DNA of 64,000 bases from Peribacillus kribbensis DSM 17871 (GTDB lineage: Bacteria > Bacillota > Bacilli > Bacillales > DSM-1321). Positions 1 to 64,000 of this stretch are shown here, piece by piece. The notes beneath the pieces are model-generated. The model was not told the origin of the DNA. It was given only the letters and a program-made list of their open reading frames with translations, and did not search any database. The stretch spans positions 1 to 64,000 of the forward strand of contig NZ_AUMQ01000030.1 of NCBI RefSeq assembly GCF_000430765.1. The letters are read 5' to 3'. The translations under genes and the position numbers were made by a program. Positions within the stretch are counted from its first letter, which is position 1. Every line of letters starts with the position of its first letter.

Positions 1-5
1 ATCGT

Positions 6-79
<74 letters not shown>

Positions 80-81
80 TA

Positions 82-242
82 AGTGGTCCCGTGGTGTAGC
101 GACGAGCGATGCTGCGGTGACTCATCTGCGAGTTGTCTCGACGGATTTACTTCAGTGAGTATACTGGAAGAGGAAGAGACAGTTAAGCAGGATCTATTAG
201 TATAACGAATTTTTATATCTACAGTGGTCCCGTGGTGTAGCG
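82..242 (+). repeat. 20-bp direct repeat: tRNA-Asp 5' end duplicated
   Basis: The 20 bases at 82-101 (AGTGGTCCCGTGGTGTAGCG) recur exactly at 223-242, where they form the start of tRNA-Asp. The first copy stops within the D-arm and has no tRNA body after it. The 121 bases between the copies resemble no tRNA and hold no convincing ORF. The layout looks like a partial duplication or the scar of a small insertion at the 5' end of the tRNA gene. Confidence 0.75.
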
Positions 243-301
243 GTTAACATGCCTGCCTGTCACGCAGGAGATCGCGGGTTCGATTCCCGTCGGGACCGCC
301 A
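226..301 (+). tRNA. tRNA-Asp (GTC)
   Basis: Cloverleaf with acceptor GGTCCCG/CGGGACC, anticodon GTC and discriminator G. CCA is encoded at 299-301. Its first 17 bases are the ones duplicated at 85-101. Confidence 0.95.
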
Positions 302-352
302 TTTTTACGAACAGCCTTTTAAGATGGCATCAAACGAAACAATAAATTTTAT

Positions 353-428
353 GGCTCAGTAGCTCAGTCGGTAGAGCAAAGGACTGAAAATCCTTGTGTC
401 GGCGGTTCGATTCCGTCCTGAGCCACCA
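353..428 (+). tRNA. tRNA-Phe (GAA)
   Basis: Acceptor GGCTCAG/CTGAGCC, anticodon GAA in the loop CTGAAAA, and encoded CCA at the 3' end. Confidence 0.95.
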
Positions 429-433
429 TTCAT

Positions 434-506
<73 letters not shown>

Positions 507-514
507 TTGATCAT

Positions 515-598
515 GGAGGGGTAGCGAAGTGGCTAAACGCGGCGGACTGTAAATCCGCTCCTTCGGGTTCGGCAGTTCGAATCTGCCCCCCTCCACCA
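515..598 (+). tRNA. tRNA-Tyr (GTA)
   Basis: Class II tRNA with a long variable arm (CTCCTTCGGG region), anticodon GTA, and encoded CCA. Confidence 0.95.
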
Positions 599-602
599 TT
601 TT

Positions 603-676
603 AGGGGCATAGTTTAAAGGTAGAACAGAGGTCTCCAAAACCTCCGGTGTGGGTTCGATTCCTACTGCCCCTGCCA
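603..676 (+). tRNA. tRNA-Trp (CCA)
   Basis: Acceptor AGGGGCA/TGCCCCT, anticodon CCA in the loop CTCCAAA, discriminator G and encoded CCA. Confidence 0.95.
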
Positions 677-683
677 ATATTAT

Positions 684-760
684 GGCGATTGTGGCGAAGT
701 GGTTAACGCATCGGATTGTGGTTCCGACATTCGTGGGTTCGATTCCCATCAGTCGCCCCA
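684..760 (+). tRNA. tRNA-His (GTG)
   Basis: Anticodon GTG. The extra 5' G (G-1, position 684) faces the discriminator C at 757, the standard identity element of tRNA-His. CCA is encoded. Confidence 0.94.
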
Positions 761-779
761 TAATAATATCTTTCATTAA

Positions 780-854
780 TGGGCTATAGCCAAGCGGTAA
801 GGCAACGGACTTTGACTCCGTCATGCGTTGGTTCGAATCCAGCTAGCCCAGCCA
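780..854 (+). tRNA. tRNA-Gln (TTG)
   Basis: Acceptor TGGGCTA/TAGCCCA, anticodon TTG in the loop CTTTGAC, and encoded CCA. Confidence 0.95.
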
Positions 855-858
855 TTAT

Positions 859-930
859 GCGGAAGTAGTTCAGTGGTAGAATACAACCTTGCCAAGGTTG
901 GGGTCGCGGGTTCGAATCCCGTCTTCCGCT
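859..930 (+). tRNA. tRNA-Gly (GCC)
   Basis: Acceptor GCGGAAG/CTTCCGC, anticodon GCC, discriminator T, no encoded CCA. Confidence 0.95.
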
Positions 931-941
931 TTTATATATCT

Positions 942-1015
<74 letters not shown>

Positions 1016-1023
1016 AATAATAT

Positions 1024-1104
1024 GCCGGTGTGGCGGAATTGGCAGACGCGCACGACTCAAAATCGTGTTCCTCTGGAGTGCCGGTTCGACCCCGGCCACC
1101 GGTA
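1024..1104 (+). tRNA. tRNA-Leu (CAA)
   Basis: Class II tRNA with a long variable arm, anticodon CAA in the loop CTCAAAA, and discriminator A. Last tRNA of the array, followed directly by a terminator. Confidence 0.94.
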
Positions 1105-1123
1105 TCCGAAATACTTATGAATT

Positions 1124-1157
1124 AAGGTCTCAACTTAAATGTTGGGACCTTTTTTCT
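1124..1157 (+). terminator. Terminator of the tRNA array
   Basis: Stem AAGGTCTCAAC / GTTGGGACCTT (one G-T pair) with a 6-base loop, followed by a T-run. Confidence 0.9.
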
Positions 1158-1235
1158 TATGCCCATTTAATCAACTAATTGCACAACAATCTTCCAAGGA
1201 AAGTAATCATTCAAATGATTGAAGGAGTGAGCTAT

Positions 1236-1738
1236 ATGAACATTAAAACTGCCTCAATAAACGATTTGAAATTTATAAATCAATACTGCTGTCACTGGCG
1301 ATCTAAGGAAACGTGGCGTAACTCAATGGGACTGATTTTACCCAAACCGATTTGTGATTAGTAAGGATCTAAAACGCGGGCATCTGCATGCCATATTAAA
1401 TGATGGTGTTTTCATAGGGGCAGTAGTAGTTAGTGATACCCAAAGCACTAAATACGCAGGTCTGCCATGGTTGGATCAAAAAGGGAGAACTGCAGTCATC
1501 CATCGGTTAGCAGTGCATCCGGATTCGCAGGGGAGAGGCATTGGCAAGCAGCTTCTTCTGCATGCGGAGGGGGGCTGAGTCGCTGGGTTATACCAGCATT
1601 AGACTTGATTCCTATACAGCCAATCCAGCTGCAATAAAAATGTATGAACGTACCGGCTATCATGTGGTAGGGGAAATTCACTACTCATTCCGTAAATTTC
1701 CTTATCAGTTTTTTGAAAAGATTTTGGTTCATTCTTAA
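1236..1738 (+). pseudogene. Frameshifted GNAT N-acetyltransferase
   Basis: A GNAT-type acetyltransferase spread over three reading frames. The first part starts at the ATG at 1236 behind GAAGGAG. The middle part (about 1354-1578) has the acetyl-CoA binding signature HPDSQGRGIGKQLL. The third frame (about 1570-1738) supplies the C-terminal half with NPAAIKMYERTGY and ends in LVHS. At least two frameshifts separate these pieces, so no single product of the usual 150-170 residues can be made. This is a recent pseudogene unless the assembly is wrong here. The 228 bases after it contain only a hairpin (1929-1956). Confidence 0.8.
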
Positions 1739-1928
1739 ATTCAGGCTGTCCAGGATTTGATGGAAATCTGCCCATGGAACTTTAATTGAAGCGCTTTTGC
1801 AGGAATTAGATAAAAAGATAGCAGAAGTGATTCCTGAAGTTTCAACTATTCTCTGAGTAATGACTTTGCTCAAAAAAGTTCTGGTGCTTTCATGACACAA
1901 GTATGGACGTATGAAGAGCAAAGTGAAA

Positions 1929-1956
1929 CAGCAAGGAAGAAACCTTGCTGTTTTTT
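1929..1956. terminator. Hairpin with T-run beyond GH43 and GNAT remnant
   Basis: CAGCAAGG / CCTTGCTG with a 6-base loop and a T6 run on the plus strand. On the minus strand it lies just past the stop of the GH43 gene, so it may serve both directions. Confidence 0.7.
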
Positions 1957-1966
1957 GTGTTCACCG

Positions 1967-2959
1967 TTATTTTTTGTCTGTTTCGTAAGGATCGACCGGC
2001 TGAATGGATCCGTCTTCGTTATAGGTTAGTTCGGTATATTTCACGCAGCGTTTATGGTCGATTCCGCCTGATAGGGAGCTGTCGTGGTAGAATAAGTACC
2101 ATTTGTCTTTAAATTGGACGATGGAATGATGGGTGGTCCAGCCACTCACAGGGGAAAGGATTCTTCCTTTGAACGTGTAGGGCCCCATTGGATGTTTGCT
2201 CATTGCATACACAATGCAATGGGTAGTTCCAGTTGAGTAAGAGAGATAGTAATTTCCATTGAATTTATGGACCCATGGGCCTTCAAAAAATCTTCTGTCT
2301 TCATCACCGGCTAAGATCGGGCTGCCGTTTTCATCAAGGATCTGTAGTTCCTGGACTTTTCCTTTGAAGGACAGCATGTCTTCCGACAGCTCAGCAACTC
2401 TTGGTCCTATAGCAGGTTCAGTTTCTGCCGGGCCGTCCGCTTCAGGAAGGAAGGTGCCCGTCTGCCATTTCTCCAATTGTCCGCCCCACAGGCCGCCAAA
2501 GAAGAGGTAAGCCCTTTCATCTTCGTCCACCAAAACGGCAGGATCGATGCTGAAGCTTCCAGGGATGCAGCTGTCCATCGGAGTGAAAGGACCTGCAGGG
2601 GATGCGCTTGTGGCCACACCAATTCTAAAGATGTCTTCTTTGTCTCTGGCAGGGAAGAATAAATAATATGTATTATTTTTAAAGGCTGCATCAGGTGCCC
2701 ATAATTGCCTGCTTGCCCATGGAATGTCTTTTACATGAAGGGCTTCGCCGTAGTCTATGCATGGAGAATCGATATCCTCCATGGAAAGTACATGATAATC
2801 CTCCATGGCATAGTGGTCGCCGTCATGAGTGGACAAGTTATCGTGATCCAAATCATGAGAGGGATAGATATAGAGTTTGCCCTCGAATACATGGGCAGAC
2901 GGGTCAGCTGTGTAGATATGTTCTACTAATGGTTCGTTTGGTTTACTATTTTTTTTCAT
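1967..2959 (-). CDS. Glycoside hydrolase family 43 (beta-xylosidase / arabinofuranosidase type)
   Basis: 330 residues with no signal peptide, so probably cytoplasmic and acting on imported xylo-oligosaccharides. The GH43 catalytic triad is visible: base Asp19 (YTADPSAHVFEGKLY), pKa-modulating Asp139 (FSIDPAVLVDED) and acid Glu226 (FFEGPWVHKFNGNYYLSYST). The start is set at 2959 because GGAG lies 7 bases upstream; an in-frame ATG at 2998 and a start at 3028 have no SD and overlap the predicted promoter. Family 43 covers xylosidase, arabinofuranosidase and related activities, and the sequence alone does not settle which. It lies beside a GH10 xylanase and a ROK repressor. Confidence 0.9.
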   Translation of the reverse strand: MKKNSKPNEPLVEHIYTADPSAHVFEGKLYIYPSHDLDHDNLSTHDGDHYAMEDYHVLSMEDIDSPCIDYGEALHVKDIPWASRQLWAPDAAFKNNTYYLFFPARDKEDIFRIGVATSASPAGPFTPMDSCIPGSFSIDPAVLVDEDERAYLFFGGLWGGQLEKWQTGTFLPEADGPAETEPAIGPRVAELSEDMLSFKGKVQELQILDENGSPILAGDEDRRFFEGPWVHKFNGNYYLSYSTGTTHCIVYAMSKHPMGPYTFKGRILSPVSGWTTHHSIVQFKDKWYLFYHDSSLSGGIDHKRCVKYTELTYNEDGSIQPVDPYETDKK

Positions 2960-2996
2960 ATCGCTACTCCAATAGCTAGTTTTGTCGTTCTCATTC

Positions 2997-3024
2997 ATTA
3001 TAGCAAACTTAATATAGTCAACAA
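2997..3024 (-). promoter_or_regulatory. Predicted sigma-A promoter of the GH43 gene
   Basis: On the minus strand, TTGTTG (3019-3024) and TATAAT (2997-3002) are 16 bases apart. The -35 sits in a GTTTGTTTG stretch resembling half of the xylO site at 5252-5276, so XylR control is possible. The preceding xylanase has its own terminator, which fits an independent promoter. Confidence 0.5.
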
Positions 3025-3037
3025 ACAAACTTTTACT

Positions 3038-3069
3038 AAAAAATTCCCCGGCTGCTTATAGAGCCGGAG
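3038..3069 (-). terminator. Terminator after the xylanase gene
   Basis: Stem CCGGCT/AGCCGG with a T-rich run on the minus strand, 20 bases past the xylanase stop. Confidence 0.75.
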
Positions 3070-3088
3070 ATAAGGGCTATTAATTTTA

Positions 3089-4303
<1,215 letters not shown>

Positions 4304-4334
4304 TTACTAAGTTGTTCCATTCAATCAGCTAATC

Positions 4335-5099
4335 TTAATAGCCCGTGTTCACCATTCTGATAAAGTCGGTCAGGGTATGCTCTTGGAGCATGATAATCCT
4401 TGGCAGCTCATAGCGGCTGCTTGCATCATTGCTGATGCCGCCGCCTACTTTGAACGCCCCTTTAATACCTGACTCTTTGAGAACCGCAATAGTGTCGGTA
4501 TTATAATTGCCATATGGATAGGCAAACGCCTGTGGCTTCTGACCGGTCAGATCTCTTAGGGCAGCAGCGGCATTGTTTACTTCTGCATATTGCTGCTCCT
4601 TGCTTAAATCCGCCATAAAGGAATGAGTCACAGAATGATTTTGGATATTGATTCCATTGTCCATAATCTCAAGCATCTGGCTGGCCGTCATGTTCCAGCT
4701 GCCGTTGATCCAGCTTGATACGGTAAACTCGGTTGCCTTCATCCCATATTCTTTTAAGACAGGGAGGATATATTGATAAAAATCACTTGAATTATCATCA
4801 AATGTAAGTAAAATTGGTTTCTTTGGCATGGAAGCTTTATGATCCAGGATGTTGAAGTATTGCTTCATGGTTAGGGTGCGATAGCCCTGCTGGTGCAGGT
4901 AAGCCATTTCTTTTTTGAATTCTGAGAGGTTATATTGATATGGATTGGCTGGATCAGTTTCTGGCTTGACAACATGATACAGCATGACCGGAATTTCAAT
5001 GTTTTCCTTGTATTTGGCTGATGCCGAGATGCCTGTGCCGGAAACAACTAACAGTAAGACAGCGAAGAGGAAACCGAATGCCCTTTTGATAATGATCAT
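4335..5099 (-). CDS. Secreted polysaccharide deacetylase (CE4)
   Basis: 254 residues with an N-terminal signal peptide (about 1-27, FLFAVLLLVVSGTGISASA). NodB-type motifs: LTFDDNSSD (Asp101/Asp102) and HSVTH (His155, His159) form the metal site. The motif reads FDDNSSD rather than the FDDGP of chitin or peptidoglycan deacetylases, as in the IcaB/PgaB-like or xylan-active branch. Next to a xylanase and below a xylO-like operator, removal of acetyl groups from xylan is plausible but inferred. First gene of the putative minus-strand xyl transcript. Confidence 0.88.
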   Translation of the reverse strand: MIIIKRAFGFLFAVLLLVVSGTGISASAKYKENIEIPVMLYHVVKPETDPANPYQYNLSEFKKEMAYLHQQGYRTLTMKQYFNILDHKASMPKKPILLTFDDNSSDFYQYILPVLKEYGMKATEFTVSSWINGSWNMTASQMLEIMDNGINIQNHSVTHSFMADLSKEQQYAEVNNAAAALRDLTGQKPQAFAYPYGNYNTDTIAVLKESGIKGAFKVGGGISNDASSRYELPRIIMLQEHTLTDFIRMVNTGY

Positions 5100-5185
5100 C
5101 CTTTCAACTTAGTCTTTGTGAAGAAATAGGGGAACTATAGTAAAGCTAACTTTCTGAGCCTCCTTATTAAATCTCGCATGCAGTT

Positions 5186-5199
5186 TGTAAGGGTTTTCA
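5186..5199 (-). promoter_or_regulatory. cre-like (CcpA) site
   Basis: TGTAAGGGTTTTCA matches the palindromic cre consensus except for one central base (G for C). It lies between the promoter/xylO region and the deacetylase start, where cre sites sit in Bacillus xyl operons. It suggests glucose repression. Confidence 0.45.
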
Positions 5200-5235
5200 A
5201 GAAGAGTTAAAAAAATATCTGCATCTGCAAAATCG

Positions 5236-5276
5236 ATTATAACAGGTAATATTTGTTTGTATAGTATACAAACAAA
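5236..5276 (-). promoter_or_regulatory. xyl promoter with xylO-like operator
   Basis: A perfect inverted repeat at 5252-5276 has 12-base arms, TTTGTTTGTATA and TATACAAACAAA, around a single G. It resembles Bacillus XylR operators, which are built from AGTTTGTT half sites. On the minus strand a TATAAT (-10) lies at 5236-5241, so the palindrome covers the -35 region and bound repressor would block RNA polymerase. The repressor gene is adjacent. Confidence 0.7.
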
Positions 5277-5360
5277 GTATTTTTAAAAATGAATCATTGG
5301 GACTATATCCACTTAAACTGAAAGGCCTATACCTTGTCTGGCCATCAAAAACTGAAATTC

Positions 5361-5389
5361 AAATAGGCCGTCAAAAAGACGGCCTATTT
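5361..5389 (-). terminator. Terminator after xylR
   Basis: Perfect 12-bp stem (AAATAGGCCGTC/GACGGCCTATTT) with a 5-base loop directly after the xylR stop. The tail is only moderately T-rich. Confidence 0.75.
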
Positions 5390-5390
5390 C

Positions 5391-6551
5391 TTATGCAGAT
5401 ATTATGCCAGTGCGGATAAAATCTTCCACCGCAAATGCCGATACCCCTAAAGCTGCCGAGTAACTAGAGAGCTTGGAAAAGTGCAGCTTCACTTCTTTTT
5501 GATGAAAAGGAAGTGTATGGCTTTGGATGGTGTCAGATATAGGCTGCTCCAGCCATTTTTTTGCCCGGGCGAGCCTGTTCCCGATGATGATTTGTTCAGG
5601 ATTAAATGTGTTAATGATATTGTTTATCCCTATTCCGAGATAAACCCCCACTTTTTTAAACAGTTCTATTGCCTCCGGGTCCTGTTTTTCTGCCCTGGAT
5701 ATCAGAGTTTCAAGAGAGAGTTTCTCTTTTTGGGACATGGAAAGGAGCGCATGCTCGGAAGCATATACTTCCCAGCATCCTCTGCTCCCGCAGCTGCATT
5801 TTTTACCGTCTGCTTCAATGATCATGTGGCCCATTTCACCCGAGTAGCCATTCTTGCCCTGAAACAACTCTCCCTTAAGGATGATTCCTGCCCCAATTCC
5901 GATTCCTGCACTGATATAAATAATGTCCTCGTAAGTTTGTCCTGCCCCAAATTGCTTTTCACCGTAGGCGCCTGAATTTGCTTCATTTTCAATAATGACC
6001 GGCAAATGGAATTCTTCTTCAAATGCCTGCTTCAGCGAGATATTTTTCCAGCCTAGATTAGGGGCAAGCAGTACAGTTCCGGCCTTGTCTACAATACCGG
6101 GGACTCCGATTCCGATTCCAACTGCACCATAGCGGCTGCCCGGCATTTCTTTCAGAAGAGAGCGGACCATGCTAGTAGCAAGCTGGAAGACTGATGTAAA
6201 GGAGACATCCTCCACGGCTTGATTTTTTTCAATAATAATATTGCCTTTTAAGTCAGTCAGGACACTCAGGATATAATTCACGCCAATATCAATGCCTACC
6301 GCAAATCCTGCAGTCTTATTAAAATGGAGGAGCACAGGGCGGCGGCCGCCGCTTGATTCTCCAGGTCCGGACTCGTAGACGAAATCTTCTTCGAGAAGTT
6401 CACTCACAAGCGAAGACACGGTCGCTTTGTTTAATCCTGTAATCTGCGCGATATCAGCCCGTGAGACAGGCTCCTTTTCCATAATCATCTGTAATACAAG
6501 AGATTTATTATTTCTTTTAACAACTTGCTGGTTCCAAGTAATTGTCTGCAC
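5391..6551 (-). CDS. xylR: ROK-family xylose repressor XylR
   Basis: 386 residues. N-terminal winged HTH about 16-70 (VSRADIAQITGLNKATVSSLVSELLEE), then a ROK sugar-kinase-like domain with GIDIGVNYI and the zinc-binding CSCGSRGCWE. The GTG start at 6551 is preceded by GGAG. ROK repressors of this type bind xylose and release xylO. The adjacent xylanase and GH43 genes and the xylO-like palindrome support xylose as inducer. No xylA or xylB is in the window. A weaker operator-like pair (AGTTT at 6595, CAAAC at 6610) lies in its own upstream region and could allow autoregulation. Confidence 0.88.
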   Translation of the reverse strand: MQTITWNQQVVKRNNKSLVLQMIMEKEPVSRADIAQITGLNKATVSSLVSELLEEDFVYESGPGESSGGRRPVLLHFNKTAGFAVGIDIGVNYILSVLTDLKGNIIIEKNQAVEDVSFTSVFQLATSMVRSLLKEMPGSRYGAVGIGIGVPGIVDKAGTVLLAPNLGWKNISLKQAFEEEFHLPVIIENEANSGAYGEKQFGAGQTYEDIIYISAGIGIGAGIILKGELFQGKNGYSGEMGHMIIEADGKKCSCGSRGCWEVYASEHALLSMSQKEKLSLETLISRAEKQDPEAIELFKKVGVYLGIGINNIINTFNPEQIIIGNRLARAKKWLEQPISDTIQSHTLPFHQKEVKLHFSKLSSYSAALGVSAFAVEDFIRTGIISA

Positions 6552-7133
6552 TTCCTATTCTCCTAACGTAGTGGTTAAATTGTGATCTTCACTTAGTTTA
6601 CCCGGTACACAAACGTTTATTAGCGTGATATACTATGCTTATTAAAAAGCTCTTATATGAAAGATTATAGAACAAATAGAAAACAAAAAACCATTTTGTA
6701 AAGGATTTTTATTTTTTACAAGAAGAGATAACGCCTCCTGGGTTTAGTCTTAACGTTCATATAAATATGAATCCGCTTACATAAAAATTAAGTAGACTTT
6801 CATACTTAAGCAGGCTTTTAGCTCACCTGGGCAAGATTTACTTGTGCCAATTTATCGCACGTGAAATTCTCGGCTGGAAATGGGACGAAAAAGGAGCCCA
6901 GGCAGATGCAGCCCATGCGGCCTGGCTCACTCATCCGGAATTATCCATCTGGAGCTGGAGTGACCAGATCATTTCAGGGAACATTTCCGGAAGCAAGTAC
7001 TACCCGCGCGGGGTAACAAGCATTTTATGACTGGATGAGAAGCGCGGAGCTCAGGTCTAACTGATTTAGAGAATGCGCTTTAATTGGGAACGCAGGCAGA
7101 AAAATTAAAAATTGAGAAAGGGGAGAGTGTGAA
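6552..7133. other. Intergenic region with an unidentified ORF remnant
   Basis: 582 bases between divergent xylR and the aldo/keto reductase gene. The xylR side is AT-rich promoter DNA. On the plus strand an open frame at 6842-7030 encodes a composition that looks like real protein (REILGWKWDEKGAQADAAHA, then PELSIWSWSDQI) but has no SD and only a TTG start. It is probably the 3' remnant of a deleted gene; I do not recognise the family. Confidence 0.45.
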
Positions 7134-8117
7134 ATGAATTATCGTGAACTTGGGAATACAGGATTAAAGATTAGTGAGGTTTCGTTTGGGACTTGGGCGA
7201 TCGGGGGTTCGTGGGGAAAGACGACGGATTCAGAGGCCCTGAAGTCACTGGAATTTGCCATAGAGAAGGGGGTCAACTTTTTTGATACGGCGGATGTTTA
7301 CGGAGACGGACATAGTGAGGAGCTGCTGGCCAAGGCTGCAAAAGGGAAGGAAGATCAAATTCATATAGCCACAAAGTTTTGCCGCCAGGGAGACATTTTT
7401 GATCCCAAAACTTATAGTTACGAAAGGGTTAAGGCATATTGTGAAGACAGCCTCAGACGTCTGAGCAGGGAAGCCATCGATTTATACCAGATACATTGCC
7501 CGGCAACGGAAATCCTAAGGGATGGAAGTGTATTTGAAGTGCTGGACCGCCTGCAGCAGGAGGGGAAGATCCGCCATTACGGAGTAAGTGTAGAGACTGT
7601 GGAGGAAGGGCTTCTTTGCCTGGAATATCCTAATGTCAAAAGCCTGCAGATCATTTTCAATATGTTCCGGCAGAAGCCTTTGGAACAACTGATTCCAAAA
7701 GCATATAAGAATGGTGTCGGGCTCCTGGTCAGACTGCCGCTGGCAAGCGGTCTCCTGACAGGGAAGTTTTCGAGGGATCATGTTTTTGAAGAAGATGACC
7801 ATCGTAATTTTAATGAGAATGGGGAGGCCTTCAATATTGGGGAAACCTTTGCCGGACTTGGATTCCAAAAGGGTGTAGAACTGGCAGAAGGGCTTAAATG
7901 GATTTCGGAAGACAGAGGTTCCATGGCAAGTGCAGCCCTCCGCTGGATTTTAGATCAGGAGGAGATTTCCTGTATTATTCCCGGCTTTAAAAACGTAAAG
8001 CAGGTACAGGATAATCTTTCAGCATTGGAGACAAAATCATTTTCAGAGGATGAAAAACAAAAAATTCAAAGCTATTATGAGACTAAAGTCAAAAGCTTTA
8101 TCAAGGGACCTTATTAA
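7134..8117 (+). CDS. Aldo/keto reductase
   Basis: 327 residues, a single TIM-barrel AKR domain of the general NADPH-dependent oxidoreductase type. N-terminal MNYRELGNTGLKISEVSFGTW and FFDTADVYGDGHSEELLAKA hold the catalytic Asp and Tyr; the Lys is in IATKFC. It would reduce aldehydes or sugar-derived carbonyls in the cytoplasm. The ATG at 7134 follows AAAGGGGAGAG. It stands alone, followed by an interspersed repeat (8161-8286). The substrate is unknown. Confidence 0.9.
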   Translation: MNYRELGNTGLKISEVSFGTWAIGGSWGKTTDSEALKSLEFAIEKGVNFFDTADVYGDGHSEELLAKAAKGKEDQIHIATKFCRQGDIFDPKTYSYERVKAYCEDSLRRLSREAIDLYQIHCPATEILRDGSVFEVLDRLQQEGKIRHYGVSVETVEEGLLCLEYPNVKSLQIIFNMFRQKPLEQLIPKAYKNGVGLLVRLPLASGLLTGKFSRDHVFEEDDHRNFNENGEAFNIGETFAGLGFQKGVELAEGLKWISEDRGSMASAALRWILDQEEISCIIPGFKNVKQVQDNLSALETKSFSEDEKQKIQSYYETKVKSFIKGPY

Positions 8118-8160
8118 TCAAAGGCTGTTTTCCTAAAATTTGTTTCTTTGGAACAAGGTG

Positions 8161-8286
8161 GTTGATTTCCACTCCAGGATGCTCGCTTTCCGCTGGGCGG
8201 GCGGTGAGCCTCCAAAGATTCGCCTGCGGGGTCTCACCTGTCCCGCTACTCCCGCAGGATTCTTGCACCTTACGCTTCAATCAACC
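8161..8286 (+). repeat. Interspersed repeat family A, copy 1
   Basis: About 126 bases bounded by the inverted ends GTTGATTTCC...CAATCAAC, with a GC-rich core: CTTTCCGC, GGGCGGGCGGTGAGCCTCC, GGGGTCTCACCTGTCCCGC, CTCCCGCAGG. The core can fold (GGTGAG / CTCACC; CCTGCGGG / CCCGCAGG). Related copies lie at 15802-15851 (left part only), 20569-20677 (internal deletion) and 40774-41097 (interrupted). It has no coding capacity. Confidence 0.85.
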
Positions 8287-8377
8287 TGTTTAAAAATGGG
8301 ACTGTCTTTCAGACTCTTTTAAAAACAACAATCTTTTTAGAAAAGAGCCTAATCAAAAAGGGAAGGAGGGACTGGCT

Positions 8378-9007
8378 ATGGCAGAAGTGGAAATGATCAA
8401 TGAGGTCCAGACCTCAGAAAGGGTCATTGCTATAACATTCGATGATGGCCCCAATCCAATTTTTACACCGCAGCTTTTTCAAATCTTTTCGGAAGTACAG
8501 GGCAGAGCAACCTTTTTTATGATCGGTGAACAAATGGCTGAAAATCCCGGACTTGTAAAACAGGCCGCAGCGCTGGGTCATGAAATAGGAAATCACACCT
8601 ATACCCATCCGAAGCTTTCTGAATTGAGCCCCGAGTCATGCCTGGCTGAAGTAGAAGGCAATGAGAAGCTTGTACAGGAACTCACAGGTGTGAAGCCTGT
8701 TGTCCTGCGTCCGCCTTATCTTGATTATAGCGGGGAAACCCTTTCCATTATGAAAGAGAAGGGATACCCCATGATCGGGGCCTTAAATACAGAAGCACAG
8801 GACTGGGATCAGCCTGGTGTGGACCATATTCTATCTGTCACCCGGAAATGCGTGGGGAATGGGAGCATCCTCATTTTCCACGATGGCTATGGGGATCGGT
8901 CTCAAAGCATAAAAGCAGTGCGGATACTCGTTAAAGAGCTGATCGAACAGGGCTATCAATTAGTCACAGTCAGTGAGCTTTTAAAACTTGCAGGCAATAA
9001 GGAGTAA
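8378..9007 (+). CDS. Polysaccharide deacetylase without signal peptide (CE4)
   Basis: 209 residues, a bare NodB domain. Motif 1 is ITFDDGPNP (Asp22/Asp23), motif 2 is HTYTHP (His73, His77), motif 3 RPPYLDYSG, motif 4 the DWDQPG segment and motif 5 LIFHDGYG. The metal and catalytic residues are therefore all present. No export signal is visible, unusual for an enzyme class that normally acts on wall polymers; a cytosolic carbohydrate or an amide substrate is possible. GGAAGGAGGG lies 8 bases before the ATG. Confidence 0.9.
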   Translation: MAEVEMINEVQTSERVIAITFDDGPNPIFTPQLFQIFSEVQGRATFFMIGEQMAENPGLVKQAAALGHEIGNHTYTHPKLSELSPESCLAEVEGNEKLVQELTGVKPVVLRPPYLDYSGETLSIMKEKGYPMIGALNTEAQDWDQPGVDHILSVTRKCVGNGSILIFHDGYGDRSQSIKAVRILVKELIEQGYQLVTVSELLKLAGNKE

Positions 9008-9036
9008 TAACAGAGCCAGAATAAAAGAAAACGCCA

Positions 9037-9666
9037 TCACAGGGATAGCGTTTCCTTTTTTTTACTCTCAACCCTTTGGAAGGCTAGATAACAGGAAGAC
9101 ATGATGATGCTAGCGGCAATGCTTCCGCCAAAGAAGAAAAGCAGGCCGGGGAGAGTTTTTACAATAAAGTAAATGGCTGTAAGCCCAAGCAGCATGATGA
9201 TATTGTGGATTGGGTTGATGAGCATGATAAAAAATGCATTTTTAATGATTTGGAATGACTTGACGTTATAGTGAACGAAGACTGGAAAGGCGTATAAGGA
9301 TGTCAGGATTACCGCGATCATAAAAAGATAGAGAGGGATATGAAAAATACTTGCGATCTGTGTGTTATTTTTCATAAAGTACAAGTCCGCCATGATTAAT
9401 CCGGAAGCCAATACTAAAATAAAGCCCAGGCCATTGCTTCTTAGGAACTCCCCTTTATAAGCACCCAAAAAGGTTTTATAAACAGGTATATCGCGCTCTC
9501 CCATCATCCATTTCCTTATGACTGTAAACATGGCGGCTGTTGCTGGGAAAAATCCAAGAAGGACCAGTCCGATTATAGAAAAACCGATCCAAAGCAGATT
9601 TACATAAGCAAACCTGGTAATCCATTCGGTAAGGGCAAAGAGGCCGTTCATTGATCGTTTATACAT
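9037..9666 (-). CDS. YesL-like DUF624 membrane protein
   Basis: 209 residues with about five hydrophobic segments. The start (MNGLFALTEWITRFAYVNLLWIGFSI) and the segment around FPATAAMFTVIRKWMMGE are the DUF624/YesL pattern. In B. subtilis yesL is next to the yesMN two-component pair and a sugar ABC importer; here it is divergent from exactly such a set. Its role is unknown; an accessory role in sugar uptake or sensing is inferred from context. Confidence 0.85.
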   Translation of the reverse strand: MYKRSMNGLFALTEWITRFAYVNLLWIGFSIIGLVLLGFFPATAAMFTVIRKWMMGERDIPVYKTFLGAYKGEFLRSNGLGFILVLASGLIMADLYFMKNNTQIASIFHIPLYLFMIAVILTSLYAFPVFVHYNVKSFQIIKNAFFIMLINPIHNIIMLLGLTAIYFIVKTLPGLLFFFGGSIAASIIMSSCYLAFQRVESKKKETLSL

Positions 9667-9864
9667 GATTCATACTTCCCTTCCATATTTATGCGCTTTC
9701 ATTATTTGTTGCACTAATTATAGAACATTCATTCATTTTTGAATATGGCATGCACTAAAAAAACTGGGACACAGTTACAGTACTTTTAAAAAGAGCCTAA
9801 ACCATGTACCTCTCTATCCACCATGAGCTATAGTTTAGCTATCTTACTATAAAGGGCGATTACC

Positions 9865-11595
9865 ATGTTCTCAACCATGAAAAAGTGGAACACATTACGA
9901 AATCAGATGCTAGTAGTCTTTTTATTTGTTATGGCGATTGTTTTACTGATTATCAGCATTTTAACATTCAATCAGGTCTCGAGCCTGCTTAAAAAGAATG
10001 CCAAAGAGCAGATTCAGCAGACGGCAGTCGAGGCAAACGGCAGGCTGGAATCTCTCTATGAGCAGATTAATAATGCCTCCAAGCTGGTTGCGACCAATAA
10101 TTCCATCCAAAGTGCATTGAATAATAAGTATGAAAACAAGTCTATTTCCTTTTCAGAGCAGCAGGCTTTGATGGGCATTATGAATCGGATCCAGGCTAAT
10201 TCGGAAGGGATATTTTCCTTTGAGCTATACACCAATGATCAGGAGCGGTTATTGCCGCTGGATGACACCAACTTAACAGCCAAAATAAACAGGGAGTGGA
10301 TCTACCGGGCTGATCAAGCGAAGGGGCAGCTTGTATGGATAGGAGAAAGTCCGGACAGCCCCCATTATCTGATGGCTTTAAGAAGGGTCAATCTAATGAG
10401 CCATGAGTATGCGAGGGGCGGTTATCTGCTTATTAGCATTTATCCCAGCTATTTTCAATTTCCCAATCAAAACAAGCCCAAAGATCAAAAGCAATACTCC
10501 ATTCTGCTGGATAAACAAATGCAGCCGATTCTTTCAAACTATCATCATTCTCTTGGATCTATCATTAGGAGTAAACAGCAGGTCATTACCCAAAATGGAC
10601 AGGAGTATATGGTCACGAAGCAGACGTCGGCTGAAACAGGCTGGACTGTCATTATCCTAACGTCTTATAAAGCCCTGACAAAGGGGGTAATGATGCTCAG
10701 GATGGGCATCATCATTTCCGGAATCATCGGATTTATCATTTACTTTGTCTGCTCACTCTTCCTTACGACTATCATCACTAAACCTATATTAAAGCTGACG
10801 AAAACGATGCAGCAGGCGAGTGCAGGCAATCTGGCCATAAACCCAGAGGTGCCATCTGCCAATGAAATAAGTGAATTGAACAGCACCTATAATCAGCTGG
10901 TAAAGGAAACCAACCATCTTATAAACATGGTGTATCAAAAGGAAATCACACGCAATTTAAGTGAACTAAAGGCACTTCAATCGCAGATCAATCCCCATTT
11001 CCTCTTCAATACTCTGGATTCGTTCAGATGGTGGCTGGAGGATAAAGAGGAAGAGGAGCTTGCGGAGGTTGTTGTTGCTATGGCAAATTTATTCCGCTAT
11101 ACCATCACCAAACCAATAGCTGGGGACTGGGTGACGATAAAGGAAGAGGTCCAGCATATCGGGGACTATATGGAAATCATTAAAATGAGATTCGGGGACC
11201 ATTTAAAATGGAATCTGATCCTGTCGAAGGAACTGGAGCGGGTGAAAATTCCAAAGCTGATTATCCAGCCTTTAGTGGAAAATGCCGTGCTGCATGGAGC
11301 AGGGAACACAATGCATCCATGCACGATCACCGTCTTGATCAAGCAGGATAGGGAAGAGGGCTTCCTGCAGGTCATGGTCCAGGACGATGGCTCTGGAATC
11401 AGCAAAGAGAAGCTGGAGCTGATTAAAAAGTCGCTGGACGGAGGGGGCAGTCCTTCCTCGTCTGGGAATGGAGTAGCCCTTGCCAATGTAGAAAAACGGC
11501 TTCAATTATACTATCAGACTCAATTAAAGCAGGGACTTGAGATTGTTAGTGAGGTAAACGCAGGGACAACCGTTTCTTTTGTGATACCAAATTAA
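9865..11595 (+). CDS. YesM-like sensor histidine kinase
   Basis: 576 residues. A transmembrane helix near residues 16-36, an extracellular sensor domain to about 270, a second helix near 275-300, a HAMP segment, then the His_kinase domain with phosphoacceptor His378 (LQSQINPHFLFNTLDSFRWW) and a HATPase_c with NAVLHG and DDGSGI. The NPHFLFN form is typical of the LytS/YesM class, which senses extracellular sugars and controls carbohydrate uptake. The response regulator starts 13 bases after its stop. Confidence 0.93.
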   Translation: MFSTMKKWNTLRNQMLVVFLFVMAIVLLIISILTFNQVSSLLKKNAKEQIQQTAVEANGRLESLYEQINNASKLVATNNSIQSALNNKYENKSISFSEQQALMGIMNRIQANSEGIFSFELYTNDQERLLPLDDTNLTAKINREWIYRADQAKGQLVWIGESPDSPHYLMALRRVNLMSHEYARGGYLLISIYPSYFQFPNQNKPKDQKQYSILLDKQMQPILSNYHHSLGSIIRSKQQVITQNGQEYMVTKQTSAETGWTVIILTSYKALTKGVMMLRMGIIISGIIGFIIYFVCSLFLTTIITKPILKLTKTMQQASAGNLAINPEVPSANEISELNSTYNQLVKETNHLINMVYQKEITRNLSELKALQSQINPHFLFNTLDSFRWWLEDKEEEELAEVVVAMANLFRYTITKPIAGDWVTIKEEVQHIGDYMEIIKMRFGDHLKWNLILSKELERVKIPKLIIQPLVENAVLHGAGNTMHPCTITVLIKQDREEGFLQVMVQDDGSGISKEKLELIKKSLDGGGSPSSSGNGVALANVEKRLQLYYQTQLKQGLEIVSEVNAGTTVSFVIPN

Positions 11596-11608
11596 GGAGG
11601 GAGAGCCA

Positions 11609-12391
11609 GTGGGAAAAAGGATATTAATTGTTGATGATGAACCGAGAACGCGTCAGGGGCTTAAAAAGACACTGGACAGCTGGGCGGAAAATCAACATGA
11701 AATTTTGACCGCTTCAAATGGCAATGAAGCACTGGAAATCATGCAGGCGCAAAAAGTCCACATCTTACTAACAGACATTCTGATGCCGGAAATTACAGGA
11801 CTTGAATTATTAAAGAAGATCAAGGAGATGAAGCTTTCCCCTGTCATTATTACGATTTCGGCTTATTCTGAATTTACCTACGCACAGGAAGCCCTCCGAC
11901 TAGGGGTCATCAATTATCTGCTGAAGCCAATCAGTAAAAAAGGGCTAATCGAGGCAGTAGAAGAAGCGGTCCAGGTGGGTGAGAAGCGGGAAAGGGCAGG
12001 AATCATGGAAAAAGTGGCGGATGATAAGCTGATTTATGCCAATTCTCAAAACTACTCTGCCCGGGAGCCAATCCGCGAAGCTATGGAGTACATGAACCGC
12101 AATTTAAAGAATGAACTCAGCCAAAAGGAGGTAGCGGATCATGTGCACTTGAATCCCAGCTATTTTAGTGTTTTATTCAAAGAGCATGCCAAGGTGACCT
12201 TCAGCGAGTACCTTACAAGGCGCAGGATCCAAAGGGCAAAGGAGCTTCTGGTCGCCACCAATTTTCCTGTAGCGGATATTGCAGAGGAAGCCGGCTATAA
12301 AACAGCAAAGTATTTTATTAAGATATTTAGAGAATTAGAGGGTGTGACACCGAGCGCATACCGGAAAAACAACAATGAAAGGGCTTTCTAA
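11609..12391 (+). CDS. YesN-like AraC-type response regulator
   Basis: 260 residues starting at GTG behind GGAGGGAGAG. Receiver domain with acidic pair Asp9/Asp10, phosphoacceptor Asp56 (LLTDILMPE) and Lys106 (INYLLKPIS). A short linker leads to an AraC-type double HTH from about residue 155 (NELSQKEVADHVHLNPSYFSVLFKEH). It lacks the long middle region found in many YesN proteins. It probably activates the ABC importer genes that follow. Confidence 0.93.
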   Translation: MGKRILIVDDEPRTRQGLKKTLDSWAENQHEILTASNGNEALEIMQAQKVHILLTDILMPEITGLELLKKIKEMKLSPVIITISAYSEFTYAQEALRLGVINYLLKPISKKGLIEAVEEAVQVGEKRERAGIMEKVADDKLIYANSQNYSAREPIREAMEYMNRNLKNELSQKEVADHVHLNPSYFSVLFKEHAKVTFSEYLTRRRIQRAKELLVATNFPVADIAEEAGYKTAKYFIKIFRELEGVTPSAYRKNNNERAF

Positions 12392-12502
12392 AAATAATAG
12401 TATTTTTCCTAATGGTTGTGCCCTTTTTAAAATTTCGGCAGATGATAGACTAAAAATGTGCACAAAAACAATATGAAAGAAAGATTATAGGGGGGCGTAC
12501 CA

Positions 12503-13819
12503 TTGCTTAAAAAGAAAACGATTTCATTACTGGTGGCAGTTCTTATGCTTGCAGCAGCAGCGCTGACAGGCTGTTCTTCTTCAGATTCCTCTGCAGATGC
12601 CAGCAAGGATGGCAAGAAAGTAATCAAATTCATGCACCTATGGCCGGAAGGAAGCTCTAACGCTCAGTTTTCCATCGTAAAGAATATCATCGGCGATTAT
12701 GAAAAGCAGCACCCGAATATTAAGATTGAAACAGAAATACTTGGTCCCGATCAATATAGAGATAAATTAAAGGTTTTAGCTTCATCCAATGAGCTGCCTG
12801 ATATAGGGATGACTTGGTCAGACGGATTCATTCAGCCTTATGTAAAAGGAAATATGCTTGAGCCATTAGATGATATTGCTGACTCACAGCTTAAGGATAT
12901 GTTTATCCCTGGAGTTAAGGAATCCTACGCTGTGAACGGAAAGACATATGGTTTACCGCTTGAATTAAATATCTCTTATGTCTTCTATAACAAAGAAATC
13001 TTCAAAAAATACAACATTGAAGTGCCGAAGACTTATTCAGAATTTGTAAGTGCTGTAAAGACTCTTAAAAGCAACGGCGTCATCCCTGCGACTGTAGGAG
13101 CAAAAGATGGATGGCCGGCATCATTCTGGTTCATGTATCTGGCTGACCGTATCGGCGGACCTAAGATCCTGACTGACGTCATTCATGGAAAAGCAAAAAT
13201 GACGGATCCTTCGATTGTAAAAGCGGCACAGGAAATACAAAACCTAGTGGATATGGGGGCTTTTGTAAAAGGAAGCAGCGCATTGTCCAATGAAGATGCA
13301 AAAGGCTACTTTATGAATGAAAAAGCAGCGATGTTCCTGACTGCAACATGGGAGCTGCCGAACTATACAACAAGCCCTGATGTAAAGCAGGAATTCAAGG
13401 ATAAAATCGGTTACTTTAAATTCCCGACGTATGAAGGCGGAAAAGGGACGGACATCAACAGCTATGTAGGCGGTCCTGGTGTAGGCTTATTCGTAGCCAA
13501 GGATTCAAAGGTTAAGAAAGAATCCAAAGACTTTGTTGGTTATCTTGTAAAAGAGTGGGGCAAGAAATCTGTCACTGATGCTGGCGTCATCCCTGCAACA
13601 AAGGTTGATACAGCCAGTCTGAAGCTTTCTCCGATGTATGTGGAAATCCTCAAGGATCTAAGCAGTGCATCAAACGTTACCACTTATTTTGATACTCAAT
13701 CAAGCCCGGCTGTATCCGAGCTGCATCATGACCTGATGACAGCACTTTTCGGAAAGCAAGTGACACCAAAAGAATTCGCTAAACAACAAGCAGACGCCCT
13801 TGCAAAGGAACAAAAGTAA
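12503..13819 (+). CDS. ABC sugar transporter substrate-binding lipoprotein
   Basis: 438 residues beginning at a rare TTG codon behind AGGGGGGCG. A lipoprotein signal ends in the lipobox LTGC at about residue 24. The remainder is an extracellular family 1 solute-binding protein (KVIKFMHLWPEG, GLPLELNISYVFYNKEIF, AAMFLTATWEL). First gene of the importer, 111 bases after the response regulator. Xylo- or other oligosaccharides are plausible given the xylanase nearby, but the ligand cannot be read from sequence. Confidence 0.93.
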   Translation: MLKKKTISLLVAVLMLAAAALTGCSSSDSSADASKDGKKVIKFMHLWPEGSSNAQFSIVKNIIGDYEKQHPNIKIETEILGPDQYRDKLKVLASSNELPDIGMTWSDGFIQPYVKGNMLEPLDDIADSQLKDMFIPGVKESYAVNGKTYGLPLELNISYVFYNKEIFKKYNIEVPKTYSEFVSAVKTLKSNGVIPATVGAKDGWPASFWFMYLADRIGGPKILTDVIHGKAKMTDPSIVKAAQEIQNLVDMGAFVKGSSALSNEDAKGYFMNEKAAMFLTATWELPNYTTSPDVKQEFKDKIGYFKFPTYEGGKGTDINSYVGGPGVGLFVAKDSKVKKESKDFVGYLVKEWGKKSVTDAGVIPATKVDTASLKLSPMYVEILKDLSSASNVTTYFDTQSSPAVSELHHDLMTALFGKQVTPKEFAKQQADALAKEQK

Positions 13820-13896
13820 TAACCGGCATTCCATTTTCTCGGTATAGAGGGCATACAGGATATGCCCTCTATATTATTTTGAAGGGAGTATAGAAA

Positions 13897-14769
13897 ATGA
13901 AAAGCGTTATGTCAAACAAATTAGTAATCAGCCTTTATGTACTTCCTGCATTAGCCCTTATTTTGCTCCTCATTTATATCCCGATCGTCCTTACTGGCTA
14001 TTATGGATTAACAGACTGGAATGGAATTGGGCAGGCGAAGTTCATTGGACTTGAGAACTACATCAATCTGGTAAAGGATAAGATGTTCTGGGAAAGCGCC
14101 TGGCATTCATTGCTTTTAGGTATATTCTCCACGATCAGCCTCATTGGCTATCTGATTTTATCATTGATCTTGGCAAGTAAAATCAAGGGAGCCAATATAT
14201 TAAGGAAGATCTATTTAGTCCCCATGCTATTATCATCTGTTGCAATTGCCCAGCTCTGGGCTAAAATCTTTGACCCTTCAAACGGTATGATCAATCGATT
14301 GCTCATGATGTTTGGAGTGGATAATCCGCCTCTTTGGCTGGCAGATTCCAAGCTCGTATTATACGCCCTGTTTATTCCAATTGTCTGGCAGTATGCAGGA
14401 TTTTATATCATTATCTTCTATGCAGCATTAAAGAATATTCCGGAAGAACTCATCGAAGCAGCAAAAATTGATGGCGCCAATCCATTTCAGATTGCCTATC
14501 GGATTAAGATTCCCTTGATATCAGGAGTTATTAAGGTCATGGTGATTCTCGCCATCGTAGGATCTTTGAAATACTTCGATTTAATCTTTGTCTTGACCGG
14601 AGGCGGACCGAACCATGCCAGTGAGGTAATGGCATCCTATATGTATACCGAAGCCTTCACCAAATATAATTTTGGATACGGAAGCGCCATAGGATTTGGC
14701 CTGCTTGTAATCTGCCTGATCATGACCTGGCTGATCCAAAAGCTTTTATCATCAAAAGAAGATTTTTAA
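13897..14769 (+). CDS. ABC sugar permease (MalF/UgpA type)
   Basis: 290 residues with six predicted transmembrane segments. The cytoplasmic coupling loop EELIEAAKIDGANPFQIAYRIKIPL matches the EAA motif of binding-protein-dependent permeases. The N-terminus KLVISLYVLPALALILLLIY is the usual first helix. It pairs with the next gene to form the channel. No ATPase is encoded in the operon; Bacillus CUT1 importers commonly borrow the shared ATPase MsmX. Confidence 0.94.
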   Translation: MKSVMSNKLVISLYVLPALALILLLIYIPIVLTGYYGLTDWNGIGQAKFIGLENYINLVKDKMFWESAWHSLLLGIFSTISLIGYLILSLILASKIKGANILRKIYLVPMLLSSVAIAQLWAKIFDPSNGMINRLLMMFGVDNPPLWLADSKLVLYALFIPIVWQYAGFYIIIFYAALKNIPEELIEAAKIDGANPFQIAYRIKIPLISGVIKVMVILAIVGSLKYFDLIFVLTGGGPNHASEVMASYMYTEAFTKYNFGYGSAIGFGLLVICLIMTWLIQKLLSSKEDF

Positions 14770-14794
14770 ATGTAAACAAGGGGAGTGAAACAGG

Positions 14795-15691
14795 ATGAGT
14801 AATGTTGCTTATGATTTACAAACGAAAACAACCGTTCCCAATTCCTATAAAACCAGCAGCACACTAGGAAAACGAATTGGCTTTGGCATCCTCTATTTGA
14901 TATTGGGCATTATTGCGGTAGTGCAGATTTATCCCTTGATATGGCTGTTTCTTTTTTCACTAAAAACGAATCAAGAAGTTTTTGGGATGTCCCCATTTTC
15001 CTTTCCGCATGATCCGCAATGGGGAAACTATGCCAAGGCATGGACCCAGGGGCACATCAACCTTTACTTTTTCAATAGTGTCCTGTATACCGTCATAGCA
15101 GTAGTATTAACGGTGATCCTGGCAAGCTTTGTGACATTTGCGGTTACACGGATGAGCTGGAAGCTAAGCGGCCTGGTGCTCGGCTTATTTATGGCAGGGT
15201 ATATGATTCCGCTTCATTCTACGCTGATCCCTTTATTCAGCTTTTTCAAAACGCTTCATTTAATCAACAACCCGCTGTCCATTATCCTGTCGTATGTGGC
15301 GTTCAATCTGCCGATTACGATCATGATTCTTTCCGGATTTTACAGGACACTGCCGCGCGAAATCGAGGAAGCGGCTGTCATGGACGGCTGCTCCATTCAT
15401 AGGATATTCTTTCAGATCACACTTCCTATGACGATGCCTGTCCTTTCCACGACCATCATTATCAACATGATTTATAACTGGAATGAATTTGTATTCGTGA
15501 ACACATTTATCAGCTCTGATAAATGGAAAACCATCACGGTTGGCGTGAATAACTTTGTTGGACAGTATTTAACAGACTGGGGCGCAATCGGTGCAACCCT
15601 CATAATCAGCATCATCCCGGTATTGATTGCCTTCTTCATCCTGAGCGACCGGATTGTAGAAGGAATTGCCGCTGGATCTGTAAAAGGATAA
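14795..15691 (+). CDS. ABC sugar permease (MalG/UgpE type)
   Basis: 298 residues, six membrane segments, EAA loop REIEEAAVMDGCSIHRIFFQITLPM. A 30-residue hydrophilic N-terminal extension precedes the first helix. It follows the other permease by 25 bases and ends the operon; a strong terminator lies 38 bases downstream. Confidence 0.94.
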   Translation: MSNVAYDLQTKTTVPNSYKTSSTLGKRIGFGILYLILGIIAVVQIYPLIWLFLFSLKTNQEVFGMSPFSFPHDPQWGNYAKAWTQGHINLYFFNSVLYTVIAVVLTVILASFVTFAVTRMSWKLSGLVLGLFMAGYMIPLHSTLIPLFSFFKTLHLINNPLSIILSYVAFNLPITIMILSGFYRTLPREIEEAAVMDGCSIHRIFFQITLPMTMPVLSTTIIINMIYNWNEFVFVNTFISSDKWKTITVGVNNFVGQYLTDWGAIGATLIISIIPVLIAFFILSDRIVEGIAAGSVKG

Positions 15692-15728
15692 GAAATTAAA
15701 AATGGGGCTTGATAAGAGTCCGGTATAG

Positions 15729-15773
15729 ACTGCAGGCAAAATTGATGAAAATTGAGTTTGCCTGCAGTTTTTT
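15729..15773 (+). terminator. Terminator of the sugar ABC operon
   Basis: ACTGCAGGCAAA / TTTGCCTGCAGT, a perfect 12-bp stem, followed directly by T6. Confidence 0.9.
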
Positions 15774-15801
15774 AGTCTGATTCGAAAATGAGGCTGCATA
15801 A

Positions 15802-15851
15802 GTTCCATTCCATGCGCTGCGCTTTCCGAGGGGCGGGCGGTGAGCCTCCTG
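15802..15851 (+). repeat. Interspersed repeat family A, truncated copy
   Basis: Holds only the left part of the family A element (CTTTCCGAGGGGCGGGCGG, then TGAGCCTCCT). The right half is missing and unrelated sequence leading into the GATC array follows. Confidence 0.75.
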
Positions 15852-15898
15852 CCGATTGCAGAAGTTAAATGGTGCTGCATCACATTAAAGAGAAAATT

Positions 15899-16090
15899 GG
15901 ATCATTAAGCGGGAAAAAGGATCATTACATCAGCTTCGGGATCATTGAGTAGAAAATAGGATCGTTTAGGTGAATCCTCGATCATATTTTGGCTATCCGG
16001 ATCATTCCATTAATTTAGTGATCAATAACAAAAAAATCGGATCATAAAAGTGAAAAAACGGATCATTATTTTTACATTCCGGATCATAAT
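15899..16090 (+). repeat. Ten-unit GATC motif array with 20-21 bp period
   Basis: An octamer close to GGATCATT begins at 15899, 15919, 15939, 15959, 15979, 15999, 16019, 16039, 16060 and 16081. All ten units contain GATC, six have the exact octamer or differ only at its last base, and the 12 bases between octamers are unrelated to one another. The period is 20 bp for seven steps and 21 bp for two. It is not a multiple of three, so it is not a coding repeat. Two helical turns per unit would place each motif on the same face of the DNA. Confidence 0.85.
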
Positions 16091-16234
16091 CATTCAGCAC
16101 TCCCTTGTTCTGCTGATCTTGGCCTACCAGCTATTCATTCAACAAAGACATACTCTTTGGGATTGCTGAACGGTGTCAAGCATATCTCTACCACACCTGT
16201 TTTGCCATTTTATAGTTCACACTCAATTTTCCAG

Positions 16235-16258
16235 ATTGAATTTTTTTAGATAGGGTAT
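16235..16258 (+). promoter_or_regulatory. Possible sigma-B promoter
   Basis: GGGTAT at 16253-16258 matches the sigma-B -10. The best -35 is only ATTGAA at 12 bases spacing, so support is weak. It fits the general-stress identity of the next gene. Confidence 0.3.
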
Positions 16259-16293
16259 TTAATTAGTACATCAAGTAAAAGGAGATAATAATT

Positions 16294-16725
16294 ATGGAAA
16301 AAAGAGTTGTGGGTGTATATGAGAATGCGAATGAGGCGAAGGCAGCTGTAGAGGATCTGCAGAATAAAGGATATAAATACGAAGATATTTCGATAGTAGC
16401 GAAAGATATAGAAGATTTGGGGAAAGCTGCGGATGAAGTGAAGCCGAAGGAATCAGACGGTATGATTGCGGGTGCGGCAACCGGAGGGGCGGTTGGCTTG
16501 ACCGGCCTGTTTTTAGGTCTCAGCTATCTTGCGGTCCCTGGAATCGGGCCAATTTTAGCTGCCGGTCCGATTATTTCTGTATTGGGCGGGGCTGTGGCCG
16601 GCATGGCTACCAACGCCGGGGGATTGACCAAGGCCCTTCAGGATTTAGGGCTCAGTGAAGAAGAATCACGCCAATACCAGGATGATATAAAAAACGGGAA
16701 GATCATTGTTGCGGTTAAGGAGTAA
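16294..16725 (+). CDS. General stress protein with YflT-like domain
   Basis: 143 residues. The N-terminal half (VVGVYENANEAKAAVEDLQNKGYKYEDISIVAKD) is the YflT/general stress protein 17M fold. The middle is glycine- and alanine-rich and hydrophobic (AGAATGGAVGLTGLFLGL; GPIISVLGGAVAGMA) like a membrane-associating hairpin. The C-terminus (LGLSEEESRQYQDDIKNGKIIVAV) is the usual closing motif. The biochemical function is unknown. Possibly sigma-B controlled. Confidence 0.85.
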   Translation: MEKRVVGVYENANEAKAAVEDLQNKGYKYEDISIVAKDIEDLGKAADEVKPKESDGMIAGAATGGAVGLTGLFLGLSYLAVPGIGPILAAGPIISVLGGAVAGMATNAGGLTKALQDLGLSEEESRQYQDDIKNGKIIVAVKE

Positions 16726-16775
16726 TCCTAATTGCATTGATGGAACCCTGTTCTTGTTAAAGGCATATCGCATAT

Positions 16776-16819
16776 ACCAGCGCCTATTTTTCGAATCGAA
16801 GGGCGCTGGTTATTTTTTT
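16776..16819 (+). terminator. Terminator of the stress protein gene
   Basis: CCAGCGCC / GGCGCTGG with a T-rich tail. Confidence 0.85.
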
Positions 16820-16886
16820 GCACGGAGGTTTTAGGAGGGTATATCAAGAAAAGAATCTGGGTAGACTAATTTTTATAAAAAAAGAC

Positions 16887-16915
16887 TTGCAAAACGGTAA
16901 ATACCTGTGTATAAT
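16887..16915 (+). promoter_or_regulatory. Sigma-A promoter of tRNA-Gly
   Basis: TTGCAA (16887-16892) and a perfect TATAAT (16910-16915) separated by 17 bases, 44 bases before the tRNA. Confidence 0.8.
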
Positions 16916-16958
16916 TGAGCTTGTAAGTTGATATTACAAATTTCGACAAACTTCATAT

Positions 16959-17032
16959 GCGGGTGTAGTTTAATGGTAAAACCTCAGCCTTCCAAGCTGA
17001 TGTCGTGAGTTCGATTCTCATCACCCGCTCCA
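16959..17032 (+). tRNA. tRNA-Gly (TCC)
   Basis: Single tRNA outside the array. Acceptor GCGGGTG/CACCCGC, anticodon TCC in the loop CTTCCAA, discriminator T, encoded CCA. It has its own promoter and terminator. Confidence 0.95.
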
Positions 17033-17044
17033 TACATAGGTCAC

Positions 17045-17086
17045 AACGCAGTGTTTCGTTTAAAAGTACGAGGCATTGCGTTTTTT
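17045..17086 (+). terminator. Terminator of tRNA-Gly
   Basis: AACGCAGTG / CATTGCGTT (one wobble) followed by T-run. Confidence 0.75.
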
Positions 17087-17118
17087 AATGTGAAAAAACA
17101 TTAAAAAGGGCAGCCCCT

Positions 17119-17787
17119 TTATATAGTGACAAGACTATATTCAGAGCTGCCGCCATGAACCTGTGTGAACATCTTCCTCACGGCATCGGCAAGGCTTTCT
17201 GCCTCGTCTATACCCATTGAGGGCCTAAAATAAATTATATGCAGGGCGTTTTTTGCCGCTTCCGTGACTTTCGTTCTTTCAGAATCCACATAAGGCGATC
17301 CAAAAGGGCTGATTTCATCCTTTACGATAATCATATTTTCTAGGTTGTTTTCCCGTCCGTTAAGCCCTGTGTAGGCATCGGCTGAGTCTCCAACCGTGAG
17401 TTCGATATTTCCCTGGATGGTGTCTGCATCATAGATGCCAAAAGGTATTTCATATTGAAGCGAGAAAAAATTATTTAAATCGATTGCAGAATTGACTGAT
17501 TGCAGATAATTGCTCTTTTTTACACGCCGATACAGGGCTTCAGCTGAATGACGGTACCTGGAAGGATCTGTGCCTGCCTGTTTGAGCACCTTTCTCCATT
17601 CGGTTATTCCCGGAAATTCTGAGAGCTCTTTTTCCAGCAGGTCGAAATAAAGAGATTCCTGAAAAAGCTGCAGACGTCCCTTTATCATTTGCGGAGAGGC
17701 GCCAATCGTAATATCCCGGTAGTGAATCACACCAGCCTTGAAATTTGGAACTTTTTCTCCGAGCTGAGGACTGATTTTGCTTTGCAT
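17119..17787 (-). CDS. B3/B4 domain protein
   Basis: 222 residues, resembling stand-alone B3/B4 domain proteins related to the tRNA-binding or editing part of the PheRS beta subunit (GITEWRKVLKQAGTDPSRYRHSAEALYRRV; DLNNFFSLQYEIPFGIYDAD). The start is placed at the ATG at 17787 because GGAGG lies 8 bases upstream; an earlier in-frame GTG at 17802 sits inside that SD. Such free-standing proteins may act on misacylated tRNA, but this is not established for this one. It is divergent from queG. Confidence 0.8.
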   Translation of the reverse strand: MQSKISPQLGEKVPNFKAGVIHYRDITIGASPQMIKGRLQLFQESLYFDLLEKELSEFPGITEWRKVLKQAGTDPSRYRHSAEALYRRVKKSNYLQSVNSAIDLNNFFSLQYEIPFGIYDADTIQGNIELTVGDSADAYTGLNGRENNLENMIIVKDEISPFGSPYVDSERTKVTEAAKNALHIIYFRPSMGIDEAESLADAVRKMFTQVHGGSSEYSLVTI

Positions 17788-17879
17788 AGTTAAACCCTCC
17801 ACCTAAATAAATTTATAAACAGTTTATCATATAGAAACTCTAAAAACCGGCACATCGCCTTGAGAAGGGAGGCAAACAC

Positions 17880-19019
17880 ATGGATTATACAAAACTTAAA
17901 CAGGATATCATTGAATACAGCAGGACAATTGGCATTGATAAAATTGGCTTTACGACAGCAGCGACATTTGATGATATGAAAAATAAGCTGATCAGGCAGC
18001 AGGAGCTGGGCTATCAGTCGGGTTTTGAGGAACCGGATATTGAAAAACGGGTGAATCCAGCACTTATTCATGATAAGCCGCGGTCAATCATTTCCATCGC
18101 CTTAGCTTATCCTTCGAAATTAAAAAATGCAAAGCAAGGCAAACGGGGAGAAAGACGGGGGATATTCTGCAGGGCATCCTGGGGAGAGGACTATCATGTC
18201 ATACTAAGGGACCGTTTGAGAAAGCTTGAGGAGTATATCAAGAAGCTGGTCCCCGATGCCCGATGCCAGTCTATGGTTGATACAGGGGAGCTTGTAGACC
18301 GTGCTGTTGCCCAGAGGGCGGGTATTGGCTGGAGCGGAAAAAACTGTTCGATCATCACTCCTGAGTTTGGTTCGTACGTGTATCTTGGGGAAATGATCAC
18401 CAGCCTTCCGCTTGAGGCTGATTCTCCTATGGAAGACCGCTGCGGCAGCTGCAACAAGTGTGTGGATGTCTGTCCGACAGGCGCCCTTGTGAAGGGCGGG
18501 CAGCTGAATGCCCAAAGATGCATTGCCTTTCTCACTCAAACCAAAGGATTCCTGCCTGATGAATTCCGTACAAAATTAGGCAACCGGATCTATGGCTGTG
18601 ATACATGCCAGACAGTCTGCCCAGAGAACAAAGGAAAGGACTTTCATTTTCATGAAGAAATGGAGGCTGATCCGGAGGTTGTTAAACCGCTTCTGATTCC
18701 CATGCTGCAAATGAGCAATAAGGAATTCAAGGAGCGCTTCGGCCGGATTTCTGGTTCCTGGAGAGGGAAAAAGCCGCTTCAGCGCAATGCCATCCTGGCC
18801 TTGGCCCATTATAAAGAAGAAGCCGCGCTACCTCACTTAAAAGAAGTTCTGCAGAAGGATCCGCGTCCTGTCATCCGGGGCACTGCTGCCTGGGCCATCG
18901 GAAAGATTGGCGGAAATCGGACAGAGGACATGCTTAAGGAAGCAAAATCAAATGAATTGGATGAAGAGGTATTGATTGAAATAAATAAAGGCCTTGAGCT
19001 CCTGACTCAAAGCAACTAA
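17880..19019 (+). CDS. queG: Epoxyqueuosine reductase QueG
   Basis: 379 residues. Catalyses the last step of queuosine synthesis on tRNA, reducing epoxyqueuosine to queuosine with cobalamin and two 4Fe-4S clusters. Cluster ligands are in CGSCNKCVDVCPTGA and CDTCQTVCPEN. The N-terminal part carries the cobalamin-binding domain (GIDKIGFTTAATFDDMK) and the C-terminal third is HEAT-repeat-like (ALPHLKEVLQKDPRPVIRGTAAWAIGKIG), an extension seen in Bacillus QueG. AAGGGAGG precedes the ATG by 8 bases. Confidence 0.96.
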   Translation: MDYTKLKQDIIEYSRTIGIDKIGFTTAATFDDMKNKLIRQQELGYQSGFEEPDIEKRVNPALIHDKPRSIISIALAYPSKLKNAKQGKRGERRGIFCRASWGEDYHVILRDRLRKLEEYIKKLVPDARCQSMVDTGELVDRAVAQRAGIGWSGKNCSIITPEFGSYVYLGEMITSLPLEADSPMEDRCGSCNKCVDVCPTGALVKGGQLNAQRCIAFLTQTKGFLPDEFRTKLGNRIYGCDTCQTVCPENKGKDFHFHEEMEADPEVVKPLLIPMLQMSNKEFKERFGRISGSWRGKKPLQRNAILALAHYKEEAALPHLKEVLQKDPRPVIRGTAAWAIGKIGGNRTEDMLKEAKSNELDEEVLIEINKGLELLTQSN

Positions 19020-19042
19020 AACCGGCCCTGCCGGTTTTTTTA
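19018..19042 (+). terminator. Terminator of queG
   Basis: ACCGGC CCT GCCGGT followed by T7. Confidence 0.88.
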
Positions 19043-19127
19043 TTTTCAAGCTTTTTTCAGGCTCCCACTAATGAACTTCCCATTCCCGTCATAAAAATAA
19101 CAAAGGATGGTTATGGGAGGGCTGGTA

Positions 19128-19979
19128 ATGAGGGAGATTCTAAAAGAGCTGCTGGAAGAACGAGTGAAAATATATGTTTCTCCGGAACTGCGGGCAGAAA
19201 ATACAAAGACAGATAGAAAAGTCCGGTCCTTAAAGGATAGGAAGGCTGAAATAGTGAATGTCAAAGCTAAGGGGTATGTTCAATCTGTACATGAAGAGGA
19301 TGGGGTATCCTCCATAAAATACGACATTCATTTTAAGTATTTGATCAAGCAGAGAGGCTTCATGTATTTAGAGGAAGAAATTGAACATCGGGAAGCCCTG
19401 GCCAGGGGGGATATTCTTTTTGAGGACCGGGAAGTTCCCTATATCCCATCAGCTGAACCGGCAGATGGTGATTTCAGCAGGAAGGGAGAACGAATTAGTT
19501 ACAAATATAACCGGCTGAAAGCGGTACAGTATGCCGAAAGATGGTGGAATGAATTCAATCCTGCTTATAAAAAATTCACAGATGACTGCACCAGCTTTAT
19601 CTCCCAATGCCTGAGGGCAGGAAGCGCCCCCATGTGGGGAAGCCCGAACCGCTCCAAGGGCTGGTGGTACTCAGGGAAAAGCTGGAGCTACAGCTGGGCC
19701 GTCGCTCATGCTCTTAAAAATTATCTTCAGAGTTCTTCAGGGCTTAAGACCAGAAAAGTGAATTCCCCGGAACAGCTTAAGATCGGGGATATTATTTGCT
19801 ATGATTTTGAAGGGGATGGACGATTCAATCATAATACGATGGTGACAGGGAAGGATGCCTATGGGGAGCCGCTTGTGAATGCCCATACCACCAATAGCAG
19901 GATGAGGTATTGGAAGTATGAGGATTCCAGTGCATATACCCCGAATATCAGGTATGCTTTCTTTACAATTATCGATTAA
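19128..19979 (+). CDS. Putative amidase-domain protein (amidase_6)
   Basis: 283 residues with no signal peptide. The C-terminal half is the putative amidase domain family: YAERWWNEFNPAYKKFTDDCTSF contains the likely nucleophile Cys in DDCTSFISQCL, and the His is probably in FNHNTMVTG. The N-terminal 120 residues are a family-specific alpha/beta region. The ATG at 19128 is chosen over upstream in-frame starts because GGGAGG lies 7 bases before it. Wall or peptide amide hydrolysis is likely, but the lack of a secretion signal leaves location open. Confidence 0.82.
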   Translation: MREILKELLEERVKIYVSPELRAENTKTDRKVRSLKDRKAEIVNVKAKGYVQSVHEEDGVSSIKYDIHFKYLIKQRGFMYLEEEIEHREALARGDILFEDREVPYIPSAEPADGDFSRKGERISYKYNRLKAVQYAERWWNEFNPAYKKFTDDCTSFISQCLRAGSAPMWGSPNRSKGWWYSGKSWSYSWAVAHALKNYLQSSSGLKTRKVNSPEQLKIGDIICYDFEGDGRFNHNTMVTGKDAYGEPLVNAHTTNSRMRYWKYEDSSAYTPNIRYAFFTIID

Positions 19980-20051
19980 AGCTAGTATATTTTATGATTT
20001 GCTCAAAAGAGTATATAATAACTGATAGTAAGTTATTAAGAGGTGACAGAT

Positions 20052-20525
20052 TTGGCAAATCATATCGTTTTATATCAGCCGCAGATTCCTTCAAACACCG
20101 GCAATATTGCAAGAACCTGCGCAGGGACTGACACGGCACTCCATCTGATACGGCCGCTTGGATTTTCAACAGATGATAAAATGCTGAAAAGGGCTGGCCT
20201 GGATTATTGGGAACACGTATCGATTACATATTATGATTCCCTTGAGGAATTTTTCGAAAAAAACAAAGACGGAGAGTTCTTTTATATCACGAAATTCGGA
20301 CAGAAGACCTTCTCGACCTTTGATTTTCACAGCAGGGAAAAAGACTATTATTTCATCTTTGGCCGGGAAACTACCGGACTTCCCAAGGACCTGATCCAGA
20401 ACAATATGGATCGGTGCCTGAGAATTCCTATGACAGACAAAATCAGGTCTCTGAACCTGTCGAATACGGCCGCCGTCCTGGTGTATGAAGCCTTGAGGCA
20501 GCAGGAATATGCCGATTTATTATGA
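20052..20525 (+). CDS. trmL: tRNA (cytidine/uridine-34 2'-O)-methyltransferase TrmL
   Basis: 157 residues, a minimal SPOUT methyltransferase. Motifs: QIPSNTGNIARTC (N-terminal), DYYFIFGRETTGLP and IPMTDKIRSLNLSNTAAVLVYEA (trefoil-knot SAM site). It methylates the wobble ribose of tRNA-Leu. I place the start at TTG 20052, giving a start like B. subtilis CspR and leaving AAGAGGTGA as SD; a GTG at 20043 lies within that SD. Confidence 0.93.
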   Translation: MANHIVLYQPQIPSNTGNIARTCAGTDTALHLIRPLGFSTDDKMLKRAGLDYWEHVSITYYDSLEEFFEKNKDGEFFYITKFGQKTFSTFDFHSREKDYYFIFGRETTGLPKDLIQNNMDRCLRIPMTDKIRSLNLSNTAAVLVYEALRQQEYADLL

Positions 20526-20552
20526 CCGCCTTATAGGGCGGTTCATTTTTTT
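20524..20552 (+). terminator. Terminator of trmL
   Basis: GACCGCC / GGCGGTT with a T-rich tail, overlapping the stop codon. Confidence 0.85.
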
Positions 20553-20568
20553 GAGTTTAAATGGGATC

Positions 20569-20677
20569 GTTGATTTCCGTTACAGGACTTCGCTTTCCGC
20601 GGGGCGGGCGGTGAGCATAGTGTCTCACCTGTCCCGCTGCTCCCGCAGGAGTCTTCGTGCCTGGAACGTAGATCAAC
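20569..20677 (+). repeat. Interspersed repeat family A, internally deleted copy
   Basis: Starts GTTGATTTCC and ends GATCAAC like the other copies. The segment between the GGCGGTGAGC and TCTCACCTGTCCCGC blocks is shortened. It fills most of the 320-base gap between trmL and the nitroreductase. Confidence 0.85.
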
Positions 20678-20846
20678 TTAGATTTATAAAATCGACCTAG
20701 TAATAATAATTAGTTTGTTAATGAAAAATAATATAACAAATTACCATTAAAAGAATTATGTAACCACAACGTAATCTAATTTTTTTGCTCCGGTTGATAA
20801 TAAGTGTAAAATGATATGGAAATGACATATCATAAAGGAGATTTGT

Positions 20847-21596
20847 ATGAATCAGATAATTGAAACGATTTTAAATCATAGATCTCAAAGATCCTTTGAA
20901 GACCGTCCTTTGAGTGACGAGCAGATTTCAGCCATCGTGCAGAGCGCCCAGGCAGCTTCGACATCAAGCTTTATCCAGGCGTATTCCATTATTGGAGTCA
21001 AGGATCCTGAGAAAAAGAAAAAGCTTGCCGCGCTTGCTGGCTCTCAGGACTATGTAGCGAATAACGGTCATCTGCTAGTTTTCTGTGCGGACTTACACCG
21101 CCATACACTGATTTCTGAAATGGAGCAGACAGACGCGGAGGAATCACTGCTGAGCACGGAGAAGTTCATGGTTGCCTGCATTGATGCTTCACTTGCTGCC
21201 CAAAATGCTGCAATCGCAGCTGAATCCATGGGGCTCGGAATCTGCTATATTGGGGGAATCCGGAATGACCTTAAGGGAGTCGCTGAAGTATTGAAAACAC
21301 CTGAAAGGGTCATCCCGCTCTTTGGGATGGTCATCGGCTATCCTGATGAAGTCAATGATCTTAAACCTCGGCTTCCAATGGAGCATGTGTACATGGAGGA
21401 AGAGTATCTGCAGGATAAGGAAGCTTACAAAAAGCAGCTTGAAGGCTATAATGAAATGATTTCCGACTATTATAGCAGCCGCACTGGAGGCAGGCGCAAT
21501 GATACATGGACTGGCCAGATGGCCAAGATGCTTTCCGTGCCTAGAAGAATGTATATGAAGGATTTTGTGGAATCGAAAAAGCTGAATACAAAATAA
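20847..21596 (+). CDS. NADPH-dependent FMN nitroreductase (NfsA/NfrA type)
   Basis: 249 residues, nitroreductase superfamily. NHRSQRSFEDRPLSDEQISAIVQSAQAASTS is the FMN-binding start; AAESMGLGICYIGGIRN and PLFGMVIGYP are typical of the NfsA/FRP branch. As an FMN flavoprotein it reduces nitroaromatics, quinones or chromate with two electrons. AAGGAG lies 8 bases before the ATG. Monocistronic with its own terminator. Confidence 0.92.
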   Translation: MNQIIETILNHRSQRSFEDRPLSDEQISAIVQSAQAASTSSFIQAYSIIGVKDPEKKKKLAALAGSQDYVANNGHLLVFCADLHRHTLISEMEQTDAEESLLSTEKFMVACIDASLAAQNAAIAAESMGLGICYIGGIRNDLKGVAEVLKTPERVIPLFGMVIGYPDEVNDLKPRLPMEHVYMEEEYLQDKEAYKKQLEGYNEMISDYYSSRTGGRRNDTWTGQMAKMLSVPRRMYMKDFVESKKLNTK

Positions 21597-21602
21597 TGAC
21601 GT

Positions 21603-21633
21603 AAAAAAGCTGCCGGCAGGGCAGCTTTTTTTT
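21603..21633. terminator. Bidirectional terminator
   Basis: AAAAAAGCTGCC / GGCAGCTTTTTT, symmetric A and T runs. Serves the nitroreductase gene and the converging small gene. Confidence 0.9.
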
Positions 21634-21635
21634 GC

Positions 21636-21725
21636 TTATTTTACACCTGGTTTGTCATTGTAGCCCGCTGTAAAGATGGAAATCAGGAATGTGATGATAA
21701 CAGCAATAATAAGTACTGTGTTCAT
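21636..21725 (-). CDS. Small single-pass membrane protein (29 aa)
   Basis: A 29-residue ORF: an N-terminal hydrophobic helix (MNTVLIIAVIITFLISIFTA) followed by a short polar tail ending in GVK. A perfect GGAGG sits 5-7 bases before the ATG, and a strong terminator follows the stop immediately. The layout resembles small YtzI-like membrane peptides of Bacillus, though I cannot assign a family with certainty. Confidence 0.7.
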   Translation of the reverse strand: MNTVLIIAVIITFLISIFTAGYNDKPGVK

Positions 21726-22068
21726 TTGTAAATCCTCCTTTGCCTCTTTCTCCCGCTATTTTCTCTTCCCCTTAAATGAGAGGAATATCCAAATCTGGAT
21801 ACTGTCCCAGTTATACAGCTATTATAACCCAGACTGGTTTGGGTGTGAATGAAAAACTAAAGCTTATCACTGTTCTTTCTGGCTGATCTTCATCATAGAC
21901 TAAGCAAAACAGCAGCTTACAGGCTGTTGTTGGGCCAGATGTTGGACAAAGCAGGTATGGGGTGATTTCGTCAGGGATTGGATGCGTGGAGCTGATTGTC
22001 TGCCGGGTTGAAGCTGGGTTTCGGGAAGGGCTGGTTTTCATTTGGGCTCATTTTATTAGGCGACTTTG
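21726..22068. other. Intergenic region upstream of prkA
   Basis: About 340 bases. Open frames exist on both strands (for example 21811-22041 minus) but have no SD and low-complexity Ser/Thr/Pro composition, so I do not call them. Nothing else is recognisable before the prkA promoter. Confidence 0.5.
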
Positions 22069-22076
22069 CATACATT
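22069..22076 (+). promoter_or_regulatory. Possible sigma-E -10 element of prkA
   Basis: CATACATT matches the mother-cell sigma-E -10 consensus CATACAnT, 38 bases before the prkA ATG. A TCATTTT-like -35 lies about 15 bases upstream. prkA is sporulation-expressed in B. subtilis. Confidence 0.45.
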
Positions 22077-22113
22077 GAAGTAATCGTCTGAAAGAACAGA
22101 GGAGGATCCCCTA

Positions 22114-24009
22114 ATGGATATATTAAAAAAGATTGAAAAATACCGCGAAGATGAACACAAGCTTAAATGGGAAGGGACATTTGCGGATTACCTGGAGCTT
22201 CTTAAAGAAAAGCCATGGGTCGCGCAGTCTGCACATTCCAGGGTATACAACATGATAAAAGATGCAGGGGTTGAAGAGGTAGACGGCAAGAGAAAATATA
22301 ATTTCTTCAGCGGCCAGCTGTTCGGACTTGAAGAAGCATTAGAGCGCCTTGTTGAAGAATATTTTCACCCTGCTGCCAAGAGGCTGGATGTAAGAAAGAG
22401 AATCCTGCTTTTAATGGGACCGGTCAGCGGCGGGAAATCAACGCTCGTGGCCATGCTGAAGCGGGGGCTGGAAAAATATTCACAGACAGATAATGGCTCG
22501 ATTTACGCCATAAAAGGCTGCCCGATGCATGAGGACCCTCTCCATCTAATACCCCAATACTTACGGGATGATTTTTATAAAGAATATGGAATCAGGATTG
22601 AAGGAAATCTATCGCCATTGAATTTAATGAAGCTGGAAAAGGAATACAATGGAAGAATTGAGGATGTACAGGTTGAACGGATTTTTCTTTCAGAGGATAA
22701 GCGTGTTGGGGTCGGTACGTTCAGTCCATCTGATCCGAAATCCCAGGATATTGCAGACCTGACAGGAAGCATCGACTTTTCCACGATTGCGGAGTTTGGG
22801 TCTGAGTCAGACCCGAGGGCCTATCGCTTTGACGGCGAGCTGAATAAAGCGAACAGGGGACTTATGGAGTTCCAGGAGATGCTGAAGTGTGATGAGAAAT
22901 TTCTCTGGCATCTGCTTTCCCTGACTCAGGAAGGGAATTTTAAGGCTGGCCGGTTTGCGCTCATCAGCGCGGATGAACTGATTGTCGCGCATACGAACGA
23001 AACGGAATACAGGACCTTTATTTCCAATAAAAAGAATGAGGCCCTGCATTCCAGGATTATCGTAATGCCTGTCCCTTATAATTTAAAAGTGACGGAAGAA
23101 GAAAAGATTTATGACAAAATGATTCATGAGAGCGATGTTCAGAATGTCCATGTGGCGCCGCATACATTAAGAGTAGCAGCCATGTTCTCCATTTTGACCC
23201 GCTTGAAGGATCCGAAAAAAGGCGATATCGATCTGGTCAAGAAGATGAGGCTGTATGATGGCGAAAATGTGGAAGGCTACAATTCTGCAGATTTGGAAGA
23301 ATTGAAAAAGGAATATCAAGATGAGGGAATGAGCGGTATCGACCCCCGCTATGTAATCAACCGGATTTCCTCCACCATAATCAGGAAAGAGGTTCCGTCC
23401 ATCAATGCACTGGATGTATTAAGGTCGCTTAAGGAAGGACTTGACCAGCATCCATCGATTACAAGCGAATTGCGGGAAAAGTATATGAACTACATTTCTG
23501 TAGCCCGCAAGGAATATGACAGTATCGCAAAGAAAGAGGTTCAAAAGGCGTTTGTTTATTCTTATGAGGAAAGTGCAAAAACGCTGATGGATAATTATCT
23601 GGATAATGTGGAAGCGTACTGCAACAAGTCGAAGCTCCGCGATCCGCTGACCGGGGAAGAAATCAGCCCGGACGAAAAGCTGATGAGATCCATCGAGGAA
23701 CAGATTGGAATATCGGAAAATGCCAAGAAGTCCTTCCGGGAGGAAATTTTGATCCGTATCTCTGCCTATGCCCGCAAAGGGAAGAGATTTGATTATAATT
23801 CACACGACCGGCTGAGAGAAGCCATCCAGAAGAAGCTGTTTGCCGACTTAAAGGATGTGGTGAAAATCACCACTTCATCCAAGACCCCGGATGAGCAGCA
23901 GCTGAAGAAAATTAATGAAGTTGTAGCAAGGCTTGTTGATGAGCATGGTTACAACACGACATCTGCCAATGAGCTTCTCCGCTATGTCGGCAGCCTGCTC
24001 AATAGATAA
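22114..24009 (+). CDS. prkA: PrkA AAA-domain serine kinase / protease-like protein
   Basis: 631 residues, full length. The N-terminal AAA core has Walker A GPVSGGKSTL (about residue 106) and an arginine-finger region; the C-terminal part is the PrkA kinase-like domain. Known as YeaG in enterobacteria, where it is genetically linked to yeaH (yhbH) and ycgB (spoVR); in Bacillus it acts in sporulation. yhbH follows here and spoVR is 31 kb away. GGAGGATCC-type SD and possible sigma-E promoter upstream. Confidence 0.96.
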   Translation: MDILKKIEKYREDEHKLKWEGTFADYLELLKEKPWVAQSAHSRVYNMIKDAGVEEVDGKRKYNFFSGQLFGLEEALERLVEEYFHPAAKRLDVRKRILLLMGPVSGGKSTLVAMLKRGLEKYSQTDNGSIYAIKGCPMHEDPLHLIPQYLRDDFYKEYGIRIEGNLSPLNLMKLEKEYNGRIEDVQVERIFLSEDKRVGVGTFSPSDPKSQDIADLTGSIDFSTIAEFGSESDPRAYRFDGELNKANRGLMEFQEMLKCDEKFLWHLLSLTQEGNFKAGRFALISADELIVAHTNETEYRTFISNKKNEALHSRIIVMPVPYNLKVTEEEKIYDKMIHESDVQNVHVAPHTLRVAAMFSILTRLKDPKKGDIDLVKKMRLYDGENVEGYNSADLEELKKEYQDEGMSGIDPRYVINRISSTIIRKEVPSINALDVLRSLKEGLDQHPSITSELREKYMNYISVARKEYDSIAKKEVQKAFVYSYEESAKTLMDNYLDNVEAYCNKSKLRDPLTGEEISPDEKLMRSIEEQIGISENAKKSFREEILIRISAYARKGKRFDYNSHDRLREAIQKKLFADLKDVVKITTSSKTPDEQQLKKINEVVARLVDEHGYNTTSANELLRYVGSLLNR

Positions 24010-24015
24010 TATCTG

Positions 24016-24041
24016 CACCTGCCTAGAGCAGGTGTTTTTTT
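24016..24041 (+). terminator. Terminator of prkA
   Basis: CACCTGC / GCAGGTG with T7. Confidence 0.9.
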
Positions 24042-24101
24042 CACCTTATAAAGTTTATTCGCTGCGTACCCCGGGTAAATGAAGGAAAAGGGGTGAAGGC
24101 A

Positions 24102-24272
24102 ATGAATAAATCTTTTGAGCCTGTACCGGAAAATAGCTCTATGGCCAGTAATCTTGCTGAAATGAAGAATCTGGGTAAACAGATGGAAAACATGAGAAGC
24201 AATGAAGAGCTTGTGAGATACGGAAAAAGACCGGATCCCGTCCAGCATGAGGAAGAATTGAACAGCCGGTAA
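24102..24272 (+). CDS. Small conserved-looking protein (56 aa), unknown
   Basis: 56 residues, hydrophilic, helix-forming with repeated Met and Glu (MASNLAEMKNLGKQMENM) and a charged C-terminus. GGGGTGAAGG precedes the ATG and a terminator-like hairpin follows at 24296-24327, so it is a separate transcription unit between prkA and yhbH. I do not recognise the family; a small sporulation-associated protein is plausible from position only. Confidence 0.65.
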   Translation: MNKSFEPVPENSSMASNLAEMKNLGKQMENMRSNEELVRYGKRPDPVQHEEELNSR

Positions 24273-24295
24273 CCTGTCCTGTATGGATTCAATGT

Positions 24296-24327
24296 AAAGC
24301 AGCCTTACTTGATGAGGGTGCTTTTTT
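24296..24327 (+). terminator. Terminator of the 56-aa gene
   Basis: AGCAGCCT / AGGGTGCT (one mismatch) then T6. Confidence 0.65.
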
Positions 24328-24553
24328 ATTTGTGCACTATGATGTACATAAAAACAGGGCCAGGCTAATAGATTATAGAAAGGACTTGAAAGCAAGGGTT
24401 ACTCGAATGATCAGAATTCAAAATAGGGCTGTCACACCGGAAAATAAACAGGCATGGATTAGTGTTTAATTGTCGAAATAATTTGTAAATTTCTAGCTGG
24501 AGCCGCATAGGATAGAGTAATCCAATCCCTTTTTATCCAGAGGATTCAGGATT

Positions 24554-24610
24554 ATGAAAAAGCAGTTTTTTCGTATTTTTAATCATTTAATGAGCAAGCG
24601 AAAACGTTAG
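24554..24610 (+). CDS. Possible 18-aa upstream peptide of yhbH
   Basis: ATG at 24554 behind GAGGATTCAGG encodes a basic peptide [18 protein letters not shown] ending at TAG 24608-24610. The stop overlaps the start of the yhbH SD (AGGAGG 24609-24614), a layout suited to translational coupling. Too short to be sure; it could be chance. Confidence 0.3.
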
Positions 24611-24624
24611 GAGGGGAAATGATT

Positions 24625-25794
24625 ATGACAGTTGACCCTAATCGCCAGTTTGTGATTTCCAAGGAAGATTGGTCCCTCCACCGCAAAGGTTATGACGATC
24701 AGCAAAGGCACCAGGAAAGGGTGCAGGACGCCATCCGCAATAATCTCCCGGATTTAATATCTGAAGAAAGCATCATCATGTCAAATGGCCGGGATGTTGT
24801 GAAGATACCCATCCGTTCACTTGATGAATACAAAATAAGATACAATTACGATAAAAATAAACATGTAGGCCAGGGAGACGGTGACAGTCAGATTGGTGAT
24901 GTCGTAGCTAGAGATGGAAGAGAGCAGCAGCAGGGGCCGGGGAAAGGGCAGGGCGCAGGCGACCAGGCTGGAGAGGATTATTATGAAGCAGAAGTTTCTA
25001 TGATGGAAATTGAAGAAGCCCTGTTTAAGCAGCTTGAGCTGCCCAACCTGCAGAAGAAAGAACTAGATGAAAATACAGTCGAAAATATTGAGTTTAATGA
25101 TATCCGAAAGACCGGATTAATGGGAAATATAGATAAGAAGAAAACGATGATGACAGCCTTTAAGAGAAATGCCATGAGCGGAAAGCCGGGTTTCCATCCA
25201 ATCCTTAAGGATGACCTGAAATTTAAGACTTGGAATGAAGTCGTGAAGCCTGAATCCAAGGCTGTGGTCCTGGCCATGATGGACACCTCGGGCTCTATGG
25301 GACTTTGGGAAAAGTATATGGCGAGAAGCTTCTTCTTCTGGATGACCCGCTTTTTGCGCACGAAGTATGAAACGGTGGAAATAGAGTTTATTGCCCATCA
25401 TACAGAAGCGAAGGTAGTATCCGAAGAGGACTTTTTTTCAAAAGGAGAAAGCGGCGGAACCATCTGTTCTTCAGCCTACCGGAAATCACTGGAATTAATT
25501 GACACTAAATACAGCCCCCAGAAATTTAATATCTATCCATTCCACTTTTCAGACGGAGATAACCTCACTTCGGATAACGCCCGCTGTGTGAAACTCGTCA
25601 ATGAAATCATGAAGCTGTCCAACATGTTCGGGTATGGAGAAGTCAACCAATACAACAGACACTCCACACTCATGTCAGCCTACAAAAACATCAACAATGA
25701 GAAATTCAACTACTATATCCTCAAACAAAAATCTGATGTATTTAACGCCATGAAAAGCTTCTTCAAAAAAGACGATAGCAAAATGTATGCGTAA
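24625..25794 (+). CDS. yhbH: YhbH, UPF0229/DUF444 sporulation protein
   Basis: 389 residues. Two ATGs are possible; 24625 is 10 bases after AGGAGG whereas 24619 is only 4 bases away, so the second is chosen. Gly/Gln-rich linker near residues 90-110, then a VWA-like domain with the MIDAS-type motif MMDTSGSMG (about residue 220). Functionally linked with prkA and spoVR across bacteria; the biochemical role is unclear. Confidence 0.93.
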
Positions 25795-25799
25795 AAGTT

Positions 25800-25876
25800 T
25801 GGGAAATGGGGACAGTCCCCATTTCCCATTTGGTATTTTTAAGGTTTGGTCCCGGGTTAGGGACAGTCCCCGATTA
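25800..25876 (+). repeat. GGGGACAGTCCCC-type palindromes
   Basis: GGGAAATGGGGAC / GTCCCCATTTCCC (25801-25826) is a near-perfect hairpin after yhbH, and GGGACAGTCCC recurs at 25860-25870, just past the stop of the opposing glycosylase gene. It may terminate transcription from both sides, although no long T-run is present. Confidence 0.6.
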
Positions 25877-26461
25877 CCTGGATACGAATGGGTTTCGGGT
25901 GATCCAGAATCTCCATGGGTAGGAGGCTGCTTCGCCGGAGTTGGCGATGCCAATTCTTGGCCCGATGGATACGGAATCGGGGGTTATGCCTTCTGTTATG
26001 TAAAGGGGAGGCATTGTGAAGGTGCCTCCGTAGTCGTCCATGGTGATGCCGAGGGCTTTTGTGAGCTTTCCCGGGCCGCTGGTTAAGCTTTTCAGGGTGG
26101 AAGTTCCCCTTCTGTCAAACATGAGCTCGATTCCATCCACAGGCTCGACAGCCCGGATTAAGACGGCTTCCGGCTTATCCAGTCCGCCGCAGACCACATT
26201 GACGAGGCAGTGCGTGTGCATCACATAGGTGTAAATAGAACCCGACTCTCCAAACATGATTTCTGTGCGTTTTGTACGGCGATTATTATAGCTGTGTGCA
26301 GCCCGGTCCATCGGGCCGGCATAGGCCTCTGTTTCTACAATATAGCCTGAAGCCGTTCCTTTAGCAGTCTCTTTAACCAGAAGACAGCCAAGCAGGCTGC
26401 GAGCCAATTCAAGGGTTGGCTGGGTATAAAATTCAAAATCAAGCGGTTTATATCTTTCCAT
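25874..26461 (-). CDS. 3-methyladenine DNA glycosylase (AAG/MPG family)
   Basis: 195 residues. Base-excision repair enzyme removing alkylated purines. Family signatures: ARSLLGCLLV, GYIVETEAYAGPMDRAAHSY (catalytic Glu in IVETEAY), GSIYTYVMHTHCLVNVV, GPGKLTKALGI, and a C-terminus FWITRNPFVSR close to the family standard. Convergent with yhbH. The gene stands alone. Confidence 0.95.
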   Translation of the reverse strand: MERYKPLDFEFYTQPTLELARSLLGCLLVKETAKGTASGYIVETEAYAGPMDRAAHSYNNRRTKRTEIMFGESGSIYTYVMHTHCLVNVVCGGLDKPEAVLIRAVEPVDGIELMFDRRGTSTLKSLTSGPGKLTKALGITMDDYGGTFTMPPLYITEGITPDSVSIGPRIGIANSGEAASYPWRFWITRNPFVSR

Positions 26462-26615
26462 TCTTCTACCTTCCTATTTTCGGCCTCCAATTGTGTATTC
26501 TTATATTTAACCTAACATCACAGTGTTTAATCTTTTTTCAGTCCGCAGGGGTCCCGAAACCGGGATTCTTCCTTTTTGTCCCTAAGTATAAAGGCTTTAG
26601 AAAACAGACCAAATG

Positions 26616-26650
26616 AAAAAAGACCGCCTCCAAAGGGAGGCGGTCCGCTT
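26616..26650 (-). terminator. Terminator of the peptide transporter gene
   Basis: GACCGCCTCC / GGGAGGCGGTC; the A-run at 26616-26621 is a T-run on the minus strand. Confidence 0.9.
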
Positions 26651-28021
26651 TTATTCCATCATTTGATTCAGTTTTTTAGAGATCGCCAGAAGGATTAGGC
26701 CAAGTAGAATGGCCATTCCGCCTATAACCGCAAAGACTTCCAGATAGCCCAATGACTGGGTTACAGAAGCGACCTGCCCTGCAAGAATGTTGGCAATACC
26801 TGAAGAGGCGAGCCATACCCCCATAAGGAGGGATGCCAGCTTCACTGGAGCAATTTTACTTACCAGAGATAGTCCAACAGGTGATAGGAAAAGTTCCCCG
26901 ACTGTGTGGAAGAAGTAAGTAAGGATGATCACGAGAAGATTGGCTTTGTGGATCACATGATCCGGATCGCTTCCCGTCCTTGTGATAGCCAGAATCAATA
27001 CGACAAATCCCACTCCCAGCAAGATCATTCCCAGTCCCATCTTTGTTGGGATCTTTAGATCGCCGCGCTTGGATTTAGAAAGGCTCAGCCAAAGAGAAGA
27101 GATGATTGGCGCAAGAATGATGATAAAAATTGGATTGATGGATTGGAACCAGGCAGTGGGAACTTCCCAGCCAAACACACTTCTATCGATAAATTTATCT
27201 GTATAAATGGTCAATGAGCTTCCGGCCTGTTCAAAGCCTGCCCAGAAAAACACAACAAATGCAGTAAGAATGACAATTACAGTGGTGCGCTGTTTTTCTT
27301 TTTTAGTTAACGGTTTATCAGCAGCTGCAGATTGACCTGCGGCTGTTTTATCTTTTGCAACAACAGTTTTCCCGATATTTCCTAAATAACGGTTTCCAAG
27401 GACATTAAATAAAATCTGTCCGATAATCATACCGATCGCAGATACCAGGAATCCATAGTTATAAGCGTGGACAAGCGTACCATTGGCTGTTTTATAAGCA
27501 AAAAGATCATCCGCAAAATAGCCGATCAAGAGTGGAGAAATGAACGCCCCAAGATTGATCCCCATATAGAAAATCGTAAATGCAGCATCTTTTCTGGCAT
27601 CATCAGGCTTGTACAGCTCACCGACAAGGGTGGATATATTCGGCTTGAAGAAGCCATTCCCGATAATCAATAAGGCAAGTCCGATATAAAAGGCTGTATA
27701 AGTCTGGCTTGAGAACAACGCGATGTTCCCCAAAGCCATGGTCACTCCGCCGATAGTGATGGCTAATCTCTTTGGTATGAAGCGGTCAGTCAGCCAGCCG
27801 CCGATCAGCGGTGTCAAATACACGGCTCCTGTGAAAAACCCGTAGAGAGATAAGGCGTAGCTCTCGTTCATGGCGAGTCCGCCTTCTACAAACTTCTTGG
27901 TTAGATAAAGAACAAGGATTCCCCTCATTCCATAATAGCTGAATCTTTCCCACATCTCTGTGAAAAACAGCAAATATAAGCCCTTAGGATGCTTTTGTCT
28001 TTTTTGTATAGCAGCTTCCAT
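26651..28021 (-). CDS. dtpT: Proton-dependent di/tripeptide transporter (POT/PTR2)
   Basis: 456 residues, about 12-14 membrane segments. The POT proton-coupling motif ExxERFSYYG is present as EMWERFSYYGMR near residue 24, and FYMGINLGAFISPLLIGY is the PTR2 signature. Imports di- and tripeptides with protons. A central hydrophilic loop (KDKTAAGQSAAADKPLTKKEKQ) separates the two halves. GGAGG lies 8 bases before the ATG. Monocistronic. Confidence 0.94.
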   Translation of the reverse strand: MEAAIQKRQKHPKGLYLLFFTEMWERFSYYGMRGILVLYLTKKFVEGGLAMNESYALSLYGFFTGAVYLTPLIGGWLTDRFIPKRLAITIGGVTMALGNIALFSSQTYTAFYIGLALLIIGNGFFKPNISTLVGELYKPDDARKDAAFTIFYMGINLGAFISPLLIGYFADDLFAYKTANGTLVHAYNYGFLVSAIGMIIGQILFNVLGNRYLGNIGKTVVAKDKTAAGQSAAADKPLTKKEKQRTTVIVILTAFVVFFWAGFEQAGSSLTIYTDKFIDRSVFGWEVPTAWFQSINPIFIIILAPIISSLWLSLSKSKRGDLKIPTKMGLGMILLGVGFVVLILAITRTGSDPDHVIHKANLLVIILTYFFHTVGELFLSPVGLSLVSKIAPVKLASLLMGVWLASSGIANILAGQVASVTQSLGYLEVFAVIGGMAILLGLILLAISKKLNQMME

Positions 28022-28380
28022 GGATGTTTCCTCCTGAGTTTTAGTATGGCTTCGTGCTTAAATTTTCTGAATAATTCGTTTAATTCAATCGCGAATACTT
28101 ATACTAATATAATTGTTTATAATATAACGGTCAATTAGAAAGTTTTGACTATTAGATAAAAAACAGTTAAATGACTATATAAAACAAGGATTATTTTCTT
28201 TGTAATCCTTAAAAGATAAACTAGTTATAGAATTATTTCTTTTCGAAATTATTATATAAATATAACGATAGGGAATAATCCATCATTTATTATGCTCATT
28301 CGGGAGAGTTCTTATTAAAAGACGTCAATAACGGTTTTCTAGAAGAACTGGCATTAAGAATAGTTTTTGAAAGCTAGTAA
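28022..28380. other. AT-rich intergenic region
   Basis: Divergent promoter region between dtpT and the germination operon. Very AT-rich with TATAAT-like stretches for dtpT near 28110-28125. No gene seen. Confidence 0.5.
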
Positions 28381-28469
28381 AGGGGGGAGGAGTTGCTGCA
28401 GCATCTTCTTGAACAAGAAAGTATACACTAAAAAAGCAGCTTTTCAATAAAGCTGTTTTTTTAGTGTAT
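28381..28469 (+). other. Purine-rich SD, 12-codon ORF and strong terminator
   Basis: AGGGGGGAGG (28381-28390) precedes TTG 28393, which opens a 12-codon frame (MLQHLLEQESIH) ending in TAA at 28429. The stop lies inside a long near-perfect hairpin (28423-28469, arms around GCAGCTTT / AAAGCTG, T7 tail), a clear terminator. Either a tiny gene, a leader, or the terminator of a deleted gene. Confidence 0.4.
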
Positions 28470-28543
28470 TTTGGGATGTTGAGGGAACCTTAAGGAAAGT
28501 ATTTTCTCGAGGACAGCTCATGTTCTTGTCTGGAGGGGTTTTC

Positions 28544-29902
28544 ATGGCTATAAAAACTAAAACTGAAATCGAAAAGCAGGCGGATTGGATCAGAGAACAG
28601 CTTAGTGAATGTGTGGATCTGGAAGATAGGCAGCTAAGCGTCAATGATAAGAGTGCCCAGCTCCTATTTATGAAAAGTGTATGTGACTCGAACATCATTT
28701 ATCGGTATGTGATCAGTCCTTTTTTTGAAATCAAGGATATAAAAAAGTTTGAGGATTATGTCCGGTCTTTTCCCGGAGAAGAGGTACCTAAGGATCAGCA
28801 TAAAATACTTTCAAATATGCTCAAAGGGTATGCGGCCATCTTTACGGAGGAAAACATATTTGTTATTCAAATGAAAAAGGTGGCAGGAAGTGCTGTAACA
28901 GAAGCCACAGCAGAGGTCAATGTTCAGGGGTCTCCGGACGCCTTTACGGAAAACATTGAAGTAAACATGAATTTAATCAGGCATCGGTATCAGACAGCGA
29001 ACCTAAAGGCCGAGATCCAGGTGATTGGCAGCCTGTCCCAGACCAATATAGCCCTTATGTACGACTCTACTAAGGTGGATAATCAGGTGCTTAAGGAACT
29101 GAAAAAAAGGCTGTCGGATATTGAGGTAGATGTACTGATAGCTGCCGGTGAGCTTGAGCAGAAACTGTCCGGAAGGAAATTAGATATCTTTCCTACATCG
29201 CTTGTAACGGAAAGGCCCGACCGGATGGTTAAGAGCATTTCAAAAGGAAAGATTGGGGTGATTATAGACAAAACTAAATTTGCCATTATCGCGCCTTCCA
29301 TCTTTTATGACTTCTTTTCAGCCATGGATGACCGGATCCAGCTTCCGTTAGTCGGTTATTTTTTAAAGGGAATCAGATATCTTGGACTTACAGCTACCCT
29401 GACCCTGCCTGCTTTTTATGTTGCCTTTTCTTCTTATAATCCGGAAATTTTGAGGGTGCAGGTCACACTGATGATTGCGGGAAGCCGGGCCAACGTTCCG
29501 TACCCGGCGATCATGGAAGTGCTATTTATGCTGCTAATGGTTGAATTCCTCATTGAAGCCAGTATCCGGCTTCCTAAAACGATTGGCCCAACCGCCACAA
29601 CCGTAGGGGGATTGATTCTAGGGCAGGCGGCAACGGAGGCGGGGCTAGTGAGCAGTATTATGATCATCCTCGTTTCAGCTGTGGCCATCACGAATTTTGT
29701 TATTCCCATAAACATGATGAACTTTACTGTGAGGGTTCTTCGATACGGATTTTTGGCGCTCGGCTTCTTTTTTGGGCTGGTTGGGATTGTCCTTGGTTTT
29801 GTCGGACTGATTGCCTATTTATCTGAATTAAGAAGTTATAACCGTCCTTATTTCAATGTGCTTGCTGATACTGACAGCCGAAAGGGTAAGACGTATGGTT
29901 AA
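28544..29902 (+). CDS. Spore germinant receptor subunit A (GerAA/GerKA family)
   Basis: 452 residues. Hydrophilic N-terminal half (about 1-240) of the GerA family, then four to five membrane segments in the C-terminal half (GYFLKGIRYLGLTATLTLPAFYVAF; PTATTVGGLILGQAATEAGLVS). Sits in the spore inner membrane and forms the germinant receptor with the B and C subunits. The start at 28544 is chosen for GGAGGGG 5 bases upstream. The ligand class cannot be told from sequence. Confidence 0.94.
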   Translation: MAIKTKTEIEKQADWIREQLSECVDLEDRQLSVNDKSAQLLFMKSVCDSNIIYRYVISPFFEIKDIKKFEDYVRSFPGEEVPKDQHKILSNMLKGYAAIFTEENIFVIQMKKVAGSAVTEATAEVNVQGSPDAFTENIEVNMNLIRHRYQTANLKAEIQVIGSLSQTNIALMYDSTKVDNQVLKELKKRLSDIEVDVLIAAGELEQKLSGRKLDIFPTSLVTERPDRMVKSISKGKIGVIIDKTKFAIIAPSIFYDFFSAMDDRIQLPLVGYFLKGIRYLGLTATLTLPAFYVAFSSYNPEILRVQVTLMIAGSRANVPYPAIMEVLFMLLMVEFLIEASIRLPKTIGPTATTVGGLILGQAATEAGLVSSIMIILVSAVAITNFVIPINMMNFTVRVLRYGFLALGFFFGLVGIVLGFVGLIAYLSELRSYNRPYFNVLADTDSRKGKTYG

Positions 29903-30974
29903 TAATCGATACTTTTATTATCTTTTGATTTTGAACGCGCTTGTAAATTCCATAAATTTTATACCGAGAACACTGATTAATAATGATGGCAGCCTCGTGG
30001 CCATCATTATATCAGTGGTGATTGGGACTCTGTTAATATACTTCTTCACGAAACTCATAAGGCACTTCCCGGGAATGGACCTGCCAGAGATACTGACGCC
30101 AGTCTTTCCCAAACTGATTAAAAATGGGCTGATCTTGATCTTCTCCATGCATTGGTATATTTTCGGGGCTATTACTTTGGTTTCTTTGGTAGATATCACG
30201 CACCGATTCATTACCCCTGATGTGAATCAGTATGTACTGACCACCGGGCTCCTTCTTTTGGTCATCCTGGCCTGCCAGATAGAATCATATTCCGTATTAT
30301 CCATGGCTGAGACCATTGTGGTCATCAATATTCCGCTCATCCTTTATTTTTTCATTAAAATGCTGATCAATGAGTGGTTCAGCTGGGAAACGGTCATGGA
30401 GGTTATAACCAATTCAGCGGATATACCGCCTTACAGTTCAATTGCCGCGAGTACCTTTGTGTTTACAGGATATATTAACCTGGTGGTCTTTAACAGACTT
30501 TTTAAAGAGTTGAAAGTCAAAAAACTATGGATCATTTCCCTGGTGGGATTTCTGCTATTATTGCTGTCTTTCCTGGTTCCGATCGGTTATAACGGCATAC
30601 ATGGGTCAAGACATCTAATCTATCCATGGATCAGTACGGCCGATTCGGTCAGGGTTGTGTTTTCCATTATCGAACGCCTTCTGTTCGTCTTTTATCTTTT
30701 TTACATAACCATTGCCTTGACGGCAATCATTCTTTATTGGCATGTAGGTCTGAGGATGCTGCAGAGCATTTTCTTTAAAAAGACTTCCAATGAGTTTAAA
30801 CTGAAAAATTACGTGCTTTTAGGGGTATTTGCAGCTTTTGCATACTATATGGTCAGTCTTGATCAATTCACTTTCTTGCAAATTGGTACCTGGTTTATCC
30901 GAATACGTTTTTTCTCAGAAATCTTTTTGCTTTTTGTCCTATTTTACGCAGTACGGAGGGTAAAAAAAGCATGA
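29895..30974 (+). CDS. Spore germinant receptor subunit B (GerAB family permease)
   Basis: 359 residues, about ten membrane segments, an amino-acid-permease-like fold that binds the germinant. The ATG at 29895 overlaps the end of the A gene by 8 bases, so translation is probably coupled. The upstream in-frame start at 29856 lies deep in the A gene and has no SD. Confidence 0.93.
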   Translation: MVNNRYFYYLLILNALVNSINFIPRTLINNDGSLVAIIISVVIGTLLIYFFTKLIRHFPGMDLPEILTPVFPKLIKNGLILIFSMHWYIFGAITLVSLVDITHRFITPDVNQYVLTTGLLLLVILACQIESYSVLSMAETIVVINIPLILYFFIKMLINEWFSWETVMEVITNSADIPPYSSIAASTFVFTGYINLVVFNRLFKELKVKKLWIISLVGFLLLLLSFLVPIGYNGIHGSRHLIYPWISTADSVRVVFSIIERLLFVFYLFYITIALTAIILYWHVGLRMLQSIFFKKTSNEFKLKNYVLLGVFAAFAYYMVSLDQFTFLQIGTWFIRIRFFSEIFLLFVLFYAVRRVKKA

Positions 30975-32053
30975 AACAAGTTATAGTAAGCATTTGTGTA
31001 ATGATATTATTGTCGGGCTGTAATATCCGTGATGTCGAAAAGCGGGCCTTTGTAGTAACACTCGGGGTCGACAAAGCCAAAGAAAAAGATAAGGTATTAG
31101 TGAGCTTTAAAACGGCATTGCCAAGCGGAGATCCTAAGGCCGGTCTGAATCAGTTTTCAGTTGTTACGGTGAAGGCAGGCAGTGTGGCAGAGGCTGTGAG
31201 AATCGCTAAGTCCAGATTGGATAAGGAGCTTGATTTCGGTCATACGAGCGTAATAATCCTGGGCAGGGACCTATTGAGGGAAAATGTTAGACCGGTTATA
31301 TTCTGGGCGCAAAGAAGAAGGGATATTCAAATGATTTCCTATATCGGGCTTGGGCAGCCGACAGCAAAAGATGTTCTTGCCGTAAAGCCTGTTTCTGAGC
31401 GAAGCCCGGCAGGATATCTCAGAAACCTTATGAGCCGGGAAGGCAGTGAGTCTCCTTTTGTCGTCAATGAATACCTATTTGATCTCCAGCGAAAGATCAT
31501 GGAGTATGGGTGGGACCCAGTATTGCCAGTTGTGAAGGCAGAGAAAGACAAATTAGTGATCGAAAGGGCCGTACTGATGAACGACGATAAAGTTATGGCG
31601 GAATTGACCCCGGATGAAACCAGGCTTTACAACCTGCTTGCCAATGAAAATATAGCATCCAGTTATACGGCGAGGGTAAAGGGAAAAATAGAATATACGA
31701 TCCACTCCGAAAATTCAAAGGCTAAATATAAAATCATTTCAGGTACGCGTCCAAAAATCGAGTTTCAAGTAAAAGTAAATGGTGTCCTGGAGGAAGACCG
31801 GACGCCGGGTTTTTTTGATAAGGACAAGGAAATCCAAGCAAGCAAAATTATTGAAAAGAGTTTAAATAAACGCATAAAATCCACTTTGGTAAAATTCCAA
31901 AAGCATGGAGTGGATCCCCTGGGAATAGGGCTCCGATATCAGGCGACGCACTGGAGCAAAAGGGAGAGGGAGGCTTGGTCCAGGATGTATCCCAAAGCGG
32001 AATTTGAAGTCCGCACTACTGTGAAGATCCATTCAACAGGGATCATTCGCTAA
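30971..32053 (+). CDS. Spore germinant receptor subunit C (GerAC lipoprotein)
   Basis: 360 residues. Short lipoprotein signal with lipobox LLSGC (Cys at about 17). The mature part has the GerC pattern: RDVEKRAFVVTLGVDKAKE at the start and FDKDKEIQASKIIEKSLNKRI near the end. ATGA overlap with the B gene. Completes the A-B-C receptor operon, followed by a terminator. Confidence 0.94.
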   Translation: MKQVIVSICVMILLSGCNIRDVEKRAFVVTLGVDKAKEKDKVLVSFKTALPSGDPKAGLNQFSVVTVKAGSVAEAVRIAKSRLDKELDFGHTSVIILGRDLLRENVRPVIFWAQRRRDIQMISYIGLGQPTAKDVLAVKPVSERSPAGYLRNLMSREGSESPFVVNEYLFDLQRKIMEYGWDPVLPVVKAEKDKLVIERAVLMNDDKVMAELTPDETRLYNLLANENIASSYTARVKGKIEYTIHSENSKAKYKIISGTRPKIEFQVKVNGVLEEDRTPGFFDKDKEIQASKIIEKSLNKRIKSTLVKFQKHGVDPLGIGLRYQATHWSKREREAWSRMYPKAEFEVRTTVKIHSTGIIR

Positions 32054-32082
32054 TTAATGCATTTTAAGAATCAAAAAAAGAG

Positions 32083-32121
32083 AAAAGCAGGCCCGGAGAT
32101 ATCATCCGTGCCTGCTTTTTC
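32083..32121. terminator. Bidirectional terminator between gerC-type gene and ald
   Basis: AAAAGCAGGC / GCCTGCTTTT, symmetrical, between converging genes. Confidence 0.88.
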
Positions 32122-33255
32122 TTATGCCTGAACAAATTCCTTATCCAATGCATCCTTTAATTCCACAAAGGTAAATCCAAGATCGTCAGCGACTGCCTTG
32201 AAGGTCACTTCGCCGTTCACGACATTCACTCCCTGTGCAAGGGCTTCATTATCAAGGACAGCCTGTTTCGCACCTTTATTGGCAATCTGCAGCGCATATG
32301 GAACAGTCACATTGGTTAGAGCGATGGTAGAGGTACGCGGGACTGCACCAGGCATATTGGCAACAGCATAGTGGACAACACCGTGCTTTACATATGTCGG
32401 ATCATCATGGGTGGTAATATGGTCGACCGTTTCGAAGATTCCTCCCTGATCGATGGCGACATCCACGATGACAGAGCCCGGGCTCATTGCTTTCACCATA
32501 TCTTCTGTAACCAGCTTAGGCGCCTTTGCTCCTGGAATCAATACAGCACCAATGACCAAATCAGATTCTGCTGCTGCTTCTGCGATATTGAATGGATTGG
32601 AAATAAGCGTTTTGATCTGGCTGCCAAAAATATCATCCAGCTGGCGGAGACGTTCAGGGCTCAAGTCGATAATGGTCACATCTGCACCAAGACCTACAGC
32701 AATTTTGGCAGCGTTTGTTCCTACTACACCGCCTCCGATTATAGTTACTTTTCCTCTTTTTACCCCCGGGACGCCTGCAAGCAGGATGCCTTTGCCGCCG
32801 TGCGGCTTTTCAAGGAATTGGGCACCGATCTGTGCAGCCATCCTTCCGGCCACCTCGCTCATCGGCGTAAGAAGCGGAAGGGTCCTGTTTACGGATACGG
32901 TTTCATAGGCAATGGAGAATACTCCGCTCTCTTTTAAAGCCTTGGCAAGCTCAGGTTCTGCAGCAAGATGCAGGTAGGTGAACAGAATCAGATCTTTGCG
33001 GAAATACTGATATTCACTCTGCAGCGGTTCTTTAACCTTCATGATCATTTCTGCTTCTTTCCAGACGTCTGCAGCTGACTCGACAATGGTTGCACCTTCT
33101 GAGCGGTACTGCTCGTTCGTAAATCCGCTGCCAAGACCTGCATTGTTTTCTACCAGCACTTCATGTCCGCCTCTTGTCAATGTGTGGACACCAGCTGGAG
33201 TCAGAGCCACACGGTTTTCATTATTTTTAATTTCCTTAGGTACACCGATTCGCAT
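32122..33255 (-). CDS. ald: Alanine dehydrogenase
   Basis: 377 residues. NAD-dependent, interconverts L-alanine and pyruvate plus ammonia; needed for alanine use and normal sporulation in Bacillus. N-terminal [23 protein letters not shown] with the catalytic Lys/His region, Rossmann motif [22 protein letters not shown] (about residue 170), and [26 protein letters not shown] precedes the ATG. The PucR-type gene upstream is the likely activator, as with B. subtilis AdeR. A cre-like site lies about 95 bases upstream. Confidence 0.97.
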
Positions 33256-33315
33256 TGATTTTTCCTCCTAAACGGCCTGTTTAGACGGCCATTGGTATAT
33301 GAATAGGGGATTCCT

Positions 33316-33360
33316 ATTTGAAACAAATCATACATTGTACAAACAGTATAAGCGCTTTCA
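33316..33360 (-). promoter_or_regulatory. ald upstream region: cre-like site and palindrome
   Basis: TATAAGCGCTTTCA at 33347-33360 matches the cre consensus at 13 of 14 positions. A short palindrome ATTTGAAACAAAT lies at 33316-33328 and could be a regulator site. Both lie between ald and its presumed activator gene. Confidence 0.5.
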
Positions 33361-33392
33361 CTCTTGTTTTGTTTGTGTGAAGCGAAGAAATT

Positions 33393-33429
33393 AAAAAGGC
33401 GCATTTGTGAAATTCCACAAATGCGCTTT
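33393..33429 (-). terminator. Terminator of the PucR-type gene
   Basis: GCGCATTTGTG / CACAAATGCGC with a T-run on the minus strand. Confidence 0.88.
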
Positions 33430-33438
33430 ACAGGAAAT

Positions 33439-34710
33439 TCACTCCCCAAAATCCAGGGAGGCAAGGCTTTGGGCTTCCTCATATTGCAGAAGCTTTATTT
33501 CGATGAATAAGCCTGTTTTTTGAACGGAATCTTTTAAATTAATATCACCGACTTCTGATATTCTCTTCAAACGATATGTAAGAGTATTGGCATGTACATG
33601 AAGGGTTTTGGCCGCTTCATTTGGATTGGAGTCTTTCTCTAGATATATTCTCAGGGTTTGAAACAAATTGGTCTGGTGCTTCTGGTCATAGAGAAGGATC
33701 CGGGCAAGCTGGTCGCTTTTTGAGCTTTTATTTTTCTGCCTGCTCAAAAATGCAAGATATTTATAAATCCCAAGGCGGCTGTACAAGCAGATGCCTTCCG
33801 TCTCAACAGGAAATAAATGTTTGATAGACAGGACTTCCTGGGCTTCAAGATAACTCTGCTGCACCAAGGAAAATTCAGAATAGACCTGGCCCGATGCGCC
33901 GAAGATAGGCTGGACCTGGAATCTGCTGTCCATCTGGCTGATAAAACTGGAAATAAAGGAAGAGAGTGATAATGCAGCGCCCTTATCTTCCTCAAGAGAG
34001 GCAAAAAGAATCAGCTTGTTATCATCTGTGGTATAAAGAATCGGCCTTATTTTTTGGGTAGTAGTGAGCAAATAAGCAATCTGGCGTTCTCCTTCGGAAG
34101 AGATATCGCTGGGAAATGTAAAAACGAGTACCGAAAATGCCTGAGGAATGACATGGGCATGCTGGATCAGCTGTTCCTTTATTTCTTTTGGGTCTTGAAG
34201 GTGCCCAGTGAGGAGCTGCCAAAGAAATTCCTGGTCACTGGCGAGTCTACGGTGCTTCCTTGTCTGCAGCTGGAGAATTTGGTTTTTTGCCTCTTTTGCT
34301 GCATATTGAAGAAATTCTAGATCTTCTTTGGTAAATGGCTTATCGACTTCAAGCGCCCAGATGAAGCCAATAACATCCCTGTTTTTCCAAATCGACACAG
34401 CCGCCCGGTTCCCGAGGCCGACATCTGAAATAGCCGGTACTTTAACTGGATCGGGGCTTTTTAAAAGGGCGGGAATGATTCCATCCTTCCACAGACTGTT
34501 AATGACCTTTTCAGGCACCCTCCGGCCGATGATCGTGGAAATCCTGGCTTTATCCGTCCTGTCATCGTGCATGCTGTATGCCAGCAGGCGGTGGTTCGCA
34601 TCTTCTATTGTAATAGGGCAGCCTAAGTATGTGCTGACTCTGTCGGCAAAATCCTCAAGATCTCCATGCAGCCCCTGAAAGAGGGCCTGCATATTTTCTT
34701 TATTTGGCAT
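33439..34710 (-). CDS. adeR: PucR-family regulator, probable AdeR (ald activator)
   Basis: 423 residues. The N-terminal 130 residues are a GAF-like ligand domain (YLGCPITIEDANHRLLAYS). The middle is a GGDEF-like PucR fold and the C-terminus a PucR HTH (SNPNEAAKTLHVHANTLTYRLKRISEV). Located directly upstream of ald on the same strand, as adeR is in B. subtilis, where it activates ald in response to alanine. The symbol rests on family plus position. Confidence 0.82.
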   Translation of the reverse strand: MPNKENMQALFQGLHGDLEDFADRVSTYLGCPITIEDANHRLLAYSMHDDRTDKARISTIIGRRVPEKVINSLWKDGIIPALLKSPDPVKVPAISDVGLGNRAAVSIWKNRDVIGFIWALEVDKPFTKEDLEFLQYAAKEAKNQILQLQTRKHRRLASDQEFLWQLLTGHLQDPKEIKEQLIQHAHVIPQAFSVLVFTFPSDISSEGERQIAYLLTTTQKIRPILYTTDDNKLILFASLEEDKGAALSLSSFISSFISQMDSRFQVQPIFGASGQVYSEFSLVQQSYLEAQEVLSIKHLFPVETEGICLYSRLGIYKYLAFLSRQKNKSSKSDQLARILLYDQKHQTNLFQTLRIYLEKDSNPNEAAKTLHVHANTLTYRLKRISEVGDINLKDSVQKTGLFIEIKLLQYEEAQSLASLDFGE

Positions 34711-34783
34711 AAAAAACCCCCGTGCTAAGTTTCCTAATCATTGTATCATATTTTATTAATTATTCAGGCTTTTATCCCTATAT

Positions 34784-34811
34784 AAAAAGCCCGGAAAAAC
34801 AATCCGGGCTT
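34784..34811 (-). terminator. Terminator of the pit operon
   Basis: AAGCCCGGA / TCCGGGCTT with a T-run on the minus strand. Confidence 0.88.
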
Positions 34812-34819
34812 AAAGCTGC

Positions 34820-35818
34820 TTAAAAGATTAAATCAAGCAGGAAAAATACTAATCCTGCAATGGTTGCTGAGATAGGAAGGGTAATTACCCAGGTAATGAT
34901 CATCCGCTGTGCAGTGCCCCATTTAACCCCTTTAACACGGTGGGAGGTACCCACACCGAGAATGGAGGAGGCGATAACGTGGGTCGTGCTGACAGGAAGG
35001 TGGATATACGTTGCTCCGAATATGATCGCTGCACTTGTCAGATCAGCCGCTACTCCGTTAACAGGGCGTATTTTCATAATCTGGCCGCCGACTGTCTTAA
35101 TGATTTTCCAGCCGCCAATCGATGTACCAAGACCCATGGCTGTGGCACAGGCAATTTGAACCCAAAGCGGAATTTCTGTACTAGATACATATTTATTGGC
35201 AATCAGGGCCATGGTGATGATCCCCATGGCTTTTTGGGCATCGTTCGTTCCATGTGTGTATGACTGCAAGGCAGCTGTTCCTATTTGAACCAGACGGAAT
35301 CTTTGATTGGTCTTTGGCAGGTTGGCTCCCTTGAAAATGACCTTGAAAATACTGTAGACAATAAAACCTAATCCAAAAGCCAGGATAGGGGAAATGATAA
35401 GGGCTTCAAGGATCTTTCCGAAACCGCTCCACTTTAATATCCCAAATCCTTCAGCTGCAATGGCAGCTCCGGCAATCGCGCCAATGATGGCGTGTGATGA
35501 GCTGCTGGGTATGCCAAAGTACCATGTGATCAAGTTCCAGGCAATCGCTGCGATCAATGCCGCCAGGATCACGATTGAACCATTATGCAGGGAAAATGGA
35601 TCCACAATATCGGATGTAATGGTTTTGGCAACCCCAGTAAACGAAATGGCACCCAGAAAGTTCATTACGGCTGCCAGGATAATCGCATGTCTAGGCTTTA
35701 ATGCCTTTGTTGAGACAGAGGTTGCAATGGCATTGGCGGTATCATGAAATCCATTGATAAAGTCAAAAGCTAATGCGCCAATGACAATCAAAATCGTTAA
35801 GATTAACATAGTATTCAT
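34820..35818 (-). CDS. pit: Low-affinity inorganic phosphate transporter (Pit family)
   Basis: 332 residues with about ten membrane segments. The duplicated PHO4 signature is visible: DFINGFHDTANAIATSVSTKAL at the start and GGWKIIKTVGGQIMKI plus LPVSTTHVIASSILG in the second half. Imports metal phosphate with protons. Starts 14 bases after the stop of the DUF47 gene, so the two are one operon. Confidence 0.94.
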   Translation of the reverse strand: MNTMLILTILIVIGALAFDFINGFHDTANAIATSVSTKALKPRHAIILAAVMNFLGAISFTGVAKTITSDIVDPFSLHNGSIVILAALIAAIAWNLITWYFGIPSSSSHAIIGAIAGAAIAAEGFGILKWSGFGKILEALIISPILAFGLGFIVYSIFKVIFKGANLPKTNQRFRLVQIGTAALQSYTHGTNDAQKAMGIITMALIANKYVSSTEIPLWVQIACATAMGLGTSIGGWKIIKTVGGQIMKIRPVNGVAADLTSAAIIFGATYIHLPVSTTHVIASSILGVGTSHRVKGVKWGTAQRMIITWVITLPISATIAGLVFFLLDLIF

Positions 35819-35832
35819 CGAGTTAAAGCTCC

Positions 35833-36456
35833 TTACGCATTTTTCATGACAATGGTTTCAAGTGCATTGGCGACTGATTGACAGTTGTCTGCAATATCTT
35901 CAAGATTTTCATAAATCTCTTTATATTGAATAATGCGGATCGGATCCTTTTCAACTGTGAACAGATTTTTTATGGATTGTCTAAGGATGGTATCGCAGTG
36001 TGACTCCAGATCCTTAATTTTAATTGCATGCTCGCGGATCTGAGTGAACTTCTTTTTATTCGTTAAGAGGCTGACGGACTTCTCGATTTCATAAGCACAA
36101 TCTTTAATCGCATCCACAAATTTCAGCATGTATTCATCAGCATTAATGACTGAATACATCTCAAATAGGGCAGATGTACTTTCAAGTCCATCCAGTACAT
36201 CATCCATTGTCATCGAAAGAAGGAGAATATCCTCACGCTCGATTGGAGTAATAAAAGCATTGTTTAATTCCTTGATAGTTTCATGGACAAAGGAATCGCC
36301 TTTGTGCTCATAATCTTTCATGGTGTCTGAAAATACCTTAAGGTCGCTGATGTTATTCAGCTTGAAGTCGGCGAAATAATCCGCGCTTACTTTAAGGTTT
36401 TCCGAAATATTAATAAGCAGTGCTGCAAACTTATCCTGTTTTGATTTAAAAACCAT
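35833..36456 (-). CDS. DUF47 (PhoU-like) partner of the Pit transporter
   Basis: 207 residues, all-helical, PhoU/DUF47 family (HKGDSFVHETIKELNNAFITPIEREDILLLSMTMDDVLDGLE). Such proteins are nearly always encoded with Pit and are thought to modulate it. The ATG at 36456 is used; the earlier in-frame TTG (36483) has no SD, while GGGGGT lies before the ATG. Confidence 0.9.
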   Translation of the reverse strand: MVFKSKQDKFAALLINISENLKVSADYFADFKLNNISDLKVFSDTMKDYEHKGDSFVHETIKELNNAFITPIEREDILLLSMTMDDVLDGLESTSALFEMYSVINADEYMLKFVDAIKDCAYEIEKSVSLLTNKKKFTQIREHAIKIKDLESHCDTILRQSIKNLFTVEKDPIRIIQYKEIYENLEDIADNCQSVANALETIVMKNA

Positions 36457-36775
36457 ACTATTTACCCCCGTTTTTTCATCCAAAGAATTGTAATGCTAGT
36501 ATTTGCAAACTTATTTTATATAATCCGTCGACAAAAAAGATAGCTTTCGACAAAAAATTTACACAATCTTAACATTCAGGGGACAGAAAATTTCGTATAT
36601 TTACATAAGCTTTACATTTCCGGGAGGTATTACAAAGGATTACTTGCCTTTTATCTAAAACTTTCCCCTATACCTGCCATATAAACACATTAGAAAAAAT
36701 AAAGCTTCCTGCCGGAGACCGGATAAAATGGGAAGCTAAAAATGGAAAAAGGTATCCTTTATTAGGGGATTTGTA

Positions 36776-36781
36776 TATAAT
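36776..36781 (+). promoter_or_regulatory. -10 element of the ABC-F leader transcript
   Basis: A perfect TATAAT; the -35 is weak. Transcription would start near 36788, a few bases before the first arm of the leader structure, which supports this as the real promoter. Confidence 0.5.
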
Positions 36782-36787
36782 AGAAAT

Positions 36788-37019
36788 AACAAACGTGAGG
36801 AGGCATCTAAAATAGACGCTATGGATATCCGATAACTTTTTAGCTGTGAATTTTATAGCAATAAAGTACTCTGCCTGTGGTCAGAGCAGCGGGACCAATA
36901 TGTCTATTTTTAGATCACATCACCTCATGTAATGGAAGCCTTTTGCATTTTTTTGCATAGGCATATTACCCGTCTAATCAAACCAAGCACAGGCAGAGCC
37001 TGTGCTTTTTCCCTTTTTT
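36788..37019 (+). ncRNA. Leader RNA with attenuator upstream of ABC-F gene
   Basis: Structured 5' leader. A long outer stem joins TGAGG (36796-36800) to CCTCA (36923-36927) and ATCTAAAATAGAC (36805-36817) to GTCTATTTTTAGAT (36902-36915). A Rho-independent terminator (AAGCACAGGC AGA GCCTGTGCTT, 36985-37007, then T-rich) ends 33 bases before the gene. An internal segment CTCTGCCTGTG (36869-36879) is the exact reverse complement of CACAGGCAGAG (36988-36998), the left arm of the terminator, so an antiterminator of 11 bp can form instead. This is the architecture of ribosome-dependent attenuators of antibiotic-resistance ABC-F genes. No T-box motif is present. Confidence 0.75.
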
Positions 37020-37051
37020 AAGGAAAAACAAGAAAGACGGGAGGAATCGAT

Positions 37052-38845
37052 ATGAGTTTGATAAAAGCCGAAAATGTTACCGTAGAATTGAACGGAATGA
37101 AAATTATAGAAAATGCAGCCCTTCATATCCGCCAGGGAGAGCGGATTGCTTTGATTGGGAGCAATGGAATTGGAAAAACCACTTTTCTGCTTGCTATACT
37201 GGGCAGGCTGCCGATAGCGAAAGGGACGATATCCAGGGAGCTGTCCGCGGAGGAAATAGGCCTCATGCTGGATGACGATCATCCTTTTGAAGGAACTGTC
37301 ATGGATTTTATGCGGGAAGGCAATGAAACCTGTTCCAGACTGAAGGAAAGAATTGAGCAATTAAACACCCAATGGACGGAAAGAAGCGGGGACGAACTCT
37401 TTATTGAGGAATATAATGATCTTCTCCAGCAGTACAGTGATGTAAATGGATATGACTGGGAGCTATCCATAGAGCGTATTTTAAAAGAATTAAAAGTAAG
37501 CGAAGATCTCTGGGGAAATCTCTATTCATCCTTGAGCGGAGGGCAGAAAACCCGGGTAAAGCTCGCAAGGCTGATGGTATTGAGGCCTAAGCTCCTGATC
37601 CTGGATGAGCCCACCAACCACCTGGATGTTGAATCAGTGGAGTGGCTGGCAGGCTGGCTGAATGAATACAGGGGCACCGTGTTATTTATCTCGCATGAGA
37701 GGGAGTTTATTGATAAGACTGCTACGGCTGTATATGAACTTACCGAAACAGGCACACATCGCTATGATGGAGGGTACTCGGCATATCGTACCTTGAAGGA
37801 TGAGGAAATCAAAACTGCTCAATCGCTTTATCAGAAGCAGCAGCAGGAGCGTAAAAAGCTGATTGAAATCATCCAGCAATATAAGCAGTACTATCAAAAG
37901 GCATCCGGTGCAGCGAGTGTCAGGGATCCTTACGCCCAAAAGCAGGCGGGCAGGCAGGCAGCACAGGTAAAGGCAAAGGAGAAGGCGCTTGAGAAATTGG
38001 ACCAGGCCCGGATTGAAAAGCCGAGGGAAAAAAAGAAAATTGAAGCCGGGTTTGAAAGCGAGTCATTTGACGGGAAGCAGATGGCTGCTTTCAAGGATGT
38101 AACATTCTCTTATAATGAGTCTCCTTTATTTGAAAACATTCATTTATATATCCATCGCGGAGAAAGGATAGCCGTAACCGGCCGGAATGGTTCAGGAAAG
38201 ACTACCCTGCTTAAGCTATTATCTGGAAGACTTGTGCCGGATAAGGGAATCATTATCCTGAATCCCCAGCTCAAAATTGGCTATTTTATGCAGGAGCTTG
38301 AGGGACTGTCAAAAGAAAATACCATCCTTGAAGAAATCCTGGGTATAAAAGAAATGACCCAGGAAGAAGCAAGGACCATCCTGGCATGCTTTTTATTCAG
38401 AAGAGATGATGTTTTTAAAAAAATTGAGTCGCTCAGTATGGGAGAAAAGTGCAGGGTTGCCTTTGTAAAGCTGTATTTCTCCGACGCGAACCTTCTTGTC
38501 CTCGATGAGCCGACCAACTATCTCGATATTCATGCGAGAGAACAGATTGAAGAGGCCCTGATGGGGTATCACGGCTCAGTGGTCATGGTCTCTCACGATC
38601 CGTATCTGCTGCGCAAAGTGTCCAACAGGGTTCTTCACATCAATCAAGGGAACTTACAGGATTTCACAGGCGGCTATAAAGAATGGGAAAAGTATGAAAA
38701 AAGGGATGCCAGGGAACAGGAGCGTACCAATGAGAAAATTCTCCTGGAACTGAAGCTCGCTGAATTGCTGAGTGATGAAGAAGAAAACTTGGAGGCAGTC
38801 CTGGCTGTAAAAAGACAGCTTGTTCAGCTAAATAAATTACGTTAA
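37052..38845 (+). CDS. ABC-F ribosome-protection ATPase
   Basis: 597 residues with two ABC domains and no membrane segments. Domain 1: Walker A GSNGIGKTT, signature LSGGQKTRV, Walker B LLILDEPTNH. Domain 2: Walker A GRNGSGKTT, signature LSMGEKCRV, Walker B LLVLDEPTNY. The inter-domain linker (about 250-335) is long, basic and helical, as in antibiotic-resistance ABC-F proteins (VmlR, Vga, Msr). It probably protects the ribosome from A/P-site drugs, but the drug class cannot be deduced. GGGAGGAATCG SD; the leader suggests drug-induced expression. Confidence 0.9.
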   Translation: MSLIKAENVTVELNGMKIIENAALHIRQGERIALIGSNGIGKTTFLLAILGRLPIAKGTISRELSAEEIGLMLDDDHPFEGTVMDFMREGNETCSRLKERIEQLNTQWTERSGDELFIEEYNDLLQQYSDVNGYDWELSIERILKELKVSEDLWGNLYSSLSGGQKTRVKLARLMVLRPKLLILDEPTNHLDVESVEWLAGWLNEYRGTVLFISHEREFIDKTATAVYELTETGTHRYDGGYSAYRTLKDEEIKTAQSLYQKQQQERKKLIEIIQQYKQYYQKASGAASVRDPYAQKQAGRQAAQVKAKEKALEKLDQARIEKPREKKKIEAGFESESFDGKQMAAFKDVTFSYNESPLFENIHLYIHRGERIAVTGRNGSGKTTLLKLLSGRLVPDKGIIILNPQLKIGYFMQELEGLSKENTILEEILGIKEMTQEEARTILACFLFRRDDVFKKIESLSMGEKCRVAFVKLYFSDANLLVLDEPTNYLDIHAREQIEEALMGYHGSVVMVSHDPYLLRKVSNRVLHINQGNLQDFTGGYKEWEKYEKRDAREQERTNEKILLELKLAELLSDEEENLEAVLAVKRQLVQLNKLR

Positions 38846-38849
38846 CCTA

Positions 38850-38898
38850 AATGCTCTTTTTGTAAACGAGTGACTATGTTTACAAAAAGAACATTTTT
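38850..38898 (+). terminator. Terminator of the ABC-F gene
   Basis: TCTTTTTGTAAAC / GTTTACAAAAAGA long stem with terminal T5. Confidence 0.85.
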
Positions 38899-38958
38899 CA
38901 TTAAGAATGAAGTTTAATTCCAGGCTGGAGGACTGCTCCAATTTTACATATGAATCAA

Positions 38959-40500
38959 TCAATTCACAATCTGATTCCCATTGACAGCAGGAAAAATGAT
39001 CTGGAAGGTGGTTCCTTTGTTGATCTCGCTATGTACTAATATTCTTCCCTGGTGGTTTTGGATAATTTTATAGCTGACCATAAGGCCGAGCCCATTGCCG
39101 GAATCCTTGGTTGTATTAAATGGCTCGCCAAGCTTTTTGACTTGCTCTGGTGTCATACCAATCCCGGTATCCCTGATTGAGATGATCATTTCAGAAGAAG
39201 TCTTGGCGGCTGAGACGATAATATTTCCGCCATTCGGAAGTGCCTCAATTCCATTTTTAATAATATTTAAAAATACCTGCTTTAATTGATTCTTTTCTCC
39301 ATATATGTAAATGTTCTCGTCAGGCAGGTCGCTGCTGATAATCACTGCATTTAATGCAGCCTCGGCTTCAAGAAGCTTGATGACGCTCCGGAGAATTTCA
39401 GGTGCGCTGCATTCACTGTAATTAGTGGCGTGAGGCTTAGCAAATACCATGAATTCACTGACGATAAAATTAATGCGGTCTACCTCCTCAAGGATGGTAT
39501 CGGCATACAGCAGCTTTTTTTCAGAATGGGACGTGCTAAGGAGCTGGACAAAGCCTTTAACGGTTGTAAGGGGATTCCTTATTTCGTGGGCAATTCCGGC
39601 TGCCAATTCACCGACAAGTGAAAGCTTCTCCGCCTTCCTCAGCATTTCTTCTGTACGCTTCTTCTCGGTGATATCATACTGAATCGATAGATGCTGATAG
39701 GTTTTTCCATGGATGTCTGTCAAGGGGACAATTGTGGTATCCACCCAATAGAGCGTCCCATCCTTCGCTTTATTCAAAATCTCTCCTTTCCAGGGCTTGC
39801 CCTCTGTAATGGACTTTCGAATTTCCTTGAAAAAAGAGGGAGGATGAAAGCCGGAATTTAGAATTTCATGCTCCTGGCCAATAAGCTCTGCTCTTGAATA
39901 TTTAGTAATCTCGCAAAACTTTTCATTCGCATAGGTAATCACATCCAGGCTGTCAGTGATGGCAAAGATGGTTGCCTCATTTAAGGCATTTTTAAAATCT
40001 GCCAGCTCCTTTAGCGTTATATTAAGATCCTCGGTTGATTCATCCAATGCGAATTTGGTCGTGGAAAAGCGGTCTATGTACAGCTTTGTAATGGTCCCCG
40101 CCACAAGTTCAATTAATGAATCAGCCTGGCGGATGACATCAAAGAGAGCCTTTGTGGAAATCCGCATGGACGCGGCTTCTTCCTCAAGAAGGTCTAAAAG
40201 AATTGAACGGATGCATGATCCAAAAGAAGTTAATAGATCAAGCGAGACATCAGAACTGATTGCCTTCTGCCCGAGGACATCCGCCCAGGATGCCAGGGAA
40301 TTTCTAACCTCTATATCCCGGGAAATCATATAATCCCCGATATGATAAAACATTTCTTCAAGCAGAGAGTCCCTGTCGCTGATTTTAATATTGATAAGGC
40401 TGCAAATAATCCCCCCGATTGGAACTTCCATGGTTTTTTCGGCCAAGTGCCTGCTGTTTTTTTTGATTTTTTTACCAATCAAACTAGATTGATAATCCAT
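38959..40500 (-). CDS. PAS-domain sensor histidine kinase (cytoplasmic)
   Basis: 513 residues with no membrane segment. The first 170 residues are helical and resemble RsbR-like or globin-like sensor N-termini, which I cannot assign firmly. A PAS/PAC domain follows (about 175-280, VITYANEKFCEITKYSRAEL). HisKA with phosphoacceptor His305 (GIAHEIRNPLTTVKGF) and HATPase_c (NIIKNGIEALPNGG, RDTGIGM, GNGLGLMVSYKI). No response regulator is adjacent; it looks like the orphan sporulation-kinase class of Bacillus feeding a phosphorelay, an inference from architecture. Confidence 0.88.
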   Translation of the reverse strand: MDYQSSLIGKKIKKNSRHLAEKTMEVPIGGIICSLINIKISDRDSLLEEMFYHIGDYMISRDIEVRNSLASWADVLGQKAISSDVSLDLLTSFGSCIRSILLDLLEEEAASMRISTKALFDVIRQADSLIELVAGTITKLYIDRFSTTKFALDESTEDLNITLKELADFKNALNEATIFAITDSLDVITYANEKFCEITKYSRAELIGQEHEILNSGFHPPSFFKEIRKSITEGKPWKGEILNKAKDGTLYWVDTTIVPLTDIHGKTYQHLSIQYDITEKKRTEEMLRKAEKLSLVGELAAGIAHEIRNPLTTVKGFVQLLSTSHSEKKLLYADTILEEVDRINFIVSEFMVFAKPHATNYSECSAPEILRSVIKLLEAEAALNAVIISSDLPDENIYIYGEKNQLKQVFLNIIKNGIEALPNGGNIIVSAAKTSSEMIISIRDTGIGMTPEQVKKLGEPFNTTKDSGNGLGLMVSYKIIQNHQGRILVHSEINKGTTFQIIFPAVNGNQIVN

Positions 40501-40773
40501 TCTGTTCCCTCCCCCAAACCATAAAAGTCTATCATCCTCCTAGTTAGACAAGAAGACCTAAAATACCTTCTTCTATTTCAAAAGTCGCAGATTTATTTTT
40601 AGTTTATAAGGAAAAAAGGCACTTTTTCTCCCATGCTGCCGGGAGAGAAGGTAACAGATTTTATACTGATAAGGATTACTTGGATTTGTTATGGTTTATA
40701 GAATTTTAAATCAATATTAAACTACGATAAGTAAGAATTCCTAAAACAGACTGGTATGATCATTTAAAAGAGC
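40501..40773. other. AT-rich intergenic region
   Basis: Promoter side of the histidine kinase gene. No gene or notable element seen before the repeat at 40774. Confidence 0.5.
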
Positions 40774-41097
40774 TGTTGATCTCCTTTCCAGATGCTTCGC
40801 TTTCCGCGGGGCGGGCGGTGAGCCTCCTCGCCGCAAGCGCCTGCGGGGTCTCACCTGTCCCTAATCCCGCTGAGAAAAGCGGAGAACGGTGCTTTTCTAA
40901 CCATATAAATGGAGGGAAGGATGAACATGTAAATTAATTAGAAAATATCACATGTTGAAAAGCAGAGACCCGACAAGCATAAGGCGAGCAGGACGTGGGA
41001 AGCGTTTTCCTTCCCATGGCCTGTTTGATTTATGACTCGAGGGTCTAAAGTCTCGCAGCTGGATCAAGGAGTCTTCGCACCTTCCACTCCAATCAAC
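40774..41097 (+). repeat. Family A repeat interrupted by an inverted family B repeat
   Basis: The outer parts are family A: left GTTGATCTCCTTTCC...GGGGTCTCACCTGTCCC (40774-40862) and right AAGGAGTCTTCGCACC...CAATCAAC (about 41066-41097). Between them, about 40870-41064, lies a family B element in reverse orientation: AAAAGCGGAGAACGGTGCTT at the left, then AGCATAAGGCGAGC, TGGGAAGCG, CTTCCCATGG and GCAGCTGGAT. The same B blocks appear forward in the 54.1-55.2 kb cluster. Confidence 0.75.
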
Positions 41098-41384
41098 AGG
41101 TTCTCTCAATTTGTATTGCTGTGTAAGAATGTATTAAAAACTATTATCGTTTTGGTTAAAGGTGACTATCCAATAGTGGAGTACTTCAAATAGTAGTGTC
41201 AATTCAAAATATTCCATCCTTCTCTGTATGTTTATAGGAAGGGAATGACAGGGTATTGGAAAAAGAATGTCTTAATAATGTCCCAAAGCTGATACAAGGC
41301 TGATAATATTTCGGGATTGTATAAAAATAAACAGGAAAGTTCGCGGCCGATATCGCTTGGCCGAGAGAAGGGGAGGCATAATCC

Positions 41385-42038
41385 ATGAAGGTGTTAGTGA
41401 TAGGAGCCCATGGGCAGATCGGGCAGCATCTTATGCGGCTGCTCAGTGAAAATCAGGATCATTCAGTCCGTGCTATGGTCAGGAAACAGGAACAGGCAGA
41501 ATACTTTGAAGGAATTGGCGCAGAGGCTGTTTTTGCAGATTTAGAAGGGAAGCCTGAGGAGCTGGCAAAGGCGATGGAAGGCTGCGATGCCGTCATCTTT
41601 ACCGCAGGATCAGGCGGGAAAACAGGCTACGATAAAACTCTTCTGATTGATTTGGATGGAGCAGTAAAATCAATAGAAGCCGCTGAGCAGGCAGGTATCC
41701 GCCGCTTTATCATGGTCAGTGCCTTTCAGGCACATAAGAGGGAAAATTGGAATCAGGATATAAAGCCATATTACGTCGCAAAGCATTATGCGGACAAGGT
41801 TCTGGAACAGAGTAATCTGACTTATACAATTATCCGTCCGGGAGGACTCTTGAATGAGCCGGGGACAGGATTGATTGAAGCAGCTGAAAACCTTGAGCGG
41901 GGAACGATATCACGGGATGATGTGGCCAGTACGATCATGGCGGCCCTTGATGAGGAAGCCGTATACAATGCGTCCTTCGATCTTATAAATGGCGGGAAGG
42001 CAATTAAGGAAGCTTTACAGAGTTTTAAAAAGGAATAA
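41385..42038 (+). CDS. NAD(P)-binding SDR-like protein (YhfK/YwnB type)
   Basis: 217 residues, atypical SDR. Rossmann start MKVLVIGAHGQIGQHLMRLL, NmrA-like core (DAVIFTAGSGGKTG, RRFIMVSAFQAHKRENW) and IIRPGGLLNEPGTG. The usual YxxxK is present as YYVAKHYADK. Likely an NAD(P)-dependent reductase or redox sensor with unknown substrate. GGGGAGG lies before the ATG. Confidence 0.9.
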   Translation: MKVLVIGAHGQIGQHLMRLLSENQDHSVRAMVRKQEQAEYFEGIGAEAVFADLEGKPEELAKAMEGCDAVIFTAGSGGKTGYDKTLLIDLDGAVKSIEAAEQAGIRRFIMVSAFQAHKRENWNQDIKPYYVAKHYADKVLEQSNLTYTIIRPGGLLNEPGTGLIEAAENLERGTISRDDVASTIMAALDEEAVYNASFDLINGGKAIKEALQSFKKE

Positions 42039-42043
42039 ATAAG

Positions 42044-42090
42044 AAAGAGGCTGTTCTTCTGGCATTACCCTGAGGAATAGCCTCTTTTTT
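42044..42090. terminator. Bidirectional terminator
   Basis: AAAGAGGCTGTTC / GAATAGCCTCTTT with T6, between the SDR gene and the converging 589-aa gene. Confidence 0.85.
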
Positions 42091-42096
42091 GAATGA

Positions 42097-43866
42097 TTAG
42101 TAATGAAATGCATACAAGCATCTAGTGAAGTGGTAATAAAGCAGGGAAGCCTCGCCAGGCAGTTCGCCATGTCCCTGCACCTGAACTTCCATATCCCGGC
42201 CCCAAACCTGTGAGCTGTCGTTATTCGGATTATAAAAATAAACTCTTATATTTCCCTCAGGGTCTGGAGCTACTCTTTGAATCAGAATTGCATGAGCTCC
42301 CAATGCTTTCTCGTCCCTATCATAAATCAAGATCCCGGCTGGCTGCGGAAGCATGCGCTGGATGTTTTCTAAGGAGGCTGGATGGTAGTATCGATAAAAA
42401 AGAGTCAAAAAGGAAGGGCAGCTGTGCAAATCAGCAAATCCAGCCAATACTCCAGGGCCATAAAAAGCAGGATTGACCCATTTATGGGGATCTTCATCCC
42501 GGGATCCTGCCAGCCTCAGACACTCCCCATACAGGGCATTAAGATGCGGGAGCAGAACGATTGAAACCGGGTCCATTGGGATCGAATAATTTAATTCTTC
42601 CATTCTTAATTGGGAGGAGAGAAGGAGGCTCCCCTCGAAGAAGAGGCTGATTTCATTGTCAGAAATGGCTTTGAGATAAAGCCTAGCCAAATGGACGGGG
42701 TCCGTCTGAGACCAGAAACTGATTGCCCGTGTCGATTGGCAGGATGGATTATACCCCTGCCCGACACCAAGCGGCTGGCCCAGAACCAGAATGATGCCTG
42801 AAACAAGATGTGCGTGAATATCAGCATTTTTCTCATTTCTATATATGAGTTCTAAACGATGTTTAACAGAGGAGCAGGGAGCCGTGATCAGGAGCAATTC
42901 AAGAAGGGAAACCATCTCATCCGTCAAAATGTCTCTTTCCAGCATTCTTGATAAAGCATAAACTGTCTGTTTTGTATCCACAGTAACCGCAGAAGTTATC
43001 AGTTTTTTGATAAGAGGGATATTCTTCTGAAGGTTATCCCTTCCCCATGAAGTCAAACCCAGGGCATCAGGGAGAAGATCCGGGTACTGAACATTAATAA
43101 ATTGGATCAGGGACACGTGGCTTGCTGACACAATTCCTGTATCCAGCATGGATTTACTGCAGTGCAGGGCCTCCATCTTGAATTCTTCTTTAGTCAAAAA
43201 AGAGGCGGAACGAGAACTCACTGCTTTTGCATACTTGATGAATTTTTCGGGACAGTCACGGCCCTTATCCAGCATTTCCAGGCCGGAATAAATCAGGGAC
43301 TCGATCTTCGCTGTTGTAATTCCCCTTTGTACTTCCAGTTTTTCTATTTCTTCTATGATTGAGTTTAAGACTTCGAGGCTGGAATACCGTTTCGTAATAA
43401 ACTCCATCATGAGCCGTCCGGGATGCCTTTGCCCCTTTTGTTTAACTCTTGCTTCTTCTGTTTCCTTTTCAAAAAGAAGATCTATATTCAGTGCGATCAC
43501 TTTATCAAGATAAAGCTGGGCTTCCCCCGGCGAAACTGTGTGATGGCTGTATGCGCCCAGGGCAATTGCGAGAATCCTAAGATTGCTGATAACTTCTGCG
43601 GCTGAGTCTGCTGTATCTGCTTCCAAAGTGCCTCTGACAAGTGGAGGATTCAGACTTCTTATATCATGCCAGGGAGTGCCCGAAAAGAAATGATGGCGGT
43701 CCAGCTCGGGAGCATGATTATAAAGAATTTCCATTCCTGAACGGCTGTGGAGGAGTTCATGGGCTTTAGCAAGAATCTGATTGCGAATGCGATGGGGCCC
43801 ATTTCCCGTTATGAATAGGTTTATCAGATAAGGGAGTTCTTCCTCCCGGAATTGGTTCAGGCCCAT
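42097..43866 (-). CDS. Uncharacterised protein with papain-like Cys/His/Asn motifs, paralogue 2
   Basis: 589 residues, no signal peptide. The first 350 residues are helical. The C-terminal part has GVGQGYNPSCQSTRAISFW, in which Gln370 and Cys376 are six residues apart as in the papain oxyanion-Gln/Cys pair; His525 in LGAHAILIQRVA; and YFYNPNNDSSQVWG (Asn546-Asp550), similar to the papain Asn-Ser-Trp-Gly end. HKWVNPAFYG is also shared with the 699-codon paralogue. I do not recognise a named family. A cysteine peptidase, transpeptidase or amide-forming enzyme is inferred from the motif order only. It follows the paralogue after a terminator. Confidence 0.75.
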   Translation of the reverse strand: MGLNQFREEELPYLINLFITGNGPHRIRNQILAKAHELLHSRSGMEILYNHAPELDRHHFFSGTPWHDIRSLNPPLVRGTLEADTADSAAEVISNLRILAIALGAYSHHTVSPGEAQLYLDKVIALNIDLLFEKETEEARVKQKGQRHPGRLMMEFITKRYSSLEVLNSIIEEIEKLEVQRGITTAKIESLIYSGLEMLDKGRDCPEKFIKYAKAVSSRSASFLTKEEFKMEALHCSKSMLDTGIVSASHVSLIQFINVQYPDLLPDALGLTSWGRDNLQKNIPLIKKLITSAVTVDTKQTVYALSRMLERDILTDEMVSLLELLLITAPCSSVKHRLELIYRNEKNADIHAHLVSGIILVLGQPLGVGQGYNPSCQSTRAISFWSQTDPVHLARLYLKAISDNEISLFFEGSLLLSSQLRMEELNYSIPMDPVSIVLLPHLNALYGECLRLAGSRDEDPHKWVNPAFYGPGVLAGFADLHSCPSFLTLFYRYYHPASLENIQRMLPQPAGILIYDRDEKALGAHAILIQRVAPDPEGNIRVYFYNPNNDSSQVWGRDMEVQVQGHGELPGEASLLYYHFTRCLYAFHY

Positions 43867-43972
43867 TAGAATTCGTTCCTTTCAGTTGGAAGGTTATTAT
43901 ATTATAGACATCACGCAGAGAAAATCTACAGGAGAATTTTCTGATAATTCCTAAATTATGTTTTTCTTGATT

Positions 43973-44004
43973 AAAAAAAGCAAGTCTCCTGTAAGAAGAC
44001 TTGC
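43973..44004 (-). terminator. Terminator after paralogue 1
   Basis: GCAAGTCT / AGACTTGC with T7 on the minus strand. A second hairpin TTCAGAATG / CATTCTGAA lies at 44056-44078. Confidence 0.8.
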
Positions 44005-44107
44005 CAAAGCAGTTAAAGAAAATTCCTTTGTTCCTATAAAAAGAAAAAGAAAAAGGTTCAGAATGGTCTCATTCTGAACCCTTTTGCCGCCATATAAAGT
44101 TTGGCTT

Positions 44108-46075
44108 TTATTCAGCCCATGTATAGGATTCGCCCCAGCTTTCCTTCGCAATATTTTTAATTTCCTCGACGATGCTGTCCTCGACCATATAGGTATCGCC
44201 CTGTTCATACGGGTTATAGTGGAAGGCATACATACGGGAGACAAATTGGTGAAACGGAAGAGAGGCTTCGCCCTCATTTTCTCCATTTCCTGCTACGCTC
44301 GGTTCAATACCCTGCCCCCAATTCTGCCCGCTGTCATTGTTAGGATTGTAGAAATAAATCCTGTATTCCCCTGACGGATCCTCAGCAATACGCTGGATGG
44401 AGACTGCATGGAGCCCGAGCAGGCTTGCGTGAACATTTGTGATATAAATACCCACCGGGTTCGGATAAATCAATTGGTAGCCTTCGTTATAGTCGGGATG
44501 ATGGGTGGCATAAAACAATCGGACAAATGCGTCAAACTCGGTTACATAGCCGGTTATAGGATCAATCAAATTCAAGAAGCCTCTAGGGATCCATTCTCCA
44601 TAAAATTCAGGATTCACCCATTTATGGCCGTCTTCTCCGCGCAAAAGAGTTTTCTTCATCATTTCATTGTAGATTTTATCCAGATGCGGGACTAGGACCT
44701 TGGAAACAGGATCTAAATCCTGGTGGATGTCTCCGCCGGCGACACCATCCTCCAGTTCGCTGGAGTGGATGACCTCTCCTTCAAAAGTCATGTCGATATC
44801 ATTGTCGCGGGCTCCTCGGGCAATGTTTTCAAGAAGCTGGCCGATTCCATGCTGGGCCCAAAGACTGATTGCCCTTGCAGATTGACATGTAGGATTTAAA
44901 CCCTGGCCAACCCCGAGGGGCTGTCCGAGAGCACTGATCGTTCCAGCAACAAGAATGCCGTTTGCGGAAATGCCTGCTTTCCTGAATTCAGGTTTTAACA
45001 GGACCCTTTTGACCCTCTGGTGAATATCAAGCTCCAATAAGCGGCGGAGAGCCGGAACAATTGGATCCTGGGTCAGCACACCCCTGTCGAGCATTTTTCC
45101 GAGACCATAAATGGCCTGGCACGTCTGCGGGAATATGGCCAGAAGGATGATGTCATGCACTAAATCCTTCTGTTGATTAAAGCTCGCGGTGCCTGTTTCA
45201 GATAAACCAAGAGCTGCTGGAATCAAGCCGGGATCTGCCCGGTTAATAAATCGGATAAAGGTTGCATGGTAGGGTGATACAAGCCCGGTTTCACGAATGG
45301 AAGAGGCAAAGCTTTTTGCTTCACTTTCCAGATCTGATGCCTCCATATTTCTTAAGCTGCTCTGATATTCGCGGATCCCTTCGGCTTCTTCGCTCAAAGG
45401 TGTAGGTGCATCGATGGCTTTCTGGAATTTCTTGAGTGACCCTTTGACCGCTTCATCAATATTGGAATCCACCATATTTTTTGCCATAACGATCATATGC
45501 TTGATCTTGTCGACCATGATCGGCCGCTGTACAGTCAGGCGTTCAATTTCTCCTACAATTTTATCAGCTATTGCATTATAGGAAAGCTCAGAACCTAAGT
45601 ATTTAAAAAGCCTCTCTGCGCGCTGCATATGCTCTCCGCCTTCTACACGCGCGGCTTCTGTTTCAGGAGGGAAAAGAAGGTCGAGATTCAGGGCAAGTAC
45701 TTCGTTCAGGAACGATTTAGCTTCTTCCTGGGATAGACTGCTATGTTCATAGTCTCCTTTTGCAATGGAGAGCATTCTCATTTCACTTAACAGCTCGATG
45801 ATTGAGTTTACGCCTTTTACCTTAAGGGAGCCTCCTACAAGCGGCGGCTGGAGTTTGGAAGCATCTTCCCACGGACCGCTGTGGAATACGCCGGCTTCGT
45901 CAAACATCGGAGCTTGCTGATAAAGAATATCGAGTCCCTCATCGGTTTCTGCCAGCTCAATGGCCAATTGAAAAACATTGGTTTGATACATGCTTTTTGC
46001 AAACGGCTTCGCCTGCTGCAGAGATTCAAGGGCTGCTTGGAATTTTTCGGCCACACTCATAGTTTCAGTGCCCAT
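44108..46075 (-). CDS. Uncharacterised protein with papain-like Cys/His/Asn motifs, paralogue 1
   Basis: 655 residues from the ATG at 46075 (GGAGG 10 bases upstream; the open frame extends 44 codons further without an SD). Helical N-terminal region, then GQPLGVGQGLNPTCQSARAI with Gln391 and Cys397 spaced six apart, GHKWVNPEFYG, LGLHAVSIQRIAEDPSG (His556) and FYNPNNDSGQNWGQG (Asn577-Asp581, then Trp-Gly). The order Gln-Cys, His, Asn/Asp-x-WG is that of papain-fold enzymes. Similar along its length to the 589-aa product. It follows an ATP-grasp ligase gene by 106 bases, so the pair probably acts in one pathway that makes or remodels an amide bond. Function not known. Confidence 0.77.
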   Translation of the reverse strand: MGTETMSVAEKFQAALESLQQAKPFAKSMYQTNVFQLAIELAETDEGLDILYQQAPMFDEAGVFHSGPWEDASKLQPPLVGGSLKVKGVNSIIELLSEMRMLSIAKGDYEHSSLSQEEAKSFLNEVLALNLDLLFPPETEAARVEGGEHMQRAERLFKYLGSELSYNAIADKIVGEIERLTVQRPIMVDKIKHMIVMAKNMVDSNIDEAVKGSLKKFQKAIDAPTPLSEEAEGIREYQSSLRNMEASDLESEAKSFASSIRETGLVSPYHATFIRFINRADPGLIPAALGLSETGTASFNQQKDLVHDIILLAIFPQTCQAIYGLGKMLDRGVLTQDPIVPALRRLLELDIHQRVKRVLLKPEFRKAGISANGILVAGTISALGQPLGVGQGLNPTCQSARAISLWAQHGIGQLLENIARGARDNDIDMTFEGEVIHSSELEDGVAGGDIHQDLDPVSKVLVPHLDKIYNEMMKKTLLRGEDGHKWVNPEFYGEWIPRGFLNLIDPITGYVTEFDAFVRLFYATHHPDYNEGYQLIYPNPVGIYITNVHASLLGLHAVSIQRIAEDPSGEYRIYFYNPNNDSGQNWGQGIEPSVAGNGENEGEASLPFHQFVSRMYAFHYNPYEQGDTYMVEDSIVEEIKNIAKESWGESYTWAE

Positions 46076-46181
46076 TGGTTCATGTCCTCCATTCGCTATA
46101 AGTAAAGTTGGATGGTTTGTGGTAAATAAATGTTTTATCCTTGGCAATCGTATTTTTAAAAACAGTTTCCAAGCAGGTTTC

Positions 46182-47405
46182 TTATAGATAGAAGTCATAT
46201 TTTTCATACTGCTTCAAAAGGCCGCGCATTTTCTCGCTGTCCTGGCCGAAGAAGAAGATGGTCCCGTAATGGTTCCCGAAGCCGACTCGTTCTGCAACCT
46301 TTGAGGTGACAGGAATGAACATATCGTGACGCTCAAAATATGGATTGGATTTGAGCTCCTCAGGTACATTAAGCTTTTCGATCAGTTTTACGCGGGGATA
46401 TACCATCAGGCTTCCGGCATAGCCTTTTGCAGACGTAACCTCCTCAGGGAAGAAATCCTGGAGCTCCTCCTGGGCAGTCTCGGGATCGCTGCAGAGGATT
46501 TGTGCCTGAAAAGCGCTGAAGCCGTAAGCGCGTTCAATTAATTCAAAAATGTGTCCGCCCGGAACCCGTGCGGCAACTTCGCCAAAGTTAAGCGTACCGT
46601 CAGCTGCGATGAAATATTCGGGGTGAATCACTCCATACTTAATTTCAAAAGCATCGACAAGCTTCTGCACCTCCTGGTGGATTTGCGGCCGCCACTCTTC
46701 AAGGGCCGGGGAGGCTGGAATGAAGTTGGAATGGCCAAGCTGGACATATTCCGTAATATTTAAGAACATGATTTTTCCTTCATGGATAAAGGCTTCGCAG
46801 GAGAATTCCTGGCCATCAAGATGGCTTTCCATCAAACATGGAAACTCCTGCTCGCTCATTAAATCAATATCATGCGCATCGCGGATTAGACGGTGTCCTA
46901 CAGTTCCAGCCTTATTGAGAGGCTTAACATGGATGGGATCATTCACATCCCCGTCCATTTTAATCAAGGCTTCATTCATTCGCTTTAAAAAGCGGAACAC
47001 ATCGTCTTTCGTGTAGGCCTCTTCGAAAACTCCGACTCTTATGCCGGCCATCTGTGCCTTGCGCTTCATCAGACCTTTATCTCTTAAGAGAAGTGAACGA
47101 TTGAAAATCCGGGGATCGTCATTTAAATAAGCGTTTACAGCCCCCGCCCATTCTACGGTCTCCTCATAAATCGGTACAGCCACCTTTGTATTTAAAGCTG
47201 CAAGCTTTTCTGAGAGTTCAATGGAGCGCTCATTCAGCTGCTCAAAATCCCAGGGTATGAACTGGATCCCATTCTTATCCGCAAACTCCTGGAAGCTTGG
47301 AGGGCCTACAACCACGTATGGCCTGTCCAGTTTATCGATTGCCTCGATAGCGGGCAGACTCCACCCGAGTATTGCCGTTACTTTTCCATCCTGATTATTT
47401 GCCAT
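46182..47405 (-). CDS. ATP-grasp ligase, BacD-like branch
   Basis: 407 residues. Pre-ATP-grasp N-terminal domain (AILGWSLPAIEAIDKLDRPYVVV), central ATP-grasp with KPLNKAGTVGHRLI and ESHLDGQEFSCEAFI, and the metal-binding strand LNFGEVAARVPGG (275-284). The C-terminal lobe ends in GNHYGTIFFFGQDSEKMRGLL. ATP-grasp enzymes of this branch activate a carboxylate as acyl phosphate and join it to an amine (BacD/YwfE-type amino acid ligases, carnosine synthase). First gene of a minus-strand cluster with two papain-motif proteins. A TATAAT lies at 47451-47456 on this strand. Substrates unknown. Confidence 0.87.
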   Translation of the reverse strand: MANNQDGKVTAILGWSLPAIEAIDKLDRPYVVVGPPSFQEFADKNGIQFIPWDFEQLNERSIELSEKLAALNTKVAVPIYEETVEWAGAVNAYLNDDPRIFNRSLLLRDKGLMKRKAQMAGIRVGVFEEAYTKDDVFRFLKRMNEALIKMDGDVNDPIHVKPLNKAGTVGHRLIRDAHDIDLMSEQEFPCLMESHLDGQEFSCEAFIHEGKIMFLNITEYVQLGHSNFIPASPALEEWRPQIHQEVQKLVDAFEIKYGVIHPEYFIAADGTLNFGEVAARVPGGHIFELIERAYGFSAFQAQILCSDPETAQEELQDFFPEEVTSAKGYAGSLMVYPRVKLIEKLNVPEELKSNPYFERHDMFIPVTSKVAERVGFGNHYGTIFFFGQDSEKMRGLLKQYEKYDFYL

Positions 47406-47561
47406 CCCACAGTCCCTGCCTTTTTATAAAGTAAAAGATAGATAACGAGGATTATATTTCCTTTTTTTCTAAATTCTAAACTTCAAAATGTAAGAGGTTT
47501 ACTTTTTGGATATAAAAGGTATGTAAAAAGTGAAAAAACATTTTAAGGAGTGCACCTTACT

Positions 47562-48125
47562 ATGGCCGATTGGTATGCGAAGCTTAGGGAATACTTTCCG
47601 GAAAGAGAGATGAAATCAGAGCAGCAGATGCTGCAGCTATTTGCAGATAATGAAACATATAAGCGTGATGCAGGGCCGGAATATGTACTGATTTATCAGG
47701 AAAAGGAAGATTTTATTTTTGTGGATTATATTCTGATCAGCGGGCGATACCGGGGAAACGGGATGGGCAGTTCCCTGATCAGCCGTTTAAAAAAGAAAAA
47801 TAAACCCATCCTGCTGGAAGTAGAACCAGAGAATGACACAGATAAGGATTCCAAAAAACGGATCCAGTTTTATGAACGCAACGGCTTTAAACGGGCAGGC
47901 ACCATTCTGTATCAGCGGAGGCATGTGATAACCGATGAACTGAATGACATGGAAATTTATTGCTGGGCACCCCAGAGAAAAAGCGAGGAATGGATTTATT
48001 CGAAAATGAGAGAGATATATTCGGAGATACATTGCCATAAAGCAGAAGAGGTATACGGGAAAAAAATGCAGCCTGCGTCAGAGGTATTATCCTTTAAGAC
48101 TGACAGGTACAAGATAGCTAAATAA
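47562..48125 (+). CDS. GNAT-family N-acetyltransferase
   Basis: 187 residues. The acetyl-CoA loop is seen in ISGRYRGNGMGSSLISRLKKK, and RIQFYERNGFKRAG is the usual C-terminal GNAT signature. The tail of about 70 residues after the GNAT core is extra and lysine-rich. ATG 47562 is preferred to GTG 47550, which overlaps the AAGGAG SD. Divergent from the ATP-grasp gene, so a shared regulator or pathway is possible but unproven. Confidence 0.82.
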   Translation: MADWYAKLREYFPEREMKSEQQMLQLFADNETYKRDAGPEYVLIYQEKEDFIFVDYILISGRYRGNGMGSSLISRLKKKNKPILLEVEPENDTDKDSKKRIQFYERNGFKRAGTILYQRRHVITDELNDMEIYCWAPQRKSEEWIYSKMREIYSEIHCHKAEEVYGKKMQPASEVLSFKTDRYKIAK

Positions 48126-48210
48126 TGTAAGCGTTTGCCATTTGTGAAGAAGCTGTAAAACCCATTAAATAACTGAACAATAGGACTGCAGGCGAGGTTA
48201 TGCAAACAGC

Positions 48211-48241
48211 AAAAAAGGATCCAGCATGAGGATCCTTTTTT
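48211..48241. terminator. Bidirectional terminator
   Basis: AAAAAAGGATCC / GGATCCTTTTTT, perfectly symmetrical, between converging genes. Confidence 0.92.
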
Positions 48242-48257
48242 GCTGCCATCCAGTTTT

Positions 48258-49163
48258 TTAGTTTTGTTCCTCTGGGATTATCCCATCCATAACAGGCGCA
48301 TGCACCTCGATCCATTCCTCCGTTAGAGGATGCGGAAACCTCAGGTTCCAGGCATGAAGAGCCTGCCGGGGAAGTATGGGCCTGCCTCCGTATAAGACAT
48401 CCCCTGCAAGAGGGTGCCCGATAAAGCTTAAATGCACCCGGATTTGATGGGTCCTGCCTGTATCGAGCCGGCACTTGACAAGCGTCATATTTTTTTCCGG
48501 GAAGAGCTTAACCACCTCATAATGGGTAACTGCATCTTTTCCTGAAGCAGAAACCCGCCTTCTTGAACCATGATGGCGGTCACTCCCGATTTTCTCTTTG
48601 ATGGTACCCTGCTTTTTTTTCATAAGACCGTGCACCAGGGCAAGGTAGGTCCGTTTCACTTCTCTTTTTTCCAGCTGCTGGTCGAGAATAGCAGCTGATA
48701 AACGATCCTTTGCGAATAATATGGCTCCAGTCGTATCTTTATCCAGTCTATGAATGTGAAAGGGAAGGATGGGTTCACCTTTCATCATCAAGTAAAAGGC
48801 AGCTGCGTTCTGCAGCGAGTTTTTGTCTCCCGGCTGGGAGGGATGCGTATCCATACCTGCCGGTTTATTTAGAACAAGCACAAAATCGTCCTCATACAGA
48901 ACATCTATGTCCATAAATTCAGCAAAATCGGGGGGCTGCTCTGAATAGAAAAGAGGGAGCTGAATGATGTCACCTGGTGAAAGAGGGGCTTCCCATCCTT
49001 CTGTACGCCCCTTAATTCCGGCGGTCCTGGACATCCTCCATTCGTGGACCAATTTCTTAGGTGCATGCCAGTCATCCTGGAAGAGATGATTCAGTGTGAT
49101 GCCCGCCCATTTTTTGGGCACTGTTATTTCGAGTATCGGGCCTTTTTTTACTGCCTTTATCAT
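48258..49163 (-). CDS. RluA/RluD-family pseudouridine synthase
   Basis: 301 residues. Converts specific uridines in rRNA or tRNA to pseudouridine. The catalytic motif is intact: FHIHRLDKDTTGAILFAKD with Asp in HRLDxxTSG. Also present are YLALVHG, HYEVVKLF and CRLDTGRTHQIRVHLSFIGHPLAGDVLYGG. The N-terminal S4-like region is partly degenerate. The RNA target cannot be assigned among RluD/YjbO/YhcT-like paralogues. Confidence 0.92.
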   Translation of the reverse strand: MIKAVKKGPILEITVPKKWAGITLNHLFQDDWHAPKKLVHEWRMSRTAGIKGRTEGWEAPLSPGDIIQLPLFYSEQPPDFAEFMDIDVLYEDDFVLVLNKPAGMDTHPSQPGDKNSLQNAAAFYLMMKGEPILPFHIHRLDKDTTGAILFAKDRLSAAILDQQLEKREVKRTYLALVHGLMKKKQGTIKEKIGSDRHHGSRRRVSASGKDAVTHYEVVKLFPEKNMTLVKCRLDTGRTHQIRVHLSFIGHPLAGDVLYGGRPILPRQALHAWNLRFPHPLTEEWIEVHAPVMDGIIPEEQN

Positions 49164-49351
49164 GCTGCCGCTCCTTTCCTGAACAAGTCAATAAATAACC
49201 AGATATATACCAGGTTTTAGAGTCTATTTGACTATAAAATTCCCATGTGGTTTAAATTTCCACCCTACTTTTGAATGGTTTTATGTTATCCTGAAAAAAG
49301 GAATCTTAATATACAGAAAAAACAGGAATATGCTTAAGGGTGGTTTTTTTC

Positions 49352-49771
49352 GTGAGAGTGGTTTATGCTTCTACGACTGAACAGGAACAGGAAATTGCTG
49401 AACTTGTCCAATTTTTTTATGAATCAGTTTTCCCGCTTTATTTTACCAAAAAAGACATTATGAAGTTTAAAGAGATGGGTGTTTTACAGACGACGACAAA
49501 GACATATGATTATTTCGGTACCTTGAAAGATGCTTTTCATGTAATGACCAGCTTGAATGTCATTTTGACAGTCCTTGAAAAAAAGAGAATGAACCTGGAT
49601 AACCTGGATTGTGCTGAAGACCGTTTGGAGGAGCTTTTTTTTACCAATGCCAGTCTGCTGAATAAGTACGGAATCTATTTTCCGCTTTCCTTCGATCAAT
49701 TCAGCTATTTACATAATCCAGCAAAAGATTTGAATTTATTCACTGCTCCTGCTAATCAGCTGCTTATTTGA
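49352..49771 (+). CDS. yhcU: YhcU-family protein
   Basis: 139 residues from GTG 49352, which lies 8 bases after AAGGGTGG; the in-frame GTG 49340 overlaps that SD. N-terminal MRVVYASTTEQEQEIAELV, then mixed alpha/beta (YFTKKDIMKFKEMGVLQ). Matches the uncharacterised YhcU (DUF5365) family of Bacillus. No catalytic motif is evident. Confidence 0.8.
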   Translation: MRVVYASTTEQEQEIAELVQFFYESVFPLYFTKKDIMKFKEMGVLQTTTKTYDYFGTLKDAFHVMTSLNVILTVLEKKRMNLDNLDCAEDRLEELFFTNASLLNKYGIYFPLSFDQFSYLHNPAKDLNLFTAPANQLLI

Positions 49772-49796
49772 CATGATAAATAGACACGGAACTTTA

Positions 49797-49830
49797 AAGG
49801 CGTCCTGCCGTGCAGGGCGTCTTTTTTTTT
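49797..49830 (+). terminator. Terminator of yhcU
   Basis: GGCGTCCTGC / GCAGGGCGTC with G-T wobbles and T10. Confidence 0.85.
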
Positions 49831-49961
49831 GTCATTGTAAGATCAGGCCGAAAGAGGATGGAAGGTCATATTCTATGTATGAATGATAGTACGAAACTGA
49901 GTCAATAAAAAACGCTTTAAAGGAAAGTCTAATTATAGTATGGATGCCATCTTTTTGCATA

Positions 49962-49987
49962 GTTTTAATCATCCCTGCAGGGGGTAT
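49962..49987 (+). promoter_or_regulatory. Predicted sigma-B promoter
   Basis: GTTTTA (49962-49967), 14 bases, GGGTAT (49982-49987). It is close to the sigma-B consensus GTTTAA-N14-GGGTAT and lies 47 bases before the next start codon. Confidence 0.55.
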
Positions 49988-50033
49988 TTAATGTATTTAT
50001 GAAGAACTTTAAAGATTTAAGGGGAGAAAAATA

Positions 50034-51575
50034 ATGAATGAGCTTGATTTGCATAAATTTGAAAAAAAGCTGATTATACGAAATATAAAGTTAGAGGATA
50101 TAGATGAAATCCTGGAAATGCAGCAGCTGTGTTTTCCTGGAATGACTCCATGGAAGCGGGAGCACCTGGAAAGTCACCTGGATTTATTTCAGGAAGGGCA
50201 GTTCTGTGCGGAATTCGAGGGCAAAATTATTGGATCCTGCTCCAGCCTGGTTATTAACTTTGATGAATATGATGACCGCCATACATGGGATGATATCACC
50301 GACAACGGATATATTACCAACCATAACCCAGACGGATATAATCTGTATGGCATCGAAGTCATGGTCCATCCGGATTTCCGCAGGATGAAGATCGGCCACC
50401 GGCTGTACGAAGCGAGAAAAGAACTTGCAAGACAGTTGAATCTGAAGAGCATCATCATCGGAGGAAGAATTCCTAATTACCACAAATTTGCTGCTGAATA
50501 TACCCCGCGGGAATATGTTCAGGAAGTCATCCTTCATAAAATTTATGATCCTGTGCTGTCCTTCCAGCTCCTCAATGAATTCAGACTGATGAGGATCAAT
50601 CCCAATTACCTGCCTGACGACAAGCAATCCGGGAAATATGCGACATTGATGGAATGGAACAATATTGACTATCACCCGAAAACAAACAGATTCTTCAAGA
50701 CATCGCAGCCTGTCAGGATCTGTGTGGTGCAGTACATGATGCGCCAGATTGAATCCTTTGATGATTTTGCGAACCAGGTAGAATATTTTACGGATGTAGC
50801 TTCAGATGCGGGTGCCGATTTTGCTGTTTTTCCAGAAATATTTACCACCCAGCTTATGTCCTTCCTCAGCGAAAAAACGCCGAGCATGGCGGTAAGGAAA
50901 ATCACGGAGTATACAGAGCAGTATATTGAATTGTTCACAGATCTCGCAGTAAGGTATAACGTTAATATTATCGGCGGCTCCCATTTTGTCATGGAGGACG
51001 ATGATAATATCTATAATATCGGCTATCTCTTCAGAAGAGACGGAACCATTGAGAAACAATATAAAATTCATATTACACCGAACGAAAGAAAGTGGTGGGG
51101 AATCAGCCCTGGAGACGAAGTCAAGGTATTTGACACCGACTGCGGAAAGATTGCCATCCAAATCTGCTACGATATCGAGTTTCCGGAGCTTGCCCGCATC
51201 GCTACAGACATGGGGGCGAAGATTATCTTCACGCCATTCAACACGGAGGACCGGCAGGGATATCTGCGCGTGCGATACTGCGCCCAGGCCAGGGCAGTGG
51301 AAAATCAGATTTATACCGTCATTTCCGGGACGGTCGGAAATCTGCCGCAAACAGAAAATATGGATATTCAATATGCCCAATCGGGAATCTTTGCTCCTTC
51401 AGACTTTGAATTTGCAAGAGATGGCATTGTCGGGGAGACCAATCCGAATATTGAAATGGTGATGATTGGGGATGTTGATCTTGAGATCCTCCGCCGCCAG
51501 CGCCAGTCTGGAACAGTCAATCAGTTGAAAGACCGCCGCCATGATGTGTATAAAGTTCAGTATAAAAAGAAATGA
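50034..51575 (+). CDS. GNAT acetyltransferase fused to carbon-nitrogen hydrolase
   Basis: 513 residues. N-terminal GNAT domain (about 14-190, with MVHPDFRRMKIGHRLYEARK), then a nitrilase-superfamily domain (about 225-500). The catalytic Glu-Lys-Cys triad is complete: Glu268 (FPEIFT), Lys344 (KIHITPNER) and Cys378 (IQICYDIEFPEL). The fusion is known in Bacillaceae; substrates are not established. Acetylation and hydrolysis of one amide or amine would be consistent. RBS AAGGGGAG 7 bases upstream. A sigma-B-like promoter suggests stress control. Confidence 0.93.
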   Translation: MNELDLHKFEKKLIIRNIKLEDIDEILEMQQLCFPGMTPWKREHLESHLDLFQEGQFCAEFEGKIIGSCSSLVINFDEYDDRHTWDDITDNGYITNHNPDGYNLYGIEVMVHPDFRRMKIGHRLYEARKELARQLNLKSIIIGGRIPNYHKFAAEYTPREYVQEVILHKIYDPVLSFQLLNEFRLMRINPNYLPDDKQSGKYATLMEWNNIDYHPKTNRFFKTSQPVRICVVQYMMRQIESFDDFANQVEYFTDVASDAGADFAVFPEIFTTQLMSFLSEKTPSMAVRKITEYTEQYIELFTDLAVRYNVNIIGGSHFVMEDDDNIYNIGYLFRRDGTIEKQYKIHITPNERKWWGISPGDEVKVFDTDCGKIAIQICYDIEFPELARIATDMGAKIIFTPFNTEDRQGYLRVRYCAQARAVENQIYTVISGTVGNLPQTENMDIQYAQSGIFAPSDFEFARDGIVGETNPNIEMVMIGDVDLEILRRQRQSGTVNQLKDRRHDVYKVQYKKK

Positions 51576-51716
51576 CCGGCTGGGAAGGGTGGATTCCACC
51601 ATTCTTCCTGGCATTCTAATTTCTTTCCTTTTTTAAGGGGTTTCTGCTTTATCAAATGAGCACTTATATAGGATAATAGACAATATGAAAACGATTTATA
51701 CTGGGAGATGATTTGG

Positions 51717-53453
51717 ATGGATTACAAAACAACAGCTTCGCAATGGGAGACCTTTTCTGGACTGGACGAGGAAATAAAAGGTGAGCTTGCAATCCTAAAG
51801 GAAAACGAGAAAAGCTTGGAGGATGCCTTCTATAAGAACCTGGAATTCGGCACAGGAGGCATGAGAGGGGAAATCGGAGCCGGGACAAACCGAATGAATA
51901 TCTATACGGTCCGCAAAGCCACTGAAGGACTTTCCCGTTATATCGCTTCTTTTGGGGACGAAGCGAAAAAAAGGGGAGTTGTCATTGCGTATGATTCCAG
52001 ACGCAAGTCTCCCGAATTTGCCATGGAGGCAGCCAAAACCCTGGCTACCAACGAAATTCAGGTATATTTATTTGACAGCCTCAGACCGACACCTGAACTT
52101 TCTTTTGCAGTCAGGGAATTGAATGCCTATGCAGGCATCGTGGTGACGGCCAGCCACAATCCTCCGGAATATAACGGATACAAAGTATACGGGCCGGATG
52201 GAGCCCAGCTGCCGCCGCTTCAAGCTGATGAAGTCATCCGCCATGTAAACAGCATTGAAAATGAATTGACCATTTCGGTGAAAGAAGAGTCAGGGCTTAA
52301 GGAAGCAGGGCTGATTAAAATCGTGGGCAGCGAGCTGGACGAAGCTTATAATCAGAAACTGATGACCATCTCTCAGAATCCAGAGCTCGCAAAAAAATCA
52401 GATATCAAAATTGTATTTACACCGCTTCACGGAACTGCGAACCTGCCAGTACGGAGAGGACTTGAATCTATGGGCTTTAAGAATGTCTACATTGTGGACG
52501 AGCAGGCAGAGCCGGATTCAAACTTTTCCACAGTGGCCTCTCCTAATCCTGAAGAGCATGCAGCATTTGAACTGGCGATCAAAAAAGGCAAAGACGTGGA
52601 TGCGGATATCCTCATTGCGACAGATCCGGATGCTGACCGCCTTGGGGTTGCAGTAAAGGATGAGAGCGGGGAATACAAGGTTTTGACAGGAAATCAGACC
52701 GGCGCCATCCTTCTGGAATACCTGCTTTCCCAAAAGCAGGAAAAAGGCACTCTCCCTGCCAATGGCATTGTTTTGAAAACCATCGTGACCTCAGATCTCG
52801 GCAAGGCTATTGCTGAAGCCTATGGAATGGCCTCCGAGGATGTCCTGACCGGCTTCAAATTCATCGCTGAAAAAATCAAAGGCTATGAGGAAACAAAAGA
52901 TCACAGCTTCCTTTTTGGATATGAGGAAAGCTATGGCTATTTAATCAGTGATTTTGCGAGAGACAAAGACGCTGTCCAGGCCGTCCTGTTTGCCGCGGAA
53001 GTGGCCGCGTTTTATAAAGAGCAGGGAATGACGATGTACCAAGCCCTCCTGCAGATATTTGAAAAGTATGGAACATTCCTTGAGGGACTTCGTTCACTGA
53101 CATTGAAAGGAAAAGACGGGGCACAGCAGATCCAGGAGATTTTATCCTCTTTCCGCCAGAGCCCGCCAGAGGAACTGATCGGCCTCAAGGTAACGGCTAT
53201 GGAGGATTATAAGCAGAGCCTGCGTTATGATCTTGAGAACAAGACAGAAGATGAAATCCACCTTCCGAAGTCCAATGTACTGAAATACTTCCTGGAAGAC
53301 GGATCATGGATCTGCCTAAGACCTTCGGGCACTGAACCAAAGATCAAATTCTACTTTGGTGTGAAAGACTCATCCAGGGCAGCAGCAGAAGAAAAGATAA
53401 AAGAGCTCGAAAGCGCATTTATCGGCCTTCCTGCAATCTCCCGCTATCTATAA
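51717..53453 (+). CDS. pgcA: Alpha-phosphoglucomutase PgcA
   Basis: 578 residues. Interconverts glucose-6-phosphate and glucose-1-phosphate for UDP-glucose, wall teichoic acid and glycolipid synthesis. The phosphoserine is Ser146 in [14 protein letters not shown]. The metal loop is [10 protein letters not shown], the sugar-binding loop GYEESYGY, and the phosphate-binding end [16 protein letters not shown] 51717 chosen for GGAG 9 bases upstream; the ATG at 51708 overlaps the SD. Confidence 0.95.
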
Positions 53454-53457
53454 AATG

Positions 53458-53492
53458 AAACTCAGCTGGCTCCGGTCCAGCTGAGTTTTTTT
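53458..53492 (+). terminator. Terminator of pgcA
   Basis: AAACTCAGCTGG / CCAGCTGAGTTT with T7. Confidence 0.92.
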
Positions 53493-53583
53493 AAATTGGC
53501 TTTCCTTCGCAAACGAGGCATAAGGGAGTGCCAACTCATTTATATGAAGCAGCTTAAGCTCGGATGCCGAAGAAGCATGAAGA

Positions 53584-53823
53584 TCACCCGTATAAAGCAA
53601 TGGAGCCGGTTAACTGCGCTGAAGCATGATCAATATATCTCAGCAGCCCGTAAAGGTGCTTTTCAATAATGGAATAATCCTTCTCAAAATGGTAGGAGTG
53701 AAGGAACATCTCAATTTTCTTGGATAAAAATTGATCCTTGGTCCTCACCATCAAAATAAGGAGATTATCCCACTCAGATCGGTGAGTATAATACAAAGCA
53801 CGATCATAATCCACTTTACCCAT
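53584..53823 (-). CDS. yhdB: YhdB-like small protein
   Basis: 79 residues from ATG 53823 with GGAGG 6-7 bases upstream; the frame stays open for another 65 codons upstream but without coding character. Sequence MGKVDYDRALYYTHRSEWDN followed by LLILMVRTKDQFLSKKIEMF fits Bacillus YhdB, a small helical protein of unknown function encoded near spoVR, as here. Confidence 0.75.
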   Translation of the reverse strand: MGKVDYDRALYYTHRSEWDNLLILMVRTKDQFLSKKIEMFLHSYHFEKDYSIIEKHLYGLLRYIDHASAQLTGSIALYG

Positions 53824-54117
53824 GTTGGTTCCTCCTTTAAAGGAGTTGTTACTAGTGTATGCGGTTGTTTGCAATGCTTTCACAGAAAATGTTGACATCC
53901 CGGCAAAAGGGCATTGCTTATTTTTGGCTGAGTAGAATGGCTGCTGGCAGGGAATTTTAATGACTGGATGGCCGGGAGATACCAATATGTGTGCATGTAT
54001 GTGTGCATGGGGCGGCATTTGGAATTAGGTATGAAGACGGTATTTGAAATGGTTCGGCAGGAGAAGCTGTCCGAAAGGCCCTCGCATACGGACAGCTTTT
54101 AGGGTTCAAAGTTGTCC
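53824..54117. other. Intergenic region upstream of yhdB
   Basis: Promoter side of yhdB. A hairpin AGCTGTCCG / CGGACAGCT followed by TTTT (about 54064-54101) looks like a plus-strand terminator with no gene assigned to it. No convincing gene. Confidence 0.5.
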
Positions 54118-55231
54118 AAATGAGGCCATATGCGGTAGCCACCCCGTCTTATGCTAGTCGGAAGGCTGCTTTACAAAGAGTCGTGTTTTTAAAAAAGCTA
54201 TACATCATCCTGCTTTACATTTGTTTTATTCGAAAAGCACCGTTCTCCGCTTTTAGGGTTATCCAGCTCCGAACTGAGACCCTCGAGCATAAGCCAATCA
54301 GTCCATGGGAAGGAGGGCGCTTCCCACGGCCCGCTCATCTTATGCTTTTCAGGTCTCTGCTTTTCAATAATTGTTATTAAAATGAAAATAATCTAATGTA
54401 CATCCTGCTGCGTACTTGTCCGCTTTTGAAAAGCACCGTTCTCCGCTTTTAGGGTTATCCAGCTGCGAACTGCCTCCCTCCCGTCATAAGCCAGGCTGTC
54501 TATGGGAAGGAAAAGCACTTCCCATAGCCACCCCGTCTTATGCTAGTCGGAAGGCTGCTTTTCAAAGAGTCGTGTTTTTAAAAAAGCTATACATCATCCT
54601 GCTTTACATTTGTTTTATTCGAAAAGCACCGTTCTCCGCTTTTAGGTATCCAGCTCCAAGCTGACACCTTCGGTCATAAGCCAATCGCCACTTAAAGGCA
54701 AAAAGCGCCTTTTAGTGCCGCTTGTCTTATGCCTGTCAGGTGTCTGCCTTCCTCTTAGGTTAATTTCCTAATGGTTTTCAGCAGCATTATTCTTCTGACT
54801 AGTAACATTAGGAAGGCACCGCTTTCCGCTTTTAGTGGTATTATCCAGCTGCGAACTGCCTCCCTCCCGTCATAAGCCAGGCTGTCTATGGGAAGGAAAA
54901 GCACTTCCCATAGCCACCCCGTCTTATGCTAGTCGGAAGGCTGCTTTTCAAAGAGTCGTGTTTTTAAAAAAGCTATACATCATCCTGCTTTACATTTGTT
55001 TTATTCGAAAAGCACCGTTCTCCGCTTTTAGGTATCCAGCTCCAAGCTGACACCTTCGGTCATAAGCCAATCGCCACTTAAAGGCAAAAAGCGCCTTTTA
55101 GTGCCGCTTGTCTTATGCCTGTCAGGTGTCTGCCTTCCTCTTAGGTTAATTTCCTAATGGTTTTCAGCAGCATTATTCTTCTGACTAGTAACATTAGGAA
55201 GGCACCGCTTTCCGCTTTTAGTGGTATTATC
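54118..55231 (+). repeat. Cluster of family B hairpin repeats
   Basis: About seven full or partial copies of a 130-150 base element. Each runs AAAGCACCGTTCTCCGCTTT (or GCACCGCTTTCCGCTTTTAG), ATCCAGCT, CATAAGCC, an internal hairpin (TGGGAAG / CTTCCCA, or CACTTAAAGGC / GCGCCTTTTAGTG), CTTATGC and TCTGC. Outer arms are self-complementary (GAGACC / GGTCTC; GACACCT / AGGTGTC). ORFs inside are repeats of each other and lack SDs. An inverted copy is nested in the element at 40774-41097. Confidence 0.85.
54455..55226 (+). repeat. Exact 386-bp tandem duplication
   Basis: 54455-54840 is repeated at 54841-55226 with no difference that I can find by eye. Each unit carries two family B hairpins. The perfect identity points to a very recent duplication or an assembly artefact. 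The second copy ends about 50 bases before the spoVR start. Confidence 0.9.
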
Positions 55232-55243
55232 TCTATCTTTTCA

Positions 55244-55251
55244 CATACATT
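55244..55251 (+). promoter_or_regulatory. Possible sigma-E -10 of spoVR
   Basis: CATACATT, identical to the prkA element and to the sigma-E -10 consensus, 30 bases before the chosen start. The -35 would fall at GTATTAT (about 55224-55230), at the very edge of the repeat cluster. spoVR belongs to the sigma-E regulon in B. subtilis. Confidence 0.5.
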
Positions 55252-55281
55252 GTGGTAAGGAGAGAAGAGGGGGAGAGGCTG

Positions 55282-56697
55282 TTGAAAGAGGTTGATCAAA
55301 GGGCCCTTGAGTATGCGATTGATGAGATAACGGAGGTTGCTACAGGTTTTGGGCTGGATTTTTATCCGATGCGCTATGAGATCTGTCCTTCTGAGATTAT
55401 TTATACATTTGGTGCTTATGGAATGCCTACTCGTTTTTCCCATTGGAGTTTCGGCAAGCAGTTTCATAAGATGAAGCTGCATTATGATTTAGGATTAAGC
55501 AAGATTTACGAGCTTGTGATCAATTCGGATCCCTGCTATGCGTTTTTGCTGGATTCGAATTCGCTGATCCAGAATAAGCTGATTGTGGCTCATGTGCTTG
55601 CTCACTGTGATTTTTTCAAGAATAATATCCGGTTCCAGAATACGAAGCGGGATATGGTAGAGAGTATGGCTGCGACGGCTGACCGGGTCAGGCAGTATGA
55701 GGTAGAGCATGGGAAGGACGAGGTGGAATCTTTTCTTGATGCAGTTCTTGCCGTGGAGGAGCATATTGATCCTTCCCTCATGAGGCCCAAGCTTTCATGG
55801 ACCCTGAAGGATGCTGTAGAAGAAGAGGATGATGATGCCCGCCCAGCAACTCCTTATGATGATTTATGGTCTATAGATGAGAGGGGCAAGAATAATCAAG
55901 ATAAGAAAAAAATAAAAAAATTCCCACCGCAGCCTGAGAAAGATGTTCTTCTTTTCATAGAACAGTACGGCCGCGAACTGACGGATTGGCAGCGTGATAT
56001 TCTTACGATGATGCGGGAAGAAATGCTGTATTTCTGGCCTCAGCTCGAAACTAAAATCATGAACGAAGGATGGGCTTCTTACTGGCATCAGAGGATTTTA
56101 AGGGAGCTTGACCTTACCAGCTCCGAATCAATTGAATTTGCCAAGCTGAACGCCGGAGTCGTACAGCCCTCTAAAACCAGTATTAATCCCTATTATCTGG
56201 GGCTTAAGATATTTGAAGACATTGAAGAGCGGTATGATAAGCCGACCAAGCAAATGAAGGAAAGAGGCGTTAAAGAGGGATCTGGCCGGGAAAAAATGTT
56301 CGAAGTGAGGGAGATTGAATCAGATATTTCCTTCCTAAGAAATTACCTGACCAAAGATCTCGTCATGCGCGAGGATATGTATCTCTTCCAAAAACAGGGC
56401 AAGGAATACAAAGTGGTTGACAAGGAATGGGAGCATGTCAGGGACCAGCTTGTAGGCATGCGCGTGAATGGCGGTTTTCCTTATATAACCGTCAATGACG
56501 GGGATTATTTAAAAAATGGGGAGCTGTATTTGAAGCATTGGTATGAGGATATTGAACTGGATGTTAAATACCTAGAAAAAGTGCTGCCGTACCTGCATCA
56601 GCTTTGGGGAAGGACGGTCCACATGGAGAGTGTTTTTGAGGGAAGGAATATCGTGTTCAGTTATGAGGGCAAGGGTGTTCATCGGAAGTATATTTAA
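55282..56697 (+). CDS. spoVR: Stage V sporulation protein R
   Basis: 471 residues from TTG 55282, preceded by AGAGGGGGAG. This gives [20 protein letters not shown], in register with other SpoVR proteins. The earlier GTG at 55252 adjoins the predicted -10. Highly conserved blocks: [55 protein letters not shown] and [12 protein letters not shown]. Needed for spore cortex in B. subtilis; mechanism unknown. Genetically linked with prkA and yhbH in many bacteria, both present 30 kb upstream. Confidence 0.96.
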
Positions 56698-56802
56698 ACG
56701 TATGAATCCAGCGGCAATAAGGAACATTTCCTTATTGCCGCTGTTTTATTTGCAGGGGAGAGCGCTGCCCGTGTCTTGCAGTGACTCCTTTACTTTCCAA
56801 AT

Positions 56803-56831
56803 TTCAATAAATAAGCATATACTTATATAAT
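56803..56831 (+). promoter_or_regulatory. ars promoter and ArsR operator
   Basis: TTCAAT (-35, weak), 17 bases, perfect TATAAT (56826-56831). An imperfect palindrome ATAAG-N6-CTTAT fills the spacer (56811-56826), as expected for an ArsR site blocking the promoter. Confidence 0.6.
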
Positions 56832-56884
56832 GATAACGGAATAACTCCAGGAAAATATGATCTGCTTATATGGAGGTGAACTAT

Positions 56885-57229
56885 ATGCAAACAGCTTCTG
56901 CTGATATTGAAACGGCCGCGAACCTATTAAAGCTGTTGGGCGATAAAACCCGTCTAGGCATCATGAAAGTCGTTTCCGAACAGGAATGCTGTGTTTGTGA
57001 ATTTGTGGAGCTCTTTCAGATGACCCAGCCTGCCGTCAGCCAGCATCTAAGAAAATTAAAGGATGCAGGGTTAGTAAGGGAAACGAGAAGAGGGCAATGG
57101 ATTTTCTATTCCTTGAATTCTGACCATCCACAGTTTGGGTTTGTTCGTTCCATCATTGAACGGATTCCGAATCAGACATACAAATTAGATGAATTAGCAG
57201 CACAAGCAAAACGGATCTGCTGTGACTAA
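56885..57229 (+). CDS. arsR: ArsR-type arsenic-responsive repressor
   Basis: 114 residues, winged HTH. The metalloid-sensing Cys cluster is at the recognition-proximal helix: [13 protein letters not shown], matching the ELCVC box of ArsR. DNA-binding helix [19 protein letters not shown]. The ATG at 56885 is preceded by GGAGGTGA. First gene of arsR-arsB-arsC-hesB. Confidence 0.93.
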
Positions 57230-57246
57230 ATAGGAGGATACATATA

Positions 57247-58545
57247 GTGGTTTCTGTAATTTTAGCGTGTGTGATCTTCCTGATCACTTTGACGCTTGTC
57301 ATTTGGCAGCCAAAGGGGCTGGGGATCGGATGGACTGCCTGCGGCGGGGCTATACTTGCTCTTGTGGCTGGAGTCGTTGACTTCCATGATGTTGTCAGCG
57401 TAACTCATATCGTTTGGAATGCAACACTTACGTTTATAGCCATTATTATTATTTCATTAGTTTTGGACGAGATCGGCTTCTTTGAGTGGGCCGCTCTTCA
57501 TATGGCAAGGGCAGCCAAAGGGAATGGCATTAAGATGTTTATCTACGTCAGCATCTTAGGAGGACTTGTGTCAGCGTTTTTTGCGAACGACGGTGCAGCT
57601 CTGATTTTAACTCCTATTGTTTTAGCCATGGTTCGAAACTTAAAGCTGGAAGATACATTTATTTTTCCGTTTATCATGGCCAGCGGATTTATTGCTGATA
57701 CAACATCATTACCGCTTGTAGTAAGTAACCTGGTCAACATTGTATCTGCGGATTTCTTTGGAGTTGGGTTTGCAGAATATGCTTCACGGATGATCGTTCC
57801 TAATCTATTCTCATTAATCGCAAGTATTCTTGTACTTTACCTGTACTTCCGAAAAAGCATACCGAGGCATTACGATACAGTTGAATTGAAAGATCCTCTT
57901 GATGCCATAAAAGATAGAGGGATGTTCCGATTGTCCTGGCTCGTCCTGGCCCTTCTCCTGGCTGGATACTTCATCAGTGAATGGGTGGACGTTCCCGTTT
58001 CCTTTATAGCCGGTATTATAGCGGTCTTTTTCTTACTGATGGCCAAACAAAGCAAAGCTGTCAATACCAGAACCGTTGTAAAAGGGGCGCCATGGGCCAT
58101 CGTATTCTTTTCTATAGGGATGTATGTAGTCGTCTATGGACTGCGTAATGTAGGATTAACGAATATTTTAGCAGATGTTATTCATGGAGCTGCCAGCCAG
58201 GGATTATTTATAGGCACCATTTCAATGGGATTTATTGCTGCTATCCTTTCGTCCATCATGAATAATCTGCCTACTGTTATGATCGATGCATTGGCCATTG
58301 CACATACACATACATCTGGGATTGTTAAAGAAGGACTTATCTATGCCAACGTAATTGGTTCCGATTTAGGACCTAAAATCACACCGATCGGCTCGCTGGC
58401 CACCTTGCTTTGGCTGCATGTTTTATCTCAAAAAGGAGTTAAAATCTCATGGGGAAGGTATTTTAAAACCGGCATTATATTAACTATTCCCACTCTATTT
58501 ATTACTTTGGCCGGATTATATATCTGGTTATTGATTCTTCATTAA
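57247..58545 (+). CDS. arsB: Arsenite efflux permease ArsB
   Basis: 432 residues, about 11-12 membrane segments, GTG start behind AGGAGG. ArsB-family blocks: [53 protein letters not shown] and [27 protein letters not shown]. Exports arsenite or antimonite using the proton gradient; no ArsA ATPase is present. 17 bases after arsR. Confidence 0.96.
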
Positions 58546-58575
58546 TCAATCTTACTTTAAAGGAGCAATTCACTT

Positions 58576-58995
58576 ATGGCACAAAAAACCATTTACTTCT
58601 TATGTACGGGAAATTCCTGCCGCAGTCAAATGGCGGAAGGATGGGCAAAAAAATATCTTGGGGAGGAGTGGCGGGTCCTTAGTGCTGGTATTGAAGCACA
58701 TGGATTAAACCCAAACGCTGTCAAGGCAATGAATGAAGCCGGAATCGACATCTCAGGACAGACATCAGATATTATTGATTTAGAAATCTTGAATCATGCA
58801 GACTTTGTTGTTACGCTGTGCGGAGATGCCGCTGATAAGTGCCCAATGACTCCTCCTCATGTAAAGCGGGATCACTGGGGCTTTGATGATCCGGCTAAAG
58901 CTCAGGGCTCCGAAGAAGAAAAATGGGCTTTCTTCCAACGTGTACGCGATGAAATTGGGGACCGCATTAAAACCTTTTCTGAAACCGGTAAATAA
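58576..58995 (+). CDS. arsC: Thioredoxin-coupled arsenate reductase ArsC
   Basis: 139 residues, low-molecular-weight phosphatase fold. P-loop [16 protein letters not shown] with nucleophile Cys10. The relay cysteines are Cys82 and Cys89 in [12 protein letters not shown], the arrangement of the plasmid pI258 enzyme. Converts arsenate to arsenite for export by ArsB. AAAGGAG precedes the ATG. Confidence 0.97.
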
Positions 58996-59049
58996 TCATC
59001 CCCATAGGGTAGGAACTAATAAGACATAATCCATTAAATGGAGAGGAAG

Positions 59050-59334
59050 ATGAAATTGAATATTACAGATCAGGCTCGCGACATATTGCAGCAGATGTTC
59101 GAAAAACACAATGCCAGGAATATTCGTGTATATTTTGCAGGCTATGGCTGAGGACAGCCAAGAGTTGGGTTGGCTCTGGATGAGCCAGATCAGGATGATA
59201 TTAAGGAAACAATCAATGGAATACTTGTGGCAATCGACCCAAGGATTCAGCTTAACACAGAAACACTGATTCTTGATTTAGCTGGAGACAACTCAGGACT
59301 TGTACTGCTGGGGAATACAGGGAATTGCTGTTAA
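59050..59334 (+). CDS. HesB/IscA-like protein with in-frame TGA (predicted selenoprotein)
   Basis: 94 residues if TGA at 59149-59151 is read as selenocysteine (residue 34). Upstream: MKLNITDQARDILQQMFEKH, then VYFAGYG-U-GQPRVGLALDEP, the place where HesB/IscA proteins have GxGCGGPxxGLALDE. The frame continues to TAA 59332 and ends with the GNCC that supplies the C-terminal metal cysteines. After the TGA, CCA-A-GAG (59158-59164) can pair with CTCTGG around a G-rich loop starting 14 bases after the TGA, as in bacterial SECIS elements. HesB-like selenoproteins are a known class. GGAG lies 6 bases before the ATG. Last gene of the ars operon; iron-sulfur or metalloid handling is inferred. The alternative is a nonsense mutation. 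Confidence 0.82.
59152..59179 (+). promoter_or_regulatory. Candidate SECIS hairpin in the HesB-like gene
   Basis: Directly after the TGA: a 6-base lead, a 6-bp stem with a bulged A (CCAAGAG with CTCTGG) and a loop of nine bases containing GGG. An alternative stem AGCCAA/TTGGCT is also possible. The loop position fits selenocysteine insertion elements recognised by SelB. Confidence 0.55.
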
Positions 59335-59338
59335 CATC

Positions 59339-59368
59339 AAAAAGAGCCTAGAGCGGGCTCTTTTTTTC
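59339..59368 (+). terminator. Terminator of the ars operon
   Basis: AAAAAGAGCC / GGGCTCTTTTT with T-run, 5 bases after the HesB-like stop. Its position supports that gene as a real, full-length operon member. Confidence 0.9.
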
Positions 59369-59387
59369 TTTATTTATTTCTGATTAT

Positions 59388-59449
59388 TCAAACAATCATT
59401 TGACCGTTTTATTATCGTTTCATATACTAATAGTCAAACGATTATTTGA
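59388..59449 (+). promoter_or_regulatory. cad promoter flanked by two CadC operators
   Basis: Promoter TTGACC (59400-59405), 17 bases, TATACT (59423-59428). Two 16-bp palindromes of the form TCAAA-N6-TTTGA lie at 59388-59403 (overlapping the -35) and 59434-59449 (just past the -10). They resemble cadO of cad operons. Confidence 0.75.
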
Positions 59450-59470
59450 ATAAAACCGAGGTGAAATCTA

Positions 59471-59836
59471 ATGGAGAATGATGTATGTGAGGTGAACTGT
59501 TACCATGAGGATACAGTCAGCCGGGTTCAAGCAAAGTTAAAAGAGCAGAATACAAAAGAAGTGACTTCTATCTTTAAAGCTCTTGCTGACGAAACAAGAC
59601 TAAAGATTGCTTATGCATTAACCCTGGAAGACGAACTGTGTGTCTGTGATGTGGCAAATATTGTAGGAGCTTCTACAGCAACAGCTTCCCACCATCTGAG
59701 ACTTCTTCATAACCTCGGTCTAGCCAAATATCAGAAAAGGGGCAAATTGGTTTATTATTCACTGGATGATGATCATGTAATCCAGTTAGTCCAGCTTGCC
59801 TTTACTCACTCTATGGAGGTGAAAAGCCGTGTCTGA
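59471..59836 (+). CDS. cadC: CadC-type Cd/Pb/Zn-sensing repressor
   Basis: 121 residues. All four CadC metal ligands are in place: Cys6 and Cys10 in the N-terminal arm (MENDVCEVNCYHED) and Cys57, Cys59 in ELCVCDVANIVG. Recognition helix STATASHHLRLLHNLGLA. The GAGGTG-type SD is 5-6 bases before the ATG. It controls its own operon through the two flanking operators. Its stop overlaps the cadA GTG by 8 bases. Confidence 0.94.
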   Translation: MENDVCEVNCYHEDTVSRVQAKLKEQNTKEVTSIFKALADETRLKIAYALTLEDELCVCDVANIVGASTATASHHLRLLHNLGLAKYQKRGKLVYYSLDDDHVIQLVQLAFTHSMEVKSRV

Positions 59837-61952
59837 AGCGAGTAAAAAGGTATACCGCCTTTCTGGTATTTCTTGAGCAGGCTGTGCCAATAAGTTCGAG
59901 AAGAACTTGCAGCACCTGGATGGTGTTGAGGATGCAAAGGTTAATTTCGGTGCGTTAAAGCTTACTGTTTATGGAGATACAACCATTCAAGAAATCGAGA
60001 AAGTCGGGGCTTTTGAAAATATAAAAGTGGTCCCTGAAAAGGAAGTGATCCCACAGGAAAAGATTCCTTTTTTAAAGAAACATGGAAATGTGGTCATATC
60101 CTTATTCTTTGTCTTAATGGGATACCTGTCATACTATACGTATGGAGAAGACAGCGCGCAGGCCATTTTAATGTTTGCCTTGGCAATCCTGATCGGCGGA
60201 TATTCTCTGTTTCGTGCAGGTGTAAAAAATCTTATTCACCTGGATTTTGATATGAAGACGCTGATGAGCATCGCAATCATTGGAGCGGCTCTTATAGGAG
60301 AATGGAGCGAGGGGGCAGTGGTAGTCATTCTCTTTGCCATAAGCGAGGTCCTTGAATCATTCTCCATGGAGAAAGCTCGTCAGTCCATCCGTTCACTCAT
60401 GAATATTGCTCCTAAAGAAGCCCTTGTCCGCCGGAACGGAACAGAAGTTTTGATTGAAGTGGATGATATCGCTGTGGGAGATATCATGGTCGTTAAGCCG
60501 GGGCAAAAGATTGCATTGGATGGGATGGTTATAAGCGGAATATCCTCCGTAAATCAGGCAGCCATCACAGGTGAGTCAGTGCCGGTAGAAAAAAACATAA
60601 ACGATGAGGTATTTGCAGGCACCCTTAATGAAGAAGGATTATTGGAAGTAAAGGTAACTAAAAAGGTTGAGGATACGACAATCTCAAAAATCATTCATCT
60701 AGTAGAAGAAGCCCAGGGTGAAAGAGCCCCTTCACAAGCTTTTATTGAAAAATTCGCCATGTATTATACTCCTGTAATCATGTTTACAGCTTTACTTGTT
60801 GCCATCATTCCGCCACTTTTGTTTGATGGATCATGGAACACGTGGGTCTATCAGGGCTTGTCTGTTCTTGTGGTGGGATGTCCATGTGCCCTGGTCATTT
60901 CCACGCCTGTTTCCATTGTCACAGCAATCGGAAATGCAGCGAAAAAAGGTGTACTGATTAAAGGCGGTATTTATCTTGAAGAGATGGGATCATTAAAGGC
61001 CATCGCCTTTGATAAAACAGGAACCTTAACAAGAGGTATTCCCGTTGTCACAGAGTTTATGATGGCGGATTCCAGCATAGATAGAGACGAGTTATTCGCC
61101 AGGATTGCGGCTTTAGAGCATCGTTCTCAGCATCCGCTCGCCGCCTCAGTAATGAGAAAAGCCGAAGAAGAAAACCTTTCCTATGCAGACATATCAGTGG
61201 AAGAATTCACCTCGGTTACCGGCAGAGGAATTAAAGGGCGTATAGATGGTGAGCTGCTTTATATCGGCAGTCCCAATTATTTCTTAGAAGACTTAGGAAT
61301 CAGTATGTCTCCTTCCATTCAAGGCTATATTGAAGAATTACAGTCTAAGGGGAATACAGTGATGGTCAGCGGGAATTCTTCAGAAGTATTGGCTCTTATC
61401 GCTGTGGCAGATGAAGTCAGAGAAAGCAGCCGATCAGCCATCTCAAAGCTCCATTCACTAGGAATTAAAAAGACCATTATGCTGACTGGCGATAACCGCA
61501 GCACCGCTGAAGCAATCGGCGGCAAAGTGGGGGTTTCCGATATCAAAGCAGAACTAATGCCGCAGGATAAACTTGAGTTAATCAAAGTTTTACGGAAGGA
61601 GTACGGCCGTGCTGCCATGGTAGGGGACGGTGTCAATGATGCCCCGGCACTCGCTGCTTCAACAGTGGGTATTGCCATGGGAGGCGCCGGGACGGACACG
61701 GCCTTAGAGACCGCAGATGTTGCCCTTATGGGAGATGACTTAAGCAAGCTTCCATTTACCATAAAACTCAGCAGAAAAGCTCTTAGGATCATCAAGCAAA
61801 ACATTACTTTTTCTATTGGCATCAAGCTATTGGCTCTTCTCCTGGTCATACCAGGGTGGTTAACGTTGTGGATTGCCATATTCGCGGATATGGGTGCAAC
61901 ACTCATAGTGACCCTGAATGGTCTGCGGCTGCTCCGATTAAAAGATAAATAA
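59829..61952 (+). CDS. cadA: Cd/Zn/Pb P1B-type ATPase with in-frame TGA in the metal-binding motif (predicted selenoprotein)
   Basis: 707 residues from GTG 59829, which has GGAGG 9 bases upstream and overlaps cadC. The TGA at 59874-59876 (residue 16) falls in the first position of the N-terminal HMA metal motif: [20 protein letters not shown] instead of GxSCxxC. The rest is standard: actuator TGES, transmembrane CPC ([11 protein letters not shown]), phosphorylation site DKTGT, HP motif SQHPLA and hinge GDGVND. A hairpin AAGTTC/GAACTT with loop GAGAA starts 15 bases after the TGA and places G at +22, as in SECIS. Starting at ATG 59907 would delete half the HMA domain and leave no SD. Exports Cd, Zn or Pb. 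Confidence 0.85.
59877..59919 (+). promoter_or_regulatory. Candidate SECIS hairpin in cadA
   Basis: After the TGA, CAGG...TGC pairs with GCA...CCTG across an internal loop, and the tip is AAGTTC-GAGAA-GAACTT. The apical loop begins with G 22 bases after the TGA. Confidence 0.6.
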
Positions 61953-62333
61953 AATGAAAGGGGTTTTCCAGAAGGAATGCCCCCTTTGCTTTCGCAGCTC
62001 ATCTTGTTTATTTTTGTCAGACTTCAGCCCAAAGAAATTTCCCTGAAAAAGCGGATGAAATCGCTAAACTGCGTACTATCCCTCACAACCATGGCGCCCT
62101 TAATTTTCGTCCCAATACCCCCATGTGGCTTAGCTTTCCATAACATGGTCCGTGCTGCACCCAAAGCCTGAAATTCTGCAAATTGTGCCCAAAATCTGCT
62201 CGAGATCTTCATTAAGTCTATGAATTTAGGGAATGGATAATACATGTCAAAAAAAATAGAAAAACGATGGTTTTTTTATCTTGCTTCAAATACAATGTAT
62301 ATATGATCATATATTCATATAGGAGGGGAGAAA
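61953..62333. other. Intergenic region between cadA and czcD
   Basis: A weak terminator (AAAGGGG / CCCCCTTT, 61957-61987) follows cadA. A minus-strand frame at 62024-62245 (73 codons) has protein-like composition but no SD and no family I recognise, so I leave it uncalled; it could be a gene remnant. Confidence 0.45.
62291..62321 (+). promoter_or_regulatory. Predicted czcD promoter and ArsR-family operator
   Basis: TACAAT (62291-62296) is a candidate -10. An inverted repeat TATATGA-N8-TCATATA (62300-62321) follows, resembling CzrA/SmtB-type operators, and lies just before the GGAGGGG SD. Confidence 0.5.
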
Positions 62334-63248
62334 ATGGGACATTCACATGGACACAGCCACGGTCATAGTCATGCACCAGTAAATTATGGCCGCGCATTTG
62401 GATTTGGCATCATTTTAAATACGCTGTTCATTATTGTCGAAGCCATATATGGGGTGATCGGAGATTCACTGGCCCTGCTGGCGGATGCAGGACATAATCT
62501 AAGTGATGTACTTGGGCTGGTCATTGCCTGGATTGCGGTATGGCTGGGGAAAAAGGCACCCACTAAGAATAGGACATACGGCTTAAAGAAAAGCTCTATT
62601 CTGGCTGCGCTCTTTAATGCTATATTTTTGCTGGTTGCCATTGGAGCCATTGCATGGGAAGCGGTCCAGCGGTTTTTTGTCCCTTCGCCGACAGGAGGGA
62701 AGACCCTCATTATTGTGGCCCTTATAGGTATTTTGATTAACGGGGTGACAGCAGTTCTTTTTATGTCTGGAAGGAAGCATGATTTGAATATCCGCGGGGC
62801 TTTCCTGCATATGGCAGCAGATACTCTGGTATCTCTTGGGGTAGTTGTCGCGGGAATCGTTATGGTTTATACCGGATGGGAATGGCTGGATCCAACTGTC
62901 AGCCTGCTCATCGCCCTGGTTATTCTGATCGGCACATGGGGATTGCTGCGTGACTCCATTAATTTATCCCTTGATGCAGTTCCTGAGGGAATTGATATGG
63001 ATAAATTACAAAGATATTTTGAAGGCCTTCCGGCTGTCGTTAATGCACATGACCTCCATGTCTGGCCGATGAGCACTACGGAAGCTGCTCTTACTGTGCA
63101 CTTAATCAGGACAGAGATTGAGGACAATGACAGTCTCATCCAGAAAGTCACCAAAGAACTTCATGATCAATTTGGTATCGAACATCCAACCATTCAGATT
63201 GAAAAAGGAACATTCGATTGTTTCATGTCTGCAGAGGATAAAATCTGA
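62334..63248 (+). CDS. czcD: Cation diffusion facilitator (CzcD-type Zn/Cd/Co efflux)
   Basis: 304 residues. His-rich N-terminus (MGHSHGHSHGHSHA), six membrane segments, zinc-site motifs LLADAGHNLSDVLG (TM2) and HMAADTLVSLGVV (TM5), and a cytoplasmic C-terminal metal-sensing domain (LHVWPMSTTEAALTVHL). Exchanges divalent cations for protons. AGGAGGGGAG precedes the ATG. Convergent with a CzrA-like repressor. Confidence 0.95.
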   Translation: MGHSHGHSHGHSHAPVNYGRAFGFGIILNTLFIIVEAIYGVIGDSLALLADAGHNLSDVLGLVIAWIAVWLGKKAPTKNRTYGLKKSSILAALFNAIFLLVAIGAIAWEAVQRFFVPSPTGGKTLIIVALIGILINGVTAVLFMSGRKHDLNIRGAFLHMAADTLVSLGVVVAGIVMVYTGWEWLDPTVSLLIALVILIGTWGLLRDSINLSLDAVPEGIDMDKLQRYFEGLPAVVNAHDLHVWPMSTTEAALTVHLIRTEIEDNDSLIQKVTKELHDQFGIEHPTIQIEKGTFDCFMSAEDKI

Positions 63249-63279
63249 GCAGGTACACAGGCCAAAGGATTCATAAAAA

Positions 63280-63304
63280 GGATGGGGGCTTAAAACTCCC
63301 ATCC
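63280..63304 (-). terminator. Terminator of the czrA-like gene
   Basis: GGATGGG / CCCATCC stem with T5 on the minus strand. It lies between converging genes. Confidence 0.75.
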
Positions 63305-63311
63305 AACTATT

Positions 63312-63632
63312 TCAATTATGCCTGGCATGCTCAATGGTCTGTTTAAGTACGCCGATGACATGGTCATCATCATGGGAATAAAACAAGTGAGTTCCTTCTC
63401 TTCTGGATTTGACGAGCCGGAGATTTTTAAGAAAGCGGAGCTGGTGGGAAACGGTGCTTTGAAGCAGTTCCAGACTTTCTGCAATCTGGTTCACAGAATG
63501 CTCTCCTTGAAACAGCAGAAGCAGGATGCGGATGCGGGTCGGATCGGAAAGAGCCTTGAAGGTTTGAGATACCAGCAATAAGGTTTCCTCATCGATATCC
63601 TGGTTTATTTTTTTTTGATCGTTCTCTCTCAT
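63312..63632 (-). CDS. czrA: CzrA-type zinc/cobalt-sensing repressor
   Basis: 106 residues, ArsR/SmtB family. It lacks a CVC motif but has the alpha-5 ligand set D-x-H-x10-H-x2-H ([17 protein letters not shown]), the site of CzrA and SmtB. Recognition helix [19 protein letters not shown]. Likely represses czcD, whose promoter carries a matching palindrome, although it is encoded convergently. Confidence 0.92.
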
Positions 63633-63849
63633 CTAGTGCCCTTCTCTCTTTGTTCTTCTACATATTATAATCCAGGGATTTAGTAATCTCAATTCTTCAA
63701 AAGGCTTTTACCGAATGAATACTCAGTTTACTATGAAACTATCAGACTTGATTCCAGAGCCAAATGCCTCTACAATTTGTAGAGAGCAGGCTCTATAGGA
63801 GATTGCTGAAATAGCAGATTCTAACATTGAATACTAATGAGGTGGAAGA

Positions 63850-64000
63850 ATGGCCAAAAAGAAAAACGAACCAAAGCAATCCAGAGCCTTTTTTTATTGG
63901 GTGGCGGGTTTAATTGTAGTGGGAATTATTTTGATTGTGATATTAAGCAATCTGCCTAAAAAAGAGGCGGTATTTGATTATAAGGATCAGCCTTATCTGG
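63850..64000 (+). CDS. DsbA-like thiol-disulfide protein, 5' part
   Basis: Only the first 50 codons lie in the window. Basic start MAKKKNEPKQSRAFFYWV, a single membrane anchor (AGLIVVGIILIVILSNL), then KKEAVFDYKDQPYL. The FDY-x-QPYL segment just after an N-terminal anchor is the usual opening of extracytoplasmic DsbA/BdbD-type thioredoxin-fold proteins in Bacillus. The active-site CxxC would lie beyond the window end. AGGTGG precedes the ATG. Confidence 0.6.
   Translation, partial: MAKKKNEPKQSRAFFYWVAGLIVVGIILIVILSNLPKKEAVFDYKDQPYL

Follow-up and report, generated by a model that had tools for sequence, protein, structure and literature searches.

A predicted HesB-like selenoprotein at the end of an arsenic resistance operon in Peribacillus kribbensis and its relatives

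HesB-like selenoproteins have been known from bacterial selenoproteome surveys since at least 2006. As far as the available text of these sources goes, 11 were counted in one survey, which tabulates 3 selenoproteins for Firmicutes/Bacillales (PMC1794560), and 90 were found in 86 organisms in another (PMC5029168); a 2026 review equates the family with TIGR01911, gives its motif as UxGP and describes its function as largely uncharacterised (PMC13188914). The original prediction for the locus described here had pointed to such surveys, correctly. HesB genes have also been placed in ars operons. According to the accessible portions of the papers, the ars1 operon of Bacillus sp. CDB3 comprises eight genes (arsRYCDATorf7orf8), of which orf7 is HesB-like (PMC4562236, PMC5481582), and an Exiguobacterium ars operon contains a hesB gene (PMC8779447), so that the further remark that a role in arsenic or selenium stress was not known to be described needs correcting. 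In the same portions of these three papers, selenoprotein status is nowhere mentioned for either gene. No publication uniting a selenocysteine (Sec) HesB with ars operons was found among the papers examined. While its components are known separately, a Sec HesB as a recurrent ars-operon gene of Bacillales appears to be new.

The locus lies in a 64,000-nucleotide stretch of the Peribacillus kribbensis DSM 17871 genome (the window, meaning the whole stretch of DNA that was analysed). Its features are as follows.

56885-57229, + strand: arsR, ArsR/SmtB-family repressor, first gene of the operon (NF033788, 98.9 bits, cut-off 55)
56870, + strand: alternative start of the arsR frame (open reading frame list)
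57247-58545, + strand: arsB, arsenite efflux permease (TIGR00935, 739.8 bits, above cut-off)
58576-58995, + strand: arsC, thioredoxin-type arsenate reductase (TIGR02691, 236 bits, above cut-off)
59040-59046, + strand: Shine-Dalgarno-like GGAGAGG ahead of the hesB ATG (sequence)
59050-59334, + strand: hesB(Sec), predicted 94-residue selenoprotein of the IscA/HesB fold, last gene of the ars operon (profiles, structural model, paralogues)
59149-59151, + strand: TGA, predicted selenocysteine codon, residue 34 (alignment with TGC/TGT of Cys homologues, Sec machinery)
59170-59188, + strand: SECIS-type hairpin, 7-bp stem 59170-59176/59182-59188, loop UGGAU (covariation)
59326-59331, + strand: Cys93-Cys94 at the C terminus, proposed metal or metalloid ligands together with Sec34 (comparison of termini)
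59339-59365, + strand: intrinsic terminator-like hairpin closing the ars operon (11-pair stem and T-run)

All four genes are on the + strand, arsC and hesB are separated by 54 bp, and the terminator-like hairpin begins 5 bases past the hesB stop codon. A terminator scan of the region returned four terminator-like sites, against 2.6 in shuffled sequences, and none in the arsC-hesB interval; the seven promoter-like sites in the region are not above the shuffled mean of 8.3. Given the common strand, the short gap, and a terminator after the gene with none before it, hesB is predicted to be a component of the ars operon. Translation of the frame gives IRVYFAGYG-U-GQPRVGLALDEP...GNTGNCC. The original description of a 94-codon frame with a Shine-Dalgarno sequence, a single TGA at codon 34 in the context GYG-U-GQPRVGLALDEP, a terminal GNCC, a terminator 5 bases past the stop and a position after arsR, arsB and arsC was borne out in every particular, the gene order with the help of family models. 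Elsewhere in the window, an intergenic segment (54136-55140) contains direct repeats, with two 300-nt copies at 100% identity lying 386 nt apart and three copies of a 122-nt repeat at 99%-100% identity.

The absence of a Sec machinery would have told against the gene, as the original prediction recognised. The machinery is present: the host genome (5.05 Mb, 38 contigs) contains a tRNA-Sec (60.1 bits, above cut-off; the runner-up match, at 42.2, is below it) together with selA (566 bits), selB (342 bits) and selD (403 bits), each above its cut-off, and all four are located on a single contig, C13. The selD gene itself has one TGA. Three HesB copies are found in the genome, each with one TGA; the paralogous matches at C1:338189-338464 and C12:73532-73783 are 89% and 49% identical to the window copy, respectively. 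TGA occupies the same column in 113 of the 155 HesB matches parsed from the fetched loci, and in a set of 100 loci from the order the codon at this position is TGA in 72, TGC or TGT in 22 and a Glu or Asp codon in 6. Recurrence in two genomic paralogues and in 113 of 155 matches indicates that the TGA at codon 34 is not there by chance. Furthermore, when the gene is compared with three close relatives, most differences are at third codon positions, before the TGA as well as after it; the differences after it at the first, second and third positions number 5, 4 and 11, 7, 4 and 22, and 5, 8 and 29.

The occurrence of tRNA-Sec across genomes follows the residue. Of the 94 genomes that supplied the 100 order loci, 80 were searched. 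Where a TGA-type HesB is present, 50 of 52 genomes gave a match above cut-off; where the fetched loci include Cys, Glu or Asp HesB only, 1 of 28 did, namely G165, which has a Cys-form HesB yet possesses tRNA-Sec. When the search was repeated for eight genomes, five had a match above cut-off and G412, G073 and G208 had none; the TGA-type genomes G412 and G073 lacked one even though more candidates were scored in the repeat. In these two genomes the TGA-type HesB (L170 and L175, respectively) is ars-linked and the downstream sequence still fits the hairpin. Other variants were also noted among relatives. An otherwise open, ars-linked HesB frame of Bacillus sp. V3-13 has TAA at the Sec codon (L047, near 6097), and additional truncated or broken HesB(Sec) copies are present in Peribacillus deserti (L040, 11211-11342) and in a genome of the same genus (G002, contig C51).

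To examine the hairpin, 92 distinct TGA-type 48-mers were compared. The stem is 7 bp long, begins at nucleotide 22 if the T of TGA is taken as nucleotide 1, with an onset 18 nt past the TGA, and carries a 5-nt loop that is mostly UGGAU. Pairing is retained in 95.8% of the 644 cells of the 92 sequences. Base changes on both sides of a pair are found in 29 cells; shuffles give 4.5, with none of 500 reaching 29, and the stem in slid positions gives 2 to 18. The number of pairs with a double-sided change, three, is not significant when taken alone, being reached in 74 of 500 shuffles. All 92 Sec sequences use CTG for the Leu located at the top of the stem and loop, whereas at the same site in ars-linked Cys relatives the commonest Leu codon is TTA (5 of 15). 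The hairpin is mostly missing from Cys, Glu and Asp relatives: the mean number of paired positions out of 7 is 6.74 in ars-linked and 6.68 in unlinked Sec forms, compared with 3.29 in ars-linked Cys, 2.00 in unlinked Cys and 4.00 in Glu/Asp forms. Folding energy is less informative. The window hairpin is unremarkable (z -1.02; 24 of 200 shuffles fold equally well), and single-sequence energies do not cleanly separate Sec from Cys forms, with mean z values of -0.45 and -0.88 for ars-linked and unlinked Sec, +0.50 and -1.28 (n = 5) for ars-linked and unlinked Cys, and -0.39 for Glu/Asp. The proposal of a hairpin after the TGA is upheld by comparison. Together, the Sec machinery, the TGA-containing paralogues, the kept hairpin and the co-occurrence with tRNA-Sec across genomes strongly support the prediction that hesB is a genuine selenoprotein gene whose UGA at codon 34 is read as Sec.

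The next cluster in the window contains an arsR-type gene and a CadA-like P1B ATPase, itself a predicted selenoprotein gene (59829-61952, + strand). In the ATPase, a TGA (59874-59876) stands where the HMA metal site has its first Cys (GIS-U-AGC) and is followed by a hairpin (z -1.90); among 12 loci of the family, including that of the window, the residue is encoded by TGA in 7 and is Cys in 5. Cation ATPases with a UxxC motif are a selenoprotein family listed in the available part of the 2026 review (PMC13188914).

The window protein is recognised poorly by existing family models. It scores 25.7 bits against a cut-off of 26.3 for PF01521 (Fe-S_biosyn) and falls below both HesB selenoprotein models, with 34.6 of 66.35 bits for TIGR01911 and 41.7 of 85 bits for NF038090 (E 1.1e-10). 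All 11 proteins compared (the window protein, its two paralogues and 8 others) are below both cut-offs, the best reaching 61.2 of 85 and 53.1 of 66.35 bits, and such genes are for this reason easy to miss. An AlphaFold2 model calculated from an alignment of 79 sequences has a pLDDT of 87.6, and its matches among solved folds at E <= 0.001 are to IscA (1r94, 1s98 and 1x0g, among them forms with and without cluster), HI1723, AQ_1857 and SufA, with DsrR next. Sequence profile matches agree (AQ_1857, HI1723, IscA/YfhF). The modelled structure thus shows the hesB protein to have the IscA/HesB (A-type carrier) fold. The last residues of the model have a pLDDT of approximately 49, and the three-ligand geometry of Sec34, Cys93 and Cys94 therefore stays putative. 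The C-terminal motif of IscA is CxC. At the A-type ligand positions of the window protein the first is Sec, in the place that we take to be that of the first Cys ligand of IscA, and the C terminus is CC instead of CxC.

In the order set, the terminal CC is found in 24 of 24 ars-linked Sec proteins and 15 of 17 ars-linked Cys proteins, the other two ending in a single Cys, and co-occurrence of the Sec or Cys residue with terminal cysteines in the ars-linked set is as expected of one binding site. Of the Sec loci without ars genes, 39 of 48 also have it (the other 9 with one Cys), which indicates that the site is not arsenic-specific. Glu/Asp proteins in this set have CC in 0 of 6 cases and no Cys within the last 8 residues. 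Their genes, L140, L142, L150 and L154 (Glu) and L167 and L169 (Asp), directly follow arsC, and no arsD or arsA match was obtained in these loci, in contrast to four Cys-form loci assigned to their genus code (g42 of f39). Since this code is shared by all six, they may represent a single event. Had all homologues next to ars genes been degenerate, the original prediction would have been undermined. Overall they are not, with the reservation that these 6 of 47 ars-linked loci carry Glu or Asp and lack the C-terminal cysteines.

A locus was taken as ars-linked when tblastn found ArsB, ArsC, ArsD, ArsA, Acr3 or aquaporin on the same strand at most 4.8 kb upstream; the ArsD, ArsA, Acr3, aquaporin and dual-specificity phosphatase queries were verified by family models. 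By this definition 47 of the 100 order loci have ars genes upstream, which is not a strict frequency because loci were taken by rank from the listed matches and crowded genera were thinned. Linkage spans 16 family codes of the order, one of them (f7) through arsR and arsD matches only, and the idea of the ars neighbourhood as a one-off was rejected on these counts. Sorted by residue, ars linkage holds for 24 of 72 order loci with Sec and 17 of 22 with Cys, and for all four with Glu and both with Asp, so that the comparison of Sec and Cys neighbourhoods proposed with the original prediction does find ars genes recurring beside both. Among the named loci, 21 Sec and 2 Glu (Jeotgalibacillus) are linked. 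The unlinked ones comprise 7 intact Bacillales Sec genes and one fragment (the 37-residue L040, counted as named, Sec, without ars) as well as 9 Sec and 10 Cys matches from Peptostreptococcaceae. Named and order loci are not summed because they overlap in part, the Glu loci L065 and L069 encoding the same proteins as L140 and L154. Of the 155 matches parsed, 153 were tabulated, and L047 (TAA, ars-linked, in two fragments) was excluded. L179 and L180 are linked via ArsD alone; L052, with a phosphatase gene upstream and no listed ars gene in range, was scored unlinked. Over all ars-linked rows of the named, order and own-genome sets, which overlap in part, the nearest upstream gene of the ars cluster lies at a median distance of 46.5 bp and within 150 bp in 70 of 72.

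A frequent gene order is arsR - (arsB, acr3 or aquaporin) - arsC - arsD - arsA - (phosphatase) - hesB, and the permease often found nearby is Pfam ArsP_1. The host itself has a second operon of the order arsR-arsB-arsC-hesB(Sec), with the C1 paralogue at its end. Matches were also obtained in 19 plasmid records, and gene regions and codon were examined in four. A Priestia megaterium plasmid has arsR-arsB-C-D-A-phosphatase followed by a gene annotated as 'adhesin' (hesB, Cys form), one from Bacillus arachidis has arsR-acr3-C-D-A followed by an 'iron-sulfur cluster biosynthesis family protein' (Cys form), and one from Cytobacillus pseudoceanisediminis has a TGA-type gene downstream of arsR, arsC, arsD and trxB. 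Among the 14 annotated plasmid relatives (H6-H19), the label is 'adhesin' in 9 and 'iron-sulfur cluster biosynthesis family protein' in 5; 'adhesin' looks like a misnomer, because H7, H10 and H11 sit in ars clusters and have Cys. In five Cytobacillus plasmids no gene is annotated under the HesB match, in a gene table that is incomplete, and in one of them the table is also blank where efflux and arsA genes are expected. A Bacillaceae-like ars operon with HesB(Sec) was further noted on a contig titled as a Bacteroidetes MAG (L059); misbinning is likely and transfer possible.

Taken together, the gene neighbourhoods show the predicted HesB to be a recurrent terminal gene of ars operons in many Bacillales families, with Sec as the predicted residue where the host decodes Sec and usually Cys where it does not. 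A role in arsenic or selenium stress had been suggested for the gene. The arsenic part is supported by gene context across the 16 family codes; for selenium stress as such, no supporting sign was seen among the loci and literature examined. Neighbours common to unlinked Sec HesB loci gave no usable functional clue. On a protein tree (94 columns, 130 rows), ars linkage has to change 14 times and the residue in the Sec column 10 times; with 55 of its 127 inner branches open, the tree is too poorly resolved to settle the direction of Sec/Cys change or the number of recruitments.

The overall best explanation, to which we would assign a probability of just under one half, is that the product is an As(III)-handling protein of the ars operon acting through Sec34, Cys93 and Cys94. 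De-repression of ArsR by arsenite would co-express hesB with ArsB and ArsC. In the available part of an Exiguobacterium study, fold changes at 8% relative to 0% (read as salt) are 8.2 for HesB, 13.3 for arsR, 5.3 for arsA and 6.3 for arsD (PMC8779447), and this joint rise lends support from elsewhere to co-induction. With less certainty, Sec34 and Cys93-Cys94 may serve as the three soft ligands of an SeS2 site for As(III), and this site could hold As(III) or hand it to the efflux system, as a buffer or carrier in the manner of ArsD. Sec, expected to be deprotonated at neutral pH, would bind As(III) more tightly than Cys. Retention of the C-terminal Cys by ars-linked Sec and Cys forms and its absence from Glu/Asp forms argue for such a site; the six ars-linked loci that keep the gene without Cys or Sec at these positions argue against it. 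Carboxylates are poor As(III) ligands, and the Glu/Asp versions therefore argue against the view that the role is purely one of thiolate-As(III) binding in all lineages. To our knowledge, the IscA/HesB fold family is known for Fe-S carriage and not for arsenic. Since Sec with terminal Cys is common away from ars genes, it is quite possible that a general metal or Fe-S function has been recruited to arsenic defence.

Three other readings have to be weighed against an As(III)-handling role. A decaying gene, with the TGA as an ordinary stop or the product of a sequencing error, is extremely improbable. Truncated or broken HesB copies in close relatives, TAA at the Sec codon of one ars-linked homologue and the two TGA-type genomes without a tRNA-Sec above cut-off could be cited in its favour, but third-position bias among close relatives persists after the TGA, the hairpin covaries, the same TGA is present in 113 matches and the Sec machinery is complete, and the candidate was rejected. 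A redox helper, whose selenol at residue 34 would reduce arsenic-thiol adducts or regenerate the thioredoxin-dependent ArsC, is unlikely. The motif CxxU/UxxC is missing around the Sec, the best structural matches are IscA/SufA and not thioredoxin-like, and Glu or Asp occupies the Sec position in 6 of 47 ars-linked order loci; these points weigh against the placement of trxB within the same ars cluster on two plasmids and the opinion, in the accessible text of the review, that most uncharacterised selenoproteins probably have redox functions (PMC13188914).

The most serious competitor assumes an A-type carrier of Fe-S or iron that delivers clusters or mends those hit by As(III) or oxidants, with Sec giving resistance to over-oxidation or to As(III) capture; we regard it as plausible, if somewhat less than an even bet. 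It suits the fold family better than an As(III) site does, as seen from the structural matches to IscA (with and without cluster), HI1723 and SufA, the profile matches to AQ_1857, HI1723 and IscA/YfhF and a PF01521 score slightly below cut-off, and in the host genome 198 bp separate the third Sec HesB from the iron uptake genes feoA and feoB downstream of it. On the other hand, no Fe-S assembly gene was seen by eye beside hesB at the 7 ars-linked of 11 loci inspected or in four plasmid regions, the terminal CC replaces the CxC of IscA, and 6 ars-linked loci of the order lack all three ligands. The third copy (L014, 13532-13807; gene at C12:73532-73807, outside the window) is divergent and has a single C-terminal Cys; the feoB that follows it is covered by two overlapping frames, 14222-14956 and 14928-16301, which each correspond to a portion of the FeoB model.

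Returning to As(III) binding, the broader claim that HesB forms a widespread, poorly annotated selenoprotein subfamily for arsenic defence in Bacillaceae and relatives, whose selenolate and two C-terminal thiolates bind As(III), is tentative and more likely wrong than right. If true, it would represent genetically encoded selenium-arsenic chemistry, interchanged with the Cys form in step with the gain or loss of Sec decoding in a lineage. The terminal position in ars operons of many soil Bacillus relatives points to a possible role of selenium chemistry in arsenic defence, and natural Sec, Cys, Glu and Asp versions of one site would make the role of Sec assayable through an arsenite trait.

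Compared with known systems, the window protein resembles the TIGR01911 (HesB_rel_seleno) and NF038090 (IscA_HesB_Se) family in its IscA/HesB fold and in the Sec at the first conserved Cys followed by GxP, and differs in its terminal CC, its ars-operon location and its scores below the cut-offs. It matches the A-type carriers IscA and SufA in fold (best TM-score on the query, 0.77) and in where the first ligand sits, but it ends in GNCC where IscA has CxC, and identity to the matched chains is 15%-25%. A comparable gene context is that of orf7 in CDB3 ars1, likewise HesB-like and located in a Bacillus ars operon next to a gene for a dual-specificity phosphatase; in the available text orf7 is not called a selenoprotein. 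ArsD is a small soluble ars-operon protein with cysteines for As(III). Analogous to this metallochaperone, HesB is small, soluble and encoded in ars operons, with cysteines that could hold As(III); the two nevertheless belong to separate families, and many operons carry both ArsD and HesB.
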